A stretch of DNA of 64,000 nt, taken from the NCBI GenBank assembly GCA_021295955.1, contig JAGWBJ010000004.1, positions 32,001-96,000 on the forward strand. Direction: 5' to 3'. The stretch comes from Dehalococcoidia bacterium. Its GTDB lineage: Bacteria > Chloroflexota > Dehalococcoidia > Lucifugimonadales > JAGWBF01. The notes below the pieces were generated by a model. It saw nothing but the letters and a program-made list of their open reading frames with translations, searched no databases and was not told where the DNA came from. A program made the position numbers and the translations under genes. Shown here piece after piece: positions 1 through 64,000 of the stretch (its first letter is position 1; every line of letters starts with the position of its first letter).

Positions 1-771
1 GGCGTCCTCCGTCAGAGGTTGGGCCTGCTCTGGGTCGATCTCCAGGACCATCACTCCCGTCCTCTTCAATTTGTGTAGGGACTGGCGCAGCAAGCGGCGG
101 ATCACGTCCAGGCCGTCGGGCCCGCCGTCCAGCGCCTCCCGCGGTTCCCGTTGCACCTCGGGCTGAAGGGTCGCGATGCGGTCTGCGGGTATGTAGGGTA
201 GGTTGGCGACGATCAGGTCCACCGGCTCGGTTACCGGCACCAACAGGTCCCCTCGGAGCAGGGTCACCCTGTCCTGGACGTTGTGCATCCGGATGTTGGT
301 CTCGGCGATCTTCAGCGCCTCTTCGGACAGCTCGGTGGCGTAGACCCTCGCCGCAGGCAGGTGGATCGCCAAGTTGATCGAGATGCCCCCGCTCCCGGTC
401 CCGGCCTCGGCGATGACCATCTCCCCTTCGTGCATCCTCATCATGCCCAGGAACAGGCACCGCTCCACCAGCAGCTCCGTCTCCGGCCTGGGAATCATGA
501 CGCCCGGGCCCACCGTCAGGTCGACGCCGTACATCTCCTTGTGGCCGAGTATGTAGGCCAGGGGTTCACGGCGGAGCCGCCGCTCGAGGAGGCCCTCCAG
601 CAGGTTCGCCTCTTCGGGCGTCAGCTCCTGCTCCTGGAAGGCGTATATGCGGTGCCGGGGCACGTTCAGGACGCTGGTCAGGAGGAGCTCCGCCTCCAGC
701 CGGGCGTCGGGTATGCCTGCGGCCTCCAGGGAGGCGTGGGTCTGCTGTATGGTGTCTCCCAGGGCGGCCAC
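1..771 (-). CDS. prmC: Peptide chain release factor N5-glutamine methyltransferase PrmC (3' end cut by window)
   Basis: The minus-strand frame stays open from about 771 to the window edge (257 codons), so the C-terminus lies outside. It methylates the GGQ glutamine of release factors using SAM. Visible are the helical N-terminal domain, the SAM-binding GTGSGGISI motif and the catalytic NLPY motif in the VANLPYIP context, a variant of NPPY. It lies directly downstream of prfA, whose product is its substrate, a common arrangement. The start is uncertain: a GTG at 771 is the first plausible start after prfA, and the frame remains open further upstream without an obvious ATG. Confidence 0.9.
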   Translation of the reverse strand, partial: MAALGDTIQQTHASLEAAGIPDARLEAELLLTSVLNVPRHRIYAFQEQELTPEEANLLEGLLERRLRREPLAYILGHKEMYGVDLTVGPGVMIPRPETELLVERCLFLGMMRMHEGEMVIAEAGTGSGGISINLAIHLPAARVYATELSEEALKIAETNIRMHNVQDRVTLLRGDLLVPVTEPVDLIVANLPYIPADRIATLQPEVQREPREALDGGPDGLDVIRRLLRQSLHKLKRTGVMVLEIDPEQAQPLTEDA

Positions 772-826
772 GACGTCTAGCTCGGGCGCCGGCCGTCCCC
801 GGAACGCCGGGAGGCCTGGCCGTGCA

Positions 827-1906
827 TCAGGCCAGGCCGTCTCCCAGGAGCTTCTCCTGCTCCCAGGAGGCCAGGGCATCCACCAGCGGATCCATCTCGC
901 CGGCGAGCAGCTTCTGAATGCCGTGTAGTGACTCCCGGAGGCGATGGTCGCTTATGCGGTCCTGGGGGAAGTTGTAAGTCCGGATCTTCTCGGCGCGCTC
1001 CCCGGTCCCCACCTGGGCCCGCCGCGCCTGGGTGATCTGGGTGTCCTGCCTCTGCTGCTCCGCCTCGTACAGACGCGCCCTCAGGATGGACATGGCCTTC
1101 TGCTTGTTCTTGAACTGGGAGCGCTCGTCCTGGCACACGGCCACCGTTCCCGTGGGGACGTGTACCATCCGCACCGCGGTGGCCACCTTGTTGACGTTCT
1201 GGCCACCGGCGCCGCTGGCGTGGAATATGTCCACACGAACGTCCTCGGGACTTATCTGCAGGTCCACCTCGTCAGCCTCGGGCAGCACGGCCACCGTTGC
1301 GGTGGAGGTGTGGATGCGGCCCGACGCCTCGGTGACGGGGACCCTCTGGACCCGGTGGGCGCCGCGCTCGAACTTGAGGCGGCTGAAGGCCCCCGGGCCG
1401 TTGACCTCGAACACCACTTCCTTTATGCCCCCCAGGGGTGACGGGTTGTAGTGGAGCTGGTCCACGTCCCAACCCAGGAGCAACGCGTAGCGGGTGTACA
1501 TCCTGTAGAGGTCGGCGGCGAACAGTCCTGCCTCTTGCCCGCCGACACCCTCGCGGATCTCGACGATAACGCTCTTCTCGTCGTTGGGGTCCTTGGGGAG
1601 CAACGCCAGTCTCAGCTCCTGCTTCAGGTGCTGGAGCTGCCCGTCCAGGGTCTCCATCTCCTCTTTTGCCAGCGCGGCGAGTCCCTGGTCCGCGTCCTCC
1701 CTCAGAAGGGCCCGGGCGTCTTCCAACTCCTCCAGCAGCGCCAGGTACCGGCGGTACATGGCGACGACGCCTTCGATGGAAGCCCGCTCCTTGGCGAGCC
1801 TCTGTACCTGCTCGAAGTCCGTGGAAACGGCCGGGTCCGACAGCAAGCTGTCGATCTGCTGGAGACGCGCCTCCACGGACGCGAGCTTGCCGAGTAGCGG
1901 GTCCAA
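827..1906 (-). CDS. prfA: Peptide chain release factor 1
   Basis: RF1 recognises UAA and UAG stop codons and triggers peptide release on the ribosome. The 359-residue length is normal for the family. The tripeptide PVT at residues 190-192 sits in the anticodon-like position (PxT in RF1, SPF in RF2), which assigns it as RF1. The universal GGQ motif is at 234-236 in ASGAGGQNVNK. The N-terminal 100 residues form the expected coiled-coil domain. It is followed after about 56 bases by prmC, which modifies the GGQ glutamine. Confidence 0.97.
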   Translation of the reverse strand: MDPLLGKLASVEARLQQIDSLLSDPAVSTDFEQVQRLAKERASIEGVVAMYRRYLALLEELEDARALLREDADQGLAALAKEEMETLDGQLQHLKQELRLALLPKDPNDEKSVIVEIREGVGGQEAGLFAADLYRMYTRYALLLGWDVDQLHYNPSPLGGIKEVVFEVNGPGAFSRLKFERGAHRVQRVPVTEASGRIHTSTATVAVLPEADEVDLQISPEDVRVDIFHASGAGGQNVNKVATAVRMVHVPTGTVAVCQDERSQFKNKQKAMSILRARLYEAEQQRQDTQITQARRAQVGTGERAEKIRTYNFPQDRISDHRLRESLHGIQKLLAGEMDPLVDALASWEQEKLLGDGLA

Positions 1907-2023
1907 GGCCCCTCTTCGCCCCTCCGGTACGATACGACGCTATGACTAGTCAAGTTTATCCCAATGGAGCACCCGAACACAAGGATTCAGCGCGGGACTC
2001 GAGGCCCGGGTGGGCGGGTGACG

Positions 2024-2029
2024 TATAAT
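2024..2029 (+). promoter_or_regulatory. Candidate -10 element (TATAAT) of the trp genes
   Basis: A perfect TATAAT lies 52 bases before the trpF start in the short gap between divergent prfA and trpF. No good -35 hexamer is seen 17 bases upstream, so this is a -10-only call. Confidence 0.4.
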
Positions 2030-2081
2030 AGGTATCGGAGATGGATCCATCTTCCAGGAGTACAGGCAAGGCCGGGTCGTC

Positions 2082-2804
2082 ATGATGGCATCCGCTGACG
2101 GCGGGAACACGACTAGGGTCAAGATATGCGGCGTCCAGCGTGTCGAGGACGCCATCGAGGCGGCGCGGTCCGGCGCCGACTTCATCGGCATCGCGTTCGT
2201 CCCTGGCCGCAGGCGGACGCTGGAGCCATCCGAAGCCCGCCGCATCGTCTCCAGCCTCCGGGATGCTGCTCACCGTCCCCCGAAGGTGGTGGGGCTCACC
2301 GCCGGACAACCCTTGGCGGATGTCCGGCACATCGTCGTGGAGTCCGGCGTGGACATGGTACAGCTGTGCGGAGGCGAGGACCTGGAATACGCCGAGGGGG
2401 TGGGGGTGCCCGTGATCAAGGTGGTCCACGTGCCCCTCTCCGAAGACCGCGGCGAGACCCTGGACCGGATACGGCGTGAGGTCCAGGCCTTCCGGGACCG
2501 GGGCCACACGGTGACCCTGGACCGAAAGGTCGGCGAGCTGCAGGGAGGCACGGGAGAGAGCTTCGACTGGGAGCTGGCGAAGGCCCTCTCCGACGAGGGG
2601 TACTCCTTCTTCCTGGCCGGGGGTCTGACTCCCGAGAACGTGGGCGAGGCGGTGCGTTCCGTCCGGCCCTGGGGCGTGGACGTGTCCACCGGCGTGGAGA
2701 CCGGCGGGTACAAGGACGCCGGCAAGATACGCGCCTTCGTTGCCGCCGCAAGGGCGGCGCAAGAGGACTTTGGCGGGGACGGAGCTCCGTCCCTGGAGAG
2801 GTGA
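2082..2804 (+). CDS. trpF: Phosphoribosylanthranilate isomerase
   Basis: TrpF converts N-(5-phosphoribosyl)anthranilate to CdRP in tryptophan synthesis. The beta-strand-1 motif VKICG carries the catalytic Cys (about C16), and the general-acid Asp lies in VTLDRKVG, followed by the GGTGESFDW loop. The C-terminal phosphate-binding segment GVDVSTGVETGG is intact. At 240 residues it is longer than the usual 200-210; the extra length is a short N-terminal tail and a loose C-terminus. Two consecutive ATG codons (2082, 2085) are possible starts. It ends 3 bases before trpB, so the two are surely cotranscribed. Confidence 0.96.
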   Translation: MMASADGGNTTRVKICGVQRVEDAIEAARSGADFIGIAFVPGRRRTLEPSEARRIVSSLRDAAHRPPKVVGLTAGQPLADVRHIVVESGVDMVQLCGGEDLEYAEGVGVPVIKVVHVPLSEDRGETLDRIRREVQAFRDRGHTVTLDRKVGELQGGTGESFDWELAKALSDEGYSFFLAGGLTPENVGEAVRSVRPWGVDVSTGVETGGYKDAGKIRAFVAAARAAQEDFGGDGAPSLER

Positions 2805-2807
2805 CCC

Positions 2808-4028
2808 ATGGTGGAAGTGAAGACTGGGCCCGGCCCGGCCGGCCTGCCCGATGCGAGGGGCCGTTTCGGCCAGTTCGGCGGCAGGTACGTTCCCGAGACC
2901 CTGATGGCGGCCCTGGAGGAGCTGGAGTCGGTCTACGCCCAAGCCACGGAGGACGCCGGGTTCCAGAGTGAGCTGGAGAAGCTGTACACCACGTACGCGG
3001 GCCGGCCTACGGCCCTCTACTTTGCCGAGAACCTCACGCGGCGCCTGGGCGGGGCCCGCGTCTACCTCAAGAGGGAGGACCTGGCCCACACCGGAGCCCA
3101 CAAGATCAACAACGCCCTGGGGCAGGCTCTTCTGGCCAGGCACATGGGCAAGCGCCGGATCATTGCCGAGACCGGTGCCGGCCAGCACGGGGTCGCCACC
3201 GCCACCGCCTGCGCCATGATGGGGCTCCAGTGCATTGTCTACATGGGCACCGAGGACGTGCGGCGCCAGTCGCCCAACGTCTACCGCATGCGGCTGCTGG
3301 GGGCCGAGGTCCGCCAGGTCGAGTCGGGCAGCCGGACGCTGAAGGACGCCATAAACGAGGCCATCAGGGACTGGGTCACCAACGTGGAGACCACCCACTA
3401 CCTGCTGGGGAGCGCTGTGGGCCCCCATCCCTACCCCATGATGGTGCGAGACTTTCAGTCGGTGATCGGCGCCGAGGCGCGGGCCCAGCTGCTGGAAGCC
3501 GCCGGCCGTCTGCCCGACTACGTCGTCGCCTGCGTGGGAGGGGGCAGCAACTCCATAGGCATGTTCTCCGCCTTCGTTGCCGACGAGGAGGTCCGGTTGG
3601 TGGGCGTCGAGGCGGGTGGAGACGGCCTGGACACCGGCCGCCACGCCGCGCCCCTGAGCGCGGGAGAGCCCGGCGTGCTGCACGGCTCCATGTCCTATCT
3701 CATGCAGGACGCCCACGGGCAGGTGCTGGAGACCCACAGCATATCGGCGGGCCTGGACTACCCGGGTGTGGGCCCGGAGCACAGCTACCTGAAGGACTCG
3801 GGACGAGCCGACTACGTGGCCGTCGACGACAGGGGGGCGCTGGCAGGCTTTCACCTCCTCTCCTCCGCCGAGGGGATCATACCGGCCCTCGAGGCGGCCC
3901 ACGCCGTGCACCAGGTGTCCCTGATGGCTCCCAAGCTGTCCGAAGATAAGATAGTCCTGATGTGCCTGAGCGGACGCGGAGACAAGGACATACACGTCGT
4001 CGCTGAGTCCTCGGACGTGGACGTTTAA
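2808..4028 (+). CDS. trpB: Tryptophan synthase beta subunit
   Basis: This PLP enzyme condenses indole with serine. The Schiff-base lysine is K99 in HTGAHKINN and the PLP-phosphate loop is [11 protein letters not shown]. Its 406 residues match the TrpB1 type that pairs with TrpA. It begins directly after trpF, and its [11 protein letters not shown]-like N-terminus is typical. The alpha subunit trpA, normally the next gene, is not here: the following gene is a short-chain dehydrogenase, so trpA must be elsewhere or absent. Confidence 0.97.
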
Positions 4029-4071
4029 CCCGATTCTCGAAGACCCGGCAGGACGCGAGAAAGGAGCCGCG

Positions 4072-4908
4072 GTGTACGACCTGAGAGGCAAGGTTGCGTT
4101 GATAACCGGCGCGGGGGGAGGCCAGGGCATGGGGCGGGCCATCGCCCTGAGGCTGGCCGAGGAAGGCGCCGACATCGTGGCCAACGACGTCGCTATGGAC
4201 CCTTACCGGGACCGCCCGTCGGCCTGGGGCGGCCTGGCGGACCTGGTCAAGGAGATCGAGGCCATGGGCCGGAGGGCCGTGCTGGCCGTGGCGGACATAA
4301 CCGACAGCGGCCAGGTCGACGGCATGGTCCGCATGGCGGTGGAGAGCCTGGGCCGCGTCGACATCCTGGTCAACAACGCGGCCTCTAGGCACGGGCGGGA
4401 CACGGTGCCCGTGGTGGAGCTGGATGAGGACGTGTGGGACGAGGCCCAGGCCGTCAACGTAAAGGGGACCTTCCTGTGCTCCCGGGCCGTGGGGCGGGAG
4501 ATGGTCCGTCAGGGCAGGGGAGGCAGGATCATCAACATTGCCTCCATCGCCGGGAAGCACGGCGTGGCCGGCCGGGCCGCCTACTGCACATCCAAGTTCG
4601 CCGTCATAGGGCTCACCGAGTGCATGGCCCTGGAGATGGCGCCCCACGGGGTCAACGTCAACGCCATCTGTCCCGGGGTCGTAGACACCCAGCGCATCGA
4701 CCTGCTGGCGGGCGCCCTGGCGGGAGAGGGGGAGACGGAGCGGGAATACCGCGACCGGTTCATGGCGGAGGTGGCCTCCCAGACGCCCCTGGGCCGGGTG
4801 GCCTACCCGTCGGACATTGCCCGGATGGCCGCCTTCCTGGCCTCGTCCGAGGCCGACTACCTGACCGGGCTGTCCGTCACCGTCTCCGGCGGCAGCGTCA
4901 TGGACTAA
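4072..4908 (+). CDS. SDR-family NAD(P)-dependent oxidoreductase
   Basis: A classical short-chain dehydrogenase/reductase of 278 residues. It has the cofactor motif TGAGGGQGMG near the N-terminus, the NNA motif (VNNAAS), the catalytic Ser in NIASIAG and the YCTSK (YxxxK) pair. The C-terminal GLSVTVSGGSVMD resembles the usual DGG end. Start is GTG at 4072 with AAGGAG at about 4061. It sits 43 bases after trpB and may be cotranscribed, but nothing ties it to tryptophan. The substrate cannot be told from sequence. Confidence 0.9.
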   Translation: MYDLRGKVALITGAGGGQGMGRAIALRLAEEGADIVANDVAMDPYRDRPSAWGGLADLVKEIEAMGRRAVLAVADITDSGQVDGMVRMAVESLGRVDILVNNAASRHGRDTVPVVELDEDVWDEAQAVNVKGTFLCSRAVGREMVRQGRGGRIINIASIAGKHGVAGRAAYCTSKFAVIGLTECMALEMAPHGVNVNAICPGVVDTQRIDLLAGALAGEGETEREYRDRFMAEVASQTPLGRVAYPSDIARMAAFLASSEADYLTGLSVTVSGGSVMD

Positions 4909-4962
4909 GTCCGAGGCGGGCTGGCGGCGGCGAGCCCGCCGCCCTAGGAGACCGTCGCATAG

Positions 4963-4992
4963 CCGTCATGACCCGCGAAAGCGGGTATCCAA
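4963..4992. repeat. REP-like intergenic palindrome, copy 1
   Basis: The core ACCCGC-GAAA-GCGGGT (4971-4986) lies inside the shared pattern GTCATnnCCCG...CGGGnATCCA. It is found in the 239-base gap between two convergent genes. Related copies lie at 14839, 24893 and 58901. Apart from this element the gap at 4909-5147 shows nothing recognisable. Confidence 0.6.
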
Positions 4993-5147
4993 GTCCCGCA
5001 CCTAGGCACGAACGCATCCAGTAGACCTTCGTAACTTCGCCCACACCTGGAGTTACCCAGAGGTCCGCACCGGCCGACCCCATCCCAATGGGGTTGACCT
5101 CTCGTCGGGGCCAGGGCCACAAGGCGGGACCAGCGGCCGGTCCCACG

Positions 5148-6197
5148 CTACCGGAAGTTGGGCATGACTTGTGTGGCGAACAGCTCCATGGAGCGCATCA
5201 CCCTGGCGTGCTCCATGGCTCCGAAGGACATGCTGGCCCCAAAGTAGCCGATGTCGTGCCGTGTCCGCAGCTTGTCGATCCATCGCGTGCACTGGTCCGG
5301 CGTGCCGAAATAGGCGGTGGTCTCCAGCTCGGATTCGTAGCTGGGCGGGTCCACCGGCCTGGTCCTCCGCCAGTGGTCCAGGTCGACGTCGATCTCGTCG
5401 CCGCTGGTGATGGTGCGCCGGAGTCCGCCCAGGTCGCGGACCCAGGTCAGGGCCTCCCTGGGATACTCCCGGGCCTCCCCCTCGTCCTCGGACAGGTACA
5501 CGAAGCGGAAGTAGGGCATGCGGTCCAGGTGGGCGGGCTTTCCGGCGGCGGAGCAGCGTTCGGCGTAGAGGCTGAACAGGCCCATGTTGTCCGTGTCGGG
5601 GGTCGAAAAGCTGGTCAGTATCGGCAGGTCCCGGGAGACGGCTACGTCCACGCTGGCGGGCGTTCGCGATACGGCAAGGAAGACGGGAGGGTGGGGCCGT
5701 TGCAACGGCGTGGGCGCCAGGGTCAGACCGTCCACCTGGTAGAACTGGCCGTGGTACGTGAACCTTGGGGTGGTCCACAGGCCCAGGATGATGTCCAACG
5801 CCTCCTGAAAGCGGGCGTCCCGGGAGTCGAAGTCGATCTTGAAGTTGCCGAACTCGTAGTCCGCCGAGCCCCGGCCGACCCCAAACTCCAGCCGGCCGTC
5901 GCTGAGAACGTCCATCATGGCGCTCTCCTCGGCCAGCAGGATAGGGTTGTGGAAGGGGAGGACGCTGACACCGGTGCCGATGCGGATCCTCTTGGTCCGG
6001 GCGGCCACGTAGGTGACCATGGGCATGAGGGAGGGACAGATGCCGTACCTGCTGGAGTGGTGCTCCGCGATCCACACCGAGTCGAAGCCCAGCTCCTCGG
6101 CGTACTCGATCTGCTCCAAGGCTTCGGTGTATATCCGGCCCTGGGCGCTGGTGTCCTTCTCGGTCCACGACGCCAGGATGAACAGGGCGAACTTCAT
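5148..6197 (-). CDS. LLM-class (luciferase-like) flavin/F420-dependent oxidoreductase
   Basis: A 349-residue bacterial-luciferase-like TIM-barrel protein. The N-terminus runs MKFALFILASW, then VWIAEHHSSRYG and the LPFHNPILLAEE segment, followed by FGVGRGSADYEF, all typical of luciferase-alpha-like monooxygenases. The family oxidises small organic molecules with reduced flavin (FMNH2) or F420; which one is used cannot be decided here. Its ATG overlaps the stop of the upstream amidohydrolase by 4 bases (ATGA at 6194-6197), so the two are translationally coupled and probably act on the same compound. Confidence 0.9.
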   Translation of the reverse strand: MKFALFILASWTEKDTSAQGRIYTEALEQIEYAEELGFDSVWIAEHHSSRYGICPSLMPMVTYVAARTKRIRIGTGVSVLPFHNPILLAEESAMMDVLSDGRLEFGVGRGSADYEFGNFKIDFDSRDARFQEALDIILGLWTTPRFTYHGQFYQVDGLTLAPTPLQRPHPPVFLAVSRTPASVDVAVSRDLPILTSFSTPDTDNMGLFSLYAERCSAAGKPAHLDRMPYFRFVYLSEDEGEAREYPREALTWVRDLGGLRRTITSGDEIDVDLDHWRRTRPVDPPSYESELETTAYFGTPDQCTRWIDKLRTRHDIGYFGASMSFGAMEHARVMRSMELFATQVMPNFR

Positions 6198-7228
6198 GCG
6201 TCTATCCCGTATACACGAGCGGCGACGTCATGGAACATGGCGGCGCGCTCCGAGGCCGAGTACTCCCTGGACAGCCGTTTGAAGGCGTTGTATACGACGT
6301 TGTAGGAGTAGGACACCTTGTCCACCGGGAAGTTGCTCTCGAACATGCACCGGTCGGGGCCGAACTGCTCTATACAGTAGCCCATGAAGGTATGCAACGA
6401 CGCGGCAAGCTCCTCCGAGCCCAAGGGCTCCCTTCGCCGGTGCCAGTCGAAGCCGTAGCGGGCCTGCCCCAGCCCGCCCAGCTTCATGACGATGTTGGGA
6501 CACCCCGCCGTGGCCCGGATGCCCCTCTGCCAGGCCGGTATTACTTCATCGTCTCGGTTGGCGTAGGGGCCTATCCGGACGAGGCCTCCTATATGGTTAA
6601 GGACGATGGTCAGGTCGGGCGCCGCCCTGGCGAACTCCGCCAGCTCCTGGAGCTGCGGGAAATACAGGGAGTTCTCCAGGCACAGTCCCATGCTTGCCAG
6701 TACCCTGGCGCCCGCCCTGTAGCCCTCGTGGGAGAGCATGCCATCCGCTTCCCTGTTGGGAAGGTCCGGGCTGGGGTCCCAGCCGACCGAGTGGCGGACC
6801 CCGCGAAACCGGTCGGGGCTTGTCTCGCACATCGCCTCCAGCACCGGCCTCACGCCCTCACCCAGCTTCAGGTCGGCGTGTCCGATGATGGCCGCGGCGG
6901 CCCGCAAGGGTCCGTAGGAGCCCCCGGCGCTCTCCTCGGCCAACCGTTGGACGAACTCGACCTCGCCGACCGGACGCATCTCCACCGGCCCGGCGGGCCG
7001 GTACTCGGAGGCGACCTCGATGAACACCGTGGACCGCACGTTGTGTCCGCCGGTGTCCTCGGCGAGGTCGCGGACGAGGTAACGCTCCTGCCAGTGCACG
7101 GCTTCCGCGTACTTGGCTGGGTCCGGCCGTGAGGCCCAGAAGTGGTGGTGGGCGTCGCAGATGGGAATCTCGGGCTCCAGGACCGGTTCGGGGACGGGAA
7201 GCCGGGCGGCCTCGCCTTGGGATGTCAT
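6194..7228 (-). CDS. Amidohydrolase (Amidohydro_2 family TIM-barrel)
   Basis: About 344 residues. The metal-binding ICDAHHHFW near the N-terminus, the central GVRHSVGWD, the LNHIGG segment and the C-terminal FESNFPVDK are hallmarks of the amidohydrolase-2/2-pyrone-4,6-dicarboxylate-lactonase-like group. These enzymes hydrolyse lactones or decarboxylate small acids. I chose ATG 7228 because a TTGACT-N17-TATGGT promoter lies just upstream; longer readings run into it. It forms an operon with the luciferase-like gene. Confidence 0.85.
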   Translation of the reverse strand: MTSQGEAARLPVPEPVLEPEIPICDAHHHFWASRPDPAKYAEAVHWQERYLVRDLAEDTGGHNVRSTVFIEVASEYRPAGPVEMRPVGEVEFVQRLAEESAGGSYGPLRAAAAIIGHADLKLGEGVRPVLEAMCETSPDRFRGVRHSVGWDPSPDLPNREADGMLSHEGYRAGARVLASMGLCLENSLYFPQLQELAEFARAAPDLTIVLNHIGGLVRIGPYANRDDEVIPAWQRGIRATAGCPNIVMKLGGLGQARYGFDWHRRREPLGSEELAASLHTFMGYCIEQFGPDRCMFESNFPVDKVSYSYNVVYNAFKRLSREYSASERAAMFHDVAARVYGIDA

Positions 7229-7261
7229 GGTGCGGTCTCCTCTGTGCGTCTGACCCTGCCC

Positions 7262-7290
7262 ACCATACCGATACCGTGGGAAGCAGTCAA
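7262..7290 (-). promoter_or_regulatory. Sigma70-type promoter for the amidohydrolase/LLM operon
   Basis: On the minus strand TTGACT (7290-7285) is followed by a 17-base spacer and TATGGT (7267-7262). This gives a start about 25 bases before the ATG at 7228. It shares a 129-base divergent region with the MFS gene. Confidence 0.6.
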
Positions 7291-7332
7291 CTCGCGGCCG
7301 ACCGGGCGGAGCCAACGGCGGCAAAGCCGGGC

Positions 7333-7341
7333 TGATATACT
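7333..7341 (+). promoter_or_regulatory. Extended -10 promoter (TGATATACT) before the MFS gene
   Basis: TGn-TATACT at 7333-7341 matches an extended -10. The predicted transcription start, about 7348, falls on or next to the in-frame ATG at 7349, so the transcript may have almost no leader. Confidence 0.4.
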
Positions 7342-7357
7342 GCTGGAGATGTCTACG

Positions 7358-8689
7358 ATGGACCGGACCAGGCCTCGGAGTCGCCGGGGCGGGCTCTTCT
7401 ACGGCTGGTGGATCGTATGGACCGCCGTCGTCGTCACGGCCCTGAGCTCGGGGGCGGTGTGGGGTTCGGTGGGGGTCTGGCTGAAGACCCTCGAGCTGCA
7501 CTTCGGCTGGACCCGGACCCAGCTCACGGGCGCCTTTGCCCTTGCCCAGCTCGAGAGCAGCATCATCGGGCCGGTGGCGGGCTACTACATCGACCGGCTG
7601 GGTCCCAGACGAATGATCCTAGCGGGCCTCGTGGTGGTCGGCGGCGGGTTTATCGTCCTCAGCCGGACGCCGAACCTGGTGGTGTTCTATCTCGCCTTCG
7701 CCATCTTCATGATAGGCGCATCCACGGGCACGTGGCTTCCTATGACTACGGTGCTGAACCGGTGGTTCAACCGGAAGAAGGGCACGGCCATCGCCATATC
7801 CGGCGAGGGCAACTACATAGGGGGCCTTCTCCTGGTGCCCGCCCTGGCCTGGGCCGTGAACCCAGACCATATCGGTTGGAGCACCACCGCCTTCGGCCTG
7901 GGCATACTATTCGTCACGCTGGCGGTCCCCGTCTCCCTGATCATGCGGGAACGGCCGGAGCAGTACGGCCTCCTCCCCGACGGGGACGATCCGGGCCGGC
8001 CGCCCGGGAGTCCTGCTGCCCCGGGCCTCCCCAGGGAGGGCGGTCGGGCTGCCGAGACCGCCGCCGGGCTCACGGCCCGGGAGGCGATGCGCACGTCCGC
8101 CTTCTGGTACATCACCCTGGGTATCGCCTTTTCCGCGATGATCAACCAGACCCTGGGCGTACACCTAGTGCCCATGCTCACTGACCAGGGTATCTCCCTG
8201 CAGAAGGCGGCCTACGTCTGGTCGGTTATCATGGGGGCCGGGATCGTGGCCTCCCTGGTGGCGGGGTACGTTGGCGACAGGGCGCCCAAGAACGTGGCGA
8301 TGGCCGTCTCCGTCGGCATCCAGGCATGCGCCTTCGCCTTTGCCGCCCACGTCCACAGCTTCCCCATGGCGGCCCTGTTCGCCGTCTTCTACGGAATCGG
8401 GTTCGGCGGCCGGGTACCCTTGAGCGTGGCCATCCGGGCGGAGTATTTCGGTCCCAGGGCCTTCGCCACCATCACGGGCCTGTCGATGGCGCCCATGTTC
8501 CTGCTGCAGGTGGTGGCCCCGCTGTTCGCTGCGGCGATGTTCGATATTCGGGACAGCTACGTGCTGCCCTTCGCCATCCTGACGCCCCTGGGACTGTCGG
8601 GCGCCCTGTTCTGTCTGGTGGCCCGGCGTCCGGCTGCGCGGTCGGCCGGCGGTGGTACGGGCGGTCCCGGCTCTGCCGCCGGCCCCTAG
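7358..8689 (+). CDS. MFS transporter, oxalate/formate-antiporter-like
   Basis: About 443 residues with 12 predicted membrane spans in two halves. The linker between the halves is rich in Pro and Gly. DRLGPRRMI after the second span and the NRKKGTAIAISGEGN loop fit the OFA/monocarboxylate branch of the major facilitator superfamily. It probably exchanges or imports small organic acids across the cytoplasmic membrane. GGAG at 7345-7348 favours ATG 7358; ATG 7349 is the alternative. The 3' end overlaps convergent pheA by 4 bases. Confidence 0.88.
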   Translation: MDRTRPRSRRGGLFYGWWIVWTAVVVTALSSGAVWGSVGVWLKTLELHFGWTRTQLTGAFALAQLESSIIGPVAGYYIDRLGPRRMILAGLVVVGGGFIVLSRTPNLVVFYLAFAIFMIGASTGTWLPMTTVLNRWFNRKKGTAIAISGEGNYIGGLLLVPALAWAVNPDHIGWSTTAFGLGILFVTLAVPVSLIMRERPEQYGLLPDGDDPGRPPGSPAAPGLPREGGRAAETAAGLTAREAMRTSAFWYITLGIAFSAMINQTLGVHLVPMLTDQGISLQKAAYVWSVIMGAGIVASLVAGYVGDRAPKNVAMAVSVGIQACAFAFAAHVHSFPMAALFAVFYGIGFGGRVPLSVAIRAEYFGPRAFATITGLSMAPMFLLQVVAPLFAAAMFDIRDSYVLPFAILTPLGLSGALFCLVARRPAARSAGGGTGGPGSAAGP

Positions 8690-9537
8690 GGGGCTCGGCG
8701 GTCCTCCCCCGCCTGCCAGCGAGGGTAGGAGCCCAGTATCTTCAGCGTCGACGTCTGACGCCGCGCCCCGTCTATCGCCGCTCGCACCTGGGGCTCCTCC
8801 CGGTGCCCTTCGCAGTCCACCAGGAAGATGTACTCCCCCAGGGACTGCTTGGTGGGCCGGGACTCTATCTTGGCAAGGTTGATGTCGCGTTGGGCGAACT
8901 CCCCCATCACTCCGTAGAGCCTTCCGGGCGAGTCCTGGTCGAAGGAGAAGCACAGGGACGTCTTGTCCCTGCCGGTGGGGGCATGGTCCGTGGGGGCCAG
9001 GACCACGAAGCGAGTGGCGTTGGATGACTTGTCCTGGATGCCGTGGGCCAGGATGTCCATCCCATGGAGGCCGGCGGCCCTCCGAGGGGATATGGCCGCC
9101 GCCGGGCTGGCGGACCCTTTCAGGTCCTCGACGGCCGCCACGGTGCTGAGGGATGCCACCAGGTCCACCTCGGGGAGAGCCCGTTCCAGGAACTCACGGC
9201 ACTGGCCCAGGGCCTGGGGATGGGAGTAGACGGTCCGGACCTCCTCGATCCTGGTGCCCGGTTGGGCCAGCAGGCAGTGGACGATGGGGATGACCAGCTC
9301 GTTGTTGATGAAGTGCCGGTCCTCCTCGATGAGTATGTCTAGGGTGTAGGTCACGGAGCCTTCGAGGCTGTTCTCGATGGGCACCACGGCCTCCTCCACC
9401 GTGCCCGCAGCCACGGCCCGAGCCGCGGCCTGTATGGTGGCGAAGGGCACGAGCTTCCCGGCGGGCGCGTAGGCCAGGGCGGCCTGCTCGGTGAACGTCC
9501 CCACGGGGCCCAGGAACGCTATGCGGCCTGCCATCAC
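8686..9537 (-). CDS. pheA: Prephenate dehydratase with ACT domain
   Basis: Converts prephenate to phenylpyruvate in phenylalanine synthesis. Residues 4-180 form the PDT domain, beginning IAFLGPVGTFTEQAA and ending with the catalytic TRF motif at 175-177 (SNATRFVVLA). The C-terminal ACT domain contains ESRPTKQ, the conserved Phe-binding ESRP motif, so feedback inhibition by phenylalanine is expected. There is no fused chorismate mutase. The start (GTG 9537 or ATG 9534) overlaps the stop of the TrkA-like gene, so this biosynthetic gene closes the potassium operon. Confidence 0.96.
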   Translation of the reverse strand: MMAGRIAFLGPVGTFTEQAALAYAPAGKLVPFATIQAAARAVAAGTVEEAVVPIENSLEGSVTYTLDILIEEDRHFINNELVIPIVHCLLAQPGTRIEEVRTVYSHPQALGQCREFLERALPEVDLVASLSTVAAVEDLKGSASPAAAISPRRAAGLHGMDILAHGIQDKSSNATRFVVLAPTDHAPTGRDKTSLCFSFDQDSPGRLYGVMGEFAQRDINLAKIESRPTKQSLGEYIFLVDCEGHREEPQVRAAIDGARRQTSTLKILGSYPRWQAGEDRRAP

Positions 9538-10214
9538 TCTATCCCCGTCAGGGTGTGGTGCAGAAGCTGCTCTTCGTCGGGGCTGGTTACTCCCACCACC
9601 TTGTCCCCCGGCTCCAGTCGGAGATCGTCCTGGGGGAGGGTGGGCCCCTCACCCTTGACCACCAGGGCTATGAAGCTGTTGGGGGGCAGGACCAGCTCCC
9701 CCAGGTGCTTTCCCACCGAGGAGGCGTCCGGGGGGATGCTGATGCTGACCATCTGCCGCTCCGCCGCCTCCAGCGCGCCGGGGGACGTCAGGGTGGTCAG
9801 GTGCACCAGGGACTGGCCCGGGATCTCCGTCTCTATGGTGGAAAGGATGAGGTGAGTCGTGTTCACGGTGACGTCGACGCCGAGCAGCTTGAACAAGCCC
9901 TCGTTCTGGGGGTCTTTGACCAGGGAGATGGTCTTGGGAGTGTTGAACATGTTCTTGGAAAGCTGACACACCGCCAGGTTATCCTCGTCCCGGGAGGTCG
10001 CCGCGATAGTCACGTCGGCCCGTACGGCGCCGGCTTCCCTGAGCACGCCGACCTCGGCCCCGTTCCCCTGTAGCGCCACGTTCCCCAGCTCCCCCCGGAT
10101 GGCGTCGCAACGGTCCGCGTCCTGATCGATCACCAGGGTCTCGTGACCCATTGCCAGTAGCGCCCGGGCCAGGTCATGGCCCACCCGGCCCCCTCCGACT
10201 ATCACTACGTACAC
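9534..10214 (-). CDS. TrkA-family NAD-binding potassium-uptake regulator (TrkA_N + TrkA_C)
   Basis: About 226 residues. An N-terminal Rossmann fold starts at VYVVIVGGGRVGHDLA, with the acidic end of beta-2 (VIDQD) and the AATSRDEDN segment. A C-terminal RCK_C domain follows from about residue 150 (SISIPPDASSVGKHLGEL). Such cytosolic proteins gate Trk/Ktr channels through NAD(H) or nucleotide binding. The GTG at 10214 has GGGAGG 5 bases upstream; longer readings lack a ribosome site. It lies 19 bases after the shorter TrkA_N protein. Confidence 0.85.
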   Translation of the reverse strand: MYVVIVGGGRVGHDLARALLAMGHETLVIDQDADRCDAIRGELGNVALQGNGAEVGVLREAGAVRADVTIAATSRDEDNLAVCQLSKNMFNTPKTISLVKDPQNEGLFKLLGVDVTVNTTHLILSTIETEIPGQSLVHLTTLTSPGALEAAERQMVSISIPPDASSVGKHLGELVLPPNSFIALVVKGEGPTLPQDDLRLEPGDKVVGVTSPDEEQLLHHTLTGIE

Positions 10215-10233
10215 CGGTCCCTCCCTGGAGACG

Positions 10234-10656
10234 TCACCGGCTGCCGGGCCCCTTGCTGGAGTTGCCCAGGATGTCGTGAATGGTGTCAACGGTGACGCTG
10301 GTGGGACAGACTGTGTTGACCCCCAGGTCCTGGTAGAACCTGCCCCGGTCCGGGTCGCTTATGAGGCAGATGACGTCCGGAATGTGGAATATGTGCCGGG
10401 CGATCTGGGCCGCCATGGCGTTTCTGCAGTCGTCCTCCGAGGCGGCAACGAACAGGTCCACGTTGGTCAACCTCAGTCCCCGCAGGTCGTCCATGATGGA
10501 ATCGGAGCTCAGCAGCAGCTCGATACGGGACTCCTGGGAGAGGGAGTCGAGGCGGTGGGGATTGGGGTCCATAATAGTGATCCGGTGGCCGCCGCCTGCG
10601 AAGGACTCTGCCAGATGGCTGCCGAGGACTCCGCAGCCCAGAATCAGGACCTGCAA
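10234..10656 (-). CDS. Stand-alone TrkA_N (RCK N) domain protein
   Basis: 140 residues containing only the Rossmann fold: MQVLILGCGVLGSHLAESF, then TIMDPNPHRLD at the end of beta-2 and VAASEDDCRNAMAA. There is no C-terminal RCK_C domain; the protein ends soon after the fold. It may form heteromeric rings with the two-domain TrkA-like proteins encoded on either side. The length is complete with its own start, so it does not look like a truncation by frameshift. Confidence 0.85.
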   Translation of the reverse strand: MQVLILGCGVLGSHLAESFAGGGHRITIMDPNPHRLDSLSQESRIELLLSSDSIMDDLRGLRLTNVDLFVAASEDDCRNAMAAQIARHIFHIPDVICLISDPDRGRFYQDLGVNTVCPTSVTVDTIHDILGNSSKGPGSR

Positions 10657-10668
10657 CTGGCCCCCTTT

Positions 10669-11136
10669 CTAACGCACAAGGGAGCGGGTCTCGTGCCTGG
10701 CCTTGACGCCGTCCAGCTCCCGCCAGAGGATCACGGGGCACGGTGCGTTGGTCAGGAGGTACGATGCGGTCTCTCCGACGGTAAACCGGCCGGTAGCTCG
10801 GCCCATGTGCCGGTTGTGGTTGATTCCCACGACGATGAGGTCCGCGCCCCTTTGGGAGGCCTCCTCCACGATGGCCGGCCCCGCGCTCCGGGCCTGCAGG
10901 CACTGGGCTTCTACCTTGTACTTCTCCTCGTGGCTCAGGGCTTCGATGCGGTCCAGGGCCGCCTCGGCGTGGGACGGGTCCACCTCGGCGTCCAGGGGCA
11001 GGTCGTGGGTCACCTCGATGATGTGGACGGCGTACAGCCTGGCCTTGCTCTCCCGGGCGAGCCCGCAGGCGAGCCGAAAGGCGCCCTCGCCTGCCCTATC
11101 TCCGTTCACCGGGACGAGGATGTTCTTGGCGTGCAT
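10669..11136 (-). CDS. Universal stress protein (UspA family)
   Basis: 155 residues beginning KNILVPVNGDRAGEGAFRLA, the standard Usp beta-1/helix-1 unit, with DLIVVGINHNRHMG and the GRFTVGETASYLL nucleotide-loop region near the C-terminus. The last part has NAPCPVILW, the usual NVPVLVV-type strand. The Gly pattern of the loop suggests an ATP-binding Usp. It lies between trkA-type genes with a 1-base gap to the upstream one, so a role in potassium-channel control is likely by context. Confidence 0.88.
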   Translation of the reverse strand: MHAKNILVPVNGDRAGEGAFRLACGLARESKARLYAVHIIEVTHDLPLDAEVDPSHAEAALDRIEALSHEEKYKVEAQCLQARSAGPAIVEEASQRGADLIVVGINHNRHMGRATGRFTVGETASYLLTNAPCPVILWRELDGVKARHETRSLVR

Positions 11137-11137
11137 G

Positions 11138-11869
11138 TCAGGCGGCCCTTCCTGCCTCGGGAGGCCTCGGCCCTCGCTTCAGCTCCGGTTCCGGCCGCGC
11201 CCGGTGGTTGTCGCCGAGCTGGATCTTGCCCAGCTGCTCGGCGTTTCCCGCTACTATGAGGATGTCCCCTGGCCTGATCTCTTCATCCTTGGCGGGTATC
11301 AGGAAGTACTCGCGGCCCCGGCGAATGGCGAGCACGGCGACGCCGTACTTGTCCCGGGGCCGGGATAGCCCCGACTCGTCCAGCGTCTGCTTAACGATCT
11401 GCTCGGGCGGGCGCAGCTTGGTGATGCCGTAGTTGGGGGCCACTTCCATGTAGTCCAGCACCCCCGGCTCGAAGCCGATGTGGGCCAGTCGGTGCCCCAT
11501 CTCCTGCTCGGGGTACACCACCTTGTCGGCCCCGATGCGCTCCATGGCGTTGGCGTGCAGGTCGTTGATGGCGCGGGTGACGATGTAGGGTATGCGCAGG
11601 TCCTTTAGCAGCACCGTGGCCAGGATGCTGGACTGGATATCCGTTCCGATGGCTACTATGGCAACGTCGAAGTTGTTGACTCCCAGCTCCGTCAGGGATG
11701 CTTCGCTGGTGGCGTCGGCCTTCACCGCGTAGGTGACGTGGCCCAACATGTTCTGAACGTTCTCTTCGTCCAGGTCGATGCCCAGCACGTCGTGGCCCAT
11801 CTGGTATAGCTCCTGGGCCACGCTGGAGCCGAACCTCCCCAGTCCTATCACCACCACCTGTTTGTTCAT
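11138..11869 (-). CDS. ktrA: KtrA/TrkA-type channel regulator
   Basis: 243 residues: an N-terminal Rossmann domain (KQVVVIGLGRFGSSVA, the GxGxxG motif; GIDLDEE at the beta-2 end) followed by an RCK_C domain at about 140-220 with ILIVAGNAEQLGKI near its end. It is the gene closest to the KtrB-like channel, separated by 57 bases, and the best candidate for its main NAD(H)/ATP-sensing gating ring. The C-terminal 20 residues are Arg/Pro rich and probably disordered. Confidence 0.9.
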   Translation of the reverse strand: MNKQVVVIGLGRFGSSVAQELYQMGHDVLGIDLDEENVQNMLGHVTYAVKADATSEASLTELGVNNFDVAIVAIGTDIQSSILATVLLKDLRIPYIVTRAINDLHANAMERIGADKVVYPEQEMGHRLAHIGFEPGVLDYMEVAPNYGITKLRPPEQIVKQTLDESGLSRPRDKYGVAVLAIRRGREYFLIPAKDEEIRPGDILIVAGNAEQLGKIQLGDNHRARPEPELKRGPRPPEAGRAA

Positions 11870-11926
11870 TCCGTCCTCTTCGAGGGACCTGCCCCACCCA
11901 TCCCAAAATACGGCCGGGACCCGGGG

Positions 11927-13354
11927 TCACCCTATTTTAACTCTTTCCTGAACAAAACGGTACACCGTGGCCTCTTCCCTTGGGACCAAAGCGAGCGCCA
12001 TGGTGAGGGGTCCCAGCCGGCCCACGAACATGGCGATCATGAACAGGATCTTGCCGGCGAGGCTGAGCTGCGGTGGGACACCCGTCGACAGGCCCGTGGT
12101 CCCGAAGGCCGATATGGTGTCGAAGAACAGGTTGAGGAAAGGTATGTTCTCCTCGGTCAGCATCATGACCAGGGCCAGTATGAATATGAAGGTCATGGCA
12201 AGGGCCACCACCGTCAGGGCCCGGTGGACCTGAAAATGGGGTATCTCCCGGCCGAAGGCCTCCGTTTGGAGCCTGCCCCGGACCGACGAGATGGTCGCGG
12301 CGATGATCACGGCCACCGTCGCTACCTTGACGCCTCCGGCCACGGACCCTGCCGCTCCCCCGACGAACATCAGGAACGGGTAGAACAGCCTTGTCAGCTC
12401 TGTGGACGTGCCCATGTCCAGGGCGGTAAGGCCCGCGGTCCGCCCGCTGACGGAGTGGAACACCGACTGGGCGAGCTTTTGGAGTACGGACAGGGGTCCC
12501 AGCGTGTCTTTGTTGTCGTACTCGGCCAGGAAGAACACCAACGCTCCCATCACCCACAGGAGAAGGCTGACGGAGAGGACCATCTTGGTATCCAAGGTGA
12601 ATCTGGAAAACCGGTGTTGCCGGAACACGTCCACCAGAACCGTCCAGCCGATCCCCCCCAGGATTATGAGGCAGCCGACAAACCCGAGCAGCACCGAGTC
12701 CGCCATGTAGTTCTCTATGCTGGATGCGTCGGGCAGGATGGAAAAGCCGGCGTTGTTGAGCCCCGACACCGACAGGAACGCGGACTGCCATATGGACTCG
12801 CCCAGCGAAAAGTCCTGGTGAATACGCCACCAGATGGTCGCCGTGCCTATGGCGTACACCGCCAGAACGATGAGGACGATGTTCCGCAACACCGCCGCCA
12901 GGCCTCCCATACGGTCCACACCCATGGTGTCCCGCATCAGCATGCGCTCTGGCAGGGTTATATGCTGGCCGACGATTATGAGCAAGAAGGTCGCGATCGT
13001 GGTAAACCCCAGACCGCCCACCAACATAAGGGTGAATATCACGGCGTGCCCGAAGGTGGTCCAGTAGTCCGCCGTATTCACCACCGTGTGGCCGGTCACG
13101 GTGACCGCCGACGTGGCTGTGAAGAAAGCGTTGGCGATGGGCGTGCACCCCTCCTCGCTGGCGTTGGAGATGGGGAGGAGGAGCAGCACCCCACCCGTCA
13201 CTATCAACCACGAAAAGCCGTAGAAGAGGATTAGGGGGGGCGAGGTCCTGCGGCTGGGGTGGCGCTCGTGGACCCGTTGGACTGCCGAGGGCCCCACGTC
13301 CCGCACTCTGGGGCGCCGGACTACCCTGTCGCCTGCTCTGGAGCGTCTCTGCAT
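11927..13354 (-). CDS. ktrB: Potassium uptake channel subunit, KtrB/TrkH family
   Basis: About 475 residues of an integral membrane protein with the fourfold M1-P-M2 repeat. Filter-like segments are visible at FFTATSAVTVTGHT, FLSVSGLNNAGFS, FHSVSGRTAGLT and FDTISAFGTTGLS, each with the selectivity-filter Gly. The C-terminal GRLGPLTMALAL is typical of Ktr/Trk proteins. It imports K+ (possibly with Na+) and works with KtrA-type rings. The start is uncertain: ATG 13354 follows a basic, probably cytosolic N-terminus, but no strong ribosome site is seen. Confidence 0.9.
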   Translation of the reverse strand: MQRRSRAGDRVVRRPRVRDVGPSAVQRVHERHPSRRTSPPLILFYGFSWLIVTGGVLLLLPISNASEEGCTPIANAFFTATSAVTVTGHTVVNTADYWTTFGHAVIFTLMLVGGLGFTTIATFLLIIVGQHITLPERMLMRDTMGVDRMGGLAAVLRNIVLIVLAVYAIGTATIWWRIHQDFSLGESIWQSAFLSVSGLNNAGFSILPDASSIENYMADSVLLGFVGCLIILGGIGWTVLVDVFRQHRFSRFTLDTKMVLSVSLLLWVMGALVFFLAEYDNKDTLGPLSVLQKLAQSVFHSVSGRTAGLTALDMGTSTELTRLFYPFLMFVGGAAGSVAGGVKVATVAVIIAATISSVRGRLQTEAFGREIPHFQVHRALTVVALAMTFIFILALVMMLTEENIPFLNLFFDTISAFGTTGLSTGVPPQLSLAGKILFMIAMFVGRLGPLTMALALVPREEATVYRFVQERVKIG

Positions 13355-13430
13355 CTTGACTGGCGAGAATCTCGCGCCTGCGCGCCGCTTCTCCGCGTTG
13401 CCTGGTGTCCTTCCCCGGTAGTGTCCGCCC

Positions 13431-13436
13431 AGTATA
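13431..13436 (-). promoter_or_regulatory. Candidate -10 (TATACT) of the potassium-uptake operon
   Basis: On the minus strand TATACTGGGC lies about 77 bases before the ktrB start; a weak TTTCCT stands 17 bases upstream. The same TATACTGGGC context recurs at the guaB3 promoter (24771). Confidence 0.4.
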
Positions 13437-13594
13437 CTCCCCCGCGGGATTCCAGGAAAAGCGCCGAAAGCCCGCCTATTTCCGCTTGCGCGACGTGGAA
13501 ATCCAATGGCGACGGAGCGGCGTACATCCCGAGAACGGATGAAGGCGCAGGCAGTGGGTCCCCCAAATCCATGGCCATTCGCATAGAAATAGTC

Positions 13595-13623
13595 TTGACA
13601 TAGTTTTGACCTCGTGCTAGATT
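13595..13623 (+). promoter_or_regulatory. Near-consensus sigma70 promoter of the small Cys/His protein
   Basis: TTGACA (13595-13600), 17-base spacer, TAGATT (13618-13623). The ribosome site AAGAAGGGGGAGG follows at about 13635 and the ATG at 13653, giving a short leader of about 23 bases. Confidence 0.7.
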
Positions 13624-13652
13624 CGTTCTCCTTAAGAAGGGGGAGGGGCCCG

Positions 13653-13901
13653 ATGGTACAGCAAGCTTCGAGACCACTATCGCCACACATCGACGCGGTC
13701 GTTACGTGCCGGCATCACTGGATAATAGAGGAACCGGTGGGTCCGGTGAGCAGGGGCGTCTGCCAGCAATGCTCGGAAGTGCGCGAGTTTAAGAACTATA
13801 TCGAATCGGCGCCATGGGGCGAGGACAACACGGCGACTCAGCCCCCGGCCGGTATCCTGGACGACTCTACCGAAGAGCCCGACGAGGTCGAGGACATCTA
13901 G
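13653..13901 (+). CDS. Small conserved Cys/His protein of unknown function
   Basis: 82 residues. The core is TCRHHWIIEEPVG followed by SRGVCQQCSEVREF, giving one Cys-His-His group and a CxxC pair, which looks like a small zinc-binding knuckle. The C-terminal third is acidic and probably disordered. I recall similar HHW...GVCxxCG small proteins in Chloroflexota and Actinobacteria, but no function is known to me. ATG 13653 is chosen because a very strong purine-rich ribosome site ends 6 bases before it. Its own consensus-like promoter suggests high expression. Confidence 0.8.
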   Translation: MVQQASRPLSPHIDAVVTCRHHWIIEEPVGPVSRGVCQQCSEVREFKNYIESAPWGEDNTATQPPAGILDDSTEEPDEVEDI

Positions 13902-13961
13902 CCACGGGCCCCGGCCCAGGTCGCGGGCGTGCCCCCTCCGTCACGGTCTCTCCGGCGCTTA

Positions 13962-14729
13962 CTACCGGAACATGTCCCGCTCCGGGGGCCTGATGAGCGC
14001 CCGGGCGCCTCTTGCCCTCCCCAGGTCCGGCGCCCCGGTTCCGTATCCCTTGATGACCACCGCTGGCACTCCATCCACCTTCCCCGTCACCAGCTCCGCG
14101 GCTGCCGCCAGCTCGTCGGCGACTGCGATCACGGTGGTCCGCATCACCTGCCCGTAGCAATCCTCCCGGCCCACGTAGTCCGCCATCGGGTCCATGCCCG
14201 CCACGCCTATGGCCACATTGGTCGCCCCCTCGCGCCAGGGCCGTCCGAAAGTGTCCGAGACTATGACGGCTACGTTGACTCCCAGGGCTGCCCTCACCGC
14301 CTGGCGGACCGCCTCGGCTGAGGCGTCGGGGTCCACGGGCAGCAGGGCCACCGAGTCGTCCCCCGGAACGTTGGAGGCGTCCACCCCGGCGTTGGCGCAG
14401 TTGAACCCGTGGTGGGTCTCGCTGATGATGTTGCCCCTTTCCATGCGGACGATGCGCCTGCTCTCCCGTAGGATGATCTCGGTGTGGCGTGGGTCTCGAT
14501 TGGACCCCTGGGAGAGACTTGCGGCGATGGTGGAGGGCTGGACGTCCCGGAGTCGAACGACACGGCCCTCGGCCTTGGAGACGATCTTCTGCGTTATGAC
14601 GAGGACATCGCCCTCCTCGATGGGAGTCTTCTGCTCCGCGGCCGCCTCCAAGATCAACCCGGCCACGTCGTCCCCCTCCTCCACCTCCCCTATTCCGGCT
14701 AGACCTATCAGCCGTACCTCAGCGGGCAT
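13962..14729 (-). CDS. cofE: Coenzyme F420-0:L-glutamate ligase
   Basis: CofE adds gamma-linked glutamate to F420-0 with GTP. The 255 residues begin EVRLIGLAGIGEVEEGDD and contain VITQKIVSKAEGRVV, SDTFGRPWREGATNVAIGVAG and GREDCYGQVM, all diagnostic of the family. Only the ligase domain is present; there is no C-terminal FMN domain as in FbiB. ATG 14729 has GGAGGAAGG upstream. Its presence says the organism makes F420, which is relevant to the luciferase-like and Ddn-like enzymes elsewhere in the window. Confidence 0.95.
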   Translation of the reverse strand: MPAEVRLIGLAGIGEVEEGDDVAGLILEAAAEQKTPIEEGDVLVITQKIVSKAEGRVVRLRDVQPSTIAASLSQGSNRDPRHTEIILRESRRIVRMERGNIISETHHGFNCANAGVDASNVPGDDSVALLPVDPDASAEAVRQAVRAALGVNVAVIVSDTFGRPWREGATNVAIGVAGMDPMADYVGREDCYGQVMRTTVIAVADELAAAAELVTGKVDGVPAVVIKGYGTGAPDLGRARGARALIRPPERDMFR

Positions 14730-14838
14730 CGTACTCACCTTCCTCCGTGCCGGGCCCATGCCTCGCCCGGACTGTAGCAAGTGCAAGATTCGGTTGGCTT
14801 GCCCCCGTCTCTCCCGCACAAGGAGACTTTCGGATAAC

Positions 14839-14866
14839 CGTCATACCCGCGAAAGCAGGTATGACG
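14839..14866. repeat. REP-like intergenic palindrome, copy 2
   Basis: Twelve-base arms CGTCATACCCGC / GCAGGTATGACG around a GAAA loop, with one mismatch. It lies upstream of cofE in the divergent cofE-pduO gap. Confidence 0.6.
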
Positions 14867-14944
14867 TCGGACGGACCGGGAGCAGACGGGCGGTCTTGCA
14901 CTTCCCTACCCGGCGGGGCCAGTATAGCGCCTCCAAATACCCTG

Positions 14945-14953
14945 TGCTACAAT
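14945..14953 (+). promoter_or_regulatory. Extended -10 promoter (TGCTACAAT) of the adenosyltransferase/his genes
   Basis: TGn-TACAAT at 14945-14953 with no matching -35. The expected transcript start lies inside the tandem repeat that follows immediately. Confidence 0.5.
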
Positions 14954-14986
14954 CTATCACCGGGCTATCACCGGGCTATCACCGGG
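14954..14986 (+). repeat. Three perfect 11-bp tandem repeats in the 5' leader
   Basis: CTATCACCGGG occurs three times head to tail, followed to about 15055 by degenerate units (CGATGACGGGA, TATCACCGGA, CGATGACCGGA, TGTCACCGGGA). The array fills the roughly 100-base leader between the -10 element and the adenosyltransferase start. Confidence 0.85.
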
Positions 14987-15064
14987 CGATGACGGGACCG
15001 ACACAGGGGTATCACCGGACCGTTGTCGGGCGATGACCGGACTGTCACCGGGACCGGAGCACGT

Positions 15065-15640
15065 ATGACCTCCTCCCCCAGGAAGAAGATTTACACCAAG
15101 TACGGCGACGAGGGCTCGACCAGCCTGCTGTACGGCGGACGGGTGTCCAAGAACAACGTCCATACCGAGGCCTACGGCATCACGGACGAAGCGGTCTCCG
15201 CGATGGGTCTGGCCCGGGCCCTCTCCGACGACCCCAAGGTCAAGGAGGTGCTGGTGCGCCTCCAGCGGGAGCTGTTCATCGTGGGCGCGGAGCTGGCCAC
15301 CGACCCCGAGCGGTACGAGGTATTCAACCGCCACTTCAAGCCCGTCACCGCCGAGATGGTGGCCGGGCTGGAGGATCTGATAGACGGCCTGGAGGCGGAG
15401 GCCGAGATGCCCAACCTCTTCATCCTCCCGGGCGGCTCCCCGGCCTCGGCGGCCATGGACGTGGCCCGCACCATCGCGCGAACGGCAGAGCGCCGCTGTG
15501 TGGCCCTCAAAGAGCAGGGCGGACTGACGAACCCTGACATCCTTCACTACATGAACCGGTTGGGAGACCTACTGTTCGTCCTGGCCCGGTACCAGGACAG
15601 GGAGATGCCCATCGAAAGGGCCACCGGAGACCAGGTGTAG
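15065..15640 (+). CDS. ATP:cob(I)alamin adenosyltransferase, PduO type
   Basis: 191 residues. The N-terminal KIYTKYGDEGSTSLLYGGRV is the ATP-binding signature of PduO-type enzymes, and the C-terminal ARTIARTAERRCVAL carries the RRxxR-like ATP/cobalamin-binding helix, followed by YMNRLGDLLFVLAR. It makes adenosylcobalamin from cob(I)alamin and ATP. GGAG precedes ATG 15065; an earlier in-frame ATG at 15023 lies within the repeat array and lacks a ribosome site. A second, unrelated adenosyltransferase (CobA type) is encoded at 34472. Confidence 0.94.
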   Translation: MTSSPRKKIYTKYGDEGSTSLLYGGRVSKNNVHTEAYGITDEAVSAMGLARALSDDPKVKEVLVRLQRELFIVGAELATDPERYEVFNRHFKPVTAEMVAGLEDLIDGLEAEAEMPNLFILPGGSPASAAMDVARTIARTAERRCVALKEQGGLTNPDILHYMNRLGDLLFVLARYQDREMPIERATGDQV

Positions 15641-15717
15641 GCTGAAGCCGGCCCATCCCCGGAGGCGCCGGCAGCCCTCTCCCCCCGGTCTGGGCGGCAG
15701 CCCCCTAAGGGCGTACG

Positions 15718-16374
15718 ATGACATCTCCTCGACCCCCAAGCACTGGCTCAGAACGCCTTCGAGTTGCGGTCATCGACTACGAATCGGGCAACCTCAGGAG
15801 CGTGTCCATGGCCCTGGCCAAGGCTGGGGCCGAGCCGGTGGTGACAGGGGACCCGCGGGTCCTCCTGGAGTGCCCGGCGGCGGTGCTCCCCGGGGTCGGC
15901 GCCGGCGATTCGGCCATGAGGTCGTTGAACCAGCGGGGTCTGACGGGACCCCTTCGGGAGTTCGTCGGCTCCGGCAGACCCTTTCTGGGCGTCTGCCTGG
16001 GACTGCAGATCCTGATGGACCGCACCGAGGAGGGGGACGCATCCTGCCTGGGGCTGGTCCCGGGGCTCACACGCAAGCTGCCCGGCGGCCTGAAGGTGCC
16101 GCACATGGGGTGGAACCAGGTCGCGTTGAAGGGCGCCCATCCGGTGCTGGAGGGAATCCCGGACAACGCCGACTTCTACTTCGTTCACAGCTATTACGCC
16201 GACCCCGCGGACGAAGGTGTCGTCGTCGCCGTAACCGAGTACGGCCCCAGGTTCTGTAGTATCATTGCGGTGGACAACCTCATCGCGACCCAGTTTCACC
16301 CGGAAAAGAGCGGCGCCCTAGGCCTGCGCCTGTACGAGGGCTTCGTCAGGTACGCCGAGGGCCGCCGATGCTGA
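15718..16374 (+). CDS. hisH: Imidazole glycerol phosphate synthase glutaminase subunit
   Basis: HisH releases ammonia from glutamine and channels it to HisF. 218 residues; the nucleophile is C93 in GVCLGLQILMD, and His194/Glu196 stand in TQFHPEKSG. The oxyanion-strand region AAVLPGVGAGDSAM matches the PGVG motif. A 14-residue extension precedes the usual start (RVAVIDYESGNLRSV). It opens a broken-up histidine cluster in which its partner hisF lies three genes downstream. Confidence 0.96.
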   Translation: MTSPRPPSTGSERLRVAVIDYESGNLRSVSMALAKAGAEPVVTGDPRVLLECPAAVLPGVGAGDSAMRSLNQRGLTGPLREFVGSGRPFLGVCLGLQILMDRTEEGDASCLGLVPGLTRKLPGGLKVPHMGWNQVALKGAHPVLEGIPDNADFYFVHSYYADPADEGVVVAVTEYGPRFCSIIAVDNLIATQFHPEKSGALGLRLYEGFVRYAEGRRC

Positions 16375-16405
16375 ACGAGAGCCGGGGGGAAGGCCGAGCG
16401 TAGAG

Positions 16406-17512
16406 TTGAACCGGCTGGGTCTCATCACCCACAACCCCGAACGGGCATACCAGGGGTACACGCTGTTCGCGCCCCTCAGCGGCCAGACCGTATACCTGCT
16501 GGACATGGAGGGGGCCGTCGTCCACCGCTGGGAGATGCCGTACCGCCCCGCCAGCTATGGCTACCTCCTGGAGGACGGCCACCTGCTGTACGGCGGGGTC
16601 ACCGGCAAAAGCCCCGTGACTCTGGGGGGCCGGGGCGGGGTCGTCATGGAGGTGGACTGGGAGGGAAACCCCTTCTGGCAGTACGAGGAGAGCACCCTGC
16701 ACCACGACTTTTGCCGCCTGCCGAACAACAACACCATGGTCCTCGCCTGGGAGCCGGTGCCCGACGACCTCCGGGGCCGCATCGCGGGAGGCGTAGCGGG
16801 CACCGAGCACGAGCAGGGCATCTGGGGCGACGTGTTCCGGGAGGTGACTCCCGAAGGCAGGGTCGTCTGGGAGTGGCACTCCCACGAACACCTGGACCCC
16901 CAGGGGGACGCCATCTGCCCCCTGGAGCCCAGGGACGAATGGGGCCATGCCAACGCCTGCAGCGTGCTGCCCGACGGCAACCTGCTTACCAGCTTTCGGC
17001 GCCTGAACACCGTGGCCATCGTCGACCGGGTGAGCGGCGCCTTCCTCTGGAAGTGGGGGAGGCGAGACCTCGGCCATCAGCACGACCCCACGATGCTGGA
17101 GAACGGGAACGTGCTGCTTTTCGACAACGGCTGGCACGCCCCCCAGTCCCCCAGTGCGGGCTCGCGCATCCTGGAGGTGGACCCCAGGACCGACAAGATC
17201 GCCTGGTGCTACCGGACCCGACCTCCCTGGGACTTCTTCAGCTCCTTCCTCAGCGGCGCCCAGCGCCTGCCCAACGGGAATACCCTCGTGTGCGTGGGAA
17301 TGACGGGCCGGCTGTTCGAGGTCACCCCGGAAGGAGAGGTCGCCTGGGAGTACGTGAACCCCTTCTTCGGCGACGACGAGCGCTTCGGCCGATCCAACCA
17401 CGTGTTTCGCGCCTACAGGTATCCCCCCGACTTCCCGGGCTTCATGGGCAAATGCATCGACCCCGGCAGATATGACTGGCTGAACCACCTGTACGGTCCC
17501 GCCCGCAGGTAG
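16406..17512 (+). CDS. Arylsulfotransferase-like (ASST/PQQ-type) beta-propeller protein
   Basis: 368 residues, predicted soluble. The repeats GxVVxxWxxP, GHLLYGG, GRVVWEWHSHEHLDP, LPDGNLLTSFRRLNTVAIVD and NTLVCVGMTGRLFEV are typical of the arylsulfotransferase/ASST fold with a six-bladed propeller. Several His residues (LHHDFCRLP, LGHQHDP) sit where this family places catalytic or ligand-binding residues. No signal peptide is seen, so it is probably cytosolic. The start is TTG 16406; it ends immediately at the hisA ATG, so it is embedded in the his operon. No histidine role is known for this fold. Confidence 0.75.
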   Translation: MNRLGLITHNPERAYQGYTLFAPLSGQTVYLLDMEGAVVHRWEMPYRPASYGYLLEDGHLLYGGVTGKSPVTLGGRGGVVMEVDWEGNPFWQYEESTLHHDFCRLPNNNTMVLAWEPVPDDLRGRIAGGVAGTEHEQGIWGDVFREVTPEGRVVWEWHSHEHLDPQGDAICPLEPRDEWGHANACSVLPDGNLLTSFRRLNTVAIVDRVSGAFLWKWGRRDLGHQHDPTMLENGNVLLFDNGWHAPQSPSAGSRILEVDPRTDKIAWCYRTRPPWDFFSSFLSGAQRLPNGNTLVCVGMTGRLFEVTPEGEVAWEYVNPFFGDDERFGRSNHVFRAYRYPPDFPGFMGKCIDPGRYDWLNHLYGPARR

Positions 17513-18241
17513 ATGGTCATGGAGGTGATACCGGCCATCGACATCCGGGGCGGCCGTTGCGTGCGCCTGTACCAGGGAGACTACGCCAGGGAGACCGTGT
17601 ACTCCGACGACCCAGCCGCCGTCGCCCTGCGGTGGCGGGAACAGGGGGCTCCTCGCCTCCACCTGGTCGACCTGGACGGGGCCGCCCAGGGCCGGCCCGT
17701 CAACCTCGACACCGTGGGGGCCATCGCGGCGGAAGCATGCATCCCCATCCAGTGCGGCGGCGGGATCAGGAGCTTAGAGACGGCCCGGGCCCTGTTCGAC
17801 CGGGGCGTCCAGCGGGTCGTCCTGGGCACGTCGGCGGTACGATCTCCGGACCTCGTGGAGCGCTTGTGTCTGGAGTGGGGTAGTGATAGGGTGGTAGTGG
17901 CCGTGGACGCCAGGGACGGCATGGTCGCCATCGAGGGGTGGACGGAGGGCACCTCCGTCGCATCCGCCGACCTGATGCGAGGGATGATGGATGCCGGGGT
18001 GAGCAGGTTCCTGTACACCGATATCTCCCGGGACGGCACCCTTGGCGAGCCCAATTTCGAGGCCCTCCAAGCTTTGCTTGGCGTCATCCATTGCCCGATT
18101 CAGGCGTCCGGGGGCGTTTCTCGGGAGGAGCACCTGGCACGGTTGGCCTCCATGGGAGTGGAGGGCGCCATTGTAGGCCGGGCCCTTTACACCGGGGACC
18201 TGGACCTGAGGGCCGCGGTGCGGGCGGCGGACAACGGCTAG
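17513..18241 (+). CDS. hisA: ProFAR isomerase (HisA)
   Basis: Fourth step of histidine synthesis: isomerises ProFAR to PRFAR. The N-terminal EVIPAIDIRGGRCVRL carries the general-base Asp (D10 from ATG 17513), and the second catalytic Asp lies in LYTDISRDGT. CGGGIRSLE and ASGGVS are the two phosphate-binding loops of the half-barrels. 242 residues is normal. ATG 17513 directly abuts the preceding stop; ATG 17519 is an alternative start. Confidence 0.95.
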   Translation: MVMEVIPAIDIRGGRCVRLYQGDYARETVYSDDPAAVALRWREQGAPRLHLVDLDGAAQGRPVNLDTVGAIAAEACIPIQCGGGIRSLETARALFDRGVQRVVLGTSAVRSPDLVERLCLEWGSDRVVVAVDARDGMVAIEGWTEGTSVASADLMRGMMDAGVSRFLYTDISRDGTLGEPNFEALQALLGVIHCPIQASGGVSREEHLARLASMGVEGAIVGRALYTGDLDLRAAVRAADNG

Positions 18242-18259
18242 ACGGCGGAGCGATCCCCC

Positions 18260-18826
18260 ATGACCAACGAGGAGTACATCCGCGCCCACTTAAGTCCCGA
18301 ACGGGAGCGGGAGGTGGACCCCTTCGTCATAACCACCTTCATGCCCATCGAGCCCTATGACGACGTGGCGGACATCGGCTGCGGCCCCGGCTACTTCTCC
18401 ATACCCCTGGCAAAGCACCTGGTCTACGGCAAGCTGTACGCCTTGGACGTCTCCGACGAGATGCTGGATATCACACGGCGGAGGGCCTCCGAGGCCCGGC
18501 TGGGAAATGTGGAGGTCGTCAAGTGCGGCGCCACCGATCTGCCGCTGCCCGAAGGCTCCCTGGACGGGGCCTTTCTGGCGTTCGTGGTGCACCATAACGA
18601 CGACAGGGTGGGCTTCCTGAAGGCGGTCCGGCCTCTCCTCAGGACCCGGGGCTGGTGCACGGTGCTGGAATGGCACCGGGTGGAGACGGAGCACGGGCCG
18701 CCGCTGGAGACGCGCATTCCCCTGGAGGAGCTCAGGCCCATGGCCCAGGAGGCTGGGTTTCGGTACCTGTCGTCCCGGGACGTGAACCCTCACCAGTACA
18801 TGGCCCTTTTCAGGAAGGATGGCTAG
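18260..18826 (+). CDS. Class I SAM-dependent methyltransferase
   Basis: 188 residues with SAM motif I as [16 protein letters not shown] (about residues 36-51), the acidic end of beta-2 at [10 protein letters not shown] and the Methyltransf_11-like [14 protein letters not shown]. The C-terminal [10 protein letters not shown] is common in this family. The substrate is unknown. It is placed 18 bases after hisA and 23 bases before hisF, inside the histidine cluster, although no methylation belongs to that pathway. Confidence 0.88.
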
Positions 18827-18849
18827 GAGCGTCCGCCGCTCTGGGTCCC

Positions 18850-19683
18850 ATGCTCACCAAGCGCATAATTCCCTGCTTGGACGTGGACGCCGGCCGGGTG
18901 GTCAAGGGGGTCAGCTTCGTGGACCTGCGAGACGCCGGCGACCCGGCGACCCTCGCATCCTTTTACGACCGGGAGGGGGGCGACGAGCTGGTGTTCCTTG
19001 ACATAACAGCAAGCTCCGACAACCGGGGCACCATGGTCGACGTGGTCAGTCAGGTGTCCCGGGATGTGTTCATTCCCCTGACCGTCGGTGGCGGTATCCG
19101 GTCCCAGAAGGACATCCGCCGCATGTTGAGGGCCGGGGCGGACAAGGTGTCGTTGAATACCGCCGCCGTCAACGACCCCGCCCTGGTGCACCGGGGCGCC
19201 GCCGAGTTCGGCAGCCAGTGCATCGTGGTGGCTATCGACGCCATCCGGGTCAGGGCCGACGGCCCGCCGCGAGCAACACGCGCGGGCGCGTCTCCCTCCT
19301 CGGACCTTGCCCTGAACGGGACCTCCGGCTGGGAGGTGTATACCCACGGAGGCCGTACGCCCACGGGTACGGACGCCGTCCGCTGGGCGCGCAGGGTCGT
19401 GGAGTTGGGCGCGGGGGAGATCCTTCTCACCAGCATGGACGCCGACGGCCGGCAAGAGGGGTACGACCTGGAGCTGACCCGGGCCATCTCCCGGGCTGTG
19501 ACGGTCCCCGTGATAGCCAGCGGCGGCGCCGGTAGCCTGGACCACCTGTACGAGGCCTTTACCGACGGCGAAGCCGACGCCGTGCTGGCGGCCAGCATAT
19601 TCCACTTTGGGGTGTACACCATCGGCCAGGCCAAGGACCACCTGGCCTCCAGGGGTGTGCCCGTGCGCAGAGGAGTCGCTTAA
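18850..19683 (+). CDS. hisF: Imidazole glycerol phosphate synthase cyclase subunit with unusual insertion
   Basis: HisF closes the imidazole ring using ammonia from HisH. The catalytic aspartates are D11 ([10 protein letters not shown]) and D130 (VVAIDAIRV), exactly where family numbering puts them. VGGGIRSQ and [10 protein letters not shown] are the phosphate loops. At 277 residues it is about 25 longer than the usual 252; the excess lies right after D130, roughly residues 134-160, rich in Ala, Gly, Ser and Pro, before [10 protein letters not shown]. The start is ATG 18850 ([11 protein letters not shown]). Confidence 0.95.
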
Positions 19684-19686
19684 CAC

Positions 19687-20400
19687 ATGAGCAAGATCAC
19701 CACGGTCATATTCGATGTCTACGAGACGCTGGCGTACAACAACTCGGCCCTGTGGATAGAGACCTTCCGGGACATCTGCCGCACCCAGTCCCTTTTGGTG
19801 GACCCGGTGGTACTGTACCGGGAGTGGAAGCAGCTCGAGATGGGGTTCCGCAGGACCCGGCTCAACCTGGAGGAGCCCGAGAAGGGCCCGCCATTCAAGT
19901 CCTACGAGGTCGCCTGGCGGGACTGCTTCGCGGACACCTTCGGCCGCCTGCGCTTGGCCGGAGACCCCCCCGCCGCCGCCCGTAAGGCCATCGTGGACAT
20001 GGGCGTCCGGGACCCTTATCCTGACGCCGTCGAGGCCGTACCGGAGATTCAGGCCCGCTGGAAGACGGGCGTGCTCTCCAACGCCGACGAGGACTACCTG
20101 AACCCCCTGCTGGAGAAGATCGGATGGAAGTTCCCCGTGGTCCTCTCCTCCGAGGAGGTCGGCGCCTACAAGCCGTTGCCCGCGGCCTTCGAGAGGGTGC
20201 TGCGCGACCTGGGGGTCGGCGCCGAGGAGGCCGTGTACGTGGGGGACACCCTCTATGACGATATCCTGGGGTCCAAGGGCGTTGGAATGCGTTCCGCGTG
20301 GATCAACCGGGAGGGGACGGCGCACGATCCCATGATGCCGGTGCCGGACTTCGAGGTCCGCAGCCTGGCCGAGCTTCCCGCCCTCCTGGAGGCCGCGTGA
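19687..20400 (+). CDS. HAD-superfamily hydrolase
   Basis: 237 residues. Motif I is FDVYETL with the nucleophile D10; Tyr replaces the second Asp at position 12, as in haloacid-dehalogenase-like members. Motif II is in GVLSNADEDY, motif III Lys in GAYKPLPAAFE, motif IV in YVGDTLYDDILGSKGVGM. The cap is the helical C1 type. The +2 Tyr argues against a standard phosphatase mechanism and suggests a dehalogenase-like or divergent phosphatase. It is 3 bases after hisF and overlaps a possible GTG start of the next gene. Confidence 0.9.
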   Translation: MSKITTVIFDVYETLAYNNSALWIETFRDICRTQSLLVDPVVLYREWKQLEMGFRRTRLNLEEPEKGPPFKSYEVAWRDCFADTFGRLRLAGDPPAAARKAIVDMGVRDPYPDAVEAVPEIQARWKTGVLSNADEDYLNPLLEKIGWKFPVVLSSEEVGAYKPLPAAFERVLRDLGVGAEEAVYVGDTLYDDILGSKGVGMRSAWINREGTAHDPMMPVPDFEVRSLAELPALLEAA

Positions 20401-20450
20401 CCGAGCCGCCGCGACGGGAAGACAACGGCCGCCGGCAGCAGGTGCGTCCC

Positions 20451-21620
20451 ATGAGGATGGAGACACTGGCGGTGCACGCGGGGCGCGCGGTCGATCCCGC
20501 CACGGGCGCAGTAACGCCCCCCATTCACCTGTCGACGACCTTCGAGCGTGCCCCCGACGGCTCGTACCCGCGGGGCTACCTCTACGGTCGAGACGGCAAC
20601 CCCAACCGCGCTGCCCTGGAGGAGTGTCTGAGGGAGCTGGAGGGGGGAGCCGAAGCCGCCGCCTTCGCCTCGGGCTCGGCAGCCTCTCAGGCGGTGCTCA
20701 TGTCTCTGTCTCCGGGGAGCCACGTGGTCGCGCCCCGGGACGTGTACCACGGCACGGCACGCCTGATGCGGGAGATCATGGCCCCGTGGGGCCTGGACGT
20801 GACCTTCGTCGACATGGACCAACCGGACCGTCTTGCCCAGGCCCTCCGCCCCCATACCGGGCTGGTCTGGATCGAGACGCCGTCCAATCCTCTCCTGAAG
20901 ATCACGGACATCGCCGCGGCCGTCGACGCGGCCCACCAGGCCGGAGCCGTCTGTGTATGCGACAACACCTTCGCCACGCCCGTTTTGCAGCGCCCCCTGG
21001 ACCTCGGGGCTGACCTAGTGGTGCACGCCACCACGAAGTACTTGGGTGGACACACCGACGTCCTCGGCGGGGTGGTGATCGGCCGCACCGAAAACGACAT
21101 GTTTCGCCGGATCAGGGACGTCCAAGTACGCGGCGGCGCGGTCCCCTCCCCCTTCGACTGCTGGCTGGTACTGCGGAGCATCGGCACGCTGCCCTACCGG
21201 ATGCGGGGCCACTGCGACAACGCCGCGAAGGTCGCCGCCTTCCTCGACGACCATCCGGGCGTGGAGGCGGTATACTACCCGGGGCTTCGCCATCACGCCG
21301 GACACCACGTCGCCGCCCGGCAGATGCGCCCGTTCGGCGGTATGGTATCCTTCCAGGTGAGGGGTGGCAGGGACGGCGCCATGGCGGTGGCCGCCGCGGT
21401 CAAGATATTTACCCGGGCGTCCAGCCTCGGGGGTGTCGAGAGCCTGATCGAGCACCGCGCTTCCATCGAGGGGCCGGGGACCACCACTCCGGAAAACCTG
21501 CTGCGCATGTCCGTGGGCCTGGAGAACGCCGACGACCTGATAGAGGACCTGGCCCAGGCCCTGTCCCGGGCCATGGAACGCGACGAGGCCGGACCAGGCG
21601 ACGGCGATTCTAGGGGGTAG
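20451..21620 (+). CDS. Cystathionine gamma-synthase/lyase-family PLP enzyme
   Basis: About 389 residues of the trans-sulfuration (Cys/Met metabolism) family: METLAVHAG at the N-terminus, YGRDGNPN, the segment FASGSAASQAVL, VWIETPSNPLLK, DNTFATPVLQRP and the PLP lysine in HATTKYLGGHTDVLGG. SSLGGVESLIEHRA near the C-terminus is also typical. It could be MetB, a lyase, or an O-acyl-homoserine sulfhydrylase; sequence alone does not decide. A GTG at 20397, overlapping the HAD stop as GTGA and preceded by GGAGG, is an alternative start adding 18 residues. Confidence 0.92.
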   Translation: MRMETLAVHAGRAVDPATGAVTPPIHLSTTFERAPDGSYPRGYLYGRDGNPNRAALEECLRELEGGAEAAAFASGSAASQAVLMSLSPGSHVVAPRDVYHGTARLMREIMAPWGLDVTFVDMDQPDRLAQALRPHTGLVWIETPSNPLLKITDIAAAVDAAHQAGAVCVCDNTFATPVLQRPLDLGADLVVHATTKYLGGHTDVLGGVVIGRTENDMFRRIRDVQVRGGAVPSPFDCWLVLRSIGTLPYRMRGHCDNAAKVAAFLDDHPGVEAVYYPGLRHHAGHHVAARQMRPFGGMVSFQVRGGRDGAMAVAAAVKIFTRASSLGGVESLIEHRASIEGPGTTTPENLLRMSVGLENADDLIEDLAQALSRAMERDEAGPGDGDSRG

Positions 21621-21626
21621 ACAGCC

Positions 21627-22247
21627 ATGGAGCTGAAGCTGAACGAGCAGGGACTCATCCCGGCCATCGCCCAGGACGTCAACACCGGCCAGGTGCTCAT
21701 GCTGGGCTACATGAACCCCGGCTCGCTGAAGCGCACGATGGACGGCATACAGGTCTGGTTCTACAGCCGCAGCCGCGAGGACCTGTGGCACAAGGGGGAG
21801 GTGTCGGGGAACTACCTGAACCTGCGGGAGGCCTATGCGGACTGCGATGGCGACACCCTCCTGCTGAAGGTGGAACCCGACGGCCCCGCCTGCCACACGG
21901 GCGACGTCTCGTGCTTCTCCGGCCTCCTGAAGGGCATGCCCGAGGGGTTCCAGCGCGCCGACGACGGCTCGGGGGTCCTGGAGGAGTTGTTCGCCCTGGT
22001 CCAGGACCGGAAGCGGACGATGCCCGAGGGCAGCTACACGGCCCGGCTCCTGGAGGAAGGGGTGGGCCGTATCGCCCAGAAGGTCATCGAGGAGGCAGGG
22101 GAGACCGCCATCGCGGCGGCGCAGGGCGAGGTGGAGCGGCTCCCTGAGGAGGCGGCCGACCTACTGTACCACTTGCTGGTGCTCCTTGCCGCCTCGGATG
22201 CCACGCCCAAGCAGGTGTGGGCCCTGTTACGGGAGCGGCGGGGATAG
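21627..22247 (+). CDS. hisIE: Bifunctional phosphoribosyl-AMP cyclohydrolase / phosphoribosyl-ATP pyrophosphatase
   Basis: A fusion of the second and third steps of histidine synthesis. The N-terminal HisI part (1-110) has VLMLGYMN, SRSREDLWHKGE and the metal-binding DCDGDTLLLK ... GPACHTG ... SCF. The C-terminal HisE part (115-206) has the pyrophosphohydrolase EEAGETAIAA and EEAADLLYHLLVLL motifs. 206 residues is normal for the fusion. It is the last recognisable his gene in the window; hisG, hisD, hisC and hisB are not here. Confidence 0.96.
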   Translation: MELKLNEQGLIPAIAQDVNTGQVLMLGYMNPGSLKRTMDGIQVWFYSRSREDLWHKGEVSGNYLNLREAYADCDGDTLLLKVEPDGPACHTGDVSCFSGLLKGMPEGFQRADDGSGVLEELFALVQDRKRTMPEGSYTARLLEEGVGRIAQKVIEEAGETAIAAAQGEVERLPEEAADLLYHLLVLLAASDATPKQVWALLRERRG

Positions 22248-22289
22248 CGCCGCCGCGGCCCCATTTTCAGCCATGCTAAGGGGGAAGAC

Positions 22290-23558
22290 ATGACCGCAGA
22301 GCAAGCCACCAACGGCCATGACGACGACATCCTGTCCGGGCCCGAGAACTACAGGTATGGGACGGTCATCACCGGTCCCGACTTCGAGGCGAAGAAGGCG
22401 GTCCACGGCCGACGGATGATCCAGCAGCGCATCCTGACCCACGGCAAGGAGAGTCTCTACAACATGACGGGGCTCGTGCGCGCCTTTCCCCTCGACGCCG
22501 AGGACCTGCCCCTCCTGGACTCCCAGATGTCCTTTTACGCCTACTTCAGCGGACGCGCCGAGGAGCTGGCCATCCGGCACGTGGGTGGAGACCCCCGGGA
22601 CCACGGCGCCGTCATGTGCAACCGGGTTACCTCCGGGGTCCTGGCCATCATGCTCGGCCTTCTGGAGCGGGACGGCCGGGTGCTGTCCGTCGTTCCCAAC
22701 GGACGCTCCCACCCGTGTGTCCAGCAGGCGGTGGAGCTGGTCGGGGGCAAGTTCTACGAGGTCCAGGGCTTGGCCGCCTACGAACGTGCTCTGGAGAAGG
22801 GACCGTGGAGCATGGTGGTAATCACGCCCATGACGCCCCAGAAGTACCACCTGCCCGAGGCCGACGTGGCCCGGGTCATTTCCCTTGCCAAGGGAGACGG
22901 AATCATGGTGTTCACCGACGACGCCCACATGGCGTCCAGGGCCGTGTTCTACGACGAGCCCCTGAGCCTGGCCCTGGGCGACGTGGACGTGACCGTGTGG
23001 TCCCTGGACAAGCACGTGCCGGGGCCCCGGGGGGCCGCCGTAGTAGCCAAAAAGCAGCTCATCGAGCGGATACAGACCCAGGTGTTCCAGTTCGGCCTGG
23101 AGTCCCAGTCGGGCCACTACGTGGCGGGCCTCAGGGGCATGGAGGCCTTCGACCCGGAGCGGATACGAGAGGCCGGGCGGTTGGCCCGGCAGCTAATGGA
23201 ACGGCTGCGGCCCAAGTACGGCGACTATGCTTACCAGGCGGGCCCCGGGGTGGCCATATCCGCCGAGGACTTCGGCAAGATCGTGCTGTCCCGGACGAAT
23301 GACCAGGACACCCCCATGATCGCCGAGGAGATGAGCGTGGCCGCCGCGTTCATCATGCTTCGCGACCACGGAATCGTGACCATTCCCATAACCGGCTATC
23401 CGGGGGCCGCCCCCACCTACCGGCTCATGATGCACCCCGATGGCGGCCGCCTGGGCATCGACAACATCGAGGAGGCTGCGGACAACGCGGTGCAGTGCGT
23501 CGCTGACCTGCTCCAGAGCCCCGACGAGGTGCGGTCGTTGCTGCTGGGCACGGGGTAG
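22290..23558 (+). CDS. Fold-type I PLP-dependent enzyme of unassigned substrate
   Basis: 422 residues. The PLP lysine is predicted as K241 in WSLDKHVPGPRGAAVV, and the pyridine-N aspartate is D211 in VFTDDAHMASRAV. HKxPGPRG-type active sites resemble SelA-like, serine-hydroxymethyltransferase-like and aromatic-amino-acid-lyase-like enzymes. VTSGVLAIMLGLL is the expected phosphate-contact region. I do not recognise a specific enzyme. It follows hisIE by 42 bases in the same direction, with AAGGGGGA before its ATG, and ends against a hairpin shared with convergent guaB3. Confidence 0.75.
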   Translation: MTAEQATNGHDDDILSGPENYRYGTVITGPDFEAKKAVHGRRMIQQRILTHGKESLYNMTGLVRAFPLDAEDLPLLDSQMSFYAYFSGRAEELAIRHVGGDPRDHGAVMCNRVTSGVLAIMLGLLERDGRVLSVVPNGRSHPCVQQAVELVGGKFYEVQGLAAYERALEKGPWSMVVITPMTPQKYHLPEADVARVISLAKGDGIMVFTDDAHMASRAVFYDEPLSLALGDVDVTVWSLDKHVPGPRGAAVVAKKQLIERIQTQVFQFGLESQSGHYVAGLRGMEAFDPERIREAGRLARQLMERLRPKYGDYAYQAGPGVAISAEDFGKIVLSRTNDQDTPMIAEEMSVAAAFIMLRDHGIVTIPITGYPGAAPTYRLMMHPDGGRLGIDNIEEAADNAVQCVADLLQSPDEVRSLLLGTG

Positions 23559-23560
23559 GG

Positions 23561-23584
23561 CGCTGGGTAGATAAGTACCCGGCG
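23561..23584. terminator. Hairpin between convergent genes, likely bidirectional terminator
   Basis: A 9-bp stem (CGCTGGGTA / TACCCGGCG, one G-U) with a 6-base loop lies in the 34-base gap between convergent genes. No T-run, so the terminator role is inferred from position. Confidence 0.45.
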
Positions 23585-23592
23585 GGGCTGAG

Positions 23593-24735
23593 CTAGTCCC
23601 GGGCCTGGACCATCTGGGCCCGCTTGCCCTCGGTCTTTATGGAGGGGGCGACGACCATGTCGGCCTTGTGGAGGTCGCGGATGGTCATCGCGCCGCACAT
23701 CCCCATGGCCACCCTCAACGCCCCCACCAGGTTTTGGGTGCCGTCGGTGACGGAGGTCGGCCCGAACAGGATGTTCTTCAGCGGGCCCTTGGTGCCGACC
23801 CGGATCCGGGTGCCCCTGGGCAGCTCCGGGTGCGGGTTGGCCATGCCCCAGTTGAAGCCCTGTCCCGGGGCCTCTTCGGCCTGGGCAAAGGGGGTGCCCA
23901 GCATCACGGCGTCGGCCCCCGCCGCGATGGACTTGCACAGGTCGCCCCCCGTCCTTATCCCGCCGTCGGTTATCACCGATACGTAGCGGCCGGTGCGCTT
24001 GAAGTACTCCTGCCGTGCGGCGGCGCACTCCAGGGTCGCGGTCACCTGGGGTACCCCCACGCCGGTGACCTCCCGGGTGGTGCACGCCGCTCCGGGCCCG
24101 ACACCCACCAGCAGCCCGTCGATGCCCGTCTCCATCAGCTCCAGCGCCACCCCGTAGGTCACGCAGTTGCCGACCACCACGGGCACCTTCAGATTGTGGC
24201 GCAGCTCGGAGAAGATCAGCCCCCGGTAGCTCCGGGACATGTGCCGTGCGGTGGTCACGGTGGACTGCACCACCACGATGTCGGCCCCCGCCTCCACGGC
24301 CATGGGCGAAAGCCGCTTGGTGTTCTGGGGGGTCACCGAGACGGCGCGGACGGTGCCGTTGTTCATCTGGGAGATACACCGGCCGATCAGGTCGTCCTTG
24401 ATGGGCGACGAATACACCCGCTGCAGCAGGCCCGTGGCCTCGGACTGGGGGGCGGAGAGTATCTCCTCCAGCACCGAGTAAGGGTCCTCGTAGCGCGTGT
24501 AGACCCCCTCCAGGTTGAGGACGCCCAGGCCGCCGGCCTCGTGCATCCGGGTGGCGAAGGTGGGCGACACCACCGCGTCCATCGCCGAGGCCAGGACCGG
24601 CACGTCAAAGGCATGATGCCCGATGTTGAACTCGGTGCTGGTCATGTCCGGATTGATGGTGACCTCCCCGGGGACTATCGCCACCTCATCGAACCCGTAA
24701 GACCGTCGTAGCTCCTTGAAGGTTGGAGCGCCCAT
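23593..24735 (-). CDS. GuaB3-family IMP dehydrogenase-related protein
   Basis: 380 residues of an IMPDH/GMPR-type TIM barrel without CBS domains. VLASAMDAVVSP and LGVLNLEGVYTRYEDP match the GuaB3 subgroup. The catalytic loop is GVGPGAACTTREVTGVGVPQ with the nucleophilic Cys. VITDGGIRTGGDLCKSIAAGADAVMLG is the phosphate-binding loop. Members in actinobacteria and cyanobacteria are annotated as IMPDH-related; IMP dehydrogenase activity is known for a cyanobacterial member. It probably converts IMP to XMP for guanine nucleotide synthesis. It has its own promoter. Confidence 0.92.
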   Translation of the reverse strand: MGAPTFKELRRSYGFDEVAIVPGEVTINPDMTSTEFNIGHHAFDVPVLASAMDAVVSPTFATRMHEAGGLGVLNLEGVYTRYEDPYSVLEEILSAPQSEATGLLQRVYSSPIKDDLIGRCISQMNNGTVRAVSVTPQNTKRLSPMAVEAGADIVVVQSTVTTARHMSRSYRGLIFSELRHNLKVPVVVGNCVTYGVALELMETGIDGLLVGVGPGAACTTREVTGVGVPQVTATLECAAARQEYFKRTGRYVSVITDGGIRTGGDLCKSIAAGADAVMLGTPFAQAEEAPGQGFNWGMANPHPELPRGTRIRVGTKGPLKNILFGPTSVTDGTQNLVGALRVAMGMCGAMTIRDLHKADMVVAPSIKTEGKRAQMVQARD

Positions 24736-24770
24736 CCTTTATCCACCTCGTCGCTGCTCGATGTTGGCCC

Positions 24771-24799
24771 AGTATATACCCCGTGGGGTACTCCATCAA
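24771..24799 (-). promoter_or_regulatory. Sigma70-type promoter of guaB3
   Basis: On the minus strand TTGATG (24799-24794), 17-base spacer, TATACT (24776-24771). The start falls about 29 bases before the ATG at 24735. Confidence 0.65.
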
Positions 24800-24892
24800 G
24801 GGGTGTGTTTTGCATCCGACCTCAACCCAAAGTAGAATGACCAACACTGGAGAGGACCATGCCAGTGGCTGTTTCTACGGGCCGTCCCGGGC

Positions 24893-24936
24893 TCCTGAAT
24901 CTTGGATTCCCGGCCTGCGACTTGGAATAACGTGTT
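24893..24936. repeat. Degenerate REP-like element, copy 3
   Basis: Read on the minus strand, GTTATTCC...GGGAATCCAAG matches the outer arms of the repeat at 4963 and 58901, but the centre is decayed. The rest of the 322-base guaB3-LLM gap (24736-25057) shows only the guaB3 promoter and the ribosome site of the next gene. Confidence 0.4.
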
Positions 24937-25057
24937 GGGGCGGCTCGGCGGCCGGAATGACGGGTCGGGTGGGGCTGATATGTCAGCGTACGAGAAGGTC
25001 AGGTCGTGCCCCGTCGCCGGGGGCCGACCCCCTGAGAAGGTCCAGCAGGAGGTGGTG

Positions 25058-25906
25058 ATGAAGGTAGGAGTCTCATTTCCGACGGTGATCGATTCTCCGG
25101 TGGACCCCGTGGCCTTCGCTCGAAAAGCCGAGGAGGTGGGCTTCGAGTCCATGTGGGTCCCCGAGCACCCGGTCCTACCGGTGCACTCGTCCTCCAGGTT
25201 CCCCGGCTCAGCCGATGGGCGGGTCCCGGACACCTACTCCTACATGATGGACCCCTTTGTGGCCCTTTCGGCCGCCTCGGCGGTGACGACCACCCTGAAG
25301 CTGGCCACTGGGATCTGCCTGGTGCCCGAGCGCAACACCATCCTCCTGGCCAAGCTCATCGCCAGCCTGGACCACTACTCCGGGGGCAGGTTTATCTTCG
25401 GCATCGCCGCCGGTTGGCTCCGGGAGGAGACGGAGCTGATGGGCGGCGACTTCGAGCACAGGTGGACCCAGACGCGGGAGCAGGTGGAGGCGATGAAGGA
25501 GCTGTGGACCCGGGAGGAGCCCGAGTTCCACGGCAGGTACGTGGACTTCCCTTCCGTGCGCTGCTATCCCAAGCCCGTTCAGAAACCCCATCCGCCGGTC
25601 CTGCTGGGAGGCCGGGCCAGGAACGTCTTCCAGCGGGTCGTGCGTTGGGGTGACGGCTGGTTCCCCAACCGTATCACTCCTGAGGAGGTGAGGGAGGGCC
25701 GGGAAGCCCTAGACGGGCTGGCTAAGGCCGCCGGACGGGACCCGGCTTCGGTCTCGATCTCCATCTCCGGACAGTCCCCGGACCGAGACCTGATCGCGGG
25801 GTTCGGGGAGGCGGGCGCCGTCCGGGTCGTCCTGCAGGGCCAGGGCGACTCCACCCAGGGAGCCCTGCGCTGGCTGGAGGAGGCCGCCGGGAAGGTCCTG
25901 GGCTAG
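25058..25906 (+). CDS. LLM-class F420-dependent-type oxidoreductase
   Basis: 282 residues, luciferase-like fold. MKVGVSFPTVIDSPVDPVAF, FESMWVPEHPVLP, GICLVPERNTILLAK and IFGIAAGWLREETELMG are typical of the probable F420-dependent luciferase-like subfamily (TIGR03619-like). AGGAGG at 25047-25052, 5 bases before ATG 25058, fixes the start and rules out longer readings. Its stop overlaps the convergent MmgE/PrpD gene by 4 bases. The substrate is unknown. Confidence 0.9.
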   Translation: MKVGVSFPTVIDSPVDPVAFARKAEEVGFESMWVPEHPVLPVHSSSRFPGSADGRVPDTYSYMMDPFVALSAASAVTTTLKLATGICLVPERNTILLAKLIASLDHYSGGRFIFGIAAGWLREETELMGGDFEHRWTQTREQVEAMKELWTREEPEFHGRYVDFPSVRCYPKPVQKPHPPVLLGGRARNVFQRVVRWGDGWFPNRITPEEVREGREALDGLAKAAGRDPASVSISISGQSPDRDLIAGFGEAGAVRVVLQGQGDSTQGALRWLEEAAGKVLG

Positions 25907-27276
25907 GGCGACTTCACCCTCGCCATCTCCAGTATCTCCCCGATGTGGTCCACCCGCTCCAGGTGCCAGAGGCGGTCCAGGAGGGCGTCGGTGCGGTCCG
26001 GTCCCAGAAGGTCCGTGGACAGGGCCCGGAACTTGGCCTCGACTTCCCGGTCCGTCATCGGGTTCTTCCAGTGGCCGCGGTGATAGGGCACCGGCGACGA
26101 GCGGTGGCGTTCCCCGGACTTCGTCACGACCTCCACCGTTGCCAGCATGGCCTCGGGGGCGCGCCGGTTGGCCTCCTCGGTGGCGGCGACCTTCACCTTT
26201 CCGGTCAGGGCAAGGAGAGACCTGTCCCGCAGGTACTCATCGCCGAAGTGGTGCTCCTCGACGTTGCCGTAGGTCAGCGCCACCGCCACCGAGTAGGGCA
26301 TGCTGTGGTCGGCAGTCTCGCGGTTGGCCGGGCGCCACTTCTCCTCGTCACCGGCCATGATGTCGATGGCTGTCTGCAGGGTCTCCACCCGTACTTCGGC
26401 GATATCCTCGACGCTCGAGACCCTGTCCCGGACCTCCAGGGCCGCCTCGACCACGGTCTGGGAGTAGAGGCCCAGCGGGAACCCCTTGATGGTCGCCTCC
26501 ATCACCTTGAAGGGCCTGCCGTCTCCCCCGAAGGCATCCGGGCTGAAGGGGTCCCGGCTGACGGCGTTGAAAAACCCTCCGAAACCCTCGAAGACGGGGG
26601 ACGGTCCGGTCAGGCCCCGTTGGGCCATCATCGCGGCGAACACGGCGTTGCGGCTGGCGTTGGCGAAGGCGCACCCCTTCCACATGGACACGTCGCCGAT
26701 TCGCGTCTGGTAGAGGGCCACGTTGGGCGCCACACACAGGTTCACTGTCTCCTCGGTCTGCTCTCGGGTCAGGCCCATGGCCTTGGCCGCCCCCAGTCCC
26801 CCGGCCACCACTCCCAGGGTAACGTGGTCGAACCTCCGGCTGCGGACGGACACCGCGTCGCACAGGCGGCAGAAGGCCTCGTAGGCCAGGACGACGGAGG
26901 TGATCACCGTCTTCCCCCCGGCGCCGCTGACCTCGGCGGGAGACAGGACGGCGGCGATGGCGTCGCTGGGATGCCCCGACTCCAGGCTGGTGTACCCGTC
27001 GTTGAAGTCCAGGTACCGGACCATGACCCCGTTGGCGAAAGCGGCCAGGTCGGGGCTTGTCTTCCCTCCGCTGCCCAGAACCGTGGCGGGTTGGGTACTG
27101 GTGACCGTCTCCGCCATCTCCCGGGCTATTCTGCTGGGCTCGCTGTGGTAGGCGCCGATGGCGCACCCCAGGGTGTCGACGATGAGCAGCTTCGTCCGCT
27201 TCAGGGCCTCCTCGGAGATGTCCTCGTATCTCAGGGAGCGGCCGTAGGAGCTCAGGTATCGGGCTATGGTATCCAT
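25903..27276 (-). CDS. MmgE/PrpD family protein (2-methylcitrate dehydratase-like), paralogue 1
   Basis: 457 residues. Typical landmarks are DTLGCAIGAYHSEP, VRYLDFNDGYTS, the SGHPSDAIAAVL segment, SMWKGCAFANASRN and RETADHSMPYSVAVALTYG. The family contains 2-methylcitrate, cis-aconitate and iminodisuccinate-type lyases; the substrate here is undetermined. A related protein at 40864-42240 shares the same landmarks. It lies 56 bases downstream of the frameshifted NUDIX gene. Confidence 0.92.
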   Translation of the reverse strand: MDTIARYLSSYGRSLRYEDISEEALKRTKLLIVDTLGCAIGAYHSEPSRIAREMAETVTSTQPATVLGSGGKTSPDLAAFANGVMVRYLDFNDGYTSLESGHPSDAIAAVLSPAEVSGAGGKTVITSVVLAYEAFCRLCDAVSVRSRRFDHVTLGVVAGGLGAAKAMGLTREQTEETVNLCVAPNVALYQTRIGDVSMWKGCAFANASRNAVFAAMMAQRGLTGPSPVFEGFGGFFNAVSRDPFSPDAFGGDGRPFKVMEATIKGFPLGLYSQTVVEAALEVRDRVSSVEDIAEVRVETLQTAIDIMAGDEEKWRPANRETADHSMPYSVAVALTYGNVEEHHFGDEYLRDRSLLALTGKVKVAATEEANRRAPEAMLATVEVVTKSGERHRSSPVPYHRGHWKNPMTDREVEAKFRALSTDLLGPDRTDALLDRLWHLERVDHIGEILEMARVKSP

Positions 27277-27332
27277 GGTGTCCTCCCGGTGCGGTAGGAT
27301 GGGGCTCGACGCCCTCTCGCTGGGACGGGCCG

Positions 27333-27910
27333 TCAGTCGAAGACCGTGGGACTCCCGGGAAGCCGGAATAGCTGCTTCATCTGGGCGTGGGTAACACGGT
27401 TACGGGACGGGTCTGGCAGTTCGTCCTCCCAAAGAGGCCTGCGCCCTCGGTCTCCGCGCTCTCCATGGGCGCCTCGTCGACCAGTCGACATAGGAAGAAT
27501 AGCATGTACACCGCGAATGGGTAAGGCGTATGGTCGTGGCGGTCCCGATCGTACAGGGCCAGGACCCGTACGGCCTCGGTCAGGTACCCAGACTCCTCCC
27601 GCACTTCCCGGTCCACCGCTTCGCCGGTCGACTCGTGGACTTCGGCCCATCCCCCCGGCAGGGACCACAGCCCGGCGTCCCGTTCCTTCACGAGCAGTAT
27701 CTTGGCGTCCCGCAAGACGACGCCCGTTACGTCGACCCTCGGCGTGGCGTGGCCCGTTTCGCCGGCCCATAGGTCTGCCACGCAGGAGGCCTCGGCGTCC
27801 GATTGCTCGCCCATGATCTCCGCCGCTATGTCACGGACCGAGGTGTATCGCTCGGTATCGAAGGGGTCCTTCGAGTACGTGAGCCCGTCCTGTGCTATCG
27901 TGGCCAGCAT
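27333..27910 (-). pseudogene. NUDIX hydrolase gene with a C-terminal frameshift
   Basis: The first 170 codons encode an intact NUDIX protein. The box GWAEVHESTGEAVDREVREE (residues 87-106) with SGY fits Gx5Ex7REUxEExGU exactly, preceded by VDVTGVVLRDAKILLVKER and an N-terminal helical domain. Near 27423-27430 the frame breaks: frame 1 ends in a short unrelated tail (stop at 27377), whereas the next frame continues with EDELPDPSRNRVTHAQMKQL and ends at 27333, as expected for the family. One base appears to be lost. It could be a real pseudogene, a phase-variable gene or an assembly error. Confidence 0.75.
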
Positions 27911-28022
27911 CCTGGCCCACCGGACTCACTTCAACTCATGGAATTCCCTTCACGCTGCGGGAGGATGGTGGCACAAGTCATCCTCATCGGTCTAGGGGCT
28001 ATCCACCTTCGTAGTCTGGTAG

Positions 28023-28529
28023 TCACTTCGTGGTAACGACCAAGGAGTGACTGGACGCTCCCAGCAAGGTCTTCTCCTGCTCCACGGAGCGAATCCAGCC
28101 GAGTAGCTGCTCTCTCTTCCTAGGGTTTGACATTCGGTCGTCGAGGTCTGGAGCCATCTCCCCCGGCCCTTCCACCGCGTAGAGACCCTGCTGGTGGTAT
28201 CCCGCCTCGTGAAGTTCGCCCTCTAGCTCCTCTGGCCGATGGAGGAAGGCCGTGGTGAAGTGACTAAGAGTATCCAAACGACCACGATGCTGTCCGTCCT
28301 CCAGGTCTCGGCGGAGCATGGAACCGAAGGTCGGATCGTCGATAAAGGCCTGTCTGATACCGTGCAGGAGCGAAGCAAACAGGCTGATGGCAGTGGCGAC
28401 CAGCAAGCCTCCAGGCTTCAGCACCCTGTGTACCTCTCGTAGTGCGGCCAGTCTCTGATCTCTAGCGGATATGTGGCACAGAGGGCCCATAGGGAGCACC
28501 GCGTCCACGTTGGCAATCGACAGCTTCAA
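28023..28529 (-). pseudogene. Decayed class I SAM methyltransferase (N-terminal SAM site missing)
   Basis: 168 residues matching only the C-terminal half of a methyltransferase: VDAVLPMGPLCHI (motif IV area), LREVHRVLKPGGLLVATAIS (motif V/VI area) and LHEAGYHQQGLYAVEGPG. The GxGxG SAM-binding half is absent. Just upstream another frame reads VPGYLKSDI, which would fit the preceding strand, so a frameshift near 28530-28545 is likely, with the region beyond it decayed. Codon use and GC are lower than in the neighbours. Confidence 0.6.
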
Positions 28530-28780
28530 TATCGGACTTCAAATAGCCCGGTACAAGGCCTCGAGCCCTTAGTGCGCAAGAAAATGGGTCCTGCAGCCCC
28601 CCCTTAGGTCCGCGAGGCCTCGAAATAACCCCAGAGGTGACGAGACCCTGAGGGCATACCGAGGCCCCTGCACCCTGGGACGCCAAAGCCAATGATTGGC
28701 GCCTTCCGCGGTTCATCAGCCGGAAGGCCCACGCGGGGCGGCCCTGAATACGCTTGGTGATGAATCTGGGGCCCAGCGGT
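28530..28780. other. Apparently non-coding stretch before the cobalamin promoter
   Basis: No convincing coding frame, repeat or RNA was seen. Only the possible remnant of the upstream methyltransferase half lies at its left end. Confidence 0.5.
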
Positions 28781-28809
28781 TTGACAGACCCCGGTGCCTT
28801 GATTACAAT
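28781..28809 (+). promoter_or_regulatory. Consensus sigma70 promoter of the cobalamin operon
   Basis: TTGACA (28781-28786), exactly 17 bases, TACAAT (28804-28809). The start is expected near 28816, just ahead of the riboswitch. Confidence 0.85.
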
Positions 28810-28844
28810 AGCCCCTGTAGATTAACAGACGAATAGCTGTCCTG

Positions 28845-28995
28845 GGTACCAAGAAGGTTTAATAGGGCAGGCGGTGAAAATCCGCCGCGGTAGCGCCACT
28901 GTGAACGGGGAGCCCTCCGGCTTTGACCACTGTCCCCTAGAGGATGGGAAGGCGCCGGAAGAGCGAAGATCCGTGAGCCAGGAGACCTGCCCAGG
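28845..28995 (+). ncRNA. Adenosylcobalamin riboswitch (B12 element)
   Basis: The conserved AGCCAGGAGACCTGCC B12 box is at 28976-28991. The upstream core GGTGAAAATCCGCCGCGG and GCCACTGTGA at about 28871-28903 is the standard cobalamin-element L4-L6 region. It is followed by a factor-independent terminator at 29087-29116 directly before cobB, so transcription termination on AdoCbl binding is the likely mechanism. It would repress the whole synthesis and uptake operon when cobalamin is plentiful. Confidence 0.95.
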
Positions 28996-29086
28996 TGCAT
29001 GGAGTCTTGCTCTGCGCACAACAGAGGTAGCTCCTGGGTAGCCGCTGTCCCTCTCCTACCGCCGGTTACCCAAGGCAGAAAGTCGA

Positions 29087-29116
29087 ACCCCTGGCAGCGC
29101 AGAGCCGGGGGTTTTT
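29087..29116 (+). terminator. Rho-independent terminator of the cobalamin riboswitch
   Basis: Stem ACCCCTGGC / GCCGGGGGT (9 bp, one G-U) with an 8-base loop and a run of five T at 29112-29116. The 3' arm also holds the only G-rich sequence in front of the TTG start of cobB. Confidence 0.85.
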
Positions 29117-29118
29117 CG

Positions 29119-30537
29119 TTGTCAGCCAAAAACAGTATCCCAACCTTGGTCGTCGCCGGGGTCCGCAGCGGGGTGGGCAAGACCACCATCGCCACGGGCC
29201 TCATGGCCGCGCTCACGGCCAGGGGCTACAGGGTGGGGCCGTTCAAGGCCGGGCCCGACTACATCGATCCGTCCTATCACCGCATCGCCTGCCGCGTTCC
29301 GTGCCGCAACCTGGACACCTGGCTCCTGTCCCCCGACATGGTGATCGAGCTGTTCCGTAGGGCGGCATCGCCAAGGGACGTGGCCGTGGTGGAGGGGGTC
29401 ATGGGCCTGTACGACGGCCACTCCGGCCTGGACGAGAAGGGCTCCACTGCGGAGCTGGCCAAGCTCCTGGGCGCGCCGGTGGTCCTGGTGGCCGATGCCT
29501 CCAAGGTGGCCCGCAGCGTGGCCGCCGAGGTCCTGGGATACCAGCGCTTCGACCCGGGGGTCGATATCGCCGGCGTCGTGCTCAACGGTATAGCGGGGCC
29601 GGGCCACCTGGAGTTCTGCAAACCCCAGGTGGAGGAGACTACCGGGATACCCGTGTTGGGCTACATGCCCCACCGGCAAGACCTGAGCCAGCCCGAGCGG
29701 CACCTGGGACTCATCCCCACCGTCGAGGGTACGGTGGTTCGGGACTGGTACCGGAGGCTCACGAGCCAGGTGGAGGAGACCATCGACCTGGACCGCCTCA
29801 TGACCTTGGCGTCCCGGGCCAGGCTTCCCGGCTCATCCTCCCAGGTGTTTCCCGAAGAGCCCCAGGGACCCAAGGCCCGCATCGCCGTGGCCATGGACCG
29901 TGCTTTCAGCTTCTACTACCAGGACTCCCTGGACCTGCTGGAGGCCTGGGGAGCCGAGGTCGTGCCCTTCAGCCCCCTGGAGGACCCAGAGTTGCCCGAA
30001 GGCGCCGGAGGGGTGTACATAGGCGGCGGGTTCCCCGAGATGTACGTGGAAGAGCTGTCCCGCAACACGGGCATGATCGCCTCCATACGCGATGCGGCAG
30101 CCAGGGGCATCCCCGTCTACGGGGAGTGCGGCGGCCTCATGTACCTGGGAGAGGGGCTGACGGACTTCCAGGGAGCCCTGCACCCCATGGTGGGCCTTCT
30201 GCCAGTCTCCTCGTCCATGCCGGGCAGCCGTCTGGTCCTGGGGTACCGTGAGGTGGAGGCGTTGGCCGACGGACCCCTGCTCCGGCGAGGGCAAAGGGTT
30301 AGGGGCCATGAGTTTCACTGGTCAGTCCAGGATGGAGCACCGTCCCGGGGAGACGCCGCCTACAGCGTGATCGATCAGGACGGCCGCCTGGAGGGGTTCC
30401 ATTCCGGGAATGTACTGGCGTCCTACGTGCATCTGCACATGGCCAGCGACCCGTCGCTGGCGCCCCGCTTCGTGGATGCATGCTCGGTTAAAGAGAAGGG
30501 TCGTGGACCCGTATCCTCGACGTTCACCCGGAGGTAG
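29119..30537 (+). CDS. cobB: Cobyrinate a,c-diamide synthase
   Basis: Amidates cobyrinate side chains a and c using ATP and glutamine (CobB/CbiA). The N-terminal P-loop is VAGVRSGVGKTTIA with PFKAGPDYIDP; the C-terminal class I glutaminase-like domain has its Cys in VYGECGGLMYLGEGL and a His in GHEFHWS. About 472 residues, normal. The start is the TTG at 29119, two bases after the terminator T-run; earlier codons lie within the riboswitch. It is the first gene of the B12-regulated operon. Confidence 0.94.
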   Translation: MSAKNSIPTLVVAGVRSGVGKTTIATGLMAALTARGYRVGPFKAGPDYIDPSYHRIACRVPCRNLDTWLLSPDMVIELFRRAASPRDVAVVEGVMGLYDGHSGLDEKGSTAELAKLLGAPVVLVADASKVARSVAAEVLGYQRFDPGVDIAGVVLNGIAGPGHLEFCKPQVEETTGIPVLGYMPHRQDLSQPERHLGLIPTVEGTVVRDWYRRLTSQVEETIDLDRLMTLASRARLPGSSSQVFPEEPQGPKARIAVAMDRAFSFYYQDSLDLLEAWGAEVVPFSPLEDPELPEGAGGVYIGGGFPEMYVEELSRNTGMIASIRDAAARGIPVYGECGGLMYLGEGLTDFQGALHPMVGLLPVSSSMPGSRLVLGYREVEALADGPLLRRGQRVRGHEFHWSVQDGAPSRGDAAYSVIDQDGRLEGFHSGNVLASYVHLHMASDPSLAPRFVDACSVKEKGRGPVSSTFTRR

Positions 30538-30543
30538 CTCGAC

Positions 30544-32463
30544 ATGGCGATTTGGTGCAAGGCGATGGGGCTGAGGACGTGCCGTCGGATGATCCTGACC
30601 GGCGTCCTCGCGTTTCTGCTGGCGTTGGGAATGGCCTGCGAAGGGGACCCCACCGCCGTGTTGACGGGCACCTCGCCGCCCTCCGACCAGGTCGGTCCGA
30701 CGGCGAGCCCTGGGGCGCCGTCCACGCCGGAAGCGGCGGCCACCGTGCCGGCCCCGTCCAGCCCGACGGAGGCCGCTGCCACCGCCGAGTCGGCAACGCC
30801 GCCGGCTCCCCGGCCGACCTCTCCAGCGGCTCCGGCCACGCCTTCCCCGGGACCAACCGAGACACCCTCCAGCCTTCCCCTCGTAATCACCGACAGCAAC
30901 GGCAACGACGTCATCTTCGAGGAGCCTCCCCAGCGGATCGTGGCCTACAACGCCGTTGCCGTGGAGACCCTGTTCGCCATGGGCGAGGGCCATCGGGTCG
31001 CCGGCACCCACGATTTCGTCACCTACCCCCCGGAGGCGGACGCCGTGCCCAGGGTTGGGGACGCGTTCAACGTGAACGCCGAAAAGATCCTGGAGACGGA
31101 CCCGGACCTGATATACGTCTTCTTCGCCAGCAGCTACGACCAGGTCAAGGACCTGGGGATCAAGGTGCTGTACCTGGAGAGCCCCACGACTCTGGATGGA
31201 ATTCCCCAGCGAATGCGCATGTGGGGGCAGATAACCGGGAACGTCGATGCGGCCGAGACGCTGGCGGCGGCGTACGAGGCCCGGCTCGACGCGGTACTGG
31301 GCAAGCTGTCCGCCGTGAGCCGGGGTCCCAGAATCCTCTACGATGTGGGGGGAGCCTGGACCGTTGGCCCCGACACCATAATCGGCCAGCTTCTGGACCT
31401 GTTGAAGGCGGAGAACGTTGCCGGAGACCTGGAGGGCTGGAGCCAGATAAGCCCCGAGGTGGTCGTGGAGCGAGACCCCGAGGTGATCATTACGGGCACG
31501 GCCCAGGAGTTCCTGGGCAACCCGGCCTTCCAAGACGTATCGGCGGTGAAGAGCAGGCGGCTCTATTCCGTGGAGCCTTCGGGGGTCCTCAGCGTCTTCG
31601 GCCCCAGGTTCATAGAGGGGGTCGAGGGACTTGCCCGGCTGCTTCACCCGAACGTGTTTGCCTTCCCCGCCGTGGTCACCGACAGCAACGGCAACGACGT
31701 GACGTTCGACGCTCCGCCTGAGCGCATCGTAGCCTTGACCTCGGTGGTGGTGGAGATACTATTCGCCCTGGGGGAGGGTCACCGGATAGTGGGCACCCAC
31801 GACTTCGTCTCGTATCCTCCCGAGGCCGACAGTGTCCCGCGAATGGGCACCGCGTTCCAAGTGAACACGGAGCAGGTTGTCGCGGCGGACCCGGACCTGA
31901 TATCCGTCTTCTATGCCAGCAGCTACGAGCAGGTGGAGGACCTGGGCCCCACGGTGCTGTACCTGGAGAGCCCCAGCACCCTGGACGGGATCCCGGACCG
32001 GATGCGTTTGTGGGGACGTATAACTGGGAAATGGGAAGCCGGCGAGAGGCTGGCCCTGGAGTTCGAGACCAAGCTGAACGCCATACTGGACCGGCTGGCG
32101 TCCCTGGAGCAGGGTCCCCGGCTGTTCCACGACGACTCTCTCCTCTACACCCGGGGCCCCGGTACCGTCTTAGGCCAGGTGTACGACCTGCTCAAGGTCC
32201 AGAACATCGCCCACGATATCGACCGCTATGGGCAGCTAGCCCCCGAGGTCCTGGTGGAGCGAGACCCGGAGGTGATCATCACCACGTTCCCCACCCGGGT
32301 ACAGGAGCTCATGGAGGACCCGGCATTCCAAGAGGTGTCCGCCGTAAAGAACGGCAGGGTCTACGTGGTCCAACCCGATGGGCTCGTCAGCGTCTTCGGC
32401 ACCAGGTTCATAGAGGGGATCGAGTTCCTTGCCCGGGTGATTCACCCGGACCGGTTCGAGTAA
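30544..32463 (+). CDS. Lipoprotein with two tandem BtuF-type cobalamin-binding domains
   Basis: 639 residues. A signal sequence with a lipobox-like LALGMAC (C32) is followed by an 80-residue Pro/Ala/Thr linker (about 33-112), then two homologous periplasmic-binding domains at about 114-371 and 376-639. Each begins VxTDSNGNDVxFxxPPxRIVA and repeats GEGHRxxGTHDFVxYPPEAD, YLESPxTLDGIP, PEVxVERDPEVIIT and RFIEGxExLAR. The repeat period is about 262 residues (786 bases) and is clear in DNA. Context (riboswitch, btuC, btuD) says it captures corrinoids for import. Normal BtuF has one such domain of about 260 residues. Confidence 0.9.
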   Translation: MAIWCKAMGLRTCRRMILTGVLAFLLALGMACEGDPTAVLTGTSPPSDQVGPTASPGAPSTPEAAATVPAPSSPTEAAATAESATPPAPRPTSPAAPATPSPGPTETPSSLPLVITDSNGNDVIFEEPPQRIVAYNAVAVETLFAMGEGHRVAGTHDFVTYPPEADAVPRVGDAFNVNAEKILETDPDLIYVFFASSYDQVKDLGIKVLYLESPTTLDGIPQRMRMWGQITGNVDAAETLAAAYEARLDAVLGKLSAVSRGPRILYDVGGAWTVGPDTIIGQLLDLLKAENVAGDLEGWSQISPEVVVERDPEVIITGTAQEFLGNPAFQDVSAVKSRRLYSVEPSGVLSVFGPRFIEGVEGLARLLHPNVFAFPAVVTDSNGNDVTFDAPPERIVALTSVVVEILFALGEGHRIVGTHDFVSYPPEADSVPRMGTAFQVNTEQVVAADPDLISVFYASSYEQVEDLGPTVLYLESPSTLDGIPDRMRLWGRITGKWEAGERLALEFETKLNAILDRLASLEQGPRLFHDDSLLYTRGPGTVLGQVYDLLKVQNIAHDIDRYGQLAPEVLVERDPEVIITTFPTRVQELMEDPAFQEVSAVKNGRVYVVQPDGLVSVFGTRFIEGIEFLARVIHPDRFE

Positions 32464-32473
32464 CGGCGGAGCA

Positions 32474-33598
32474 ATGAGGATAGGCCTGCCTTTCTCAATG
32501 GGAGCCACGAAAGACCGCGGGACCGCGAGGGACGGGAGCCCGGGGGCCGGAGCGCGTCCCCGGCCCTTGCACATGGTCTACCCGTGGTGGCGTCTGGCTG
32601 TCGGTCTGGTCGTGGTGGTCCTCATTGGCGTGGCGGCCCTGGGCATCGGGTCCGTGAATGTGCCTCCCCTCACCACGACGAAGATACTGGTAGACCAGAT
32701 ACCCTTCGTGGAGGTGGAGGGCGACTGGCCCAACGGCTGGAACTCCATAATCTGGAACATCCGGTTCCCCAGAGTTGTGCTGGCAGGCTTGGTGGGAGCG
32801 TGCCTGGCCATTGCGGGAGCGGCCTATCAGGGCCTGTTCCGTAACCCGTTGGCCGAGCCGGGGCTGATAGGCGTGTCCTCGGGGGCCGCACTGGGCGCCA
32901 CGGTGGTGCTGGTCACCAGTGTACCCTTCTACGTCTTCGGCTACAGCCTGCTGCCCATAGCCGCCTTCGCGGGAGGGATCGTGACGGTAGCCGTGGCCTA
33001 CACCGTGTCCAGGCAGTCCAACGGCGTGCCCCTCCTTACGCTGATCCTGGCGGGGGTGGCCATCGCCTCCCTGGCCACCGCGGTATCGAGCCTTCTGATG
33101 ATACGCAGCGACCCCGATGTTCGGCCTCTGCTCTCCTGGCTCCTGGGCGGAGGCCTGATATCATCCCAGTGGGACGACATCTACCTGCTGCTGCCCTATC
33201 TGGTGGTGGGAGCCCTGATTCTCTTGGGGTACAGCCGTATTCTCAACACCTTCCAGGTAAACGAGGAGGAGGCCAAGCAGCTTGGAGTAAATGTGGAAAA
33301 GACCAAGATCGTCCTCGTCGTGGTGGCAACCCTCATAACGGCCGCCTCCGTATCGGTGGCCGGGATAGTGGGTTTCGTGGGGCTCATAGCTCCACACGCG
33401 GTGAGGCTGATATGGGGGCAGGACAATCGCTTTCTGCTGCCCATGGCCATGCTTGCGGGCGCGGGATTCATGATAGCGGCCGACCTGATAGGCCGGACCA
33501 TAGCCAATCCCAGTGAGCTGCCCGTGGGGGTCGTGACATCCTTCTGCGGGGCGCCCTTCTTCCTCTATCTCTTGCGACAGCGGAGGGTCGTGCTTTGA
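32474..33598 (+). CDS. btuC: Cobalamin ABC transporter permease (FecCD/BtuC family)
   Basis: 374 residues, about ten membrane spans after a roughly 35-residue cytosolic N-terminus. Landmarks are RNPLAEPGLIGVSSGAALGA, LLGGGLISSQWDD and VGFVGLIAPHAVRLIWGQDN, the loop contacting the ATPase. The start is ATG 32474; a later ATG (MVYPWWRL) just before the first span is possible. Its stop overlaps the TTG start of btuD by 4 bases. Confidence 0.94.
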   Translation: MRIGLPFSMGATKDRGTARDGSPGAGARPRPLHMVYPWWRLAVGLVVVVLIGVAALGIGSVNVPPLTTTKILVDQIPFVEVEGDWPNGWNSIIWNIRFPRVVLAGLVGACLAIAGAAYQGLFRNPLAEPGLIGVSSGAALGATVVLVTSVPFYVFGYSLLPIAAFAGGIVTVAVAYTVSRQSNGVPLLTLILAGVAIASLATAVSSLLMIRSDPDVRPLLSWLLGGGLISSQWDDIYLLLPYLVVGALILLGYSRILNTFQVNEEEAKQLGVNVEKTKIVLVVVATLITAASVSVAGIVGFVGLIAPHAVRLIWGQDNRFLLPMAMLAGAGFMIAADLIGRTIANPSELPVGVVTSFCGAPFFLYLLRQRRVVL

Positions 33599-34410
33599 GC
33601 GTTCAACCTCCCTTGAAAGCGACGGGGATAGGGTTCTCCTACGGCCAACGCCCCGTCCTGCATGATATAGACCTGGAGGCGGAGACCGGAGAGGCCATCG
33701 GCATCGTGGGTCCCAACGGGTCCGGCAAGACCACCCTGCTGAGGATAGTCGGTGGCACCCTGACCCCCGGACAAGGCGATGTCTACGTACGGGGAGAGAG
33801 ACTGCCCTCCCTGCGGCCCAGGGACCGGGCGCGACTGGTGGCCATGGTGCAGCAGAGTCCGGCGGTGCCGCCCGGCTTCTCTGCACTGGAAGTGGTCCTG
33901 ATGGGCAGGAACCCCTATCTGGGGCTGCTCCAGTGGGAGGGGCAGAGGGACATGGACGTATGCCAGGAGGTGATGGAGTTGACCGAGACGTGGGAGTACG
34001 CCGCCCGCCCCGTCTCCACCCTGTCGGGCGGCGAGCTGCAAAGGGTGTTCATCGCCCGGGCCCTGGCGCAGCAGACACCCGTGCTCATTCTAGATGAGCC
34101 CACCTCCCACCTGGACATCAGCTACCAGACCTCCGTCATGGACATGATAGAGAGAATTCGCAGGAAGACGCGGATAACCGTCCTGGCAGCCATGCACGAC
34201 CTGAGCCTGGCAGCCCAGTATTGCAGCCGGATCGTTGCCCTCCACCAGGGGACCATCGTTGCCTCCGGAGAGCCCTCGGAGGTGCTCACGGTGGACGTGG
34301 TCTCCAGGGTCTTCGGCGCTCCAGTCTCCGTGATAGAGCACCCCATCCACAAGACGCCGGTGATACTCCCCTTGGGGCAGGTTGCGAACGGGAGGGAGAG
34401 GGTCGGCTAG
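33595..34410 (+). CDS. btuD: Cobalamin ABC transporter ATP-binding protein
   Basis: 271 residues. Walker A is GIVGPNGSGKTTLLR, the ABC signature LSGGELQRVFIARALAQ, Walker B VLILDEPTSHLD and the switch His is in LAAMHDLSLA. It powers import through BtuC. TTG at 33595 overlaps the btuC stop as TTGA, so translation is coupled. Confidence 0.94.
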   Translation: MSVQPPLKATGIGFSYGQRPVLHDIDLEAETGEAIGIVGPNGSGKTTLLRIVGGTLTPGQGDVYVRGERLPSLRPRDRARLVAMVQQSPAVPPGFSALEVVLMGRNPYLGLLQWEGQRDMDVCQEVMELTETWEYAARPVSTLSGGELQRVFIARALAQQTPVLILDEPTSHLDISYQTSVMDMIERIRRKTRITVLAAMHDLSLAAQYCSRIVALHQGTIVASGEPSEVLTVDVVSRVFGAPVSVIEHPIHKTPVILPLGQVANGRERVG

Positions 34411-34471
34411 TGGTGTATTGCCAGGGCGCAGACGATGAGTCCCCCGGCGCTGCCGGGAAAGTGGAGGTGCC

Positions 34472-35041
34472 GTGACACGGGCGGAGGAGATCGAAAGACA
34501 CCAGCCTGTAAGGGGGCCCAGGGTCAAGAAGGGCCTGGTGATCGTCAATACGGGGGACGGCAAGGGCAAGACCACCGCCGCCATGGGTGTGCTGTTCCGC
34601 GCCTGGGGCAGGGACATGCGGGTCGTCATGCTCCAGTTCATCAAGCACACCACCGCCAGATTCGGCGAGCAGCGGGCCGCCAAGAAGATCGGGGTGGACA
34701 TCCTGGCCTACGGGGACGGCTTTACTTGGCGGTCCAAGGACATGGACCGCACCCAGGAGATGGCCCGTATTCAGTGGAACGTGGCCAAGGAGAAGATCGC
34801 CTCGGGCCTGTACGACGTGGTCATCCTCGATGAGTTCACCTACCCAATGCACTACGGCTGGATACCGGTCGCGGAAGTGCTGGAGGTCCTGAAGGCCCGC
34901 AACCCGGACCTGCACGTCATCATCACCGGCCGCAGCGCCCCGCCGGAGCTGGTGGAGTATGCTGACTTGGTAACCGAGATGAGGGCGATCAAGCACCCGT
35001 ACCAGGAGGGGATCAAGGCCCAGCCCGGCATCGAGTTCTAG
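34472..35041 (+). CDS. cobO: Cob(I)yrinic acid a,c-diamide adenosyltransferase, CobA/CobO type
   Basis: 189 residues of the P-loop adenosyltransferase family: GLVIVNTGDGKGKTTAAMG with the Walker A GDGKGKTT, VMLQFIKH, and VVILDEFTYPMHYGW. It attaches the 5'-deoxyadenosyl ligand to corrinoids. The start is GTG 34472 with GGAGG upstream. It is unrelated in fold to the PduO-type enzyme at 15065; here its place in the riboswitch operon points to corrinoid synthesis and salvage. Confidence 0.95.
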   Translation: MTRAEEIERHQPVRGPRVKKGLVIVNTGDGKGKTTAAMGVLFRAWGRDMRVVMLQFIKHTTARFGEQRAAKKIGVDILAYGDGFTWRSKDMDRTQEMARIQWNVAKEKIASGLYDVVILDEFTYPMHYGWIPVAEVLEVLKARNPDLHVIITGRSAPPELVEYADLVTEMRAIKHPYQEGIKAQPGIEF

Positions 35042-35148
35042 GCTGGGCCCTCGTTCCATTCTCGTCGAGGAGAAGACCGGGTGTCAGCGCTTTCAAAGGA
35101 GCCACCCATGACCCCAGCGCCGCCGGAGCTCCCGGGGGGAGGGTAGCC

Positions 35149-35865
35149 TTGTTGCGGCCCGACGGTTCCCACGGAGGGGGCGGGGAGGCCCATCGCTTGC
35201 TGATGGTCCGGCACGGCGAGACGCCGTGGAACCTGGAGGGCAGGATTCAGGGCCACACCGACGTGCCCCTGTCCGAGAAGGGCCGCGCCCAGGCGGCCTT
35301 GCTGGCCCGCCGGATTGCCCGGCTCCAGGTCCACGCCGCCTACGCCAGCGACCTGACCCGGACCATGCACACCGCGGAGTCGGTGCTGGCCGGGCGGGAG
35401 GTGGCCCCTTCGCCCGTACCGGAGCTGCGGGAGTTCTCCTACGGCCGCTGGGAGGGCATGACCCACTGGGAGGTGGAGCGTGAGGACCCGGCGGCATACG
35501 CCGACATGATGACCCGCCGGCCGGACTTCGTTCCCCCCGGGGGCGAGAGCCTGCACCAGGTCAGGGCCAGGGTCTGCGGGTTCGCCTCGGGCCTCCGCGA
35601 CGCCATGTTCTCAGGAGACCCCGGCGGTTTCCGGGGTCACTCCCTGGCCGGGCCGCGTGGAGGCGGGGGCAGCGTCGTCCTGGTCGTGGGCCACGGAGGG
35701 TCGCTCAGGGCCCTGCTGGTCTGCCTGCTGGGCCTGCCGGTGTCCGTGGTGTGGAGCCTCTGGCTGGACACCGCCAGCCTGACCATCGTCGACCTGTACC
35801 CGGACAACGCGGTCATGAAGCTGTTCAACGATACGTCGCATCTGAGGGGAGACGAGGGGCCGTGA
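35149..35865 (+). CDS. cobC: Histidine phosphatase, probable alpha-ribazole phosphatase
   Basis: 238 residues. RHGETPWN near residue 21 is the catalytic His motif, with ASDLTRTMHTAES and the second His in [12 protein letters not shown]. By context it would dephosphorylate alpha-ribazole phosphate or a cobalamin phosphate. The start is TTG 35149 with GGGGGAGGG 5 bases upstream. An insertion of about 20 Gly-rich residues lies before the second His. Its stop overlaps the cobQ start as GTGA. Assignment within the phosphoglycerate-mutase-like family rests on neighbours. Confidence 0.85.
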   Translation: MLRPDGSHGGGGEAHRLLMVRHGETPWNLEGRIQGHTDVPLSEKGRAQAALLARRIARLQVHAAYASDLTRTMHTAESVLAGREVAPSPVPELREFSYGRWEGMTHWEVEREDPAAYADMMTRRPDFVPPGGESLHQVRARVCGFASGLRDAMFSGDPGGFRGHSLAGPRGGGGSVVLVVGHGGSLRALLVCLLGLPVSVVWSLWLDTASLTIVDLYPDNAVMKLFNDTSHLRGDEGP

Positions 35866-37415
35866 CAGCCAGGGTGCTGATGGTCCAGGGTACCGCATCC
35901 CACGTGGGCAAGAGCGTGCTGGTGGCGGCCCTCTGCCGGATACTCCGCCAGGACGGCTACAGGGTCGCGCCCTTCAAGGCCCAGAACATGTCCAACAACT
36001 CCTACGTGACCCCCGAAGGTGGCGAGATAGGTCGTGCCCAGGCGGTGCAAGCCGAGGCTGCGGGCATCGAGCCGTCGGTGGAGATGAACCCTGTCCTCCT
36101 CAAACCCGAGGCCGACAGCCGGTCCCAGATAGTGCTCCTGGGAAGGCCCCAGGGCTCGGCAGGCGGCTCCTACTTCGCCCAGGTCAAGCCAAGGTTGTGG
36201 CAGGCCATCTCCACGTCCCTGGACAGCCTGCGGGACCAGTACGACGTGGTCGTCATAGAAGGCGCGGGGAGCCCCGCCGAGATAAACCTGAAGCAACACG
36301 AGATCGTGAACATGCGCGTGGCCCGCTACTGCGGCGCCCCCGTGCTGCTGGTGGGCGACATCGACCGGGGCGGCATATTCGCCTCCCTGGTCGGCACCAT
36401 GGAGCTGCTGGACCCGGAGGAGCGTGACTGCGTCAAGGGGTTCGTCGTCAACAAGTTCAGAGGCAACGTGGACCTGCTGAAGCCGGGCCTGGCGTTCCTC
36501 GAGGAGAGGACCGGGGTCCCCGTGGCCGGGGTGGTCCCATACTACTACGACATCGACATACCCGAGGAGGACGCGGTGCCCCTGGACGAGCGGCGCCGGA
36601 TGAAGGAGCGGACGGACTACCTGCTGGACATCGCCGTCATCGGGTTCCCCCACATCTCCAACTTCGACGACTTCGACCCCCTGGTGCGGGAGCCGAGCGT
36701 CAGGCTGCGGTACGTGGAGGCCCATGACGAGCTGGGCCGCCCGGACATGGTGGTCCTCCCGGGAACCAAGACCACCGTTCGCGACCTGGAGTGGATGCGG
36801 GAGCAGGGCTTCGCCCATCGCCTCCGGCAGCTCGCCGACGACGGGGTGGCCGTGGTGGGTATATGCGGCGGCTACCAGATGCTGGGAGATCTGATCCTGG
36901 ACCCCCAGGGAATCGAGGCCGCCGAGCCCCGGACCCGAGGGCTGGAGCTCCTGCCGGTGACCACCGTCTTCGAAGGTACCAAGGAGACCTCCAGGGTGAC
37001 GGGGGAGGTAACGGGCTCAGCCGGTCTTCTGGGGAGGGCGACGGGCACGATCCTCAAGGGCTACGAGATACACATGGGCAGGACATTCCCATCGCCGGGG
37101 GGCCGGGAGCCCATCGGCCGTGCACCTTTCCTCCTGAAGGAGCGTTCCGGCCTTCCCGTGGAGCACCTGGACGGGGCTGCGGACTCGGCGGGCATGGTGC
37201 TGGGTACCTACCTCCACGGTCTCTTCTACAACCGGGGTGTCCGTGACTCTGTGCTCGGGGCCCTGGCGGAGCGGAAGGGGGTCTCCCTGCCCGAGTCCGG
37301 CGGGGACGCCCCCCACTCCAACGACACCGAGTACGACAAGCTGGCGGCCCTGGTCAGGAGCAGCCTGCGCATGGACCTGGTCTACGGCATGATGGGACTG
37401 CAGGCCGCCCCTTAG
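35862..37415 (+). CDS. cobQ: Cobyric acid synthase
   Basis: Amidates the remaining b, d, e and g carboxylates of adenosylcobyrinate diamide. The N-terminal VQGTASHVGKS P-loop, PFKAQNMSNNSYVT, LLVGDIDRGGIFASLVGT and VVLPGTKTT are diagnostic; the glutaminase Cys is in VVGICGGYQMLG and the His in GYEIHMGRT. About 517 residues. GTG 35862 overlaps the phosphatase stop. It is the last gene of the riboswitch operon. Genes for ring formation and the lower ligand (cobD, cobS, cobT, cobU) are not in the window. Confidence 0.95.
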   Translation: MTARVLMVQGTASHVGKSVLVAALCRILRQDGYRVAPFKAQNMSNNSYVTPEGGEIGRAQAVQAEAAGIEPSVEMNPVLLKPEADSRSQIVLLGRPQGSAGGSYFAQVKPRLWQAISTSLDSLRDQYDVVVIEGAGSPAEINLKQHEIVNMRVARYCGAPVLLVGDIDRGGIFASLVGTMELLDPEERDCVKGFVVNKFRGNVDLLKPGLAFLEERTGVPVAGVVPYYYDIDIPEEDAVPLDERRRMKERTDYLLDIAVIGFPHISNFDDFDPLVREPSVRLRYVEAHDELGRPDMVVLPGTKTTVRDLEWMREQGFAHRLRQLADDGVAVVGICGGYQMLGDLILDPQGIEAAEPRTRGLELLPVTTVFEGTKETSRVTGEVTGSAGLLGRATGTILKGYEIHMGRTFPSPGGREPIGRAPFLLKERSGLPVEHLDGAADSAGMVLGTYLHGLFYNRGVRDSVLGALAERKGVSLPESGGDAPHSNDTEYDKLAALVRSSLRMDLVYGMMGLQAAP

Positions 37416-37435
37416 CCGGCCTCCCCTAGCCGAGC

Positions 37436-37464
37436 TTGACACCCCCCGTCGCCCTCCCCATACT
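37436..37464 (+). promoter_or_regulatory. Candidate promoter of the M20 hydrolase gene
   Basis: TTGACA (37436-37441), 17-base spacer, CATACT (37459-37464), 31 bases before the ATG at 37496. Confidence 0.55.
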
Positions 37465-37495
37465 CGTGTGCATACCTCGTTTGGAGGTGCCCGAC

Positions 37496-38737
37496 ATGGC
37501 CGGTCCCACCGTCAACGGAAGGCGTCTGAACGCCACCATAGAGGCCCTGGGCAAGATCGGAGAGACCCCGGAGGGGATGCAACGGGTCGCCTTCTCCACC
37601 GCCGACGTGGAGGGAAGGAGGTACGTCATGGACCTGATGGCCGGGGCGGGCCTCCAGGTCCGGATGGACCCGGCCGGAAACATCATCGGCCGCAGGGAGG
37701 GCAGCGACCGGCAGGCGCCGGCCATCGCCCTGGGCTCTCACGTGGACACGGTGCCCAGCGGCGGCAAGTACGACGGCGCCCTGGGCGTGCTGGCCGCCAT
37801 CGAATCGGTCCGCACCCTCGACGACCATGGCATCACCACCGGGCATCCTCTGGAGGTGCTGGTTTTCACCAACGAAGAGGGCACCACCTTCAACCGCTGG
37901 CTGCTGGGCAGCCGGGCCATGGCCGGCGCCTGGGACAAGGCCGACCTGGATGCCGCAGACCCGGTGGGGACCAGCCTGGCGGAGTACTTCCCCAGGATCG
38001 GCGGAGACCTGGACCGCGTCGAAGAGGCCGCCCGGCGGGAGGGCGACCTCCATGCCTACCTGGAGCTGCACATCGAGCAGGGCCCGGTGCTGCACCGGAC
38101 CGCGGTCCCCGTCGGCGTGGTGTCGGGGATAACGGGCCGGTCGGTTTTCCAGGTCGTCGCCAAGGGGACGGCCAACCACGCGGGCACCACGCCCATGGAC
38201 AACCGGCGCGACGCCCTGCTGGCCGCCTCCAGGCTGATCACGGCGGTCAACACCATAGTCGCCGAAGAGGAGACCTGCCGGGTGGGGACGGTGGGCACCG
38301 TGGCCGTGAAGCCCACCAGTGCGGTGAACGTCATCCCCGGAGAGGTGGAGCTGGGAGTGGAGTTCCGTGACATAGACATGGAGTCCCTGGACCACGCCGA
38401 GCGGCGGCTCAACGAGGTGGCGAGAGATATCGCCGGGGCCACGGACACGGAGGTCCTGATAAATCGACTGGAGCGGGGCCTGTCGTGCCCCATCGGCGGA
38501 GACGTCAGGGACGTGGTGGCGAGGGCGGCCCGTAACCTGGGTCTGGAGTCCATCGTCATACCCAGCGGGGCCGGACACGACGCCCAGGCCATCGCCAACA
38601 TCACGCGAGTGGGAATGATCTTCGTCCCCAGTGTGGACGGCATCAGCCACTCCCGGGAGGAGTACACGACGCCCCAGGACTGCGTCAACGGCGCCAACGT
38701 GCTGCTCAACACCATGCTGGACCTGGACCGGGCGTAG
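37496..38737 (+). CDS. M20-family Zn-dependent amidase (N-carbamoyl-amino-acid hydrolase / allantoate deiminase-like)
   Basis: 413 residues. Metal ligands appear in ALGSHVDTVPSGGKYDGALG and FTNEEGTTFNRW (the E-E pair) and LELHIEQGPVL; the dimer-domain GTANHAGTTPMDNRRDAL is diagnostic of the N-carbamoylase/ureidoglycolate branch. PSGAGHDAQAIA and DGISHSREEYT close the site. It probably hydrolyses N-carbamoyl or ureido compounds to release amino acids. GGAGG lies 8 bases before ATG 37496. Confidence 0.92.
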   Translation: MAGPTVNGRRLNATIEALGKIGETPEGMQRVAFSTADVEGRRYVMDLMAGAGLQVRMDPAGNIIGRREGSDRQAPAIALGSHVDTVPSGGKYDGALGVLAAIESVRTLDDHGITTGHPLEVLVFTNEEGTTFNRWLLGSRAMAGAWDKADLDAADPVGTSLAEYFPRIGGDLDRVEEAARREGDLHAYLELHIEQGPVLHRTAVPVGVVSGITGRSVFQVVAKGTANHAGTTPMDNRRDALLAASRLITAVNTIVAEEETCRVGTVGTVAVKPTSAVNVIPGEVELGVEFRDIDMESLDHAERRLNEVARDIAGATDTEVLINRLERGLSCPIGGDVRDVVARAARNLGLESIVIPSGAGHDAQAIANITRVGMIFVPSVDGISHSREEYTTPQDCVNGANVLLNTMLDLDRA

Positions 38738-38755
38738 GGCCGCCTGACGGGAGGC

Positions 38756-39457
38756 TCAGGCCGCCTCCAGACGCCTGGGCAGCCACGCCCCGAGGAGCTC
38801 CTGGAGCTCGTCCCGGCACTCCCGCAAGCCGTGCTCCGCCCCCTCGTACAGCACCAGTTCCTTGGGCTCCCGGGCCCATCCGTAGATACGCTGGGCGCAC
38901 CAGGCCGGCAGGCGGGTGTCCGCCGTGCCGTGGACTATCAGCAGCGGCCGGGGCGAAACGTGGGGGGCGCCCTGGGCGCCGTGGGTCTGGGACGATAAGG
39001 CCACCACCGCAGACACGTCCGGGCTGAACGCGGCGGTGGCTATGACCACCGCGCCGCCGAAAGAGTGTCCCACTAGGGCGACGCGGGAGCATTTCCGGGA
39101 CCTCAGGGCCTGCACGCCGATCAGGGCGTCCCACACCGACTCGTCCAGGTCGGCGGGGTGGCGGTAGTCCAGCCGCAGGGACGTCACGCCCCGGACCGTC
39201 AGCTCCTCGGACAGGGTCTCGTAAATGCCCTCCGCCGGCCCTGCGTATCCACCCCGCGCGCCGCACACCCACAGCACGGCCCCTCCGGCGGGCCGTTCCG
39301 GCTCGTGCAGGATGGCCCCTAAGGCGCCGCGGGTGGTGGCGAGGGTTAGGCCTTGTCCGGCGGCGCCATAGGGCAGGGCTATCTCTTCTACGCCCAGCAG
39401 CGACGATGCCACCGAGCGCCGCAGCTCCCGGACGCGCCCTTGGTCTTCATTGCTCAC
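38756..39457 (-). CDS. Alpha/beta hydrolase
   Basis: 233 residues. The nucleophile elbow is VGHSFGGAVV, the acid is in IVHGTADTRLPAWCA and the His in EGAEHGLRECRDE, giving a full catalytic triad. WVCGARGGYAGP is the oxyanion region. Start GTG 39457, 27 bases after the amidohydrolase stop, so probably in one operon with it. Confidence 0.85.
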   Translation of the reverse strand: MSNEDQGRVRELRRSVASSLLGVEEIALPYGAAGQGLTLATTRGALGAILHEPERPAGGAVLWVCGARGGYAGPAEGIYETLSEELTVRGVTSLRLDYRHPADLDESVWDALIGVQALRSRKCSRVALVGHSFGGAVVIATAAFSPDVSAVVALSSQTHGAQGAPHVSPRPLLIVHGTADTRLPAWCAQRIYGWAREPKELVLYEGAEHGLRECRDELQELLGAWLPRRLEAA

Positions 39458-39483
39458 GCCCCCGCCTGCCGGACCCGCTGCCG

Positions 39484-40662
39484 CTACCGGACTCTCCGGC
39501 CGGCCTGAAACACCGCCCACACGTTCCGCAAGGCCCCTATGTCCGAGAGGGGGTCGCCGTCGATCAGCACCATGTCGGCCTGCTTGCCCACCTCGATGGT
39601 GCCTGCCAGGTCCTGGATGCCCATCAGCTCGGCCCCCTCCCGGGTGGCCGACTCCAGGGCCGTGGCTGGGGACATGCCCGAGTCGACCATCAGCTCCAGC
39701 TCCCTGGCGATGAAGCCGTGGCGGGCTGGGGAGCCCCCGGCGTCCGTGCCGGCGGCGATGCGCACCCCGGCGGCCAGGGCCCTCTTGAAGCTGGATATGG
39801 AGTTCTCCTTGCGGGCCGCCAGGTCCGTCCGCTGGTCGTCGGTCAGGCCGTACAGGGCTCCCAGGCGCTCCCGGGCGTCCCAGGTGGACATGGTGGGGAC
39901 GAAGTAGGTGCCCCGCTGGGCCATCAGCGCGCAGGTCTCCTCGTCCAGGTAGGTGCCGTGCTCCACGGAGTCTATGCCCGCCTCCACGGCCTGGCGGCTG
40001 CCCTCGTAGCCGTGGCAGTGGGCCGCGATCTTCAGTCCGGCCTCGTGGGCCGTGCGTACGGCGGCGTCCAGGGCCGCCGGTCCCAGGCTGGCAAACTGGT
40101 CGCCGTTGGGCCTGAAGCCGGTGGCCCCGACCTTGATCATTCCCGCTCCGCGTTCGATCATCTCCCGGATGCCCAGCACCAGCTCCTCGGTGGTGTTCAT
40201 GGCCCGGGTGAGTGTCGGGGGCCAGGTGCCCGGAAACTGGAACCACTCCCCGCTGGCAATGATCCGGGGACCCATGATGGCCCCCGACGCTGTCTGTTGG
40301 GCGACGAGGATGTTGATGGCGTGCCTGGCCCCCACGTCTCGGGCGGAGGTCACCCCCGACATGATGGCCCGGCGGCAGTTTCCCACGGCCTTGAGTGTGA
40401 AGGTGTCGTGGCTGTCGCCCAGGAGACGTTCCATGCTGTCCATGCCGCCGTCCCCGGTGAAGTGCTCGTGGCAGTCGATCATGCCGGGAATCAGGTTCAG
40501 TCCCTCTCCGTTGATGTCCTCCTGGTGGACAGTGGTCCTGGGCCGCGCCGTTTCCTCGCCGATCCAATGGACCACTCCGTTGGAGATCGCCACGCTGACC
40601 CGTTGCACGGGATCGGCTCCGGTCCCATCGATGAGCCTTACGTTACGAATGACGCTATCCAC
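39484..40662 (-). CDS. Metal-dependent amidohydrolase (prolidase/imidazolonepropionase-like)
   Basis: 392 residues. The first metal site is MIDCHEHF (HxH), the carboxylated Lys region is MIKVGATG, then AAHCHGYEGSRQAV, SVEHGTYLDEET and AAGTDAGGSPARHG. The last 60 residues form the small composite domain (VGKQADMVLIDGDPL). This set fits the Amidohydro_1 group that hydrolyses amino-acid amides, prolyl dipeptides or similar. It heads an operon with an alpha/beta hydrolase and has a clear promoter. Confidence 0.9.
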   Translation of the reverse strand: MDSVIRNVRLIDGTGADPVQRVSVAISNGVVHWIGEETARPRTTVHQEDINGEGLNLIPGMIDCHEHFTGDGGMDSMERLLGDSHDTFTLKAVGNCRRAIMSGVTSARDVGARHAINILVAQQTASGAIMGPRIIASGEWFQFPGTWPPTLTRAMNTTEELVLGIREMIERGAGMIKVGATGFRPNGDQFASLGPAALDAAVRTAHEAGLKIAAHCHGYEGSRQAVEAGIDSVEHGTYLDEETCALMAQRGTYFVPTMSTWDARERLGALYGLTDDQRTDLAARKENSISSFKRALAAGVRIAAGTDAGGSPARHGFIARELELMVDSGMSPATALESATREGAELMGIQDLAGTIEVGKQADMVLIDGDPLSDIGALRNVWAVFQAGRRVR

Positions 40663-40696
40663 CAGGCCCCCCTTTGCCGCTCACGCAGTTTGCGCC

Positions 40697-40726
40697 ATAC
40701 TAGTGCCCGGATTCTCCCAGTGTCAA
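40697..40726 (-). promoter_or_regulatory. Sigma70-type promoter of the amidohydrolase operon
   Basis: Minus strand TTGACA (40726-40721), 18-base spacer, TAGTAT (40702-40697), 35 bases before the ATG at 40662. Confidence 0.65.
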
Positions 40727-40768
40727 GGTAGCCCGGCCTCGGCGGGGCTTCGCCGGGACCGCGCGGGG

Positions 40769-40777
40769 TGTTACAAT
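40769..40777 (+). promoter_or_regulatory. Extended -10 promoter (TGTTACAAT) of the MmgE/PrpD gene
   Basis: TGn-TACAAT at 40769-40777 without a good -35. It is back to back with the amidohydrolase promoter and is followed at once by the tandem repeat. Confidence 0.5.
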
Positions 40778-40782
40778 GGTTT

Positions 40783-40827
40783 CGTACCCGGGGGCCTCGT
40801 ACCCGGGGGCCTCGTATCCGGGCGGCC
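40783..40827 (+). repeat. 15-bp tandem repeats in the 5' leader
   Basis: CGTACCCGGGGGCCT occurs twice exactly (40783-40797, 40798-40812), with a third diverged unit to 40827. It lies 5 bases after the extended -10. Confidence 0.8.
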
Positions 40828-40863
40828 CGCAGGCTCGGGACGCCTTGGAATAGGAACGGCGAT

Positions 40864-42240
40864 ATGGACGCGACGGCGCGCCGCATCAGCGACTATACTG
40901 TCCGGTTGGAGTACTCCCATCTGCCCCCGGAGACGGTCCATCAGGCCAAGCGGAGGATCATAGACGCCCTGGGGTGCGCCATGGGAGGCTACGGCAGCGA
41001 GCCGGCCAGGATCGCCCGCCGCCTGGCCTCCCGGACCCGTGGCTCACCTCCCGCCACCGTCCTTGGCGGCGGTCCGGCCACCTCTCCCGAGATGGCGGCC
41101 TTCGCGAACACGGTCATGCTGCGGTACTTGGACTGCAACGACACCTTCGTATCCGCGGGCACGGGGCATCCCAGCGACATGGTCCCCGCAGTGCTGGCCG
41201 CCTGTGAGATTGCCGGGGGTCCGGGCAAGACACTCATCACCGGCACGGTCCTCGCCTACGAGGTCTGCGGCAGGTTCTCCGAAAGGGTCTCCATCGACGG
41301 GCAGGGTTGGGACCAGGGCATCTTTTCGGTCATCGGGGCGGCCTGCGGCGCGGCCAAGGCGTTGGGCCTGTCGAGGGAGCAGACGGCCCACGCCGTCTCC
41401 ATGGCGGTGGTCCCCAATCTGCCCCTACGCCACACCAGGGCCGGGGAGCTCTCCATGTGGAAGGGGTGCGCCACCGCGGCGGCCACGCGCAACGGGGTGT
41501 TCTCGGCCCTCCTGGCCCAGGAGGGGTTGGAGGGACCTTTCGAGCCCTTCGAGGGCAGGCACGGTCTGTACGAGCAGGCCACCGGCCCCATCGACCTGGG
41601 GGAGTTCGGCCCCGGCGGCGGGCCGTTCAAGTTGGACCAGACCAGCCTCAAGTTCTACCCCTCCCAGATACACACTCAGGGGCCCGTGGCCCTGGCCCTG
41701 GAGCTGAGGACACGGGTCGGTCCAGAGGACGTCGCGGCCATCAACCTGGAGACGTACCGGACGGCCTGGCACAGCGCCGGCAGGGAGCCGGAGAAGTGGG
41801 ACCCCAAGACCCGGGAGACCGCCGACCACAGCCTGCCCTACATGATATCCGTGGCCTTTCGCGACGGCCGGGTCGGCGCCGACAGCTTTACGCCGGAACA
41901 GGTCCTGGACCCGGCGCTGCGTCCCCTGATGAGGAAGGTCCACGTCAGCGAGGCCCCGGCCTTCACCGCCCGCTACCCTGCGGAGCAGCCGGGACGCATG
42001 GAGGTGGTGAGCCGCTCCGGAGAGCGGTTCTACGCCGAGACGTCCTACCCCAAGGGGCACCCCATGAACCCCCTGACCGATGGCGAGCTGGAGGACAAGT
42101 TCCACGGCCTCGCCAGCGGTGTCCTTGTGAAGGAGCAACGTGACCGCGCCCTGGAGGCCTTGTGGGGCCTGGAGCGGGTCGACGAGATCGGACCGCTCCT
42201 GGGACTGTTCCGGTGTGACGGAGAGGGCGGGGAGCGGTGA
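40864..42240 (+). CDS. MmgE/PrpD family protein, paralogue 2
   Basis: 458 residues with the family landmarks DALGCAMGGYGSEP, LRYLDCNDTFVS, GTGHPSDMVPAVLA, SMWKGCATAAATRN and RETADHSLPYMISVAF. It is clearly related to the protein at 25903-27276 but diverges around residues 225-270. The role is probably dehydration or isomerisation of a tricarboxylate-like acid. AGGA lies 8 bases before ATG 40864. Its stop overlaps the next gene, which encodes a small cysteine-cluster protein. Confidence 0.92.
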   Translation: MDATARRISDYTVRLEYSHLPPETVHQAKRRIIDALGCAMGGYGSEPARIARRLASRTRGSPPATVLGGGPATSPEMAAFANTVMLRYLDCNDTFVSAGTGHPSDMVPAVLAACEIAGGPGKTLITGTVLAYEVCGRFSERVSIDGQGWDQGIFSVIGAACGAAKALGLSREQTAHAVSMAVVPNLPLRHTRAGELSMWKGCATAAATRNGVFSALLAQEGLEGPFEPFEGRHGLYEQATGPIDLGEFGPGGGPFKLDQTSLKFYPSQIHTQGPVALALELRTRVGPEDVAAINLETYRTAWHSAGREPEKWDPKTRETADHSLPYMISVAFRDGRVGADSFTPEQVLDPALRPLMRKVHVSEAPAFTARYPAEQPGRMEVVSRSGERFYAETSYPKGHPMNPLTDGELEDKFHGLASGVLVKEQRDRALEALWGLERVDEIGPLLGLFRCDGEGGER

Positions 42241-42596
42241 TGCGGGCCGTCGACGTCGAAGAAGCGTCCTCCATCTGCATGGGCCGCTGCCGGGCCGCCT
42301 GCTGCCAGGGCCCGCTGGTGCTGCGGCTGAGCAGGGAGGAGGTCGACGACTTCAGGTCTAGGGCGGCGTCCCTGGGGCTTGGACCGGTGCGGGCCCGGAC
42401 CCTGGAGGACGGCGGCGGCCTGGTGCGCTTTACGGACTACCCCGGGGACCGCTGTCCCATGCTGGACCCCGACACGTGGGCTTGCCGCATATACTCGCAC
42501 CGCCCCGGCAGGTGCCGCGACTTCCCCGAGAGGCTGACGCCCGGCTGTCCCCTGTCCGAGGTGGTGTTCGGAGAGGACGACGCCGGCGGGGGCTAG
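42237..42596 (+). CDS. YkgJ-like cysteine-cluster protein
   Basis: 119 residues. The N-terminal CMGRCRAACC (CxxxCxxxCC) plus CPML, CRIYSHRPGRCRDFP and a final CPL make eight Cys positions like the zinc- or iron-chelating YkgJ/FliB-type domain. The start is GTG 42237 or ATG 42240, overlapping the MmgE/PrpD stop, so coupled translation is likely. Metal binding is inferred from the family; no specific role is known. Confidence 0.8.
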   Translation: MMRAVDVEEASSICMGRCRAACCQGPLVLRLSREEVDDFRSRAASLGLGPVRARTLEDGGGLVRFTDYPGDRCPMLDPDTWACRIYSHRPGRCRDFPERLTPGCPLSEVVFGEDDAGGG

Positions 42597-42636
42597 TCCC
42601 CCGCCGCCCCGTTGCCTTCCCGTGACGCAGGGGCCG

Positions 42637-42954
42637 TCACTCGGGCATGCCGGCGTCGATCCAGCGTTCGATTTCGGCGATCTCGTCCTCGGTCAGGAAC
42701 GGGCCGCCCCGGGGCATCCTGGGGATCATGCCTACTCCCTTTCGAAGGAAGGTAACCAGGTGGGTCTCCCGGCCCGGCTTGCCCGGCTCGATTAGCTTGC
42801 GGCGGTAGGGGCTGCTTGCGGCCAGGTCCTGGGGCGTGTCCCAGTAGTACTCGTGAATCCCCGGGGCGGGAGGCCCGTGCTTGGCCTCCCAGGCGGCCAT
42901 TGACTTTTCGAGCAGTTCCTTGACCCGAGGCCAGGTGACCGGCTGGTCCGACAT
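42637..42954 (-). CDS. Small conserved protein with a cytochrome-c-like C-terminal motif but no heme site
   Basis: 105 residues. The end, GGPFLTEDEIAEIERWIDAGMPE, looks like the last helix of the c-type cytochromes found near DUF1501/DUF1800 genes (LTxxEIxxIxxWIxxGxP). No CxxCH heme site and no signal peptide are present, so it is not a cytochrome itself. ATG 42954 is followed by MSDQPVTWPRVKELL. It lies downstream of the NHL gene behind a hairpin. Confidence 0.65.
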   Translation of the reverse strand: MSDQPVTWPRVKELLEKSMAAWEAKHGPPAPGIHEYYWDTPQDLAASSPYRRKLIEPGKPGRETHLVTFLRKGVGMIPRMPRGGPFLTEDEIAEIERWIDAGMPE

Positions 42955-42970
42955 TGGCACTCCCAAATCG

Positions 42971-43000
42971 GAAGCCCCCCGCAGGCCGCCGGGGGGCTTC
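42971..43000. terminator. Perfect 10-bp hairpin downstream of the NHL gene
   Basis: Arms GAAGCCCCCC (42971-42980) and GGGGGGCTTC (42991-43000) around a 10-base loop. There is no T-run; it lies between the NHL stop and the small gene start on the minus strand. Confidence 0.5.
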
Positions 43001-43040
43001 ATCGTTCTCGGCGGGGCCGGCCTATACGGCCCCTAGGCCC

Positions 43041-44027
43041 CTAGTAGTCGTCCTTCTGATAGACCTGCAGGCGGTTGCGGTTGCTGTCCAGGATGATGAC
43101 GCGACCGTCGTCGTCGATGGCCACGGCCTTGGGCCGCCACAGGTTCCGTTCATCGGAGAAGTCCCTCATCAGGTTCCGTTGCCGTATCATGTCCGGATTG
43201 GCGTTCAGCTTCTCCCAGGCCCACTTGGACATGCCGGCGTCGCCCGTGAAGGTGGTCACGTGGCGCCCGTCGGGGGTCAGCACCTGCACCCGGTTGTTGT
43301 GCCAGTCGGCCACGTAGATGTCCCCGTACTTGTCCACCGCGACCCCGGTGGGACGGCTGAACTCCCCGGTCCCGTCCCCGGTGGACCCGAACTCCGCCAG
43401 GAACTCGCCGTCGGGAGTGAACTTCTGGACCCTGTCGTTGCGCCAGTCGGCCACGTAGATGTCGCCCCGGGAGTCGATGGTCAGCCCCCAGGGCAGGTTG
43501 AGCTGGCCCTCGCCGCTGCCCTCCTCCCCCCATTTGGCCAGGAAGCCGCCGTCCCTGGTGAACTTCTGGACGCGGTTGTTGGCGCTGTCCACGACGTAGG
43601 CGTTGTCCTCGGCGTCGAACCGGATACCCGAGGGCTTGTTAAGCTCGCCGTCGCCCGAGCCCGCCACTCCCCACTTGGCCTGAAAGGTGCCGTCCTTGTC
43701 GAAGACGGAGACGCGATTGAGCCAGTCGTCGGTGACGTACACGTTCTGCTGGCTGTCCAAGGCTATGGAGGTGGGCCAGAAGAGGTCGCCGTCCCCGTCG
43801 CCGAACTGGGAGAACTGGCCCAGGTAGTCCTCGTCGATGTTCAGCATGGTGACCCTCACCCCGTCGGGCCTCCACTCCCAGCACCGGTTCACCACGTAGA
43901 TGGTGCCGTCGGGGGCCAGGGCCAGGTCCATGGGTTGGCGGAACCCCGTCCCGGCAAACTCGAAACGTCCTACGGTACGGTCGTAGTGGAACGACCGGTT
44001 GGTGATGCCAAAGAAAACGGCGCTCAT
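43041..44027 (-). CDS. NHL-repeat six-bladed beta-propeller protein
   Basis: 328 residues made of NHL repeats: units such as LNKPSGIRFDAEDNAYVVDS, LNLPWGLTIDSRGDIYVAD and FSRPTGVAVDKYGDIYVAD, each followed by N/D-RVQxFTPDGxF. The N-terminal MSAVFFGITNRSFHYDR precedes the first blade and no signal peptide is seen. Such propellers act in binding or as peptidylglycine-lyase-like enzymes; this one has no catalytic signature I recognise. ATG 44027 is preferred. Confidence 0.88.
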   Translation of the reverse strand: MSAVFFGITNRSFHYDRTVGRFEFAGTGFRQPMDLALAPDGTIYVVNRCWEWRPDGVRVTMLNIDEDYLGQFSQFGDGDGDLFWPTSIALDSQQNVYVTDDWLNRVSVFDKDGTFQAKWGVAGSGDGELNKPSGIRFDAEDNAYVVDSANNRVQKFTRDGGFLAKWGEEGSGEGQLNLPWGLTIDSRGDIYVADWRNDRVQKFTPDGEFLAEFGSTGDGTGEFSRPTGVAVDKYGDIYVADWHNNRVQVLTPDGRHVTTFTGDAGMSKWAWEKLNANPDMIRQRNLMRDFSDERNLWRPKAVAIDDDGRVIILDSNRNRLQVYQKDDY

Positions 44028-44092
44028 GGTATTCTCGCAACTCCTCGTTGACTGGCACGCCCGGGCGGACAAGCCCGGCTATCAGCCGCCAA

Positions 44093-44129
44093 GCCCCCCC
44101 GGCCCGGTGAGCCGGACCGTTAGGGGGGC
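44093..44129. terminator. Hairpin between DUF1501 and NHL genes
   Basis: GCCCCCC / GGGGGGC arms with an inner GGC...GCC stem, in the 121-base gap. No T-run; terminator role inferred from position. Confidence 0.35.
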
Positions 44130-44148
44130 CGGTGCGCCATGCATGGGC

Positions 44149-45285
44149 CTAGAGGAAGTCCATCTGCTCGAAGGTGCCGCCCACGATGGGGGCGGGGTCC
44201 AGGCCGATCCACCTCTCCAGCATGGTGGCGTAGACGCTGCGGAAGTCCACGGTGTGCAGCAGGTCCCCGCCGTCCTCCAGGTCGCCCTCGTTCAGGGAGG
44301 GGTACTCGCCGTAGAGGCCGCCCTTGACCTCGTCGCCGATGACGAAGCACACGCTGCCGGTGCCGTGGTCGGTCCCGCCCCCGTTGTCACGGGCCCGGCG
44401 TCCGAACTCGCTGAACAGGAGCATGATGACCTCTTCGCCTTGATTGTGCTCCCGCAGGTCGTCGTAGAAGTCCGAGACCGACTCGGATACCTGCCGCCAC
44501 AGCCTGGCGTGGTCCCCGGCCTCGTTGGCGTGGGTGTCGAAAGCGTTGTAGGGGGACGTGGTGTACAGGACCCTGGTCCCCAGCTCGGCGAAGTGCACCT
44601 GGGCGATGCCCCGCATGCTCTGGCCCATGGCGTAGTTGCCGTACTCCACGCTGGAGGAGTACCGCTCGGGGGCCACCTTCAGGATGTCGGCCCCCTTGAG
44701 GGCCGCCCGTCCCGTCTCCCAGATGTAGTCCATGACCGGCCCCGATCCTATGGCTGGCGCGTACATCCTGGAGAACACCTCCAGGGCCTGGCTGCGGTTG
44801 TCCTCCCCGGATATGCCCGTCAGCAACCCGTAGGTCTCCAGGTTGCCCACCGAGGCCACGGGCACCCCGGGGCACACCAGCGCCCTGGGCAGGCCCCGTC
44901 CGAAGTTGACGCCCGTGAGGACGTTCTCCGTGCTGGGGTCCAGCTCCCGTATGGCCCGGCCCAGCCATCCCTCGTCGCCGATCTTGTCGGGCTCGCAGGT
45001 GTGCCAGATATCCATCGACCGGAAGTGGGAGCGGCTGGGGTTGGGGTATCCGACCCCCTGGATTATCGCCATGTTCCCCTGGTCGTAGATATCTTTCAGC
45101 TCGGTCATGCTGGGGTGAAGCCCGACCTCGTCGTCGATCCTGAGGACCTGGTCTTCCGATATCCCGAGGGTGGGCCTGTAATCGTAGTAGTTGGAGTTGG
45201 TGTAGGGTACCAGGGTGTTCAAACCGTCGTTGCCCCCGGACAGCGACAGGACCACGATCACCCGCTCCCTTCCATTGGACGCCAT
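44149..45285 (-). CDS. DUF1501 family protein
   Basis: 378 residues. RVIVVLSLSGGNDGLNTLVPY at the N-terminus, the GLHPSMTELKDIYDQGNMAI segment, GYPNPSRSHFRSMDIWHT and the C-terminal LFSEFGRRARDNGGGTDHGTG are diagnostic of DUF1501, a sulfatase/alkaline-phosphatase-like fold. No Tat or Sec signal is visible, although many homologues have one. AAAGGAGGAG precedes ATG 45285. It follows DUF1800 by 21 bases; the two families almost always pair. Confidence 0.92.
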   Translation of the reverse strand: MASNGRERVIVVLSLSGGNDGLNTLVPYTNSNYYDYRPTLGISEDQVLRIDDEVGLHPSMTELKDIYDQGNMAIIQGVGYPNPSRSHFRSMDIWHTCEPDKIGDEGWLGRAIRELDPSTENVLTGVNFGRGLPRALVCPGVPVASVGNLETYGLLTGISGEDNRSQALEVFSRMYAPAIGSGPVMDYIWETGRAALKGADILKVAPERYSSSVEYGNYAMGQSMRGIAQVHFAELGTRVLYTTSPYNAFDTHANEAGDHARLWRQVSESVSDFYDDLREHNQGEEVIMLLFSEFGRRARDNGGGTDHGTGSVCFVIGDEVKGGLYGEYPSLNEGDLEDGGDLLHTVDFRSVYATMLERWIGLDPAPIVGGTFEQMDFL

Positions 45286-45306
45286 GGGCACTCCTCCTTT
45301 CCGGAC

Positions 45307-46725
45307 CTACGCGTACTGGTACTCGGCCGTGGCTACGATAAGCTGCAGCATCTCCGTCACCCGTCGGGCGAAGGTGCCGCGCTCCTCTTCCGTTCCTCTC
45401 CGGAGCTCCCCGCCGCTGGCGGCGTGCTCGATGAGGGAGCCGCGGGTCTTGTCGGCGACCTCTATGGGCCCCAGGAGGTCCAGGCAACGGTCCACGAACT
45501 CCGCCGTGGACATGCTGGAGGCGCCGTCGCTCATGCGGTCGACGATGAGCTTGACGCCGGGCAGGGACTGGTTGCCGACCTGGTCCGCCACGAAGTTGAT
45601 GCGCTCCACCAGGGTCCCGCTGTCGATCCACTCCCTGCCGGTATGCCACCCTTCCACGGTCGGGGGGTTCAGCAGGTCCTGACCCATGAAGGTCGTCTCC
45701 TGCATGATGGGGTAGAGCCCGGGCTTCAGCTCCTGGTGGTCCTTCACCAGGCGCATAGTGCCGACGACCACGTCCGCTGGGCTCTTCATCTTGGTAAACC
45801 GCGCCTCCTTGAAGAAGTCCGAGTTGAACAGGGTGCGCAGTACGGACCGTATGTCGGCGTCGTTTTCGGCGAAGGAGCTCTCGAGGATACGAATGGCCTC
45901 CATGTCCCGGGGAGGGGTGTCCTTCCAGGCGGGCACCTGGGGCTCGTCGGCGACGAAGAAGTTGTACAAGTGCCGGGAGACGAACCGGGCGGTGGCCGGT
46001 TGGCGCATGATGATGTGGATGATGTCCATCCCGTTCCAGCGGCCCGTCTCCCCCAAGAAGGTCTTCTCGCCGTTGTCGTGGTCGGCGGGGTCGTAGCGGA
46101 ACTTCCAGTTGCTGCGCCCGTAGGGGAATACAGGCGGGGTGGGCTCCAGGTTCCAACCCGTAAAGGCGCGGGAAGCGGCCTTTACGTCGTCCTCGGTGTA
46201 GTTGGACCGGCCGTCCATGCCCACGCCCATGGAGAAGAGCTCGAGGAGCTCCCGGCCGTAGTTCTCGTTGATGGTGCCCTTGTGGTTGTCCACGTTGTCC
46301 AGAAAGTAGACCATGGCAGGGTTCCGGGACAGCTCCATGAGCAGGTTTCCAAAATTGCCTAGGCCGTACCGCCGGAACAGGTCTATATGGGAGGTCATCA
46401 CCGGGCCGTTGTCCACCTTGGCAAAGCCGGTGCACAGTATTCCGTGCCAGAAGAGGGCCATCTTCTCCTGGAGGGGGCGCTTCGTGGAGATCATCCTCTG
46501 CATCCAGAGCTGCTGGTTTGACTCTATCGCCGCCAGCTCTACGAACTCCGGCAGGTACCGCTCGAACAGGTCTTCCTCCACGTCGGGGACCCGCTCCGGG
46601 TGTATTAGGTCCTCCACGGTGGACTCGTATCCCCTGGCCACCAGTGCCTCCAGCTCGTCGCGGCCGGCGCCGAACCCCGCGCGCCGCATCAGGTGTGCCA
46701 TCAGGGCGATGTCGTTGTCCGCCAT
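45307..46725 (-). CDS. DUF1800 family protein
   Basis: 472 residues. LMAHLMRRAGFGAGRDELEAL, LFWHGILCTGF, NYGRELLELFSMGVG, AARAFTGW-like ASRAFTGWNLEP and FVSRHLYNFFVADEP are family hallmarks. The function is unknown; pairs of DUF1800 and DUF1501 occur in Chloroflexota, Planctomycetota and proteobacteria. It heads the DUF1800-DUF1501-NHL-small-protein row and has a promoter at 46847-46876. Confidence 0.92.
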   Translation of the reverse strand: MADNDIALMAHLMRRAGFGAGRDELEALVARGYESTVEDLIHPERVPDVEEDLFERYLPEFVELAAIESNQQLWMQRMISTKRPLQEKMALFWHGILCTGFAKVDNGPVMTSHIDLFRRYGLGNFGNLLMELSRNPAMVYFLDNVDNHKGTINENYGRELLELFSMGVGMDGRSNYTEDDVKAASRAFTGWNLEPTPPVFPYGRSNWKFRYDPADHDNGEKTFLGETGRWNGMDIIHIIMRQPATARFVSRHLYNFFVADEPQVPAWKDTPPRDMEAIRILESSFAENDADIRSVLRTLFNSDFFKEARFTKMKSPADVVVGTMRLVKDHQELKPGLYPIMQETTFMGQDLLNPPTVEGWHTGREWIDSGTLVERINFVADQVGNQSLPGVKLIVDRMSDGASSMSTAEFVDRCLDLLGPIEVADKTRGSLIEHAASGGELRRGTEEERGTFARRVTEMLQLIVATAEYQYA

Positions 46726-46846
46726 GGGTGCCCTCTTTCGTCAGGGTGTGGTCGTGTCGGTAGCTGGGGGACGCCGCCGCTGGGACTCGACGGCAGGCGG
46801 GCGCGTCCTCCTACGTCCAGCGGCGCAATTCGCGATAATGACTATT

Positions 46847-46876
46847 ACATTAACCGTTTCCCCGTGGCATTGTCAA
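46847..46876 (-). promoter_or_regulatory. Promoter of the DUF1800/DUF1501 operon
   Basis: Minus strand TTGACA (46876-46871), 18-base spacer, TAATGT (46852-46847). The surrounding AT-rich patch is unusual for this window. The remaining 217-base gap holds nothing else recognisable. Confidence 0.5.
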
Positions 46877-46942
46877 TGGCGAATACGAGGCGGAAACTTC
46901 GGCTGCTCCGACGCCTCGCGGTCTCGTAAGCGTCCCTCCGGG

Positions 46943-47347
46943 CTACCACTTCATCGTGCTGGAGTCCGTCAGATGGATGCGTGTGCCGTTGGTGCACGAC
47001 GTGTCGAAGAAGATGAGGCGGTAGCCTGCTGCGTTGACCCAGGGCTGTTCCGTCGCGAACTTGTAGCCCCGGGCCTTGTAGTCCGCCACCACCTTGTCCA
47101 GGTCCGGCAGGAAGTAGCCGATGTGATGGAACACGTGGTCTCCTCCGCCGGTGAGCTGGCTCCTGTCCGCGGGTTCGATGAGCTCGACCTCGGCCTCGCC
47201 GACACGGACGAAGGCCAGCTTGCCCACCTCCGCCTCTCCACCGCCGATCTTGGCGCCGCCGAAGGTCTTCTCGTACCACGCCACCGCGGCGTCGATGTCC
47301 TCCACCAGGTAGCCGGCGTGCTGGATCCGTCTGAACATGTCGGTCAT
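46943..47347 (-). CDS. VOC-superfamily (glyoxalase/methylmalonyl-CoA-epimerase-like) protein
   Basis: 134 residues with two beta-alpha-beta-beta-beta modules: RIQHAGYLVEDIDAAVAWYE and DHVFHHIGYFLPDLDKVVADY, each offering a metal-binding His, plus Glu in AEVELIEPAD. The methylmalonyl-CoA-epimerase-like spacing is suggestive, but VOC enzymes vary widely. It is divergently transcribed from a sugar-isomerase-like gene, with paired extended -10 elements. Confidence 0.85.
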   Translation of the reverse strand: MTDMFRRIQHAGYLVEDIDAAVAWYEKTFGGAKIGGGEAEVGKLAFVRVGEAEVELIEPADRSQLTGGGDHVFHHIGYFLPDLDKVVADYKARGYKFATEQPWVNAAGYRLIFFDTSCTNGTRIHLTDSSTMKW

Positions 47348-47407
47348 CCTCCTTGTTGTGAGAGCCTCGGCGAGGGGCTTGGAGCGCCGTTGGCCTGGCC
47401 GCGGAAA

Positions 47408-47416
47408 ATCATAACA
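47408..47416 (-). promoter_or_regulatory. Extended -10 (TGTTATGAT) of the VOC gene
   Basis: TGn-TATGAT on the minus strand, 61 bases before the VOC start. It mirrors the plus-strand TGTTAATAT at 47434. Confidence 0.45.
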
Positions 47417-47433
47417 CAGGGCCGGGCGGCTTG

Positions 47434-47442
47434 TGTTAATAT
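47434..47442 (+). promoter_or_regulatory. Extended -10 (TGTTAATAT) of the isomerase-like gene
   Basis: TGn-TAATAT, 20 bases before ATG 47462, with GGAGG at about 47450. With the minus-strand element it forms the inverted repeat TAACACA-N13-TGTGTTA. Confidence 0.45.
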
Positions 47443-47461
47443 CGAAAGTGGAGGACGAGAC

Positions 47462-48292
47462 ATGATCCTTGGCGCCATAACCAACTCGTGGGCCGAGCAG
47501 CTAATGGACACCGACCTGCCCCGCCTTGTGGAGCGTGCCCGCAGGCGCGGGGCCCAGCACGTCGAGCTGCGCCAGAGCTACCTGGGACAGTACGAGACCG
47601 GCGCGGGAGAGGACTGGCGGCCCGTCACCGAGAAGATGGTCCGGCTGGTGCGCACCTTCCCGCTGCTGACCTTCAACCTCGCCATCGCCTACCCGTGCCT
47701 GACCACTCCCCCGGAGCCCCGGTCCCCGGTCTTCCAGGCCTCCCTGGAGGCGGCCAGGGCGCTGGGCTCCTCGGGCAACCCGAGGCTGCGCATGGTGGAC
47801 CCGGCCAGGTTCGACTCTCCCTGGGAGACGGCAGAAGACCTGCCCCGGGAGGCGCTGGGTGTCGCGGACCTGGCCAGGGAGAGCGCCCGCCAGGGCGTCA
47901 GTCTCTTCATCGAGAACTCGGGGCAGCCCATTCGCAGCATGCACTTGCTGGTCCGGGAGGCTAGGGCCAGGTTGGCGCCCGAGGAGGCGGGCTGCCTCGG
48001 CCTGTGCGTCGACGCCGCCAACAGCCTGCGTTGCGACCCCTCCAGCGACCCCGTCGCCGAGATGGAGGGCGTGCCCGGGGACGCGGTCCTGATGGTCCAC
48101 TTCAAGCAGACGAGGGACGGGAAGCCCCACCCCTCGGTGGGAGAGGGGGACCTGGACTTCCGCCGCCAGGTGGCTGTCATGAGGGCCAAGGGGTACGACG
48201 GCCCGGTGGTCCTGGAGATTCCACCGGGGCCGGGCGTATTCGACAGCTTCGTGGAGAGCGTCCAGTACCTGGAGGGGCTGGAAGCGGCCTGA
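47462..48292 (+). CDS. Sugar phosphate isomerase/epimerase-like TIM-barrel protein
   Basis: 276 residues of the xylose-isomerase-like/AP-endonuclease-2 fold. ITNSWAEQLMDTDLPRLVERA and AQHVELRQSYLGQY at the start, LFIENSGQPIRSM in the middle, CLGLCVDAANSL, AVLMVHFKQTRDGKPHPSVGEG and GPVVLEIPPGPG give the Glu/Asp/His/Glu metal ligands expected of the fold. The substrate is unknown. GGAGG lies upstream of ATG 47462; a longer upstream frame is unlikely because it would run through both promoters. Confidence 0.82.
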   Translation: MILGAITNSWAEQLMDTDLPRLVERARRRGAQHVELRQSYLGQYETGAGEDWRPVTEKMVRLVRTFPLLTFNLAIAYPCLTTPPEPRSPVFQASLEAARALGSSGNPRLRMVDPARFDSPWETAEDLPREALGVADLARESARQGVSLFIENSGQPIRSMHLLVREARARLAPEEAGCLGLCVDAANSLRCDPSSDPVAEMEGVPGDAVLMVHFKQTRDGKPHPSVGEGDLDFRRQVAVMRAKGYDGPVVLEIPPGPGVFDSFVESVQYLEGLEAA

Positions 48293-48308
48293 AGAGGGCT
48301 CCCCTCCC

Positions 48309-49532
48309 CTAGTACAGGACGCCATCCTCGGTGAGCTGCCGGATCCGCTCAGCCGGCATGGCCAGGACCTCCCCGAATACGTAGGCGTTGTCCTCTCCCA
48401 CGTTGCTGTAGCTGCCGAACTCCAGCGGGGTGCCCGAGAGGCGCATGGGTGAGGTCCAGCCGGTCCCGGTGCCCGGTTGCCACCGGGAGGCGGGCACTCC
48501 CCGCTCTGCTGTATAGTAGCGCGTCTCCCGGTAGAAGCCCCTGGCGGCCAGGTGGGCGCTCTCGTGCAGGTCCCTTCCCTGGGAGACTATGCTCGCGGGG
48601 ACCCCCCGACCCTGCATCGCCGCCATCACCTCCTCCGCCGAGCGTTGCCGGGTCCAAGCGGCGATGAGCTCGTCCAGCTCGTCCTGGTGCTTCAGCCGCT
48701 CGAAGGCGCCGGCGAACCTGAAGTCTCGGGTCCAGTCGGGGTCGCCCATGGCGCAGCCCAGGCCCCTCCACTGCTCCTCGGAGAAGACGGCGATGGCGCA
48801 GTACCTGTCCTCGCCGGCGCAGGGGTAGACCCCGTGGGGGGCGGCCCGTGGGTCCCGGTTGCCCAGACGCCGGGGCAGCCGGTGGTTGAGCTGGTAGTCC
48901 AGGACCCCGGGGCCCACGGTGGCCGCGCCCGACTTGAACACCGACGACTCCATCGTGGCCCCTCTGCCCGTCCCGCGGCGGCGCATCAGGGCCCCTATCA
49001 CCGCGGCCGGCTGGAACACGCCCGTGTGGTAGTCGGAATAGGAGGAGTTGACCACGCCGGGGGACGCCCCGGGAAGTCCTGTCTGCAGGGATACGCCCGA
49101 CATGTGCTGCACCAGGATGCCGTAGGGCTTGTAGGTGTAGTAGGGGCCGTGGCCTCCCAGACCAGTCTGCCACATGATGATGATGTCCGGCCGGGTCTGC
49201 CTGATGACGGGGAAGTCTATGCCCCACCGGTCCAGGATGTTGCGCCGGAAGTTGGTCATGAACACGTCGGAGATGGCTATCAGCTCCAGGAGGACCTCCC
49301 GGCCCTGGGGGGTGCGCACGTCGATGGTGACCCGGCGCTTGCCCCGCTGGTAGTCGGGCTGGCCCGCTCCCCGGGACCAGGCGGGGATGAAGGCCATCTC
49401 GTCCAGCACCTTGTTGGTCTCCACCTTCACGACCTCGGCGCCCAGGGAGGCCAGGATGCGGCCCGCCAGGGGTAGGGCCACGTAGGGGCCCAACTCGACC
49501 ACCCGGGTCCCCTCCAGCGCCCTACCCGCCAT
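48309..49532 (-). CDS. CaiB/BaiF CoA-transferase family protein with Lys at the catalytic-acid position
   Basis: 407 residues of class III CoA-transferase: RVVELGPYVALPLAGRILASLGAEVVKVE, then FMTNFRRNILDRWGID, IIIMWQTGLGGHGPY and the C-terminal SGTPLEFGSYSNVGEDNAYVFGE. In the segment where the catalytic Asp/Glu sits, this protein reads GRGATMESSVFKSG, placing Lys200 where its neighbour at 49994 has Glu212 (GQGQHIDVSVQES). The classical acyl-anhydride mechanism may therefore be impaired. It overlaps the Ddn-like gene by 11 bases. Confidence 0.92.
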   Translation of the reverse strand: MAGRALEGTRVVELGPYVALPLAGRILASLGAEVVKVETNKVLDEMAFIPAWSRGAGQPDYQRGKRRVTIDVRTPQGREVLLELIAISDVFMTNFRRNILDRWGIDFPVIRQTRPDIIIMWQTGLGGHGPYYTYKPYGILVQHMSGVSLQTGLPGASPGVVNSSYSDYHTGVFQPAAVIGALMRRRGTGRGATMESSVFKSGAATVGPGVLDYQLNHRLPRRLGNRDPRAAPHGVYPCAGEDRYCAIAVFSEEQWRGLGCAMGDPDWTRDFRFAGAFERLKHQDELDELIAAWTRQRSAEEVMAAMQGRGVPASIVSQGRDLHESAHLAARGFYRETRYYTAERGVPASRWQPGTGTGWTSPMRLSGTPLEFGSYSNVGEDNAYVFGEVLAMPAERIRQLTEDGVLY

Positions 49533-49989
49533 CGCGGTCCCTTCCGCCGCCCTTCACCGGGAAGGCCACCAGCGCCAGCCGGTCCAGGTGGTAGAACAGG
49601 CCCATGGTACGGTGGCCGTACTTGGCGGCGAACACGGCCGACACCCGGCCCACCTCCTCCGGGTCCTCCACCAGCCGCCCCCGGCTGCGCCAACCTCGGG
49701 ACCCCACCCGGAGATGCACGTCGGGGTGGGCCCTGACGTTCTTCAGCCAGTCTGACGACCCGCCCCAACTCGAGAAGCAGAGGAATGTGTCTTCCTCCCT
49801 GACGTACCACAGGGGAGTCCGCCGCTGCGACCCGGAGGCCCGTCCGATGGTCGTCAGGACCATGACCTTTCGGGCCAGCAGGGGGCCCAGACCCAGCCGG
49901 TAGGCCACCAACGCCCACTTGGCGAGGCGGCTCCGCAGCCAGCTTGGGCGGAGGGGGCTGAGCTCCGTCTGTAGTGGCGTCGCTCCCAT
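49522..49989 (-). CDS. Ddn-like deazaflavin (F420)-dependent nitroreductase-family protein
   Basis: 155 residues. VLTTIGRASGSQRRTPLWYVREEDTF and SSWGGSSDWLKNVRAHPDVHLRVG match the split-barrel F420-dependent quinone/nitroreductase (Ddn) family. The N-terminal basic amphipathic helix before it resembles the membrane-association segment of Ddn. Sitting between two CaiB/BaiF genes and overlapping one, it probably belongs to the same catabolic unit. The presence of cofE makes F420 use plausible. Confidence 0.85.
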   Translation of the reverse strand: MGATPLQTELSPLRPSWLRSRLAKWALVAYRLGLGPLLARKVMVLTTIGRASGSQRRTPLWYVREEDTFLCFSSWGGSSDWLKNVRAHPDVHLRVGSRGWRSRGRLVEDPEEVGRVSAVFAAKYGHRTMGLFYHLDRLALVAFPVKGGGRDRDGG

Positions 49990-49993
49990 TTGC

Positions 49994-51229
49994 CTAGACC
50001 ACGCCCGCCGCCCTCAACGCTGACAGGTCATGCTTCGAGAGTCCCAGCTCTCCGCAGTACACCGCCACGTTGTCCTGCCCCATGGCCGGTGCCGGGCGGG
50101 CGCCCACGTCCATCTCCTCGGAGTAGATGATGCCCAGGGGGTATCGCAGGGTGCCTGCCTCGGGGTGGTCGACCTGGGCCCAGAAGCCGCTGGCCTCGAG
50201 CTGGGGGTCCTCCAACAGATCTCCCACGTCGTTCACGGGCAGGAAGACCAGGTTCCGCTTCTGTCCCTCGTGAAACAGCTCGTCGGCGGTGAAGCGCGCC
50301 GTGAAGTCCATGAACAGCGCGGTAATCACGTCGATGTAGGGGGCCCGCTCCTGGTTGCCGCCCCGGTACTCGTCGGCCAGGATGGCGTCGTTGCCCGTCG
50401 CTTCGTGTATCCACTCCGCCAGGGTGTCCCACTCTCGGGGGGTGATGACGCCGGCCGCGATCCAGCCGTCCCGGCAGGGGTAGGCCCCCAGGGGGATCAC
50501 CAGGGTGGAGTTGGTGCCCACCCGGGTCACGTTCTCACCCCGTTGCATCCACGCCAGGGCCGGATGGGCATCGGTGTAGTAGGTGATGAGGGACTCCTGG
50601 ACCGAGACGTCGATGTGCTGGCCCTGCCCCGAGCCGCCGTCCCTGTGATAGAGGGCGGCGAGGATACCCACGGCGGCGTACTGGGCGCCGGCGAAATGGG
50701 ACTGCTCGTTACCCTGGCGCAGGGGAGGCTCGTCTGGCTCACCCGTGATCTGCATGTATCCGCTGGCGGCCATGGCCACCAGGTCCGAGGAAGCGTAGTC
50801 CCTCCAAGGGCCCGTCTGGCCGAAGGGAGTGATGGAAGCCATGACGACCCCTGGGTTGACCCGCTTCAGTGAGGAGTAGCCCAGTCCCAGGCTCTCCATG
50901 TACCCCACCGGAAAGGTCTCCACCACCACGTCGGCGGTCTTCACCAGCCTGAGAAACAGCCACCGGCCGGTGGCCGACTCCAGGTCCAGGGTGATGGAGC
51001 GCTTGTTGGTGTTGTGCAGGAGGAAGTAGGAGCTCTTCTCGTGGTGGGGGACGTCCCCCGGAAAGGGGCCTCTGCTCCTGGACGGGTCGCCCCCGGGGGA
51101 CTCGATTCTGATCACCTCGGCGCCGTAGTCCGCCAGGAACCGGGTGCAGAACACACCCTTCTCGTCCGTCAGGTCCAGCACCCTGTAGGGCGGCACCAGG
51201 GTATCTCGATGTTGCGGCTCCTGGGGCAT
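49994..51229 (-). CDS. CaiB/BaiF CoA-transferase family protein
   Basis: 411 residues. YRVLDLTDEKGVFCTRFLADYGAEVIRIE, the RSITLDLESATGRWLF segment, VVMASITPFGQTGPWRDY and GQGQHIDVSVQESL with the probable catalytic Glu212 are standard for class III CoA-transferases. It moves CoA between carboxylic acids, activating them for degradation. It lies 4 bases from the Ddn-like gene and 79 bases after the FAD oxidase gene. Confidence 0.93.
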   Translation of the reverse strand: MPQEPQHRDTLVPPYRVLDLTDEKGVFCTRFLADYGAEVIRIESPGGDPSRSRGPFPGDVPHHEKSSYFLLHNTNKRSITLDLESATGRWLFLRLVKTADVVVETFPVGYMESLGLGYSSLKRVNPGVVMASITPFGQTGPWRDYASSDLVAMAASGYMQITGEPDEPPLRQGNEQSHFAGAQYAAVGILAALYHRDGGSGQGQHIDVSVQESLITYYTDAHPALAWMQRGENVTRVGTNSTLVIPLGAYPCRDGWIAAGVITPREWDTLAEWIHEATGNDAILADEYRGGNQERAPYIDVITALFMDFTARFTADELFHEGQKRNLVFLPVNDVGDLLEDPQLEASGFWAQVDHPEAGTLRYPLGIIYSEEMDVGARPAPAMGQDNVAVYCGELGLSKHDLSALRAAGVV

Positions 51230-51308
51230 CTGCGCTACTCTTTACGCCGTTACTCGGGGCACCGTTACCGGAGGCACCGTGACCAGGGCGGCCAAGACCG
51301 GGGTCCCG

Positions 51309-52427
51309 TCATCCACCGAACCGTTCCAGGGAGAACCGGTCGATGTCCAGGTCGGTGCGACCCTGGCACACCAGGTCGGCGGTCACGCGGGCCATGGCGG
51401 CGCTGAGGAGGATTCCCTTGCGCTCGGCACCGGTGGCCATGTAGACGCCCTCCCAGCCGGGGACCGAGCCCAGTACGGGCATGCCGTCGTCCGAGGCCGG
51501 CCGGAGGCACGCCGTCTGCAGCACCAGGTCGCCCTGGTGGACGGCGGGCATCAGCTCCATCACGTCCTTCATGATGGCCTCCCGCGCCTCGGTAGTCGGG
51601 CGGTCGTCGAATCCCACGCGCTCCTCGGTGGTGCCTATCCAGGTGGTGCCGTCGGGCTTGGGCGACACGTACTCCCCTCCCGGCCCGGTGAAGAGGCATG
51701 GCGGCTGGGACCCCGGCAGCTTCAGGCGTAGTATCTGGCCCTTGAGAGGCCACACCGGCACCGGCCGGCCCAGCCAGTCCGCCGCCTCTCCGGACCAGGG
51801 GCCCATGGAGAGCACCACGCTGCCGCAGGACACATCCTCGCCCTCCAGCGCCACCGCCGACACCCTGCCGTTGGAGGCCCTGAGGCCCCGGACCGTGCCC
51901 TGGCGCATGACGGCGCCCCGGTCCCTGGCGGCCTGGAGCAGGGCCTGCGTGTACTGGTAGCTGTCCACCTGCACCGTGCCCTCCACGTAGGCCCCTCCCG
52001 CCACGCCGGGGGCGATGCGGGGCTCCATGGAGAGGACCTCGGGCCCGTCGAGCCAGCGCGACTCGAACCCCTCGGCCCTCTCGGCCAGGTCCAGGACGTC
52101 CCGGGCCCGGTTGGACTGGTCGTCGTCGAAGGACAGGTAGATGGACGGAACGGGACGGAACTGGTGGTCGATGCCGGTCAGGTCCTTCACCTCGGGGGCC
52201 AGGCCCGTGTGAAGCTGGAAGCTCCTCCGGGCCAGCTCCTCCAGGGGGCCCGGGATGCCCGACCCGTGGAGCGGGTTGAGCAGCCCCGCCGAGAACCCCG
52301 AAGCGCAGTTGCCCACGGACCCCTTCTCGATCAGCGTTGGCTTGAGTCCGGCCTTGGCCAGGAGGTACGCGGTTGCGCACCCGACGATGCCGCCGCCGAT
52401 TATGACCACGTCCGAGGTGTTCCCCAT
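51309..52427 (-). CDS. FAD-dependent oxidoreductase, D-amino-acid/glycine-oxidase-like (DAO family)
   Basis: 372 residues. The dinucleotide-binding motif DVVIIGGGIVGCATAYLLAKAG starts at residue 6, ending with TLIEKG; GFSAGLLNPL follows as in the DAO fold. PVWPLKGQILRLKLPG and the final GVYMATGAERKGILLSAAMA are the substrate and FAD motifs of glycine/D-amino-acid oxidases. ATG 52427 leaves only 5 residues before the FAD motif. It heads the CaiB-Ddn-CaiB operon. Confidence 0.9.
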   Translation of the reverse strand: MGNTSDVVIIGGGIVGCATAYLLAKAGLKPTLIEKGSVGNCASGFSAGLLNPLHGSGIPGPLEELARRSFQLHTGLAPEVKDLTGIDHQFRPVPSIYLSFDDDQSNRARDVLDLAERAEGFESRWLDGPEVLSMEPRIAPGVAGGAYVEGTVQVDSYQYTQALLQAARDRGAVMRQGTVRGLRASNGRVSAVALEGEDVSCGSVVLSMGPWSGEAADWLGRPVPVWPLKGQILRLKLPGSQPPCLFTGPGGEYVSPKPDGTTWIGTTEERVGFDDRPTTEAREAIMKDVMELMPAVHQGDLVLQTACLRPASDDGMPVLGSVPGWEGVYMATGAERKGILLSAAMARVTADLVCQGRTDLDIDRFSLERFGG

Positions 52428-52604
52428 ATTCCATACCCCCTGAGTTGGCAGTGCCTGGAGTTGTAGTGGCCGGTTGTAGTGCAATGTTAGACTATTCTCG
52501 GGTAAACTTAAACAGCCGTTTCACGTTGGACGCGGGGCGCCGCCGTCCGTCCAACCGGGAACACGTCAGCCGAGCGTCGGAACGACCGAGGATAGGAGCG
52601 ACCC

Positions 52605-53774
52605 ATGACCGTTTCCCGAAAGATGTCCAGCCTTGGCACGGAGTCGGCCTTCGAGATGCTGGCCAAGGCCAGGGCCCTGGAGGCCCAGGGCAGGGACATC
52701 ATACACCTGGAGATAGGGGAGCCCGACTTCGACACCCCGGCCCACATCGTCGACGAGGGAGTGGCCGCCCTGCGCGACGGCTACACCCACTACGGGCCCA
52801 CCGCCGGGCTCCCGGAGCTGCGGGAGACCATCGCCCGGAATGTGGGGGAGACTCGGGGCGTCTCCGTGAGCCCGGACCAGATCGTGGTGACGCCGGGGGC
52901 CAAGCCCATCATGTTCTACACCATCATGACCATGGCCCAGCGGGGAGTGGAGGTCATCTACCCCAACCCGGGCTTCCCCATCTTCGAGTCGATGATACGC
53001 TTCTGCGGGGCCAGGGCCGTGCCCATGCCCCTCCTCTCCGAGAATGGCTTTCACCCGGACCTGGACGCTCTGGAAGCCAGCATCACCGACCGTACCCGGC
53101 TGATGGTGGTCAACTCCCCCGGGAACCCCACGGGCGCGAACCTGTCCCGAAGGGAGCTGGAGGCCATCGCCTCCTTCGTCCGCGACCGCGACGACCTGTA
53201 CGTCCTCTCCGACGAGATATACAAGGACATAATCTACGACGGCGAGCACAACAGCATCGCCTCCCTGCCCGGCATGGCCGAGCGGACGGTCATACTGGAC
53301 GGGTTCTCCAAGAGCTACGCCATGACCGGCTGGAGGCTGGGCTACGGCGTGTTCCCCGACCCCCTCAGGGAGCACATCCTGAAGCTTTCGGCCAACAGCG
53401 TGTCCTGCGCCGCGTCCTTCTCCCAGAGGGCCGCCATCAAGGCGTTGGACGGGCCCCAGGACGGGGTGACGGACATGGTGGCCGAGTTCCGGCAGCGCAG
53501 GCAGATCATCGCCCGGGGACTCCGGGAGATACCGGGGGTGGAGTGCCCCGAGCCGGAGGGCGCCTTCTACGCCTTCCCCAACATCTCGGGCACCGGGATG
53601 TCCAGCCAGGAGTTCGAGAACAGGGCCCTCAACGAGGCGGGCGTCGCCCTGCTCTCGGGTGAGGCCTTCGGCGTCTACGGCAAGGGGTGCGTCCGACTCT
53701 CCTACGCCAACTCCCAGGAGAACCTGAAGCGGGCCCTGGAACGCCTCAAGGAGATGGTGGTCGGGGCGCGCTGA
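52605..53774 (+). CDS. Class I/II pyridoxal-phosphate aminotransferase
   Basis: 389 residues of the aspartate-aminotransferase I gamma group. HLEIGEPDFDTPAHI, GPTAGLPELRETIA, NSPGNPTGANLS, LSDEIYKDIIYDG and the PLP lysine K236 in LDGFSKSYAMTGWRLGY are all present; the carboxylate-binding Arg is in GCVRLSYANS. It exchanges amino groups between amino and keto acids; the exact substrate cannot be read. AGGAG precedes ATG 52605. It opens a four-gene plus-strand row. Confidence 0.94.
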   Translation: MTVSRKMSSLGTESAFEMLAKARALEAQGRDIIHLEIGEPDFDTPAHIVDEGVAALRDGYTHYGPTAGLPELRETIARNVGETRGVSVSPDQIVVTPGAKPIMFYTIMTMAQRGVEVIYPNPGFPIFESMIRFCGARAVPMPLLSENGFHPDLDALEASITDRTRLMVVNSPGNPTGANLSRRELEAIASFVRDRDDLYVLSDEIYKDIIYDGEHNSIASLPGMAERTVILDGFSKSYAMTGWRLGYGVFPDPLREHILKLSANSVSCAASFSQRAAIKALDGPQDGVTDMVAEFRQRRQIIARGLREIPGVECPEPEGAFYAFPNISGTGMSSQEFENRALNEAGVALLSGEAFGVYGKGCVRLSYANSQENLKRALERLKEMVVGAR

Positions 53775-53775
53775 C

Positions 53776-55233
53776 GTGGGCTCGGTGCTCGTGATCGCCT
53801 TCGACGGCCTCCAGCCGGCCCAGGTGACGCCGGATCTGATGCCCAACCTGGCGGAGCTAGCCGCCGCGGGAGTCACCTTCCAGCGCCACCACGCGGCCTT
53901 CCCCACGGTGACCAGGGCCAACGTGGCCACCCTGGTAACCGGGTGCCATCCAGGAAGCCACGGGCTGCCGGCAAACACGTTGGTGGCCCGTGAGGTCGAC
54001 CCCCTCCGGGCGATGCCGGCCCTGGAGCCGCAGCTATCCCGCCTCGCCCTGGAAGCGGGCCGCGTGCTCCTTCGACCGACCCTGGGCGAGCTCCTTGCCA
54101 GGCACGGCATGGAGTACATTGCCGTGGGCGTGGGCACCAGCGGCAACGCTTACCTGCAGAACCCCGAAGCCGAGACCTGGGGCGGCGCCACCATCCATCC
54201 CGACTTCTGCCTGCCCAGGGAGCTTCATTCCAAGCTGGAGTCGGACTTTGGGGACTGGCCCAAGAAGGGCTCTCCCAACACGCTGCAGATGGCCCGCGCC
54301 ACGGACATCCTCATGGACTACGTCCTGGCCGAGCGCGACCCGGCGGCGTCACTGTTGTGGTTCTCCGAGCCCGACAGCTCCCAGCATCTGGCGGGGGTCG
54401 GCTCGGACCTCGCCAGACGGGCCCTGAAAGAAGCCGACGCCCAGCTCGGCCGGCTGCTGCGCCGGCTGGAGGAGGAGGGGCGGGTGGAGGACACCGACGT
54501 GATGGTCGTCTCCGACCACGGCTACTCGACCATAAGCGGCGTCGTGGATGTGGAGTCCCTGTTGCGGGAGGCGGGGTTCCCGGCGGGAGGGGGACCGGGA
54601 GGGGTGGTGGCTGCCCCCAACGGCGGCTCGGTCCTCATGTACGTGCCCGACGGGGACCCGGACACGTGCCGGCTCTTGGCGAAGCTGCTGATGGCCCTGC
54701 CCTGGTGCGGACCGCTCCTGGCCTGTGGGGCCGCCGAGGGGATCGAGGGCGCTATTCCGGGAGGGCTGGCCGGCGTCTCCGGCATCAGGGCACCCGAGCT
54801 GACCATGTCGTTCAAGTGGGAGTCCCGCGCCAACGACGCCGGGTTCCCCGGCCACGTCTACTCGTCCCATGGGACGGCGGGACGGGGCCAGCACGGGTCC
54901 ATGAGTCCCCACGAGACCCGTAACGTCCTTTTCGCCCGGGGCCCCAGCTTCAAGTCCGGGGTGGCCCTGTCCACCCCGTCGGGAAACGTGGACGTGGCTC
55001 CCACGGTCTTGCGTATCCTGGGGGTCGAGTCCGGCGAGAAGATGGACGGGAGAGCGTTGGAGGAGGCCCTTGCCGCGAAACCCGGACATGCCGGGCCCGA
55101 CTGGTGCCGGGAGACCCACGAGGCGGAGACGTCGGTCCTGGACGACCGGTACCGGCAGGAGATAACCCTGGTCCGGGTCGGAGAGACGGCCTACCTGGAG
55201 AGCGGCTGGGCGGAGCTGCAGTCGCGGAAGTAG
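53776..55233 (+). CDS. Alkaline-phosphatase-superfamily nucleotide pyrophosphatase/phosphodiesterase
   Basis: 485 residues, no signal peptide. The first metal Asp is in VIAFDGLQP (D10), the nucleophile Thr in AAFPTVTRANVATLVTG, WFSEPDSSQHLAG carries the Asp/His pair, and VVSDHGYSTI the DH pair; SSHGTAGRGQHG closes the site. This order matches type I phosphodiesterase/NPP enzymes. GTG 53776 begins 1 base after the aminotransferase stop. With a GDPD next, phosphodiester breakdown is a reasonable common theme. Confidence 0.9.
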   Translation: MGSVLVIAFDGLQPAQVTPDLMPNLAELAAAGVTFQRHHAAFPTVTRANVATLVTGCHPGSHGLPANTLVAREVDPLRAMPALEPQLSRLALEAGRVLLRPTLGELLARHGMEYIAVGVGTSGNAYLQNPEAETWGGATIHPDFCLPRELHSKLESDFGDWPKKGSPNTLQMARATDILMDYVLAERDPAASLLWFSEPDSSQHLAGVGSDLARRALKEADAQLGRLLRRLEEEGRVEDTDVMVVSDHGYSTISGVVDVESLLREAGFPAGGGPGGVVAAPNGGSVLMYVPDGDPDTCRLLAKLLMALPWCGPLLACGAAEGIEGAIPGGLAGVSGIRAPELTMSFKWESRANDAGFPGHVYSSHGTAGRGQHGSMSPHETRNVLFARGPSFKSGVALSTPSGNVDVAPTVLRILGVESGEKMDGRALEEALAAKPGHAGPDWCRETHEAETSVLDDRYRQEITLVRVGETAYLESGWAELQSRK

Positions 55234-55279
55234 CCTTGCTCCATTGCTCCCGACCAACTGGGGTGGCATACTGGACACG

Positions 55280-56050
55280 ATGTTGACGAAAGAGGCAGGC
55301 TGGAAGGCCCCGCCCGGCTCCCGCAGCCGTCCCATGGTAATAGCCCACCGGGGCGGGTCGCACCTGGCGCCGGAGAACACCCTGGCGGCCTTCCGGAAGG
55401 CCGTGGAGGTGGGAGCCGACGCCATAGAGTTGGACGTGCGCCTGACCAGGGACCGCCGCGTGGCCGTCTTCCACGACCGGCGCGTCGACAGGACCACCTC
55501 CGGCTCCGGCACCGTGGGTTCCCTGACGATGGAGGAGCTGAGGAGTCTGGACGCAGGCTCCTGGTACGGCCGGGAGTACGCCGGCGAGTGCGTGCCTTCA
55601 CTGGAGGACGTGTTCGAAGCTGTGCCCGAGGAGTTCCCCGTCTACGTGGAGATGAAGGCCAGGGGCCCCAACGGCTTCTCCCTGGCCAAGGCGGTGGTCG
55701 ATGTGGTCCGCCGCTACCGGCGTTGGGACAGCACCATGGTTGCCAGCTTCAATCCCTGGGGTACACTGTGGGTCAGGGCCTGGGAAAAGAGGATCGTCCG
55801 GGGATACATCTGGGCGCGGCGGCACCCCCTCCCCCTGCGGGCCCGCTGGTTCGGGCCCCTGGTGGATGCCCAGTGGCTGGCGCCCGACCGGGACACCTTC
55901 TCGGCCAGCCTGCTGTGCAGGAGCCATTCCCGAGGCAAACGTGTCGCTGCCCTGGATACGGACGTGGGCAGGGACATGACCAGCCTGAAGGAGATGGGGC
56001 TGGACGGAGTGGTGACCGACGACCCGGTCGAGCTGGCCCGGGGGAGGTAG
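55280..56050 (+). CDS. Glycerophosphodiester phosphodiesterase family protein
   Basis: 256 residues. IAHRGGSHLAPENTLAAF gives the HR-G-E-N motif, IELDVRLTRDRRVAVFHD the ELD and HD motifs, followed by YVEMKARGP and the C-terminal GVVTDDPVELARG. These residues bind Ca or Mg and the phosphodiester in GDPD enzymes. No signal peptide, so probably cytosolic. It follows the AlkP-type gene by 46 bases. It may hydrolyse glycerophosphodiesters from lipid turnover. Confidence 0.93.
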   Translation: MLTKEAGWKAPPGSRSRPMVIAHRGGSHLAPENTLAAFRKAVEVGADAIELDVRLTRDRRVAVFHDRRVDRTTSGSGTVGSLTMEELRSLDAGSWYGREYAGECVPSLEDVFEAVPEEFPVYVEMKARGPNGFSLAKAVVDVVRRYRRWDSTMVASFNPWGTLWVRAWEKRIVRGYIWARRHPLPLRARWFGPLVDAQWLAPDRDTFSASLLCRSHSRGKRVAALDTDVGRDMTSLKEMGLDGVVTDDPVELARGR

Positions 56051-56117
56051 ACCGGGCATGACCGGCGGCGGGGAGCATGTTTCCAGATCGGGCCGGATAG
56101 GTCCGGGAGGGTTGTAG

Positions 56118-56393
56118 ATGGAGCTTTACTGGCAGGAACGAAGGGCCGGGCAACGCCTGGTGCTGGTGGCCGACGACGGCACCGAGACCGATGTGGGGGC
56201 AGTGCGGCAGACCAAGAGGGGCTTCGACGCCCTGGCTATGACCAACACCTACGACCCCGGGCGGGCCATGAAGGGGATCGCCACGCTGGAGGAGGCCAAG
56301 CAGTTCGTAGAGGCCTTCACTCCCTGGGACCTGTTTGGCGGCGACCCCGACATGGACGTGGAGCCCGAGGTGCGGCCCAACCCCGCGGCTTAG
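56118..56393 (+). CDS. Small conserved hypothetical protein
   Basis: 91 residues, soluble, acidic at both ends: MELYWQERRAGQRLVLVADDG, a middle part RGFDALAMTNTYDPGRAMKG and EEAKQFVEAFTPWDLFG. No domain recognised. GGGAGGG lies 7 bases before the ATG, and good codon bias supports translation. It ends the aminotransferase-AlkP-GDPD row and is followed by a strong hairpin. Confidence 0.7.
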   Translation: MELYWQERRAGQRLVLVADDGTETDVGAVRQTKRGFDALAMTNTYDPGRAMKGIATLEEAKQFVEAFTPWDLFGGDPDMDVEPEVRPNPAA

Positions 56394-56418
56394 GGGAGGC
56401 GCCGTCCCCGATACGGAT

Positions 56419-56444
56419 CGCCCCAGGTAGGCACACCTGGGGCG
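56419..56444. terminator. Strong hairpin between convergent operons
   Basis: Perfect 10-bp stem CGCCCCAGGT / ACCTGGGGCG with a 6-base loop, between genes ending at 56393 (+) and 56476 (-). No T-run on either side; a bidirectional terminator by position. Confidence 0.55.
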
Positions 56445-56475
56445 AGGGCCGGTTCCCGTGTGCGGCCAGGGGAGG

Positions 56476-57474
56476 CTAGCCCGGCGCGCAGGCCCTCAGT
56501 ATCTCCATGACCTGGGCCTTGGGGTCGTCGCTGCCCGAGACGGCGGGGGAGATGATGGGCAGGGTGATGCCCGCCTCCCTGTACTGTTCGGTCCGGCTGC
56601 GGGCGTGCTCGGCGGTGCCCACGATGCCGATGGTGTCCAGCAGCTCCACGGGCAGGAGCCTTTGGGCCTTTGCCTGGTCGCCTTCCTCCCAGGCCCGGCG
56701 GGAGGCCTGCACCTCGTCGGCGAACCCCGCCTCCATCATCATCCTGCGGTACCGCGGGAAGCGTGCCGCGTACATGGCCAGGCCGGGGCGCATGCCGTCG
56801 GCGGCCCTCTCCCGGTCGTCTCCGATGCCGCACCGGACCAGGGTTGACACTTCGACTTCGGCCGGGTCCCGCCCCGCCCTCCTGGCGCCGGCGGCCACGT
56901 GCTCCACGGCATCCCTGGCCCTGTCCAGAGTGCAGGAGGTGAGCATGGTGCCCTGGGCCATCTCGCCGCATACCTCCAGCATCTTCGGGAACACCGCCGC
57001 TACGAAGACGGGTATCTCCTTGCGGTACGGCTTGAACCACAGGTCGAAGCCTTCGATGTCGTAGACTTCTCCCTTGAACGACACGCGGTCCTCCCGCAGG
57101 AGGGTGCGCACGATCTCGACGCACTCCCTGACCCGGGCTATGGGCTGGCCGAAGACCAGGCCGTGCTCGCCCTCGACCTGTACCCTGTGGCTGGAGCCGA
57201 CGCCCAGGATGAAGCGTCCCTTGGAGAAGTGGTCTACGCACGCCGCCGCCATGGCGATGGTGGGCGGGGTCCTCACGAACACGCTGGTGATGCTGGTCCC
57301 CAGCAGTATCTTCTCGGTGGCCACGGCGCAGGCCGTCAGTATCGAGAACTGGTCCCCGCCGTGTCCCTCGGCCATCCAGGCGGACTCGTAGCCCAGCTCC
57401 TCCGCCAGACGTACGCACTCCACGATGTCCCTGGGCGGCAGGCCCATGGACAGGGCCACTCCGGTACGCTCCAT
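56476..57474 (-). CDS. LLM-class F420-dependent-type oxidoreductase
   Basis: 332 residues, luciferase-like. GVALSMGLPPRDIVECVRLAEELGYESAWMAEGHGG, then ITSVFVRTPPTIAMAAACVDH and FILGVGSSHRVQVEG are typical of F420-dependent dehydrogenases/reductases such as the methylene-H4MPT-reductase-like group. GGAGGG lies 7 bases before ATG 57474; readings starting further upstream lack this. It follows an alpha/beta hydrolase by 56 bases on the same strand. Confidence 0.9.
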   Translation of the reverse strand: MERTGVALSMGLPPRDIVECVRLAEELGYESAWMAEGHGGDQFSILTACAVATEKILLGTSITSVFVRTPPTIAMAAACVDHFSKGRFILGVGSSHRVQVEGEHGLVFGQPIARVRECVEIVRTLLREDRVSFKGEVYDIEGFDLWFKPYRKEIPVFVAAVFPKMLEVCGEMAQGTMLTSCTLDRARDAVEHVAAGARRAGRDPAEVEVSTLVRCGIGDDRERAADGMRPGLAMYAARFPRYRRMMMEAGFADEVQASRRAWEEGDQAKAQRLLPVELLDTIGIVGTAEHARSRTEQYREAGITLPIISPAVSGSDDPKAQVMEILRACAPG

Positions 57475-57530
57475 GCTACTACCCTCCGGGTCTCGAAACG
57501 ATAGGGGCCCCCACCCCTGCTGGCGGCAGC

Positions 57531-58433
57531 CTAAAGGTCCAGGTGCTCCTTGAGATAGGCCATGGACATGTCCATCACCTGGGTCTTGTACGGCTCGCCG
57601 TAGACCCCGTAGTGGGAGAGGCCGGGGATCACCCACAGCTTCTTGGGCTCCCGTGTCCGCTCGTACATCTCGATGGCCTGCTCGGCGGGGCATATGGTGT
57701 CCCGGCCGGCTATGATGTACAGGGCCGCCCGGGGCGAGATCCTGTCCACCACGTCGATGGGCTTGAAACGGTGAAGCATCTCCTCCGACGCCAGGGAGTA
57801 GGGCGTGAGGGACGGGTTCTCCATGTGCGGCACCTTGCCCAGAATGGAGTCCCGCTCCTCGGCCTCGGCGGGGTCGGGCACCAGGATGTCCATCAAGTCC
57901 CGGAGCTGGGACTCTCCCGTCTTCACCCTCGTCCTGCGGTCCTCGGCGATGCGGTCCAGAAGGTAACGCCACTCGTAGTCGCGCCTCACGCTCTGGGCCC
58001 ATCTCCCGCCGTCGCTCCAGCCGGCGACGCTGATGGCGCACCGGACGCGCTCGTCAACGCCCGCCACGTAGGGGACCATACCCCCGCCGAAGCTCCACCC
58101 TATCAGGGCCAGGCGGTCGGGATCCACCTTGGGGTTGGTCTCCAGGTACGTCAGGGCGTTGCGTATGTCCTCCGCCTGCTCCTGGGGGTAGAGGCGCCCA
58201 TGCTCGCCCTCGCTCTCGCCCACCCCCCTGTAGTCCCATATCAGGGCCACGAACCCGGCCTGGGCGAACTGCCGGCCTATCTCCGGGAACCAGAAGTACT
58301 CCTTGATGCCTATCATGCCCTGGCACAGCACGATGGCGGGACAGCTACCGTCCGGGGCCTCGTCGGGCTCGAACAACACCCCGGCGATCCTCAGTCCGTC
58401 GCTGTAGAAACCTACCTTGCTCTCCATGTCCAT
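57531..58433 (-). CDS. Alpha/beta hydrolase (dienelactone-hydrolase/acetyl-xylan-esterase-like)
   Basis: 300 residues. The nucleophile elbow is ALIGWSFGGGMVPY, the acid is in IIAGRDTICPAEQA and the His in PGLSHYGVYG. VLCQGMIGIKEYFWFPEIG forms the oxyanion strand. An alpha-helical lid lies between residues 145 and 220. Substrate unknown. It sits between the zinc-finger membrane protein and the luciferase-like gene on the same strand. Confidence 0.88.
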   Translation of the reverse strand: MDMESKVGFYSDGLRIAGVLFEPDEAPDGSCPAIVLCQGMIGIKEYFWFPEIGRQFAQAGFVALIWDYRGVGESEGEHGRLYPQEQAEDIRNALTYLETNPKVDPDRLALIGWSFGGGMVPYVAGVDERVRCAISVAGWSDGGRWAQSVRRDYEWRYLLDRIAEDRRTRVKTGESQLRDLMDILVPDPAEAEERDSILGKVPHMENPSLTPYSLASEEMLHRFKPIDVVDRISPRAALYIIAGRDTICPAEQAIEMYERTREPKKLWVIPGLSHYGVYGEPYKTQVMDMSMAYLKEHLDL

Positions 58434-58484
58434 CCTTTCTCGACGATACGGTGGGGTGGGCCGCCGGGCTTCGAGGTACGCTCG

Positions 58485-58802
58485 CTACTCCGGGTCCTTG
58501 GGAACGTTCTTGCTCCTCCTGGGGCGCAACATCCAGAAGACCAGGAGGGCCGAAGCGGCCAGGAAGATGGGTAAGCTGACCGCCGCGTTGTCCCCGGAGA
58601 AGTCTCTCACCCACCACCACCAGCCGACGCCCAGAATGGCCGCGCCCCAAAGCAGCCTTGCCACAGCCTGGGTCCCCCGGCGCGCCCGGTAGTAGTCGTC
58701 GCTGTCGGCAACGTGCCCAGTGTTGGCGAAGTGGTTCTCCAGAGTGCTCTGCCAGGCGCTGGCAAAACCGCACTGGCCGCACTCGTACAGCTTAGGGAAC
58801 AT
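58485..58802 (-). CDS. Small membrane protein with an N-terminal C2H2-type zinc finger
   Basis: 105 residues. Residues 6-30 read YECGQCGFASAWQS...H...H with C8, C11, H24 and H30: spacing C-x2-C-x12-H-x5-H, matching a C2H2 finger. Two hydrophobic spans follow (about 46-64, with a WWWW run, and 75-92), and the C-terminus is basic. The finger would face the cytosol if both ends are inside. No family recognised. It begins the row leading to the alpha/beta hydrolase, 51 bases away. Confidence 0.75.
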   Translation of the reverse strand: MFPKLYECGQCGFASAWQSTLENHFANTGHVADSDDYYRARRGTQAVARLLWGAAILGVGWWWWVRDFSGDNAAVSLPIFLAASALLVFWMLRPRRSKNVPKDPE

Positions 58803-58900
58803 CTGGGATACCCCTCACCGCGTCGGCATATCGTAACTCATGGTGTCCGGCTCCGGTTGGGGCGGCCCGGCCCCCGAGCCGGACTCCAGGGGTTGGGGGG

Positions 58901-58930
58901 CGTGGATTCCCGTTTACACGGGAATGACCG
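58901..58930. repeat. REP-like intergenic palindrome, copy 4
   Basis: Perfect arms ATTCCCGT / ACGGGAAT (58906-58925) around TTAC, with the flanks GTCAT and TCCA of the other copies on the opposite strand. The rest of the 308-base gap 58803-59110 holds only the tandem repeat at its right end. Confidence 0.65.
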
Positions 58931-59082
58931 ACGGGGCGCTGCAAGCTATTGTCAGCGTGAGGCATGGGATAGGCGGAGCATCGAAGGCTGGAAAATGGCG
59001 AAGCGTCCATGGCGGCTCCTTTCCCGACTCCCGGAATGGGACGGAGCTGAGGAGGATACCGTAGCGGACTGGCGCCCGCTGT

Positions 59083-59122
59083 TTGGGTGGCCCGCTACTT
59101 GGGTGGCCCGCTACTTGGGTGG
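59083..59122. repeat. 16-bp tandem repeat running into a gene end
   Basis: TTGGGTGGCCCGCTAC occurs twice exactly (59083-59098, 59099-59114) plus a half copy to 59122. The third unit encodes the last residues and stop of the GatC-like gene on the minus strand. Confidence 0.8.
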
Positions 59123-59293
59123 AATAATGATGGGGAGGGGCTCGACGTCTTCCAGGCCCGGGGGGTTTATGTTGTCCAGGGCCTCCAGGATGGCGTTGAG
59201 GCTGTAGGTCACTTCCGTTAGCTCGGGGTCCTGGATCTCCAGGCCAACGGCGTGGCCCAGGGCTACTACCTCTTCCTTGGTCAGGTCAGCCAT
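59111..59293 (-). CDS. GatC-like / AtzG-like small amidase-accessory protein
   Basis: 60 residues: MADLTKEEVVALGHAVGLEI, then VTYSLNAILEALDNI and LEDVEPLPIIIPPK. The helix-loop and final EPLPxxIPP resemble GatC and the AtzG-type small subunits that clasp amidases, but it is shorter than the roughly 95-residue GatC, so it is not a typical tRNA amidotransferase subunit. No amidase gene lies nearby in the window. Its end overlaps the tandem repeat. Confidence 0.65.
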   Translation of the reverse strand: MADLTKEEVVALGHAVGLEIQDPELTEVTYSLNAILEALDNINPPGLEDVEPLPIIIPPK

Positions 59294-59382
59294 GTCGGCC
59301 TCCGGAGCCGCCCTGGATGTTCGTCCCGGTGTCAGGTCGCTGGCGGCGGTGAAATGGATTATAGGACGCAACGCCGGGAGCG

Positions 59383-60384
59383 TCAACCGTTCAGGCCGCT
59401 CACGGCGGGACCAATGCTGTCCCAGTTGTCCCGGAACCAGGACACCGTCCGCTCCAGGCCCTCTTCCAGGGACGTGGCCGGATCGTATCCTGCCAGCGAT
59501 TTTGCTTTGGAGATGTCGGCGCAGCGCCTGCTCTTGCTGTCCCAGTCCCGCCGGGGCCGATGGTGGACCCCCGCCCCGTTGCCCGTGAGCCGGTTGACGG
59601 CTTCGGCCAGGTCGGCGATGCGGGTCTCCCGGCCCGAGCCCAGGTTAACGGAATGGCCGCTGGCGTCAGGGCAAAACCCCAGCCTGAGCAACCCATCTAC
59701 TATGTCTCCGACGTAGGTGAAGTCCCGGGTCTCGTCGCCGGTCCCGGTGACCATCAGGGGCAGGCCCGACATGGCCCGGTGGACGAAGTTGGGGATGACG
59801 TTGCGGTACCGGCCCGGCGCCTCGCCGGGGCCGTAGGAGTTGAACAGCCGGGGCTTTACCACGTCAAGGCCTTGGTGGAGGTGGAAGTAGTCGCAATACA
59901 TCTCGCCCAGCACCTTGGTGATCTGATAGGGGGTCTCGTGGAGGAGGGACCGGGCGCGCTCGTTCAGGGGCAGGGCTGCGTCGGAGGCGTAGATGGAGCT
60001 GGACGAGGCGAAGACGAACCGCTCCACACCCGCGGACGCCGACCGCTGGAGGATCCGCAGGGTCCCCATTCCATTGACGGTGAGGTCCAGCTCGGGGTGG
60101 TCGACGGAGTTCTGGTTGGCGAAGAGGGCCGCCAGGTGGAACACCAGGCTCGGCCCCCGCTGAAAGACGTCGTCCAGCCTGGCCTCGTCGACGACACTCC
60201 CCTCCACGAAGAGGACGGACGGGTCCTCGGGGAGGTTCCACGGCGGCGCCGAGGAGAGGTCGTCCAGGACGATGACGGTGGCGCCAAGCCCGGCCAGGGC
60301 CCGGGAGAGGTTCGACCCGATGGAGCCCGCGCCGCCGGTTACCAGGACCGTCTTGCCCCGGTAGTGGTCCAGGTGCTCGGGCAT
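59383..60384 (-). CDS. NAD-dependent nucleotide-sugar epimerase/dehydratase (extended SDR)
   Basis: 333 residues. KTVLVTGGAGSIGSNLSRAL is the NAD site, VFHLAALFANQNSVDHPE the LAA-type motif, FASSSSIY the catalytic Ser and PYQITKVLGE the YxxxK pair; VKPRLFNSYGPG and RDFTYVGDIVDG are UDP-sugar-binding motifs. Likely a UDP-glucose 4-epimerase- or dehydratase-like enzyme for surface glycans. ATG 60384 starts 8 bases after the bi-domain gene. Confidence 0.92.
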   Translation of the reverse strand: MPEHLDHYRGKTVLVTGGAGSIGSNLSRALAGLGATVIVLDDLSSAPPWNLPEDPSVLFVEGSVVDEARLDDVFQRGPSLVFHLAALFANQNSVDHPELDLTVNGMGTLRILQRSASAGVERFVFASSSSIYASDAALPLNERARSLLHETPYQITKVLGEMYCDYFHLHQGLDVVKPRLFNSYGPGEAPGRYRNVIPNFVHRAMSGLPLMVTGTGDETRDFTYVGDIVDGLLRLGFCPDASGHSVNLGSGRETRIADLAEAVNRLTGNGAGVHHRPRRDWDSKSRRCADISKAKSLAGYDPATSLEEGLERTVSWFRDNWDSIGPAVSGLNG

Positions 60385-60392
60385 CCCGGTCG

Positions 60393-62588
60393 CTACTGCT
60401 CCATCCCAGGCGCTGCGGGCTGGGACTGGCGCAGCGACTCCTGGGCGGCGAAGGTGGTCAGAGTCGTGGCGACGTATCCTTCGAAGGTCTCGTTCAGGGG
60501 CCGTCCCTCCACCAACGCCCGCGTAAGGGCTCGCACCTCCGCGGCGTGGCCCCAGTCGGGGCCGGTGCGCAGCTTCATCTTGCGTGTGCGGCCCCGGTGG
60601 GTGTAGCTGGCGGAGCGGAAGTTGTCGATGACCCCCACGGCCCCGCCGCCGAATACCTCGACGCGCTCCTTGGGGTAGCCCTTGTCCCCGCCCGCCGCGT
60701 AGCTGATGGAGGCTATGCCGCCGTCGGCCATCTTCAGGGTGATGGCCACGTTGTCCGTGGGGTCGTAGCCCGCCGAGGAGAGGGACTCGGCGTGGACCCG
60801 TACGGGATGGGAGCCGGTGAGGAGCTGGACCAGGTCCACGAAGTGGCACACCTCGCCGATTATCCGCCCCCCGCCCTCCTCCGGGTCGTACGTCCAGTGG
60901 TCCAGGGGAAGCGGGCCCGCGTTCACCGTGTAGTGGACGGACATTGGCTCCCCGCACCGGGAGAACCGGTCCCTTAGCCACTGGACCGTGGAGGAGTACC
61001 GCCGGTTGAACCCCAGCATGAGGACCGGCGGCCTATCCATATCCCGGGATGCCCGGTACGCCTCCTCCACCCGCCCTAGCTGCCCCCGGTCCAGGGCTAG
61101 GGGCTTCTCCACGAAGACGTGCTTCCCCGACTCCAGGCAATCGGCGGTGATGGCGGCGTGGGAGCCGTGGCGGGTCAGTACGAACACCAGGTCGACTTCA
61201 AGGTCCTGGATGATCTCCCGGTAGTTGGTGGCGCAGTAGTCGAAGCCGAACCTCTGGGCGGCGTGCCGGGCGCTCAGTCCCGTGGCCGCCGCGATGCCCC
61301 TGAGACTCAGCCCGGGCGTTTTCTTCAGTGCCGGGAGCATTGTGCTCCTGGCGAACAGGCCCCCGCCGATGACTCCAACCCCAAGCTCTGCCCTGCTGGA
61401 CGGGGAGGGTCCGGTCTCCCGGCCCAGGCGGACTTTCCGGGAGACCGGTGGTGCTGACGACTGTTCGGGGTAGGTCAGGACGACCCCGACGCAGGGCTCG
61501 TCTCCCTCCAGGATGAGGCGGTATGCGTCCTGGGCCCGTTCCAGCGGGAACCGGTGGGTTATCAGGTCGTCCACGTGCACCCTGCCGCCCTCCAGGAGCC
61601 TGAGAAACTCCCCGATGTTCCGTCCCGCCGTCCACCTGGCGTAGCCGATGGGGTAGTCCAGGCCCCTGGCGGTGTATGCGGGATCGTAGACTCCGGGCCC
61701 CCATGCCCGGGAGACGACCAGCTCCAGCTCCTTGTCATAGAACGCCCGGCGGGGCACCTCCAGGCCCACTTGTCCGGTGGCGACGATGCGCCCCTTCTCG
61801 CGGCACAGCTCGGCCGCCTGCTCCATGGGCTCGTTGCTGTCCGAGGATGCCATTATTATCACCGCGTCCACCCCATTGCTCGAGGTGGCCCTGCGGCAGG
61901 TCGCGGCCAGGTGGTCGTAGTCGGTGGCGGCAGACTCGACGCCGCGGCCCAGGGCCATCTCCGCGCGCCGTGGGTCGATGTCCATGCCGATGACGTGACA
62001 TCCGGCCGCCTTCAGCACCTGCACGGTGATCTGGCCCAACAGCCCCAGGCCCAGGACGACCACCGTGTCCCCCAGGCCCGCGTGGGCCACCCGTACGGCC
62101 TCCAGGGCGATGCCCCCCAGGGCAGCGAAGGCCGCGGACTCCCCCTGCACGCCGGCGGGAATTCTCGCGCACAGGTTCGCCGGGACGGACGCCACCTCCT
62201 GGTGCCCGGCGTACCCCTGCCCGGTGCATGCCACCCGGTCGCCCACGGCCAGCCCATCGACCCCGTCTCCCACCTCCACTACCACTCCGGCCGAGGAGTA
62301 CCCCAGGGCCACGGGGACGTCCAGCCTGCCCATGGCCTGCCGCCACGCCTCCAGCACGCCGTCGGCCTTCGCCTTGGCGATGACCCGCTTCACCAGGTCG
62401 GGGCGGGCCATAGCCTTGCCGATGAGGGACTTTTGGGCCAGCTCCATCATCGACCTCTCGGTGCCGCTGCTGACCAGCGACGCCGTGGTGCGCACCAGCA
62501 CGTGCCCGCGCCCTGGAAGGCCCACGGGGACCACGTCGACGCTGAGCCGCCCCGTCCGGTAGTTTTGCGACACCTGTCTCATAGTCAC
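60393..62588 (-). CDS. Bi-domain oxidoreductase: zinc-type alcohol dehydrogenase fused to Gfo/Idh/MocA
   Basis: 731 residues. Residues 1-375 form a medium-chain alcohol-dehydrogenase-like domain (GYSSAGVVVEVGDGV, GDRVACTGQGYAGHQ, VVVLGLGLLGQITVQ with GLGLLG at 180-185). After a linker, residues 403-731 are a Gfo/Idh/MocA domain (GVGVIGGGLFARS, the EKP motif at 494-496 in HVFVEKPLAL, GGRIIGEVCHFVDLVQLL). Such fusions occur in polysaccharide clusters. The sugar substrate is unknown. It lies between the glycosyltransferase and the epimerase on one strand. Confidence 0.92.
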   Translation of the reverse strand: MTMRQVSQNYRTGRLSVDVVPVGLPGRGHVLVRTTASLVSSGTERSMMELAQKSLIGKAMARPDLVKRVIAKAKADGVLEAWRQAMGRLDVPVALGYSSAGVVVEVGDGVDGLAVGDRVACTGQGYAGHQEVASVPANLCARIPAGVQGESAAFAALGGIALEAVRVAHAGLGDTVVVLGLGLLGQITVQVLKAAGCHVIGMDIDPRRAEMALGRGVESAATDYDHLAATCRRATSSNGVDAVIIMASSDSNEPMEQAAELCREKGRIVATGQVGLEVPRRAFYDKELELVVSRAWGPGVYDPAYTARGLDYPIGYARWTAGRNIGEFLRLLEGGRVHVDDLITHRFPLERAQDAYRLILEGDEPCVGVVLTYPEQSSAPPVSRKVRLGRETGPSPSSRAELGVGVIGGGLFARSTMLPALKKTPGLSLRGIAAATGLSARHAAQRFGFDYCATNYREIIQDLEVDLVFVLTRHGSHAAITADCLESGKHVFVEKPLALDRGQLGRVEEAYRASRDMDRPPVLMLGFNRRYSSTVQWLRDRFSRCGEPMSVHYTVNAGPLPLDHWTYDPEEGGGRIIGEVCHFVDLVQLLTGSHPVRVHAESLSSAGYDPTDNVAITLKMADGGIASISYAAGGDKGYPKERVEVFGGGAVGVIDNFRSASYTHRGRTRKMKLRTGPDWGHAAEVRALTRALVEGRPLNETFEGYVATTLTTFAAQESLRQSQPAAPGMEQ

Positions 62589-62734
62589 CTACTGGAGCGC
62601 TCCGCCGGGCCCGCCATACCCGTTGGACCGTCGAGCGCACCCATGATACCGTAGCCACCAGGGAGGAGGCCAAGGTCTCGTGCCCGTGCCCGTGGATAAA
62701 GCCGGAAACGGGACGGGGCGCGGAGCATCGCTGG

Positions 62735-64000
62735 TCATGCGGCTTTGGCCCGGGCCGCGCGGCCCCTCCAGCCGGACACGATCTCCTGGAACCGGTCCTC
62801 CATCTCCGGCAGTAGCCTCCGTCGTTCGAACCGCTCCACGGCCGCGGCTCTGCCTGCCTCTCCCAGGCGCCTGCGCAAGTCGGAGTCCCGGAGGCCCATT
62901 ATGCCCTGTGCCATCGCCTCAGGGTCCTGGGGGGCCACCACCAGCCCGCACCCGGTCTGGCGCACCAGGTCGGCCGCTTCTCCCTCCAGTCCCGCCAGGA
63001 CCGGCCGCCCCGCGCTCATATAGTTGAGCAGCTTGGTGGGGATGGTGCCCTGCCGGAAGGGCGCCTTGTTCAGGTGCGTCAGGAGCACGTCCGCCGCCGA
63101 CGTGAAGGCGGCCATGGCGGTCGCAGGCTTGGGCGGTATGAACCGTACGTTGTCCAGGCCGCCGTCCCCTGCCAGGGCGGCCAACCGGTCCCGGTCCGCC
63201 CCGCCCCCAACAAAAACCAGCAGCACGTCGTGTTCTCCCCGCTCCTTCAGCAGCCGGGCGGACTCGACGGCGGTGTCCAGTCCCTGGGCGAGGCTGATGT
63301 TGCCCGTATACATGACGACCAACCTGTCGCCGAACCCGTACTCCCGGCGGACCTCCTCGGCCTCGTGCGCCGAGGCAGACTCGAAGAAGCACGTGTCCAC
63401 CCACAGGGGATGCACCTCGGTCTTGCCCTCGGGCACGCCGGTCTCCACCACGTCCCCGCGCATCCGGTTGGAGTAGAAGTACAGGTAGTCGGCGGCGGAG
63501 TAGACGAAGCGCTCCAGCCCCAGGGCCAGGCGTATGGCGGTCCGCCCCTTGAGGACTCCGAGGTGGATCGGCTCCTGGGGCCACAGGTCGTGGACGTCGA
63601 CCACCAGGGGCGCTCGAAACAGCCTGCTCAGCACGTACCCCGACACTCCAAGGAACAGGGGAGGCGAGTAGACGTAGACCAGATCGGGCCGGCCCGACCT
63701 GACACCCCCGTACATCGACGTCAGCATGAAGGATAGGTGGTTCTTCATGCGGGGCCAGAAGTCGCGCCTGGACCTCGGGATGAAGAGGAAGGTGCGCGCT
63801 ACTCTCACGCCCTCCCGTGTCTCCTCCCGGTACAGACGCCGCCGGTACCCGTCGTAGACCGCGCCGTCGGGGTAGTTGGGGAACCCCGTGACGACCGTAA
63901 CGTCGTTCCCCCGGCCAGCCAGGTAGCCCGCCATCTCCGACACCTTCTGGGACGCCGACGCCGGTTCCGGTGGGTAGTATTGGGTCAGCAGCAGGAGCTT
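62735..64000 (-). CDS. Family 4 glycosyltransferase (5' end cut by window)
   Basis: The frame is open to the right edge, which encodes KLLLLTQYYPPEPASASQKV, so only the first codon or so is missing. GT-B fold: VVTGFPNYPDGAVYDGYRRR, VVDVHDLWPQEPIHLG, VVMYTGNISLAQGLDT (start of the nucleotide-sugar domain), RFIPPKPATAMAAFTSAADVLL and GTIPTKLLNYMSAGRPVLAGLEGE with the terminal donor-binding Glu. It resembles WbuB/WcaI-type transferases of surface glycans. The 146-base gap after it shows nothing recognisable. Confidence 0.93.
   Translation of the reverse strand, partial: KLLLLTQYYPPEPASASQKVSEMAGYLAGRGNDVTVVTGFPNYPDGAVYDGYRRRLYREETREGVRVARTFLFIPRSRRDFWPRMKNHLSFMLTSMYGGVRSGRPDLVYVYSPPLFLGVSGYVLSRLFRAPLVVDVHDLWPQEPIHLGVLKGRTAIRLALGLERFVYSAADYLYFYSNRMRGDVVETGVPEGKTEVHPLWVDTCFFESASAHEAEEVRREYGFGDRLVVMYTGNISLAQGLDTAVESARLLKERGEHDVLLVFVGGGADRDRLAALAGDGGLDNVRFIPPKPATAMAAFTSAADVLLTHLNKAPFRQGTIPTKLLNYMSAGRPVLAGLEGEAADLVRQTGCGLVVAPQDPEAMAQGIMGLRDSDLRRRLGEAGRAAAVERFERRRLLPEMEDRFQEIVSGWRGRAARAKAA

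Follow-up and report, generated by a model that had tools for sequence, protein, structure and literature searches.

In the current understanding of BtuCD-class type II importers, each transporter works with one binding protein. The binding protein BtuF docks on BtuC by Glu-Arg contacts, one Glu per lobe (PMC3741162), and in E. coli BtuF six residues (Y50, W66, W85, F162, F168 and W196) contact cobalamin (PMC5269720). Among type I importers, tandem substrate-binding domains (SBDs) have a precedent, for example in GlnPQ (PMC8025302). A direct description of a two-domain BtuF, or of a tandem Peripla_BP_2 protein, was not found in the literature that we searched, which covered few subscription papers. 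Here, we describe a cobalamin operon in which a single polypeptide carries two BtuF-type domains. The operon is located in a stretch of 64,000 nt, which was analysed as a whole and is referred to as the window, on contig C21 (174 kb) of the draft genome of a Chloroflexota bacterium (2.56 Mb, 88% complete, 7% contamination). Its closest named relatives are MAGs of SAR202 and other Dehalococcoidia.

The respective gene (30544-32463, plus strand, as are all genes of the operon) encodes 639 aa in a single frame with zero internal stops and is annotated as a putative tandem-domain BtuF-like substrate-binding lipoprotein, based on the ORF, its translation, Pfam and BLASTP. A hydrophobic signal peptide (30544-30639) ends in LALGMAC with the lipobox-like Cys32, and is followed by a Pro/Ala/Thr-rich tether of about 80 residues (residues 33-112; 30640-30879). 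The lipobox-like Cys and the tether had been described in the sequence-only reading of the locus and are indeed present, and relatives are laid out alike; the context of the cysteine (LALGMAC-EGD) resembles a lipobox only loosely, and we consider the protein to be probably lipid-anchored. Domain A (residues 113-372; 30880-31659) and domain B (residues 375-639; 31666-32460) share 60% identity and 81% positives (BLASTP, E=4e-121), which confirms the proposal of two homologous domains in one chain. Peripla_BP_2 (PF01497) matched the ORF twice (202.1 bits over two stretches, 1.1e-59 in all), and each domain alone passed the gathering score (97.9 and 110 bits, cut-off 27.5). The repeat is also visible in the DNA, with 75% nucleotide identity in blocks of 300 and 155 nt and 70% in a block of 128 nt. 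Its period is not the 786 nt reported before but 789 nt, and 798 nt toward the 3' end owing to three inserted codons in domain B. A passes into B in frame and precisely at the domain boundary, with neither the signal peptide nor the linker repeated, and about 8 residues separate the last helix of A from the first strand of B. The duplication is likely to represent an internal, in-frame copy of a single SBD, placed behind the signal peptide and tether of the ancestor.

As had been proposed, the tandem protein is part of a cobalamin operon, with a riboswitch in front and cob and btu genes on the same strand. A sigma70-type promoter (TTGACA-17-TACAAT, 28781-28809, plus strand, 11 of 12 consensus matches) is located just before a cobalamin riboswitch aptamer (RF00174, 28827-29008, plus strand, full model 1-189, 106.5 bits, cut-off 31.5), and a hairpin resembling an intrinsic terminator, including the U run (29085-29114, plus strand, z -3.1), is the likely expression platform. 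The first gene is cobB/cbiA, encoding cobyrinic acid a,c-diamide synthase (29119-30537; NF002204, 526 bits, cut-off 254). Its start is more likely to be the TTG at 29119, directly past the hairpin, than the listed ATG at 28999, because the latter falls inside the riboswitch and homology to CobB starts only at about residue 48. The tandem btuF is followed by btuC (FecCD-family permease, 32474-33598) and btuD (ABC ATPase, 33595-34410), both assigned by family profile matches, cobO/btuR (corrinoid adenosyltransferase, 34472-35041, above the curated cut-off), a gene for a histidine phosphatase resembling alpha-ribazole phosphatase (CobC-like, 35149-35865, under the equivalog cut-off) and cobQ/cbiP (cobyric acid synthase, 35751-37415; NF001989, 630.7 bits, cut-off 273), whose true start is probably downstream of the listed GTG. 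The order btuF-btuC-btuD is constant among the Chloroflexota relatives, and RF00174 was found just upstream of btuF in 13 of the 14 orthologue loci tested in other genomes. Two MmgE/PrpD-family genes flank the operon (25903-27276, minus strand, and 40768-42240, plus strand).

Despite the presence of cobB, cobO and cobQ, de novo synthesis of the corrin ring is probably absent, as judged from an incomplete genome: searches of the 88% that is covered yielded neither CbiC (PF02570) nor any corrin-ring methylase, and the two TP_methylase-family matches represent a uroporphyrinogen-III methyltransferase/synthase fusion and a 16S rRNA methylase. Corrinoid uptake therefore probably matters to this bacterium.

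Because the relatives in the full-length alignment all aligned to domain A, the two domains were folded separately; both were modelled with high confidence by AlphaFold (mean pLDDT 94.8 for A and 96.9 for B), each as a class III substrate-binding protein (SBP). In Foldseek searches A and B alike matched BtuF of V. cholerae (5ysc) and E. coli (1n2z, 1n4a) as well as heme SBPs (E ~1e-15 to 1e-19), which bears out the earlier assignment of both halves as BtuF-type. The docking glutamates, corresponding to residues 72 and 202 of the E. coli BtuF precursor (the former named Glu74 in PMC3741162), are E180 and E305 in A and E443 and E568 in B, and they are invariant in all 46 aligned rows (A, B and 44 relatives). 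On the transporter side, Arg97, Arg100 and Arg341 of BtuC align with Arg56, Arg59 and Arg295 of E. coli BtuC, and these partner arginines are kept in this BtuC and in 29 of 29 relatives. In an alignment to E. coli BtuF at about 20% identity, which is uncertain in places, the six cleft positions correspond to F158, A174, F193, V268, W272 and W299 in A and to F421, A437, F456, D531, Y535 and Y562 in B. Neither half lacks a cleft or the docking residues. At the position equivalent to W66, A and B as well as 40 of 42 relatives have Ala. In E. coli BtuF, the W66A exchange results in a KD of 1.8 uM for cobinamide and hardly affects cobalamin binding (PMC5269720). Taken at face value, this position predicts that both heads prefer complete cobamides; a neighbouring conserved Phe could substitute. 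In B, Tyr535 replaces a Trp that is conserved in 41 of 42 relatives, and Asp531 occupies another cleft position; the cleft of B could be weakened by these two residues. The tandem protein stays under the cut-off of the BtuF equivalog NF002894 (105.9 vs 234 bits), as does its relative L059/L092. It also falls short of the haloarchaeal PGF-CTERM-anchored SBP family (TIGR04281; 285 bits across both domains against a cut-off of 325), and no C-terminal PGF anchor or other extension was found beyond domain B. The corrinoid assignment is fixed far better by the riboswitch and the operon context than by the sequence of the protein.

Because the protein has two complete class III domains that each retain the docking glutamates, BtuC has the partner arginines and a cobalamin riboswitch precedes the operon, we favor the interpretation that the tandem protein is a bivalent BtuF feeding one BtuC2D2, with a probability of roughly 70%. 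When B12 is scarce, the riboswitch would permit transcription of the operon, and the lipid-anchored protein would expose two heads for corrinoid binding at the end of a long, flexible tether, which would let it reach the transporter. The BtuC homodimer has one docking face, and one head can be served at a time, as is established for BtuCD-F. Since there is one such face, the heads would dock singly and in turn on the single homodimeric BtuC2D2, while the undocked head could hold a second ligand, i.e. two ligands per protein.

The divergence between A and B is distributed unevenly. Their identity (A numbering) is 71% at residues 113-232, the N-lobe, drops to 39% at 233-302 (backbone helix plus first half of the C-lobe) and is 64% at 303-372. 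The segment 233-302 holds three of the six cleft positions, namely those aligned with E. coli F162, F168 and W196. The drop from 113-232 to 233-302 is larger than in all 946 ortholog pairs, and the ratio of dN in the middle segment to dN in the N-lobe (2.99) is above all 297 ortholog pairs in range; the segments were picked after viewing the identity profile. The dN/dS values in the three segments are about 0.2, 0.87 and 0.43, and the distance at fourfold sites is 0.82 for the whole alignment, 1.19 for the N-lobe and 0.34 for the middle segment (16 sites), these synonymous estimates being rough owing to few sites and 85% GC3. From the low dN/dS of the N-lobe it can be argued that both copies are under selection. 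The two halves had been suggested to owe their similarity either to a fairly recent duplication or to gene conversion. The fourfold sites, diverged by about 0.8 per site, show that the duplication cannot be very recent, nor is the pattern explained by gene conversion, which would predict less, not more, synonymous divergence in the N-lobe than in the middle segment. The simplest reading of the alignments is that purifying selection acts on the N-lobe and that the middle segment would have changed fast.

A and B form a pair in the full-length tree (support 92/84), with the nearest relative L059 next (99/95). The segment trees disagree, with 113-232 giving (A,B) and 233-372 giving (B,L059), and AU tests reject neither placement (p 0.54 and 0.42), so that a duplication before and one after the split from L059 are both compatible with the trees.

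The clefts have drifted apart on the C-lobe side, so that unequal affinity or ligand preference is plausible. One alternative, which we regard as possible though rather doubtful, goes further and holds that A and B are specialised for different corrinoids, e.g. complete cobamides differing in the lower ligand, or incomplete corrinoids, and share one BtuCD. Both the identity drop and the dN ratio beyond the ortholog pairs are in line with such a specialisation, as are the corrinoid-modifying enzymes encoded in the operon and the precedent of GlnPQ, in which two SBDs share one transporter (PMC8025302). However, the Ala equivalent to W66 is found in both domains, so no split between cobinamide and cobalamin is predicted at that position. 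In addition, drift under relaxed constraint could equally explain the changes; the divergence pattern is suggestive only of functional divergence of the clefts. The related proposal that two distinct corrinoid heads on one lipoprotein may compete for one BtuCD, with the cleft and not the docking face having diverged, is put forward as tentative.

In a further alternative, one head could be decaying, i.e. B (or A) would have lost ligand binding and be kept as a spacer or be about to be lost. The dN/dS near 1 in part of the middle segment, the long branches of both copies there and the loss of the near-invariant Trp in B would fit such a decay, which we nevertheless consider unlikely: both domains retain the docking glutamates, mostly aromatic cleft positions and confident full folds, the N-lobe has a dN/dS of 0.2, and there is neither a frameshift nor a stop.

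An assembly chimera of btuF genes from two strains is very improbable. The incompleteness and contamination of the draft genome and the fact that the gene of the closest relative is cut by a contig end leave some room for it, but several observations argue against it: the domains are joined in frame precisely where they meet, neither signal peptide nor linker is repeated, A groups with B in the full-length tree and the rest of the operon is intact. Just as improbable is a ligand such as heme or an iron complex instead of a corrinoid; heme and iron SBPs are indeed among the Foldseek and sequence matches, but the cobalamin riboswitch, the cob genes in the operon and the order riboswitch-btuF-btuC-btuD conserved in relatives oppose this. 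A mere assembly duplicate is ruled out, as the copies differ along their whole length in DNA and the junction is in frame.

Recurrence of the architecture in other Chloroflexota had been named as a line of support, but no second BtuF tandem was found among the relatives. Among about 70 non-redundant relatives, from GTDB genomes and a further genome set, every complete one is single-domain, and a Pfam survey at the level of the phylum, class and order (about 275 genomes) revealed two-domain frames in 2 genomes among the matches listed. The BtuF tandem thus occurs in one genome only among the relatives and genomes searched. The gene of L059 (genome G035) runs off the contig end after one domain and is not assessable as a second tandem, and the long frames of other matches (e.g. 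L036, L050, G182) contain one domain each. The second genome with a two-domain frame, G231 of the same order, encodes a tandem Peripla_BP_2 protein (L095:4570-6438, 622 aa, halves 45% identical) of the iron dicitrate/enterobactin type; genes for two FecCD permeases and an ABC ATPase lie downstream. This tandem represents an independent event, and tandem class III SBPs arise occasionally in this order.

Two further arrangements were observed among BtuF-like genes. MAGs of Desulfobulbus (L083:3545-5246) and Rhodocyclaceae (L084:4662-6621) contain two adjacent btuF-like ORFs with overlapping ends, which are separate genes. A BtuF-like SBP of the same order as our genome (L093, located at G000:C9:17470-18243, and L102-L112) has one in-frame TGA within a CxxU/CxxC motif, at a position where sister genes encode Cys (TGA in 12 genes, Cys in 6); it is likely a selenocysteine SBP and matches the entry 'BtuF cd01144 CxxU' in PMC13188914.

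With two BtuF domains linked covalently, a natural protein becomes available for studying whether an additional head on the same anchor makes ligand handover faster or widens the range of corrinoids, and the A/B pair allows comparison of a B12 cleft that changes while the docking face stays constant. Compared with BtuF of E. coli and V. cholerae (PF01497, type II importer BtuCD-F), the tandem protein shares the fold, the docking glutamates, the BtuC and BtuD partners and the cobalamin context. It differs from both in having two domains per chain, in being probably lipid-anchored via a long tether and in its score under the NCBIfam BtuF cut-off, and from E. coli BtuF in its cleft residues, most of which are substituted (F for Y50, A for W66, F for W85). 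The BtuF orthologues of SAR202 and other Dehalococcoidia (e.g. L053-L082) are about 35-57% identical to a domain and share the signal peptide and tether, the order btuF-btuC-btuD and the upstream riboswitch; unlike the tandem, they are single-domain, and at our locus cobB sits between the riboswitch and btuF. As in the type I importer GlnPQ, two tandem SBDs joined by a short link (14 residues in GlnPQ, about 8 here) would share one transporter. In GlnPQ, however, the SBDs belong to SBP cluster F-IV, bind amino acids and are fused to the permease, whereas the class III protein described here is separate from its permease, which is an ORF of its own (32474-33598). If the heads are distinct, the tandem would be a B12 counterpart of GlnPQ among type II importers. 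Finally, the G231 tandem resembles it in belonging to the same order, in carrying two class III domains per chain and in adjoining FecCD permeases and an ATPase, but it is an iron dicitrate/enterobactin-type SBP that arose in a separate event.
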